From Saccoglossus kowalevskii (Eukaryota; Hemichordata; Enteropneusta; Harrimaniidae), in the NCBI RefSeq assembly GCF_000003605.2, contig NW_003123905.1, positions 530,137-551,667 of the forward strand: a stretch of 21,531 bases of DNA, in the 5' to 3' direction. Position 1 is the first letter of the stretch; every line of letters starts with the position of its first letter. Of this stretch, positions 1 to 21,531 are shown in pieces. The position numbers and the translations under genes were made by a program. Below the pieces are notes generated by a model, which ran no database searches, was not told where the DNA came from, and saw nothing but the letters and a program-made list of their open reading frames with translations.

Positions 1-534
1 AGAAGGCATTAGGACTAGATGACTCTCCAGGCACAATAATAGAAAGGGTCAAGAATGAAATACGATTTCCAAAATGAGCTTCATCTTTTAACAAGTCTTC
101 TTGTTTGACAATATATCGCCGAAGGTTAACATCTAGAGTTGACATCACGGTCTGTGGCCTTCTGACTTTTCCTCCCTGTATGATTCTCTAGAGTTCTCAG
201 TAAAATGCGGTGATATGCGTCTGTCCAGACGTTATTATAGATCCAAGTCAAAGAAAGTTTTGAGAGAAATCCCGTGTGCTAAGGGTATTTGAGTCATGAA
301 GTACAAATAAGGCATACTGTATTTACTATTTTAGAAGCACACCAGCACACCATAAAGTAAAAATTGTATTTATTTCATGCAAAATTATTGAAGTATGTAA
401 TATTTTGACCTCAGACCTGCCTTTGACATTTACATTTGAGCAGATGTGCTAAAAGAGCATTTAAAAATACAACTTCAACCAGTGATCAGGGTGGTTCAAG
501 GTGACTATTATAAATAACCAATGAAATTATTTCC
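1..534. other. No gene seen
   Basis: AT-rich DNA with short interrupted frames only and no recognised repeat or RNA. Confidence 0.5.
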
Positions 535-1050
535 ATATATCATGACGTGATATTTCATATATCTTGTCCGATCTGAAACAGTCACGTGACCAAGTATATC
601 TGCTCGTATATCGTTTTTCTTGTGCCCTCATTATGGCACTGGTTTCAAGTCACTATTTGCAGCAGTGATTACAGTTTTGCATAATAATTAGGTCACATGA
701 CCACCAATGGTAATCTGATATGTTAGTAATATCTCTTTTATGATGGCTTCGATATAGCACCCCCGACTGTAACGGTGTCTGTGATATTACATTCATGCAT
801 ATTAATTAAGTCGCATGACCATATATTGACATGTGGTATGTTATTCATATCTCTTGTCTTTCCTCTATTATAGCACTTGTTGCATGTTATTAACTAAAGC
901 AATGCTAAATAAATTACAGTTATGCATATTAATTAGGTCGTATGACCATCTGGTATGTTAGTCGTATCTCTTGTTGCATGTCCTTATCTGCAAATGTGCT
1001 TGAGATATTACATTTATGCATAGTAACGAGGTCACATGAACCTATTAATA
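535..1050 (+). repeat. Diverged tandem repeat 1 upstream of PSMD13
   Basis: Units carry GCATATTAATTAGGTCACAT followed by GACC, with copies at 679, 797, 923 and 1018 (spacing 95-126). Each is followed by a TATGTTAGT.ATATCTCTT-like part; a further weak unit begins near 545. No gene seen. Confidence 0.7.
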
Positions 1051-1082
1051 TAAGGTAGATAATTAATACGCATGGTTTTCAA

Positions 1083-1660
1083 CCTTGAAATAATCATATC
1101 TGTGGATTATCCGAATACATCTGTGTACTCAAGCTATTCCTGTTACACATAAATTGGATAATTTATGCAAATTAGGTAATTATTAGCACATAATTAAATC
1201 TTAAGCTAAACATATATATGGCTTATCCAGAGCACGCATGTACCATGTTTCATTGAATCCCATGAGTGATTGAGATATTGATGGAAAAGCTAAAAATTAG
1301 CTAATCATTGAAAACTAATAAGTTCTGCGCATTATTCCAGGGTGTATATGTACCAATTGTCATTGAAATATGTTAAATGCTACTTAAAATCAAGTGAAAA
1401 TGTTTAAAATTGGCTAACTAATATGCAAATTGAGTAATTAATATTCAAAAATTGCAACCAAAAACTAATCAGGTCTGTGCATTACCCCCAGCCCATCTGT
1501 GTAAGTTTCATTGAATTCTGTTGAATGGTACATGAGAAACAATTGAAAGAACTTAAAATTAAATAATGCTAAATAATTTGCATATTAGGTTATATTAATA
1601 TGCATGTTTTCAATCAAAAACTAGTCAAGACTGCGCATTATCTCAATCATTGGTATACAG
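1083..1660 (+). repeat. Diverged tandem repeat 2 upstream of PSMD13
   Basis: Units start AAAACTAATCAGGTCTGTGC, then ATTA.CCCAG and GT..GTTTCATTGAAT, with copies near 1085, 1206, 1310, 1460 and 1615 (spacing 104-155). AT-rich linkers hold ATGCAAATTAGGTAATTA variants. Confidence 0.68.
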
Positions 1661-1796
1661 CAACCGAGGAGGGTGATGGCTTTTCGACAAGTGTCAAGAC
1701 TTCGTGAACGTTGTCATATTAAAAAAACATTTGATATGCCATTATTACAAATTTGCTCCATAAAACCTCATTACTGGCATTTATTGATCTATAAGA

Positions 1797-1957
1797 TTAA
1801 AGCGGGAGAGTCGCCACATACGCATGCGTCAGGTGTCCATAACGTGTCATTGTTTACAAACAAGCATCTATCCATGAGCCTTTTCGTTTTTTAGCGTGTG
1901 TTGTTGTCATCGCATGGGATTCCCGCGCATGCTCAGGTGACGACCCTCCCGCTTTAA
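1797..1957. mobile_element. Short inverted-repeat element A
   Basis: TTAA|AGCGGGAGAGTCGCCAC at the left and GTGACGACCCTCCCGCT|TTAA at the right, 161 bases. The TTAA at both ends may be a target duplication or part of the terminus. No coding capacity. Confidence 0.7.
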
Positions 1958-2039
1958 TGTTTACAGTGATTGATTCGATTTGTCATTTATCAAGTCGAAT
2001 CGTTAAGCATGGATGTGAAGATGAAGACTTATCTGTGTA

Positions 2040-2182
2040 TCACGTCGCAGCGGTAGGCATGCGTGAAGCCACAACCGACGATAACAACATATGCTAAAAA
2101 ACGCAAAGGCGTATGGGTAGACGCTTGTTTGAAAACAACGACACGCTATGCGCGTGCGCAGGAGACGACCCTCCCGCTTCAA
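2040..2182. mobile_element. Short inverted-repeat element B, reverse-orientation relative of A
   Basis: The core GCTAAAAAACGCAAAGGC and TAGACGCTTGTTTG (about 2093-2131) and the end GACGACCCTCCCGCTTCAA match the reverse complement of element A. Its left end has decayed and the right TTAA has become TCAA. Confidence 0.65.
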
Positions 2183-2675
2183 TCGAAAATCATAAATCCA
2201 AATTTAATAGGACATTTGCACCTCTGACATTCTGACAAGATTTCCTGTTGTTTGACCGTACAAGACCATGAATATTCCGTTAGTTTCATGCAAACTAGAT
2301 GTTTAGAGGATATTTTAGTCAAATGCAAAAATAATCCGTTATCCCATTGATCACCGTCTAGTCTAAAGCCCCAATTCCATGGTTTCTGAATCGCAAAACA
2401 ATCGATAACATAAAATCGTCGTTTTGTTTTCGTTTATTACCCTCTTTATTTTAAAACGAAATTAACTCAAAGAAATCCTCATGGTCGAGTCACATGGATA
2501 GATAAAATGTACTTTTACATATATATAATTTTCTTGTTTCTATTGCAGGCATAAACCTTGAAAATCATCAACAAATTTTGTCTGATTCATAAAAAATGAT
2601 GCCCAAAAAAATCAAACCCTTATTAATGTGCCGGAAAACGACTTGACTATCGTATATTATATGCTGAAATATCCG
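2183..2675. other. No gene seen
   Basis: Between element B and the small palindrome; no open frame or repeat that I recognise. Confidence 0.5.
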
Positions 2676-2755
2676 TCTAACCATGGAGGTAATAAGATTA
2701 ATAAGGTAATTATTACCCCCATGGTCTAACCATGGTCTACTCTGAGGTCTAACAT
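2676..2755. repeat. Small palindrome and GTCTAACCATGG direct repeats
   Basis: CCATGGAGGTAATA (2681-2694) faces TATTACCCCCATGG, a stem with one mismatch, and GTCTAACCATGG occurs twice with a third partial copy. Confidence 0.7.
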
Positions 2756-2772
2756 ACTACATCCCCAAAAGC

Positions 2773-3241
2773 TTAGGAACGACGTCAAAAGATCGATGTC
2801 GGATAAAAAACCTAATTCCTTTAGTTTTTTTCCAAACCCCCCTACGCCCCACTGAAACTTAATTCATATTATTGATAAATATTGGTCATGGCGTCAGACT
2901 ACATTCACCATTAAATACAAATTGATAATCGGACAGTAGTATTGCATAGCAGTTGGTTGTCGGGTGGGTGTAAACAGATTTTACAAATGCATCTCATTTG
3001 ACGCACAGATTTACACTTGAACCAAACCATTTTTTTTTTTTTTTTTTTTCCTTTTCGGTTATTTCTGTCCATGATCTGATAGAAAAAAAACGAACTACAA
3101 ATACTCCAAGATTTTTTTGACTTCATTAAAAAATAAAATCGTTTTTGTAGGATGGAAACTTTTTGAGGTCAAAACCCCCCACCCCCAAACTAAAGGAAAT
3201 AAGTTTTTTATCCGACATCGATCTTTTGACGTCGTCCCTTA
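2773..3241. repeat. 55-base inverted repeat upstream of the PSMD13 start
   Basis: 2773-2827 and the reverse complement of 3187-3241 agree at 51 of 55 positions (GACGTCAAAAGATCGATGTC then GGATAAAAAAC). They enclose about 360 bases with a run of about 20 T (3030-3049) and no convincing gene. Probably the ends of a non-autonomous DNA transposon. Confidence 0.85.
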
Positions 3242-3365
3242 CCGAGACCATCTTAGCGTAACCAGTAACAACAGCGCCACCAACAACTGAATTCATCAAA
3301 AGCTCAAACCTTTTGTTTATTTCTCGCAAACCCACACCAATTGCGAGACTTCGACGTGATTTCAT

Positions 3366-3375
3366 CCGCCATTTT
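3366..3375 (-). promoter_or_regulatory. YY1-like motif in the presumed PSMD13 promoter/5' UTR
   Basis: CCGCCATTTT, 31-40 bases before the ATG. The reverse strand reads AAAATGGCGG, the known YY1 core common at start sites of animal housekeeping genes. No TATA box is evident in 3240-3405. The transcription start itself is not visible. Confidence 0.45.
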
Positions 3376-3405
3376 GAAAAAATATTCACAACGTGAGTTG
3401 CCAAA

Positions 3406-3503
3406 ATGAAAGACGTCTCCGGTTTTTTAAGCGAACAGCAAAGTAGTTCGAGTCCGGAGGTAGCCGCCGAATGGGCTAAGCTTGAAGAACTGTATAACAA
3501 AAA
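3406..3503 (+). CDS. PSMD13: PSMD13 exon 1 (start codon)
   Basis: Encodes residues 1-32 and two bases of Lys33. It ends in the conserved LEELYNK stretch, then aa|GTGAGT. The Ser-rich part (residues 13-16) is the variable portion of the family N-terminus. Confidence 0.95.
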
Positions 3504-6500
3504 GTGAGTGGTATTTAAGAATGTTTATGCATAAGTTCTCGATTCTCTATTTTACGTTGTCTGCCCCAAACACAATCTCCATAGAGAATATGTTAGTCTT
3601 GGTACATCACTGTTTTGAAAACAGAATCTCCAAAAAGCCGACTGGTAAGTAATTACTTTTTTGTGAGGATATCCAATTGTTTTAGGCAAATATGAGAGGT
3701 AAAACTTGGACTAAAATAATCTATTCTGTTCGTGTAAGTAGTTTCTATTTATATTTATCATTGATTCATTATTCAATTGAATTTTGAATTCTTTTTAAAT
3801 CAATTTTTACATTTCATGTACTTTTATTATTTACTTTATTAATCTGAAAACCTAAATAGAAATGTTAACTCTTTTTCTTGACGGTATTAATAAAGCATTA
3901 TTCTTTTCTATTCAATTACATTATCAAAATTAAATGGGTGAGTATGACTTCTGTTTGTGACTCAATACTCAAAAAGAGATTTGTGGTAAAGTTAAAGAAA
4001 TACGTGTTTTGCTCTTATCAACCATAATCCTAATGCCAAGAAAGTGGAAACACAAAATTTCAAATATTATTTTTGGAATTGCCAGTTTAGATCGCTTTGA
4101 TGAAAGCTAAAATAAACATTTCAGAATTTTTGCACAATAATTTTTTGAATAAATAATCCAAAACCTGCTACCATGGAAATGTTAGATTGTTCTGTATTAT
4201 AACCAGTAAATAACTTTCAGAATACTAAAATTTATATAAAATTTATATTAATAAATATAAATTTATATTAATATATTATTTGTGAATTTGATGTCAGTAA
4301 TGTCATCGAGTATATCGGTAATTTTCAAATGACCTGAACATCTTCCAATCAGCAACCAGATTAGCACTTAAGGAGCAGTACAAAAAAGAATTCCAATAAA
4401 CAATCTCAACCTCTCGTTTGAATTTGAATCTGCACTAATAAATCCTCTTATTTACAAAGTTTGAGTTTACAACATCCATGGGTAATCCAAATTGAGAGTA
4501 CTGTAAAATACTTTATTTTACCTGGAATTTAATATTCTCTGAAAAGACTTTTTGAGTGTTTTGTATGAAATTTGTTTTTCATTGATTTTTGATGTGTTGG
4601 ATATGAAGTACAGGATAACAAGGTATATTCGCTGGATTTTATTTTCAGTGATTCATCCCTTTTAATAGCCAAAATAAGTTCCAACTAAAAAAAAAGTATT
4701 TTAGAGTATAGTGAACTTGGTGAATTATTTTTGTTTTTTCTTTGCAGACTTTGGCATCAGCTGACATTACATCTTCTCGTCTTTGTCAAAAATCCATGTT
4801 TTGATCAAGGTGATGGATTATTACAGGTATGGTACCGTAGTTGTCAGAGTATAACCCCAAAATTATAGCATTTTACAAGTCATTTATCTGATTATAACAA
4901 TTGTGAAACACAGCATGACTAGATCGCGCATCGGGATCATTTGCTGCTACGCAATGAAGTTGTGTTTGTTTTTATTTAAAACTTCGTTTAGAATTTACTT
5001 TTGTTACCCCAAAACGTACAGACCAATATTCATGTAAAAAGCAGGGTCGAATGCTGTTCCACTTAGTAAACACACACCCAAGAGTGATTAGTGACCCCGG
5101 GGCCTAACAACCGATCCTCAAGTTAATTTGGACGGCGCTAATCGATGAAGACACTTGTGTACACACGCTGAGTTGTTGAATTAGCATAAATTATTGCTCA
5201 GGAGAAGTTTTAACTTTTATCAGTTTTTAAGCTCCCCCCCCCCTAATTTCAGTCAATTTGCCCTTTTATTGGGGTTTATACTTGGACAACTATGGTACAT
5301 TGTATTTGCAGAATGGAATCAGGGAATGAAGGTTGTCCACCATACTTGAACTGCACTGGTGCAAACACTGGATAATATAGACTCAGTAAATACAATAATA
5401 TCATATTATATACCACTAACAAACACTCTTGTGTATGTACTTGTTATTTCACAGTTGTATGAACATTTCCTTTCCGACTTTGAACATCGGATAAATGCTC
5501 TATCGCTTACAGAGTTGGTAGTTATCATCATCAAACAAATTAAAGGTGGGTGTGACATTAAATTGAAAAGTAGATAGCATCGTCGTCATAATCTTATTAT
5601 TATACAAGAGTTGATACAATCGGGATACCAGAAATAAAAACAAATGGGATCATTGGATGATTTTAACAAGATATAAGAGTTCAAATGTCATAGAAAATGG
5701 TGAGAGTTTGCATTTTACACTAATTTTAATGGATTATTTATTCATATCTCAAAATTTATGTGGTAGTTGCTTCATCTGTTTTACATAAATTTTAAAAATT
5801 CCCCATAAATGTAATATATAAGCTAAATTTACATGAACACTGAAAAGAAGGACAATACTAGTAGTGGTGAACACCTTTGCCAGCAATCACCACTGTCTTT
5901 AATTGTCTCTGCAAGGGTGGCACTTCAATTCATTTATTGTGAAGTATATCATCTATTTATAAATGAGTAATTTCATAATAAAAGTCGTCTTCATTCAGTA
6001 GGTAGAAAGACTCCCATAAAAAAAAAAAAGCTTGTTTGTGTTTTAGAGATTTTAGGTATGCCAAACTTGCCTTAATTTGTAACACATCGTTTCTGATGCT
6101 GTTGTATAATATTATTATACATCTGTCACCATTACGCTATAGAGTGCCATAATTTTGCAGTATTTCGGGTGTATTTTCATCCTACCATATTAGGAAATGC
6201 GAATTTCAAATATGGAATGATTACACACGTAAGCGTCCTCTAATAATAAAAACAAATGTGGCTGCCACCAGGGTTTGACTGGACTCCACACAAAGGAGTT
6301 CGCTGATACTTTTTGGATTTCGGTATTCCCATGATGTATCGTTTGGAAGGAAAAGATGTATAATAATACGGTTATTACAAGGATACCTCTGCTGCTCGTC
6401 GGTCAATGCTTCCGTTGTACTCTCTTCGTGCAAACTTTGAGGTATTCTCGTAATAACCTCATATTATTGTAACTATCCATGGAGGCCTATATCAGGCGAT

Positions 6501-9500
6501 GTGTTACTGTTTTACATAGTCACATGTACTCTGGTTTCTCGTCTGAAGATTAGTGTGGTGAGAACACTTCTGATATTTTTTTCGATATGTCAGTTCACTG
6601 AATTTTGTATTGTATTACTTACAGACCCTGATGAATCAGTTGCATTCCTTGAAAAAATAAAAGAGAAGGTAAATGATTGCTAAATTGCACTCTGAGATCA
6701 TTCCTGTAGTTTTATTAGGGTCTTATACGTATATGTAATATTTGATGATCGGAACTTGAATTATTGACTAATTTTTAGCGATTTTCAGTGCATAAAAATG
6801 TTGGCAATCATTTGATGTACAATTTTGATTGATTGTTCGAAATCCATTTGCTAAATTTTGTTTATATTATTCCAAATCTGGCCTGCAGTAATTTGAAATA
6901 TTGGCAAATATTTTCAGCAATTTGTGCATATTCATCGCATCTAATACTTCACCTAATACACCCCAATAAAACAAATCTTTATTGTAAACTCTCTTGTTTA
7001 ACTTCAAAATGCATTCAAGTGAAAAATGTCTTTTTAGCGAATTTAGCGAGAGAACTAATTCGCTAATTTAAGATGTCGCTAATGACTTCATTATAAATTC
7101 AAAATGGCGGACCAACGTCTTTTTCTCCACATACACACTTTGTAAACAACACAGAAAACATAATCTGGAGGGCTTCCTCATTACACTTGACATTTTTTTT
7201 TTGCGCATTTGTTTTGGCAGGCGACAGACAAGTATTATGAAAACAGGAAATCAACAAAGAGAGATTCGCTAAATCAACATTTCGCTATTGTGCCATTTTA
7301 CCACTATTTGCTAAAATAGTATGTCGCTTTTTCAACATGTTTTCCAGTATTTACTTTGATTTGAATTTTATAGGTCAAGGCAAATGAAGAAGCAGTTATA
7401 TTATGCATGACAGCCATGGCTATTATTAAGCTGCGGACTGGGAAATTAGAGGAATGCAAGGTCAGTGTTACATGTGTGTAGGTCTTGTATTTGTACAGTA
7501 TATACAACTGAGATGGTGATCGCTTTTATAGGACCACATTGCCATAGTGACCACATTGCCATAGTGACCACATTGCCATAGTGACCACATTCAGAGATGA
7601 CTAGCATTTGATGGTGACAGAATGACAATCTTATTCAAATTGTTGATCATCTACTTATATTCAAAACTAAAGTTGTCAGCGAATTAGAGATGAAACGGAG
7701 ATGGGTAGCTGAAGTATTTTCTTGGATGTAAATTCTTATAGGATTCACATGTGATTACAAACATCTATGTTATGTTATGTTTGAATATTACTAGTAATAT
7801 AATGTTAAAATGTCTATGTAATAAATTATGAGTGCTCCATAAACTAGTAAATTGTGAATAAATTTGACACATCTTTGCATCTCAGTCCACTATAACTGAT
7901 ATCTTTATCAGTCCCCGTTCGTACGAAGTCCGAAAACAGGGACTTATAATTCGGTCTCCGTCCGGAGTCATATTTCAGAATCCTTTGGACCGATTCCGTT
8001 CATTCTTTGCATGTGCATGTGCCTAGTACTTTATGGTGGGACATATGCACATGCAGTGGTTTAGCGATTCGATTCAAAATGGCCGACTGGCAGCCATCTT
8101 GTTTTTTGAAAATGTTGTTTTTTGGACATGCTTTGTCAGTTTTCATTCAAACTTGGTACATAAATTATACCATGTCCATGACAATTTCTTTCACAATTGG
8201 ATCAAAGATGGCCGACTGGCAGGCATCTGACCCTTTGGCCTTACTACTATATTTTTAAGATTTATGTACAATTTTCATTCGTATTTGGTACATACATCAT
8301 ACATGTCACTTTGTTTCATAATCAGATCAAAGATGGCCGAATAATGGCTGTTTGTATTTGTGGCCATATTACTATATCTCTGTCACCCATGTATCATTTT
8401 CTTTGATATTTAATATGTCATAAATGGATACATGTACATGTCAATTCAATTTGCAATTTTTATCAAATTTTGCCGACTGGCGTCCATCTTTTTTGTTTAA
8501 AATGTGATAACTTGGACATGATTTCATATGCGATCTATGTTTTTCTTTGCTATGTCCCGAACCGGAGGGGTCGTCATGCAACACATGTTCGAACTTGATG
8601 TAAATAATCTGTTGTATACGCCACTTGGGACTCAAGTTTCAAGGATATGCTCGCGACAACCCCTCCACTTTAATATGACGAGCACAAAGAGAACTTTCAA
8701 AAATTTAATGGGGACTGTGTCATTTTCAATGACTTGTTTATTCATATTTCAAACAAAAATCCAAATATAAAATTGATCACATTTCAAACAAGAATACAAA
8801 TTTAAAATTCATCACATTTCAAACAAAAACTCAAATATAAATGATACATCTTTTTTTATTAATAACATTTTAAACAAGCACATGTCTATGCATTTGTATA
8901 TTTAATTAACAGTAGTACCTAAACTAATTGGTAGTGAACATATGTGTTTTTCTTAACATGTTATTTAATTTTCTATACCTCTAGGTAATTGTATTAGAAG
9001 CAGGTAAATTACTTGAGAACATTGATGGTGTAACAACTGTACACAGTAGATATTATGATGTCACCAGTAATTGTCATAAATTAATGGGTTCCCATGCAGA
9101 CTACTATCGTGAAGCTTTACGATATCTAGGATGTATAAATGTTGAGGATATACCTTGTAAGTAGATGATGTGATAATGTCTGTCTATGATTGTATTGATT
9201 ACTAATGATATAATGATTATATCTTGTAAACTATTAATGTTTTGCTGCTAGATTAATTCACAATTTTGAGAACACTCGGACAACATTTTGTTCTGAAGAA
9301 CACCAGTGATAAGTAAACTGCAGTTTCCATCCTTGTGGACAGTGTTTCCCCTAGAAGTATGAGAATAATTGCCAAGTGGCTATTGCAACCTCCAAAACAT
9401 TAGCCAAAAATAATTTTCTGTAGCCAGTTCCTGTTACATAGAAAAACTAATTTAACTATAAAAAAAAGTGGGACCCTCGAAAGGAGTAAAATTTAAGCAT

Positions 9501-12500
9501 GAAATATAATGCTTATATGAAACACACAACTTTGTGATGTAACTGACTTTTATTAACATGTTCAAGTAATAAAAGTGAACATTAGTATAACAATGTAGTA
9601 TAACAAAACAAACATTCATTTTCACAATGCAATGTTTAATTAACACCATATAATTCTGATTCACTTAACTTTCAGTGTCTGACACTTGGTCTAGACAATC
9701 AGAACTATAGTCTAGTTGCTCATTAATTTCACTTAGAGTGTGTTGTAATTGTCTTACATTGGTGGCCATACTTGCACATTATTGAACACCTCAGTTGATG
9801 GGACACTACCGGTACTATAAATTCTTCTTTGTTTCTGACTGTACCAAACAGCATAAGCAGAATGGAAATCAAAATTTGTAAGTGCTGGACCATTTAGTCT
9901 AATGTTCATTAAAACACTTACATTTTCCACCTTGAGCCTATTTCTAAGCTTAGTTTTGCACAAATTATATGCACTGTAGCCCTGTTCACATTCAGCAGTT
10001 GACATAGGAATGGTTAAACCAATCTGCACCAAATTTTGCAAGGTTTGGATATTTTTTTTTATAATATATGAGCAAATACTTTCCAAATTGTTTTACAGCC
10101 AGGTAATAAAGTCCTTAGATTGATCCAATCATTCCTTGTATCTACTGGATGAATTAGTAGGGCAAAAACAGTACCAGATTGCAATACCTTCTCAGTACCA
10201 TAATGCTCTACTAATATATCAATTTCAGAAAAACCAAAATCTAAAAGTTTCTCCTTATTGTTAGGGAGAGTATCTGGTTCAAAAATACTGAATGCTTTAA
10301 GAATACCAGTATCTGGAAACCTAGTGGCAATATTATCTGCCAATTTCACAATAAATTGGGTTCGTACTGAATTAAAATCATTTCTCTGTTTCTTACTGTC
10401 TTGAATTGTACGACTCTTATAAAGAAATGAATCGCCCTCATTTATTGTTGGAATTGCCTAAAATAAAGTTTTCAAATTACTTCCATCAATAGACTTCATT
10501 GCAACAATAGAATCTATAGTTGACTGTATATTGCTTGAAACTGATGAAAATGTAACATTTCTGCTCTGAAATTTTAGAGATAAAAACTTGATAAAATACA
10601 GTGCATCAGAAAGAAAACAAGATGTGGCTAGAAATTTGCAGTTAGACACTGACTTTAAAAGACCTGATGCACATAGATCACCCTTTTCACTCTGTTCTAT
10701 AAAGCATGTTATCAGTGAATCAAAACATATCACTATAGCATCAACAGCCCCACTAAATGAAAGCCAACGTGTATCGAATACTTGCTTAAACCTTCTTTTG
10801 GCATCGCCCAGTATGTGCTGTATTTTCTTTCGTTTGCTCATGTGGTTTGGCATTTATTATTTCTTGGTATTTTTTAAGGTATGGTATAGATTTTGCAGCT
10901 TGGGATGTAGCCAAGGCTAAGTGATGGGCTACACAATGTACAGACACTATAAAAGGATTTTGCTCTTTTACTCGTGCAGCAACTCCAGACTTTTTGCCTG
11001 TAAACACTGATGCACCATCACTACCTAGTGAAATAAAATGTTCAACTGTAAATCCTTTCATTTTAATGATTTCCAAAAGTTTCTCTGTTATTGTTTCAGC
11101 ATCACCACTGTCTAACTCCACAACTGTTAAAAAGTTAGTTATCAACAAAACGTATATAAACCATTGGGGTTTTATCAACAGAAACATCTGTAGACTCATC
11201 AGACAAAATAGCATAAAACTTGGCCTCCTTAACATCTTCTCCCATCTTATTTATTACATCAGCAATAGATGCTTGAAAACCTTCTATACTGCTGGAGTGC
11301 TCATATGTTGTTCGATTATCACACTTCAAATTCTGGATGGATTCAACTCCCTAAGTTAAAAAAAATCATTTTAGTTTTGTTTTAAAATTGACAAATTATC
11401 AACAAAAAATTACTAAATAAACTAGGTAATGGTGAATGAAGAGATAAAACATTCTTAGTAATATATTACGTACCTGTTCCTTCAAAAACTGATTCATAGA
11501 TGTCAATTTTACATTGGCGATATTTTCCTTGGCGAACCAGTACACGCTGCGTAGAGCTGCCAATACAGCAGGCTCCGCTTCGGCAAACAAATTTTTCATT
11601 GCATGCTTCATATCTCGTGATGAAAATTTATCTTGCATTGCTTGTTTATGATCCCTTGTCGATGCATGTTTCTTCATTGTCAAGTTTCAGTTTATCACAT
11701 CCATTAGTAAAGATATTTCGGGTATGATTTAACCCAGTCATCACGCATACCTCCGTTGACGCGACTTCCCATTTTCTTGGTACTTTCAGGACCTTGATTT
11801 TTCTTTGGTTTATCGTCCGTTGCGACATTTATTTGAACTTTGTTATCAGACTTGTCTTTTTTTGAAGGAGGTGGTTTTACTTGTCCTTCTACGAAAGTGT
11901 CAAGCGTACCCTGATAAATTCATTTGCTACAAGCGGAGCCTTGCATATTGGCAGCCATTTTAAAGAATGTTATGATGACGTCATTCATATAATACAGCGC
12001 ACGCTATTGGATAACAAACGGAATGAAGTCACAGGATACCCAATTGGAAACAGCCTTACAAAATAGAGTTGTTTTATGATAATTAGTGTTTACGTGTTTC
12101 GTTTTTTTTCACGTGGAAATCTTTCTGGGCAGGCAAACAGAAAAAGTTCACACATTTTTGTTATAATTTTAGCAATCGCCAAATGACGAATTGGGGAAAC
12201 TTTTCATTAGCCATTCTGATTTTTTTTTCGCCACTTGGCGATCGGTAGCAGAAACACTGCTTGTGGACAGGATTTATACAATGCAGTGTCATTGACAGGA
12301 ATCCTCGTCAGAAAATTATTTCAGAGGTTGAAGCCAGAGATTGCGCATATACTGCTTCCCTTACCCTCCAATATTAAAAAAGTACCTTCACCAGAGTACA
12401 AAAAGGGGTCCCATTTGTACACAGAATATATTGCGAGTTCCAGGTCATTTTCTCATCTGGACTTACTACAATGCTAGCACAATTCCTGCTGGGAGCCCTA

Positions 12501-15500
12501 TGCTCCGTGTCTAGGTCCCTAGTTTTACTTGTAATTGAACTCACTTTACTTCCTACACACTTCATTACTGCAACATTTGCTTTTGAAAGCTCATCTTCGT
12601 GCTTCTGTTTACAAGATCCATTTACATCCTCAGTGTCATCACAACTGTACTCCCATCTGAATTGTATTCTCCATATTCCATTCTGATTTCTCCTGTCTTG
12701 ACTTCCTTGTTAAATTGTCGCAGCCAGGGGGCTTTTCTGGCTTCCGGATTTCACACCTCATTTCTATGCTTTTAGATACTGTAATAACACTGTTGTTTTG
12801 TTTTTCAGCTGATGAACAGAAAGATAGAGCTTTCAATCTTGGGCTAGCAGCATTATTAGGAGATGGTGTATATAATTTTGGAGAACTTGTGAGTTTTTAA
12901 TTTATGCATGCCTAGTTGTCTTGTGTTGTACCAAATAGAAATTAACAATACCTCTATAAAGCACAAGCTCTAACCTTGTCTTAGTATCAAAGTATGAAAA
13001 CGGAAACTTATAACTAAACTTCTAATCATCCACATCTATATCTCAGCAAAACTAAAAACTTATCAGCTACATTTAAATTATAATTAATATTAGTACTTTA
13101 ACAGTGTATCTATAATAATATAAACACTAAACTCAAATGAACTCTCTATATATTTATTTTCTGTTATTTTCAGTTGGCTCATCCTGTCTTGGACTCGTTG
13201 AAAGAGACTGACAAAATCTGGCTGGTTGACTTGCTGTTTGCTTTTAATAGTGGTAACTTAGAAAGATACGAGTCTCTCAAACCACAGTGGAAACAACAGG
13301 TAAGTGCCCTAATAGCCATACATGCGTCTTTTATATTTCACTATCAATGTCTTTATTCATGCCTTGTACATGTATACTGGGACTGATATGTAGCCCAGGA
13401 AAATCGTGTTTAAGAATAATTTAATTAAGAAATATAATTTATTTTGCTTTCCAAATATCCAACTGTCCATAGTGGCTACATGTGATATGCTATGTAAAGA
13501 ACTCCTGGACGAATAGAGCAACAGAGCATTCTATCCAAACAAGCTACAGGGTATAGCCCCCTCTAGTGGTATATAAGGCCTCATTTGTTCCACTGTATTT
13601 TTTGTTTGTATACAAATAATATAGAATTAAGAAATTTGAGTGAATGGAAAGAAAATTTTCACTTCCAAGTTGTCAAAAAGGTAACTTTACCTACTGGATT
13701 ACATGTATGTGACAAGTTGCAACTGTGTTCCCCTCTCAAAATAGGAGTCATATTACTCCATTCTGTTATGGTGACCAATGTATTTACCACTTGCTCTATT
13801 TTCTTCCAAGCCTGATCTTGCAGCTAGTGAGATGAATCTACGGCAAAAAATCTCCCTACTTTGCTTAATGGAGATGACTTTTACAAGACCAGCCAATCAC
13901 AGAAATCTTGCTTTTGATGAAATTGCAAAGGAAGCTAGGTTGCCTGTTGGTGAGGTGAGTTTTCATAGGAAGTTAGGTTGCCTGTTAGTGAGGTGAGTTT
14001 TCATAGGAACTTAGGTAGCCTGTTAGTGAGGTGAGTTTTCATAAGAAGCTAGGTAGCCTGTTAGTGAGGTGAGTTTTCCTAGAACGCTAGGTTGCATCAA
14101 TTGGGATGAGTTTTCCTAGGAAGTTAGGTTGTCTGTGTGTGAGGTGAGTTTTTATAGCAAGTTAGGTTGCCTGTGTGTGAGGTGAGTTTTCATAAGAAGC
14201 TAGGTAGCCTGTTAGTGAGGTGAGTTTTCCTAGAACGCTAGGTTGCATCAATTGGGATGAGTTTTCCTAGGAAGTTAGGTTGTCTGTGTGTGAGGTGAGT
14301 TTTTATAGCAAGTTAGGTTGCCTGTGTGTGAGGTGAGTTTTCATAAGAAGCTAGGTACCCTGTTAGTGAGGTGAGTTTTCCTAGAAAGCTAGATTGCATC
14401 AATTGAGATGAGTTTTCCTAGTAAAGTTAATTTTGATAAGAAGCTAGGTAGCCTCAATTATTCAAGTGATTTTATTTTTGTAAAAAGCAACGTACAGCAT
14501 ACCATTGGATTTGACCAGAATATTTCTCATAATATTCACAAGATCAGTGACTGTAAAAAGTTTTCTTCTTCATTTCCACAGGTTGAACATTTAGTCATGA
14601 AAGCGCTATCATTAGGTTTGGTTAAAGGTTCCATTGATGAGGTTGATAAAAAAGTGCACATGACATGGGTCCAGCCACGAGTACTAGATCTGCAACAGGT
14701 AAATATACTCTCCATTAGAAGTGAACCTTCAGTAGACATGTAGAAATATAGAAATCTTCTGCTAGATTGCTTGAATATATGAACAACAATGATAAAGTAC
14801 TTGAGTAATCGTTAGTTATTTAATACCCCCAGAACTGAACACTAGTATATCATTTAGCACATCCAATAAAAATGCTCCTGTTTAACACCAGAAAGTTTAA
14901 ACACCAGAGGGTTGAATGAAATGTCTGTGGCATTTCTTTTGAATACCAACTCAACTACTGTAAAATACTTTATTTTCGCTTGGAATTAATCTTCGCTATT
15001 TTCGCTGAAGGGATGATTCAGTGAAAATAATATCCAGCAAATATATCTTTTTTCCTATACTGTAAAGTTACTAATTTTCACTGGGTTTAAATTTCACTGA
15101 TTTATCATTTTAGGCATATTCACGGTTTTATCATTTAGATAATGTGTTCTATGCAAAATTTTACATATTCACTGGGTTTTAATTTAGCGCATTTTCCAGT
15201 CAGCGAAATAAGCTAAATTAAAACCCAGTGAATAATTAACCCCTTTACTAGTATTTTACATTTAACACGTCAAAAATCAGTGAAAATAAATTCCATACAA
15301 TACACCTAAAGTCTTTTCAGCGAAAATTAATTCCAGCTAAAATAAAGTATTTTACAGTATTATATTTTGCTTTATCACTTACTGTAGAAAACTTCACATA
15401 TCGATGAATGTGGCTAAATCCATGGTTTTAGGGAACGCATAAAATGCCATCAATTTTTGTTAATATTAGAATATACTTTTTGATATATTAACTATGTGAA

Positions 15501-16153
15501 AAATAACATATTTACTCTATTAGAAGTGTATATAGTGTATATAGAGTGCAAAATCTCATTTGTTGTATATTGATAAGATTCACTAAAATTTACTTATTTT
15601 AACACATTAATAATAGCATGCACCACTAATAGAGTATTGCTATTTTTAGATTAAATTTTACGATCACAGTAACTTATGATATAATGATAGATGTATAATA
15701 AATATGAGGTTATTATGAAAATATACCAAAACATTTTGCACAAGGGCATTTGGGTGATTGTATTAGCAGCTTTTCAAAGCCTGCACAATTTATATACTCA
15801 ATTAAATTTCAGTATATTTTAATTTAAATATTTTCATACTGAATTCGTAAAACAAAAAATTCGGTGAAAATAAATTCCACACAAGACACCCAAAAAGTCT
15901 TTTTCAGCGACAATTAGTTCCAGCTAAAATAAAGTATTTTACAGTAAATATATTCTAAATAGGGTAGACATTCAAACATGTCTGTACAGTGTTTTACGAA
16001 CTAATGAATTATGTTTTTACTGCTATATGTATAATAATATTTAATAATTTATTATAGATTGCAGGTATGCAGCAGCGATTGCAGCATTGGTGTACAGACG
16101 TACAAAATATGGAAATGATGGTAGAGGTCAAAGCGCAAGATATACTTACGTAG
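3406..16153 (+). CDS. PSMD13: 26S proteasome non-ATPase regulatory subunit 13 (Rpn9), complete 11-exon gene
   Basis: Coding exons are 3406-3503, 4748-4826, 5455-5545, 6625-6668, 7374-7460, 8985-9156, 12809-12888, 13174-13299, 13811-13954, 14582-14698 and 16058-16153. They sum to 1134 bases: 377 residues plus TAG, against 376 residues in human PSMD13. Every junction is GT-AG and the frame stays open throughout. The start is supported by the family N-terminus MKDV.GFL, an A at -3, and an in-frame TGA at 3394-3396. Residues 1-260 form the helical-repeat part. About 270-345 is the PCI winged helix, with the hallmarks [31 protein letters not shown] and [14 protein letters not shown]. The protein ends AQDILT, as in the family. 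PSMD13 is a structural, non-catalytic subunit of the proteasome lid, in cytosol and nucleus. No residue of the PCI core looks lost, so I infer a working gene despite the transposon load in its introns. Expression itself cannot be seen. Confidence 0.97.
3504..4500 (+). other. PSMD13 intron 1, repeat-free part
   Basis: AT-rich intron. The only structure seen is a low-complexity AATTTATATTA repetition at about 4229-4280. Confidence 0.6.
4501..4706. mobile_element. TA-flanked inverted-repeat element, copy 1 (intron 1)
   Basis: Begins TA|CTGTAAAATACTTTATTTTA and ends AAGTATTTTAGAG|TA, 206 bases. Inner arms repeat the pattern CTGGAATTT.AT...CTCTGAAAAGAC against AATAAGTTCCAACTAAAA. TA at both ends suggests a Tc1/mariner-type non-autonomous element. 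It ends 41 bases before exon 2. Confidence 0.75.
4748..4826 (+). CDS. PSMD13: PSMD13 exon 2
   Basis: 79 bases, opened by the acceptor ttctttgcag and closed by cag|GTATGG. It completes Lys33 and encodes [18 protein letters not shown]-type sequence ending GDGLLQ (to residue 59). A short inverted-repeat element ends 41 bases before it and another starts 8 bases after it. Confidence 0.95.
4835..5295. mobile_element. Second type of TA-flanked inverted-repeat element (intron 2)
   Basis: Left end TA|CCGTAGTTGTCAGAGTATAA then CCCCAA; right end, reverse strand, CCATAGTTGTCCAAGTATAA then ACCCCAA, followed by TA. 461 bases including a run of ten C (5234-5243). No reading frame of note. The left TA sits at intron positions +7/+8 of the exon 2 donor. 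Confidence 0.78.
5455..5545 (+). CDS. PSMD13: PSMD13 exon 3
   Basis: 91 bases, acceptor ttatttcacag, donor g|GTGGGT. Encodes [20 protein letters not shown] and on to KQIK (residues 60-89), plus the first base of Asp90. Confidence 0.95.
6354..6474. repeat. Imperfect foldback repeat in intron 3
   Basis: GGTTATTACAAGGATACCTC (6370-6389) pairs with 6439-6458 at 18 of 20 positions, and the outer AT-rich flanks (TATAATAATAC against ATATTATTGTAAC) extend the stem to about 35 bases. A related single arm lies near 15688-15722 (GATGTATAATAAATATGAGG, then TTATTATGAAAATA). Confidence 0.65.
6625..6668 (+). CDS. PSMD13: PSMD13 exon 4 (44-base microexon)
   Basis: Acceptor ttacttacag, donor aag|GTAAAT. Encodes [15 protein letters not shown] (residues 90-104), matching the family FLEK.REKV segment, whose Val is supplied by the next exon. 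At 44 bases it is the shortest coding exon of the gene. Confidence 0.93.
7374..7460 (+). CDS. PSMD13: PSMD13 exon 5
   Basis: 87 bases, phase 0 at both ends; acceptor attttatag, donor aag|GTCAGT. Encodes [20 protein letters not shown] and on to EECK (residues 105-133), the helical repeat matching the human DEAVILCKTAIGALKL segment. Confidence 0.94.
7532..7591 (+). repeat. 17-base tandem repeat (intron 5)
   Basis: GACCACATTGCCATAGT repeated three times plus the start of a fourth, nearly identical copies, 71 bases after exon 5. Confidence 0.95.
8066..8500 (+). repeat. About 130-base tandem repeat with AAAATGGCCGACTGGC core (intron 5)
   Basis: Cores at 8075, 8203, 8327 and 8463 (spacing 124-136): CAAAATGGCCGACTGGCAGC, then CATCTT, separated by ACTTGGTACATA...CATGTCC-type linkers. 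The last copy is decayed at its start. Confidence 0.8.
8746..8850 (+). repeat. 35-base tandem repeat (intron 5)
   Basis: Three units of ATTTCAAACAAAAATCCAAA then TATAAAATTGATCAC, at 8746, 8781 and 8816, with a weaker echo near 8865. Confidence 0.85.
8985..9156 (+). CDS. PSMD13: PSMD13 exon 6
   Basis: 172 bases, the longest exon; acceptor acctctag, donor cct t|GTAAGT. Encodes residues 134-190 with the conserved blocks [12 protein letters not shown] and [11 protein letters not shown], plus the first base of Ser191. The intron that follows carries the hAT transposon. Confidence 0.95.
9332..9339. repeat. hAT target-site duplication, left copy
   Basis: CTTGTGGA, directly before the CAGTG terminus and identical to 12260-12267. 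Confidence 0.92.
9754..11930 (-). pseudogene. Decayed hAT transposase (ZNF862/C17orf113-like)
   Basis: Reverse-strand blocks, N- to C-terminal. About 11926-11704: basic N-terminus then W.KSYPKY and a stop; the expected Cys-rich finger is missing. 11683-11475: [12 protein letters not shown] and [13 protein letters not shown]. 11350-11135: SDESTDVS, with the first catalytic Asp region. About 11140-10786: [20 protein letters not shown] and [20 protein letters not shown], with the second Asp region. 10853-10458: [11 protein letters not shown]. About 10455-10059: a linker. 10086-9754: the hAT dimerisation region [16 protein letters not shown] and KTKLRNRL. Frame breaks lie near 11690, 11138, 10855 and 10080, with a TAG at 10458-10460. 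A GT-AG intron is predicted between the second and third blocks. The protein cannot be made as it stands. Confidence 0.85.
11351..11473 (-). other. Predicted intron inside the hAT transposase
   Basis: On the reverse strand the frame ends FLKEQ, then cag|GTACGT; 123 bases later a T-rich tract and aacttag open GVESIQNLK in phase 0. Joining the two restores the block order usual in this transposase family. Splicing is inferred. Confidence 0.6.
12260..12267. repeat. hAT target-site duplication, right copy
   Basis: CTTGTGGA, directly after the ...CACTG terminus. Removing the element and one copy leaves an uninterrupted intron sequence (ccatCCTTGTGGACAGGA). Confidence 0.92.
12268..12808 (+). other. 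PSMD13 intron 6 after the hAT insertion
   Basis: No protein, RNA or repeat recognised; the open frames here are short and unlike any known family. Confidence 0.5.
12809..12888 (+). CDS. PSMD13: PSMD13 exon 7
   Basis: 80 bases; acceptor gtttttcag, donor ctt|GTGAGT. Completes Ser191 and encodes [19 protein letters not shown] to FGEL (residue 217), close to the human EQQERAFTLGLAGLLGEG block. This confirms that the frame is rejoined across the hAT insertion. Confidence 0.95.
13174..13299 (+). CDS. PSMD13: PSMD13 exon 8
   Basis: 126 bases, phase 0 at both ends; acceptor gttattttcag, donor cag|GTAAGT. Encodes residues 218-259 with [11 protein letters not shown], a Trp-Leu-Val-Asp stretch and the family hallmark AFNSGN.ER. 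Confidence 0.95.
13556..13569 (-). promoter_or_regulatory. CTCF-like motif in PSMD13 intron 8
   Basis: The reverse strand reads CCACTAGAGGGGGC, 13 of 14 positions of the bilaterian CTCF consensus CCASYAGRKGGCRS. A TATA-like TATATAAGG follows on the + strand at about 13571. Confidence 0.35.
13811..13954 (+). CDS. PSMD13: PSMD13 exon 9
   Basis: 144 bases, phase 0 at both ends; acceptor ttcttccaag, donor gag|GTGAGT. Encodes PDLAASE, then [16 protein letters not shown] and the first PCI winged-helix segment [14 protein letters not shown] (residues 260-307). Its last 25 bases plus the donor form the first unit of the 38-base tandem array in intron 9. Confidence 0.95.
13930..14420 (+). repeat. 38-base minisatellite built on the exon 9 splice donor
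   Basis: Thirteen units of 37-38 bases, starting inside exon 9 and running into intron 9 (for example GAAGTTAGGTTGCCTGTTAG, then TGAGGTGAGTTTTCATA). Unit 1 is the true exon end and donor. Ten units keep GAG|GTGAGT; units 5, 9 and 13 read GATGAGT and lack the GT. Units 4-7 (14044-14194) and 8-11 (14195-14345) are near copies of one another, so the array grew partly by a 151-base higher-order duplication. A decayed piece continues to about 14455. Confidence 0.95.
14582..14698 (+). CDS. PSMD13: PSMD13 exon 10
   Basis: 117 bases, phase 0 at both ends; acceptor atttccacag, donor cag|GTAAAT. Encodes [20 protein letters not shown] through [13 protein letters not shown] (residues 308-346), the most conserved PCI block. 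Confidence 0.96.
14958..15357. mobile_element. TA-flanked inverted-repeat element, copy 2 (intron 10)
   Basis: A 400-base element of the same family: TA|CTGTAAAATACTTTATTTTC at the left and AAATAAAGTATTTTACAG|TA at the right, with matching inner arms (TTGGAATTAATCTTCGCT against AGCGAAAATTAATTCCAGCT). It encloses a perfect 23-base hairpin. No coding capacity. Confidence 0.85.
15166..15234. repeat. Perfect 23-base hairpin inside copy 2
   Basis: 15166-15188 (TATTCACTGGGTTTTAATTT, then AGC) is exactly complementary in reverse to 15212-15234, with a 23-base loop. Confidence 0.93.
15358..15859 (+). other. PSMD13 intron 10 between element copies
   Basis: AT-rich. Contains GTGTATATA repetitions near 15525 and the foldback-arm relative at 15688-15722. 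No gene. Confidence 0.5.
15860..15944. mobile_element. TA-flanked element, copy 3, one end only
   Basis: GTGAAAATAAATTCCACACA, CAGCGACAATTAGTTCCAGC and TAAAATAAAGTATTTTACAG followed by TA match the right half of copy 2. A possible left end (TACTGTAGAAAAC, about 15383) is too diverged to call. Confidence 0.7.
16058..16153 (+). CDS. PSMD13: PSMD13 exon 11 (stop codon)
   Basis: Acceptor aatttattatag. Encodes residues 347-377, the C-terminal helix with [16 protein letters not shown] and the ending AQDILT, then TAG at 16151-16153. Confidence 0.95.
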
Positions 16154-16785
16154 TTTTTAACAACACTCTTCGTTCATTTAAAATAGTTCTATTTTGGTCC
16201 TAAGATTCTGTAACTTTATTGTGAGTTACAAATTGTGGAATTTATTGCATAAATTATGTTAACACACAATTGAAATAGGAAGACTGTCTGGGTTCTTGTT
16301 TTGGCAATGTTGTCATCATTGTTGTGTATCGCTTGTTTGTATTCCAGAGTAAACGTGTATTTTCTTCACGCAGATTATCCAAGACTGTTCATGTAACTAT
16401 TACGTTCCTTTGACCCCTAATAACATACATTTAAATTGAATATTCTCACCTGTGTATTATTACTCTGTTTATATTTAAATTGTTCTGATTGGCCTAAGGA
16501 ATGTCAAGCCAGACCCAAGATAACAGCCTCACTCTGATTGGCCAAGATAAAACTAGACAGTAGCCATGTTTCAATTGGTCAGAAAGAATGCAAAGCTCTG
16601 CACTAGGTAGTAGTCCCATTCTGATTGGCTAAGAGAATTGACAAGACGTAGATAGTAATAAAACTGTTAACAAAAATATTTAAGTCATTTTTCTCTCCCA
16701 TATACGTTTTTGTATCGTCACTTGGCATGATATTGATGTAATTCTTACAAAGTTCAATAAACTGTTATTTCTATTGCCTAGATTG
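16154..16785 (+). other. PSMD13 3' UTR (inferred extent)
   Basis: Non-coding DNA from the stop codon to a probable cleavage zone around 16775-16785. It contains three CTGATTGG boxes (16485, 16534, 16621) and one ATTGG (16574). Its end is inferred from the polyadenylation signal only. Confidence 0.6.
16756..16761 (+). terminator. PSMD13 polyadenylation signal AATAAA
   Basis: Canonical AATAAA followed by a T/GT-rich tract at about 16816-16829. A second AATAAA at 16657-16662 could give a shorter transcript. Confidence 0.6.
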
Positions 16786-18339
16786 CCTTGCTGTGAAATG
16801 AACGAGAAAGTAAGATTTTTTTGTTGTCCTTATGCACCATGTGTGAATACATTGTTTAAAATTTGAAAAAGTCAGTTGGTATAAAGTTAATGGATTAATA
16901 AACATTGAAGTACACACAAACCCAATATGGAAATACACATCAGTCATTGCATCCCTGTACTACCTGATAACATACTTTGACAGTCACTAAAAACTGAATG
17001 GGAACTGCCATTTGTCATTGACTTGTTCATGTGTTGATTGCAGTCAATTTTGCCTTCATACATTGTTATGAAATTCCCAAGAATACAATTCACTTATCAC
17101 TGTGTATGAAGTAAATGTCCATGCAAAGAATCTTGTAAATAACTCGCTTTACCAAGGATCATTTGCAAAAATGCAACACAGTCTAATTCCTTCAACTATG
17201 TATTAATGAGTTTTTCCACTTGAATTGGGTAAACCTTTCACGGTTACCAACAAGTAATGTCGAAGAGTAGTTTGCTCGTTGACACACCACCCCATTCACG
17301 AGTCTCCATGGACACGATTATTCAGAAAAATAAAACTATGGTCAATGACCAGGCTTCACGATTTGACGATTAAGTTTTTGGTGTTTCGAAAACTTTTACT
17401 TGTAAGAAATATGAATTACTTCAGTATTGCAACATCGGGGTTCATCCAGAGTAAATAAAAGAATAGAAAAGATATAAACCACGTTCGCCTGTCATGCACT
17501 CTCTGAAATTGTTTTCTCGTAAAAGCAGGAACGAAACTACCGTACCAATCACAATTATTATGCAATGAAATGCACTTTTTACCTGCATGCATTGTATTTT
17601 AATAAATGTCGTCGACACTCGGAAAAACACCCTGGGCCTATACTCGTTAAATGTCCAAAAACAGAGGGGTGATCCGGGCATGCTAAGATGGAAGTGTAAA
17701 TGACCACACAACCACATAAATCTTGCCTGTTTCTTCCTTTGAAAAGACAAAATTAACACTAAAAAATAATTATGCATTCTTAATTTATTAAATATATAAA
17801 CTGTATCAGAAAGAAAATCACTGGCACAATTTTGCAAAGATTTCTCCCCACTCGAATATTTTCTTAGAATATAAAAATATTGCCCTGATTATGTACACCA
17901 TGGAAGACAAGAATGTGACTTGCATCTTCACTGTTTTAAGAACTGCTGTCAATGAACAGCATGCATGGGACTTGTACCATGACATTGCAACAAGTGCCAA
18001 CAAAAACAGTGTTTGAATTTACACTTAAAATCATTTTTAAATTTCAAGTTGCAATATTGGGGGGAGGGCTGTGTACAAATGTAGTTAAATTGGCAATTAA
18101 ATATGTGAACATGTGTACAACTCCCTATGACCCCACTAAAAGTCATCGTAACTCCCTGCATCTCCAAAATAATATCAATAGTTGCTTCTGGTGATGACCA
18201 TATACTCTAAAATGTTTGTGAAATATGACAACATAAAAATATTTTTCATTCATGATGAATAATTATAAATGATATTTATAAGTACATTGTATCATATGAG
18301 GGACAAAGTCCAAAGATATCTTAAATTTGTGAAAGTCTA
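16786..18339. other. Intergenic DNA between convergent genes
   Basis: No recognised gene. An open frame of 131 codons on the - strand (17442-17837) has no family resemblance and is not supported. No tRNA or rRNA seen. Confidence 0.5.
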
Positions 18340-18522
18340 TGCAAAGCTACTTGCAAGATTATGTCACCTGACAGTCAGACCAATCAGAAAACAGCTTGTT
18401 TGTTGATAGGTATCAAATTTTGCAAAGCTACTTACAAGATTGTGTCTGATTGGCTATTCCACCCCATTACCTAACTGTCAAACCAATCAGAGAGCAGCTT
18501 GTTTGTTGATAGGTTTAAAATT
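18340..18522 (+). repeat. Local tandem duplication with CCAATCAG boxes
   Basis: 18340-18419 and 18421-18522 share TGCAAAGCTACTTGCAAGAT, then CCAATCAGA..CAGCTTGTTTG and TTGATAGGT. The second copy has about 20 extra bases holding TCTGATTGGCTA. Confidence 0.88.
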
Positions 18523-19014
18523 CTCTGATGATCTCTGCGTTTTACAACCCCAGAATTTTGCTAAGTTATCTGAATTGAATTGAAGCAGCACCAGTCATCG
18601 AAACATGTCTAATGTGTAAAAAAAGTGTTCACACAAAATTCACATATTACTGTTGTGTTTTAATATGGAGACTACTAGTATAGTAGCAAGCCTGAATTAC
18701 AGAATGAATCTGAAATATAATTTTATGGTTTTAAAACATTTTGAAAACAATAGTAATAATTTTATAATAAATTATCATAACTACAATGAATACCATTGGA
18801 ATTCATTGCACTCGTGTAGATTAGCTAAAATTTACTACCCAATCAACAATCGCTCATTTTACTAATTCCATTATCTTGTTGGTAAAAAGTGATCTGAATG
18901 GCGAGAATTGAAATTCTATTCAGTAGCAGTTTCATACTGTTCATTGCACTGATGGTAAAAAGTAAGCTGGATTGGTGGAGAGCAAGCTACATTGCTCCAA
19001 TCAGAAGGATTGTC

Positions 19015-19238
19015 TCATTTGTGCTTTCCCCAAATTGTAAGGTTATCTTGAAGTGCCTTTGTCTTGTATTTGACCTGTGACTGCGGCTCAGAAACAACAG
19101 AGTTCTTCTTGGATTTAGCTGATCTTGGCTTTCTACTTGTTTTGACACGACTAGATTTAGATTTCGGGACTTCAGTTGGTTGCCATGGTACTGGATTATA
19201 ATAACTTGGTATTGGGTAAGCACCAGCATCATAGTAAC
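19015..19238 (-). CDS. CCDC34: CCDC34 last coding exon
   Basis: Reverse-strand acceptor tttctcatcag; the split Gly codon is completed. Encodes GYYDAGAYPIPSYYNPVPWQ and a Lys/Ser/Arg-rich tail, then TGA. The open frame runs farther upstream to about 19296, but only the acceptor at 19240-19239 matches the donor phase. Possible polyadenylation signals on this strand are only variants (ATTAAA at 18658-18663). Confidence 0.87.
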
Positions 19239-20577
19239 CTGATGAGAAAGTATGATGAGATATTTCTTGTAAGATTTGGTCAGCTGACCTAAACACAGAG
19301 TTGGGTCAATCCATTAAAGAACTTTTATTATAGTGCCTTGCTTCAACAAACTGGAGTAAATGGTACAGGTAACTACCAGGAAAAAAAAATCTGTCTTATT
19401 TGCGCATGTTTGCCAAATAAGCATGGCATAATATCCAACAAAAATCTCTAATTTCAATCAAAATTAGTGTTTGTTTACAAATTCATCACATCCAACAACT
19501 CTGCCAAAGCCATGTGAGAAAAATAAAGGCCACCTCCTTGCATCATTTTCAAATTCCAAAGAACAAAAGAAAAACCTTAGTTTCTTTTTCTCACTACTGA
19601 ACGTAAAACAAAATCTTGCAATTAATTATGCTAATGTTTTTCTTGTTATTGAAAAATGTGTTTAAAAACCGTGTTAAAGAAGATTTCAAACATTTGTTTG
19701 GTTACATGTTTGTATCCAGTGAGCTGATATTTATATTCATGCCTGATGAATGAAGGAGAGCCCCACAAATGTCACCAGAGAGGGCATTATAGAACGAAAA
19801 TGAGCAAATTAAAACTTCCAAACCTTGCTGGAACTAATTACCTGTTAATGTACCCATGGTGTAACCAAAACTACTCCTCTGTGGTTTTGGACGATTCTTT
19901 GCCTGATCTTTCCATTCATTGTATTTCTCCTCTGCTTTCAGTCTTCTTTCCTTCTCTTCCTCTTCTTTCTTTGCCTGTTTTTCCTTTTCCTTGCGCTTTC
20001 TTTCTTTTTCGGCCTCTTTCTTTTTCTCAGTCCACTCCTGGAATTTCTCCTGGAATATAAAATATACATCTTATATATTACTTAGTTGCCATGGTAAACT
20101 ACTGCTCACAGTGTGACAGCAATTACTAGTACCGTAATACAAACTTTCCCAGACTGCCAAGTAGCATAGATGTTCCTATTTTCTGAATAATGCATCATAT
20201 TTGCATGGGAGAGCAAAGACATCCAACTTACCGTAGCCTTTTCTTCAATTTTTCTTTTCTCTTCTTTCTGCATCTCCTCCTCAATTCGTTTTTTTCTCAG
20301 CTCATTCTTAGTCCGCACTTTCTGCTGAATAGTTTTCTGTTCCGACCACTCTTTATATTTTCCACTTGCTTTTTTTAATAATTCCTCTTTTTCTTTCTTT
20401 TTTTCCTCCTCCTGTCTTTGTTTCTCTTCCTCAATTTTCATTGCTTTCTTAACCTTTAGGCGATCTTCCTTCTCTTTACTAACTAACCACTGTTCCCACG
20501 GTGATAACGTGTTTCCATGGTCACTGGATGAGATTGAGCTCTCTGGTGTCTTGATGTTTCTGGTTAAATTGGCTGGT
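19015..20577 (-). CDS. CCDC34: CCDC34-like coiled-coil protein, last three coding exons (5' end missing)
   Basis: On the - strand the exons are complement 20232-20577, 19842-20049 and 19015-19238, joined by GT-AG introns with matching phases and ending in TGA (19015-19017). About 258 residues are visible; the human protein is about 373. Order: a Ser/Thr-rich linker; SPWEQWLVSKEKEDR, matching the family SPWEEWL.GKEKEER; then a long Lys/Glu-rich coiled coil with repeated Y/F..W modules (KYKEW, KFQEW, KYNEW); then NRPKP, SFGYTMGTLT, SYYNPVPWQP and a basic tail. The YNP.PW.P motif near the C-terminus is diagnostic of CCDC34. The human protein is linked to sperm flagellum and cilium assembly. No ATG precedes the first visible exon, which begins in phase 2, so at least one upstream exon is needed. 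The gene converges on PSMD13. Confidence 0.88.
19239..19841 (-). other. CCDC34 last intron
   Basis: 603-base GT-AG intron with phase-1 ends; no repeat or gene recognised inside. Confidence 0.7.
19842..20049 (-). CDS. CCDC34: CCDC34 penultimate exon
   Basis: Reverse-strand acceptor tatattccag, donor aca g|GTAATT. 69 codons plus one base: EKFQEWTEKKKEAEKE through KYNEWKDQAKNRPKP to SFGYTMGTLT, paralleling the human KFQEWLENAKHKPRP and SYGYANGKLTG blocks. Confidence 0.88.
20232..20577 (-). CDS. CCDC34: CCDC34 first visible exon (coiled coil)
   Basis: Reverse-strand acceptor gaataacag after 20577, donor acg|GTAAGT at 20231. Holds one base of a split codon and 115 codons, including the SPWEQWL motif and most of the charged coiled coil. 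Confidence 0.87.
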
Positions 20578-20912
20578 CTGTTATTCAAAGTAAGAAAGAT
20601 ATACCTAGCTTATTAGATTGTTTTTCAGAGTGTACAAGTTGAAAGAACAGATTATACTGTACAACCAATTGATCTCCCTGGTTAACATTGCTTCTTTGCA
20701 ATTTTCGAGTGCCCCCTTGTGGTACTAAATAGAATAATTTTTTTTTTTTTGTTCTGCTGTTCAATTTACAACTTGGCAAAATTATTCGAGTAGTGCTGAA
20801 ACTGAAATTGAACCAAGTAGAGTATTTTATTATATGTTCATCAAGCCCTCATTATTATATAAGTTCATATCATAAAAATATCGAGAATGAAAATTTGGGT
20901 CACAAGACAATT
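20578..20912 (-). other. DNA upstream of the first visible CCDC34 exon
   Basis: Probably intron. It holds an A/T run (20738-20748) and the CTCF-like motif at 20709; no further coding exon recognised. Confidence 0.45.
20709..20722 (-). promoter_or_regulatory. CTCF-like motif upstream of the visible CCDC34 exons
   Basis: The reverse strand reads CCACAAGGGGGCAC, 13 of 14 positions of the CTCF consensus, in the same orientation as the site at 13556. Confidence 0.35.
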
Positions 20913-21161
20913 TTACCAAAATTTCCTATTCCAATGTTGAAAATTGTTTGTAGACAAGTAAATGAAGACAACGGAATGTTTAAATATTTGTGCAAACTGT
21001 GTTTTAGTAAACTGACAAAACTGTTAACATATTGACTTGTCCAACCCGGTCTTCGTTACTACCACTGTGGTTGCAACAAAAACATCATTTTGCTCAGATA
21101 CAGTACTAAGCGCTTTCTTTTGATGGTCAGTAAGCTCGTTGAGGGAAAAATCTAGCAACAT
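20913..21161 (-). pseudogene. RecQ-type helicase N-terminal/motif I remnant
   Basis: From an ATG at 21161 the reverse strand reads FSLNELTDHQKKALSTV, then DVFVATT and TKTGLDKSIC, then TAA (21024-21026). In RecQ-like helicases the order is a Q-motif segment with L..HQ..A, then DVFV, a Walker A PTG.GKS and SICYQ. Here Walker A is damaged (Asp where the last Gly should be). The TAA sits exactly where the Tyr codon of ICYQ is expected, and the next codon is CAG (Gln). The frame then runs to 20913 with HSVVFI, loosely like the strand after motif I. I infer a short, dead fragment, perhaps carried by a mobile element. It would lie in the first intron of the CCDC34-like gene. A chance resemblance cannot be excluded. 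Confidence 0.4.
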
Positions 21162-21212
21162 GTTCATACGATTTTAATTTCACTAATTAATACGTTGTTT
21201 CTTTCGTGAGTT

Positions 21213-21231
21213 CTGATTGGGTGATGCAAAT
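21213..21231 (-). promoter_or_regulatory. Octamer plus CCAAT-box pair
   Basis: On the reverse strand ATTTGCAT (21231-21224) is followed three bases later by CCAATCAG (21220-21213). These are the POU-octamer and NF-Y cores, in the order known from histone H2A/H2B promoters. The ATG of the helicase-like remnant lies about 50 bases downstream. Function is inferred only. Confidence 0.35.
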
Positions 21232-21500
21232 GAGCCGATGTGCGTCTTATAATTGTTTGAGGGTGTGCGATATTAAGTAAATTGTGGTGAAATCTGCCAA
21301 AGGTTAATGTTTAGGCTTCAGCTGAATAAATGGTCCTTGGCTGGTGAAGATGTGTGAACCACAGTCACTTGGGGGCTGAAAATCAATAAATACTAATTTT
21401 CAAAAAACAATCATCCGCTATACGTATATAAATAAACAAGTTGTGAAACACGGCACCTAGTAAATCGACACCCTGTCGGTTTCAAATGTCGATTTCTTAC

Positions 21501-21531
21501 CTTAAAATGCGAAACAAAAAGTGCAGAGGGG
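21501..21531 (-). CDS. Possible 5' exon edge of the CCDC34-like gene
   Basis: The reverse strand reads ...attttaag|GTAAGAAATC, a near-perfect donor at 21500-21499. Read so that it ends in phase 2, as the 20577 acceptor requires, the 31 visible bases are open. Everything beyond lies outside the window, so this may be chance or a 5' UTR exon. Confidence 0.22.

Follow-up and report, generated by a model that had tools for sequence, protein, structure and literature searches.

The window analysed here is a stretch of 21,531 nucleotides of the Saccoglossus kowalevskii genome, in which a minisatellite repeats the end of a coding exon together with its 5' splice site. The locus raises the question of how the gene can be spliced correctly when ten near-identical donors follow one another, and of what the additional copies mean for it.

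The PSMD13 gene and its exon-9 array

The gene in the window is a complete PSMD13 (Rpn9, 26S proteasome), located on the + strand. Human PSMD13 aligns end to end with the gene model (E 2.1e-164), which carries the PSD13_N and PCI domains. Exon 9 is flanked by introns 8 and 9 of 511 and 627 nt. In the 572-Mb assembly searched, all ten PSMD13 matches (10/10) lie on a single contig, C1646, and no second PSMD13 locus was found. The features considered below are, in window positions:

3406..16153, + strand: PSMD13 coding region, 11 exons, 377 aa, all ten introns 285-3652 nt (gene model)
13811..13954, + strand: PSMD13 exon 9 (gene model; ungapped match to human PSMD13 over the exon 9/10 junction)
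13930..14421, + strand: minisatellite of 13 units, 37/38 bp per unit, with ten intact donor copies (unit alignment, TRF, shuffles)
13955..13960, + strand: true exon-9 donor (donor 1), GTGAGT, phase 0 (gene model and human alignment)
13994..13996, + strand: in-frame TGA reached from any intact donor from the third on, donors 3-10 (gene model)
14026..14357, + strand: exact 151-bp higher-order tandem duplication (181/181 positions match at offset 151)
14422..14474 (end approximate), + strand: degenerate trailing unit or units with a decayed donor (local score 45, maximum 25 in 200 shuffles)
14582..14698, + strand: PSMD13 exon 10 (gene model), with a frameshifted stop at 14592 when donor 2 is used

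Other elements were also seen in the window. A hAT-like transposase piece lies in intron 6 on the - strand (9754-10092; Dimer_Tnp_hAT, E 4.4e-6), and intron 5 holds two small tandem arrays without exon contact (7528-7591, 17 bp x 3.8; 8742-8841, 35 bp x 2.9). Located 3' of PSMD13 and in the opposite orientation are CCDC34-like exons (19834-20609, - strand; E 2.3e-15 and 1e-7).

The original prediction placed the array in PSMD13 and described its unit as the end of exon 9 plus the donor; gene model, human alignment and unit anatomy all agree with this. Each unit is built from the 25 last bases of exon 9 (24 in the 37-bp units) and the 13 first bases of intron 9. The unit alignment also confirms the predicted state of the donors: GAG/GTGAGT (the slash marks the exon end) is kept in 10 of the 13 units, and GT is changed to AT in the other three (ATGAGT). 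The donor positions are 13955, 13993, 14031, 14069, 14106 (AT), 14144, 14182, 14220, 14257 (AT), 14295, 14333, 14371 and 14408 (AT), with a spacing of 38 that falls to 37 ahead of each AT unit. The motif GAGGTGAGT occurs ten times in the window, every copy inside the array, compared with a mean of 0.05 and a maximum of 1 in 100 dinucleotide shuffles.

The array is organized at two levels. TRF reports a 38-bp period repeated 12.4 times (13929-14397) and a 151-bp higher-order unit repeated 3.1 times at 95%. Units 4-7 and 8-11 form exactly identical blocks, as had been proposed, and the last large step was therefore the duplication of a 151-bp block. Nine of the 13 units are distinct and 4/13 are exact copies of other units, pairwise identity among units ranging from 0.51 to 1.0. 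Units 5 and 9 are identical and unit 13 is 92% like them, so that a single variant spread by block copying would account for the three AT units better than three independent hits. The junction of exons 9 and 10 aligns gaplessly to human PSMD13, so the simplest direction of copying is from the exon to the array. The exact 151-bp duplication agrees with the further suggestion that the array is still changing in length; in the one assembly searched the array gave a single match, with no second haplotype.

Reading frame and choice among identical donors

Use of any of the nine later intact donors leads to a premature stop in the gene model (9/9). It had been predicted that unit 1 alone keeps the PSMD13 frame and that the third donor brings in a stop ending at 13996. 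The gene model agrees and extends this stop to donors 3-10; it adds the correction that donor 2 stops as well, through a frame shift, at 14592 in exon 10. All nine stops are situated 104-491 nt upstream of the last exon junction. Transcripts with stops well upstream of the last junction are expected to undergo nonsense-mediated decay. Since the search of the assembly gave no further PSMD13 locus, donor 1 must presumably be used often enough, an argument from frame and single locus. Taken as a whole, the original prediction is partly supported: it was right on the gene, the exon, the unit anatomy and the frame logic.

Neither donor strength nor RNA structure distinguishes the first site. The U1 duplex has the same value of -10.8 kcal/mol at all ten array donors, and donor 1 is the third strongest of the ten donors of PSMD13. 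RNA structure hiding the later donors was considered but is not supported, as the fold has a z of -1.54 and 10/100 shuffles fold at least equally well. A structural favouring of donor 1 is likewise not supported, its predicted accessibility not being the highest.

A choice by position has been described for human genes by Carranza, Shenasa and Hertel 2022 (PMC9225289, in excerpt). Where the competing donors of their human minigenes were identical and the flanking introns 365 nt long, splicing used the upstream donor exclusively, whereas in human events the downstream donor is favoured when the downstream intron is short, the transition lying at 250 nt. Among human 5' splice-site events the downstream site was preferred in ~60% before strength matching and the upstream site in 60% after it; the proximity rule is a bias, not an absolute rule. 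PSMD13 resembles this system, as described in the excerpt, in its identical competing donors of near-equal strength and its flanking introns of >250 nt (511, 627), but it has ten donors instead of two and is a natural gene of another animal. By analogy, the simplest reading would be that exon definition selects donor 1.

Related arrays within and outside this genome

Arrays of this kind are called mirages, a term that reportedly goes back to Canestro et al. 2002. In amphioxus, mirages are tandem repeats across exon-intron boundaries, found in Adh3, the globins BflGb6 and BflGb9, PGBD5 and TnC; many of their splice signals are kept, their length changes, and regular splicing is reported as undisturbed (PMC3087553 and PMC3902484, in excerpt). 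New introns have been suggested to arise from such boundary-spanning arrays (PMC3087553, in excerpt). The PSMD13 array is similarly minisatellite-like, its unit spans an exon-intron boundary, and many but not all units keep the signal (GT 10/13, AT 3/13). As in the excerpted amphioxus descriptions, the interior is homogenised by turnover that excludes the edges: units 4-7 equal units 8-11, and unit 13 and the trailing unit are diverged. In contrast to those mirages, it lies on the donor side, presents ten identical donors in ~420 bp and is known here from genomic DNA alone.

A second relative is the human CBS 31-bp VNTR, c.1444_1467+7(16_21), whose name implies a unit of 24 exon bases and 7 intron bases repeated 16-21 times (PMC2630376, in excerpt). 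The PSMD13 array follows the same plan of exon end and intron start including the donor, with 25 + 13 bases in 13 copies. The CBS repeat is polymorphic, and enzyme activity is lower at higher copy numbers (PMC5188458, in excerpt); these properties are reported for human CBS, whereas the PSMD13 array is known from one assembly. Judged by its sequence, the PSMD13 array is a member of this known class of amphioxus mirages and human CBS VNTR. No survey of such arrays outside amphioxus was recognised in our literature search, which does not establish that there is no such survey. To the amphioxus and CBS cases the present analysis adds another genome, with eight attributed examples from two donor patterns alone.

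These examples come from a survey limited to those two patterns, GTAAGT-type donors alone and acceptor-side arrays being left out. Three copies of GAGGTGAGT at gaps of 10-40 bases gave 38 matches on 9 contigs, against 16 matches on 3 contigs for the reversed motif. Three copies of AAGGTGAGT gave 40 matches (5 + 35) on 6 contigs, one of them shared, which yields 5 new arrays; the reversed control, with 133 matches (68 + 65), exceeds the motif. Together the two patterns identify 14 arrays, 11 readable upstream and three beside N runs and unreadable upstream (C1169, C166, C4506). Two wider searches were discarded, as satellites dominate the matches listed: AGGTRAGT in three copies (576 + 1270 matches, control 1157 + 690) and CAGGTGAGT in three copies (56 + 125, control 9 + 9). 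Long tandem arrays with donor-like motifs on C1113, C1089 and C998 are dominant among the motif-census matches listed.

The architecture recurs across several genes, since 8 of the 11 readable arrays could be attributed to an exon end: PSMD13, GABBR1, GABBR2, DGK, UBR5, TSC2, ACLY and ESF1. For the first seven, exon homology reaches the donor or ends <=2 residues from it; the eighth exon is putatively ESF1-like. The exons at the arrays, beyond PSMD13, gave the following matches:

GABBR1-like exon: E 5.8e-21
GABBR2-like exon: E 4.8e-4; ANF_receptor positions 2-32 weak, next exon 34-81
UBR5 exon: E 7.5e-5
ACLY exon: E 1.4e-27
Tuberin/TSC2 exon: E 2e-18
Diacylglycerol kinase (DGK) exon: DAGK_acc 29-62, E 0.0019, below cutoff; next exon 374 nt on, 63-100, E 2e-8

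With Pfam alone, three exons fall short of the limit applied in the comparison below: PSMD13 exon 9 (E 0.04), ACLY (0.011) and GABBR2 (0.03). A UreE_N match in Pfam for the ESF1-like exon (0.0037) looks like chance and was left out of the true matches, and PDB gave no match for this exon; no PDB match was obtained for the DGK exon either, and no Pfam match for the next exon of GABBR1. Upstream of the C1912 array the sequence is exon-like without a family match, and upstream of the C1737 and C2182 arrays, both readable, no exon was seen.

Later donors in these arrays, counted as [ACG]AG/GTRAGT sites, mostly run into a stop within <=60 nt of the next exon (DGK 2/2, GABBR1 34/35, GABBR2 13/14). 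The GABBR1-like array (C2616, about 82-83.6 kb) consists of ~40 units with 36 such donors, the most of all arrays read, in a 1592-nt intron. At the UBR5-like exon end (C3162:114200-115000) the copied unit measures 33 bp, is in frame and remains open through six copies past the exon. Later donors would there add 11-aa repeats (GELNDSYMSGG and variants), and donor choice could vary the length of the protein rather than break it.

The PSMD13 array is probably a mirage-type minisatellite whose extra copies are neutral passengers, with exon definition keeping splicing right and slipped transcripts decaying. A short tandem duplication may have happened to span the boundary between exon 9 and intron 9, and the array would then have grown into the intron through slippage or unequal exchange, the latest step being the four-unit block of 151 bp. 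The later copies are most likely neutral. Exon 9 would be recognised across the exon, from its 3' splice site to the nearest downstream 5' splice site, donor 1, and by the exon-centric proximity rule the identical later donors would lose as they define longer exons. Transcripts slipping to a later donor would meet a premature stop and be removed by nonsense-mediated decay. This reading is supported by the unit anatomy, the ungapped exon junction, the 9/9 stops, the equal donors, the lack of a favouring structure, the long introns and the failure of the assembly search to yield another PSMD13 locus, by the same architecture at other exon ends of the genome, and by mirages having been reported as harmless to splicing (PMC3087553 and PMC3902484, in excerpt). 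Against it stand the measurement of the proximity rule in human genes and cells, as excerpted from two-donor competitions where ten donors compete here, and the human CBS array, where more copies go with lower activity (PMC5188458, in excerpt), such arrays not always being harmless. Where two-site choice was tested in built minigenes (PMC9225289, in excerpt), PSMD13 offers ten natural copies of its own donor. A housekeeping gene together with arrays of 3 to 36 donors in one genome would test whether position alone decides.

Exon-intron boundaries might alternatively be hotspots at which minisatellites arise in this genome, for instance through events linked to transcription or splicing, as opposed to random seeds. 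We consider this unlikely. The attribution of 8/11 upstream-readable arrays to gene exon ends, with one more exon-like, speaks for it, but a search by the donor motif itself selects donors. A background sample was drawn from single GAGGTGAGT sites, taking every fifth of the first 100 listed (20 of 1712). About 10 of these 20 are exon-like by eye and 3/20 have clear Pfam matches; a fourth frame has weak DUF matches (E 0.01, 0.03). The arrays do not differ clearly from this background, with 9/11 against 10/20 exon-like by eye (Fisher p 0.13) and 4/11 against 3/20 with Pfam E <0.01 (Fisher p 0.21). In these comparisons "exon-like" was judged by eye and unblinded, Pfam was run on 10 of the 24 open background frames of >=20 residues, and most array exons were trimmed by eye before the search, arrays and background sites thus being treated differently. 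Of the array matches, four were counted as true, and one further match under the E 0.01 limit looks like chance. Reversed motifs of the same composition likewise occur in arrays: the reversed GAG motif has 16 matches on 3 contigs, and the reversed AAG motif has 133, against 40 for the true one. Random seeding is enough for the arrays, with no clear excess at donors, and a modest preference is possible at these numbers. The similar totals of the reversed and true single motif (1635 and 1712) had been considered as a sign of few true donors, which the 20-site sample contradicts.

Donor arrays might, furthermore, protect themselves by growing, as a longer intron would shift the choice from the last donor to the first; this too seems improbable. 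Intron 9 without the array would measure ~120 nt (14475-14581 plus 13 bases), in the class that favours downstream donors. At about five units the PSMD13 intron exceeds 250 nt, and by the transition given in the excerpt of PMC9225289 the first donor would then win. If so, short arrays would be harmful and long ones tolerated, and exon-end minisatellites should be long except where the intron has enough length of its own, as for the 3-copy DGK array in its 374-nt intron. The genome would then offer a natural series, from 3 donors (DGK) to 36 (GABBR1), of spliceosome choice among identical sites. The four array-bearing introns measured are all >250 nt (627, 374, 1592 and 819), which fits but proves little, all ten PSMD13 introns being >250 nt. 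The same ~120-nt estimate also counts against the exon-definition reading, as the proximity rule may have given the gene no protection while the array was short.

Possible regulation, assembly error and micro-exons

A functional alternative is that the later donors form a regulatory device, diverting PSMD13 message into nonsense-mediated decay and thereby tuning the level of the proteasome subunit. The nine later donors, all stopping far upstream of the last junction, would suit such a switch, and repeat number tracks enzyme activity in human CBS (PMC5188458, in excerpt). Among the 9 distinct units, variation is 0.068 in donor columns and 0.36 in the other exon-derived columns, but it is low as well in the adjoining intron-derived columns (0.11); in the unit comparison, any selection on the donor columns is inseparable from recent copying. 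Exact copies account for 4/13 units and three units have no donor, unrelated genes carry similar arrays, and the later UBR5 donors remain in frame. Taken together, these points make a decay switch very unlikely.

An assembly artefact, in the array itself or in its copy number, is less probable still. The number of units is provisional, because the exact periodic stretch of 332 bp, difficult for short reads, stands in an assembly where N runs adjoin other tandem arrays. The 3511-base locus, however, is free of N, the units have diverged from one another (9/13 distinct, identity 0.51-1.0) and the trailing unit has decayed. The unit number may be wrong, but invention of the array itself is unlikely.

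It is hardly credible that some units act as 24-nt cassette micro-exons repeating the last eight codons of exon 9, for although AG/24 nt/GTGAGT is found in six units (window 13969-14333), five of them open in frame, with EVRLPVSE as a near copy of the real EARLPVGE of exon 9, only a short pyrimidine run precedes the acceptor-like AGs (TTTTCATAG, TTTTCCTAG or TTTTTATAG), the first of these AGs is 14 nt from donor 1, and the insert would land in the PCI domain.

Units bearing both an acceptor-like AG and a donor are also present elsewhere in the genome, at C4441:873824-874380 and C3228:276071-278160. In both arrays the acceptor-like AG corresponds to coding sequence in the source exon (LASSSDEEGNQ; LLWFQR).
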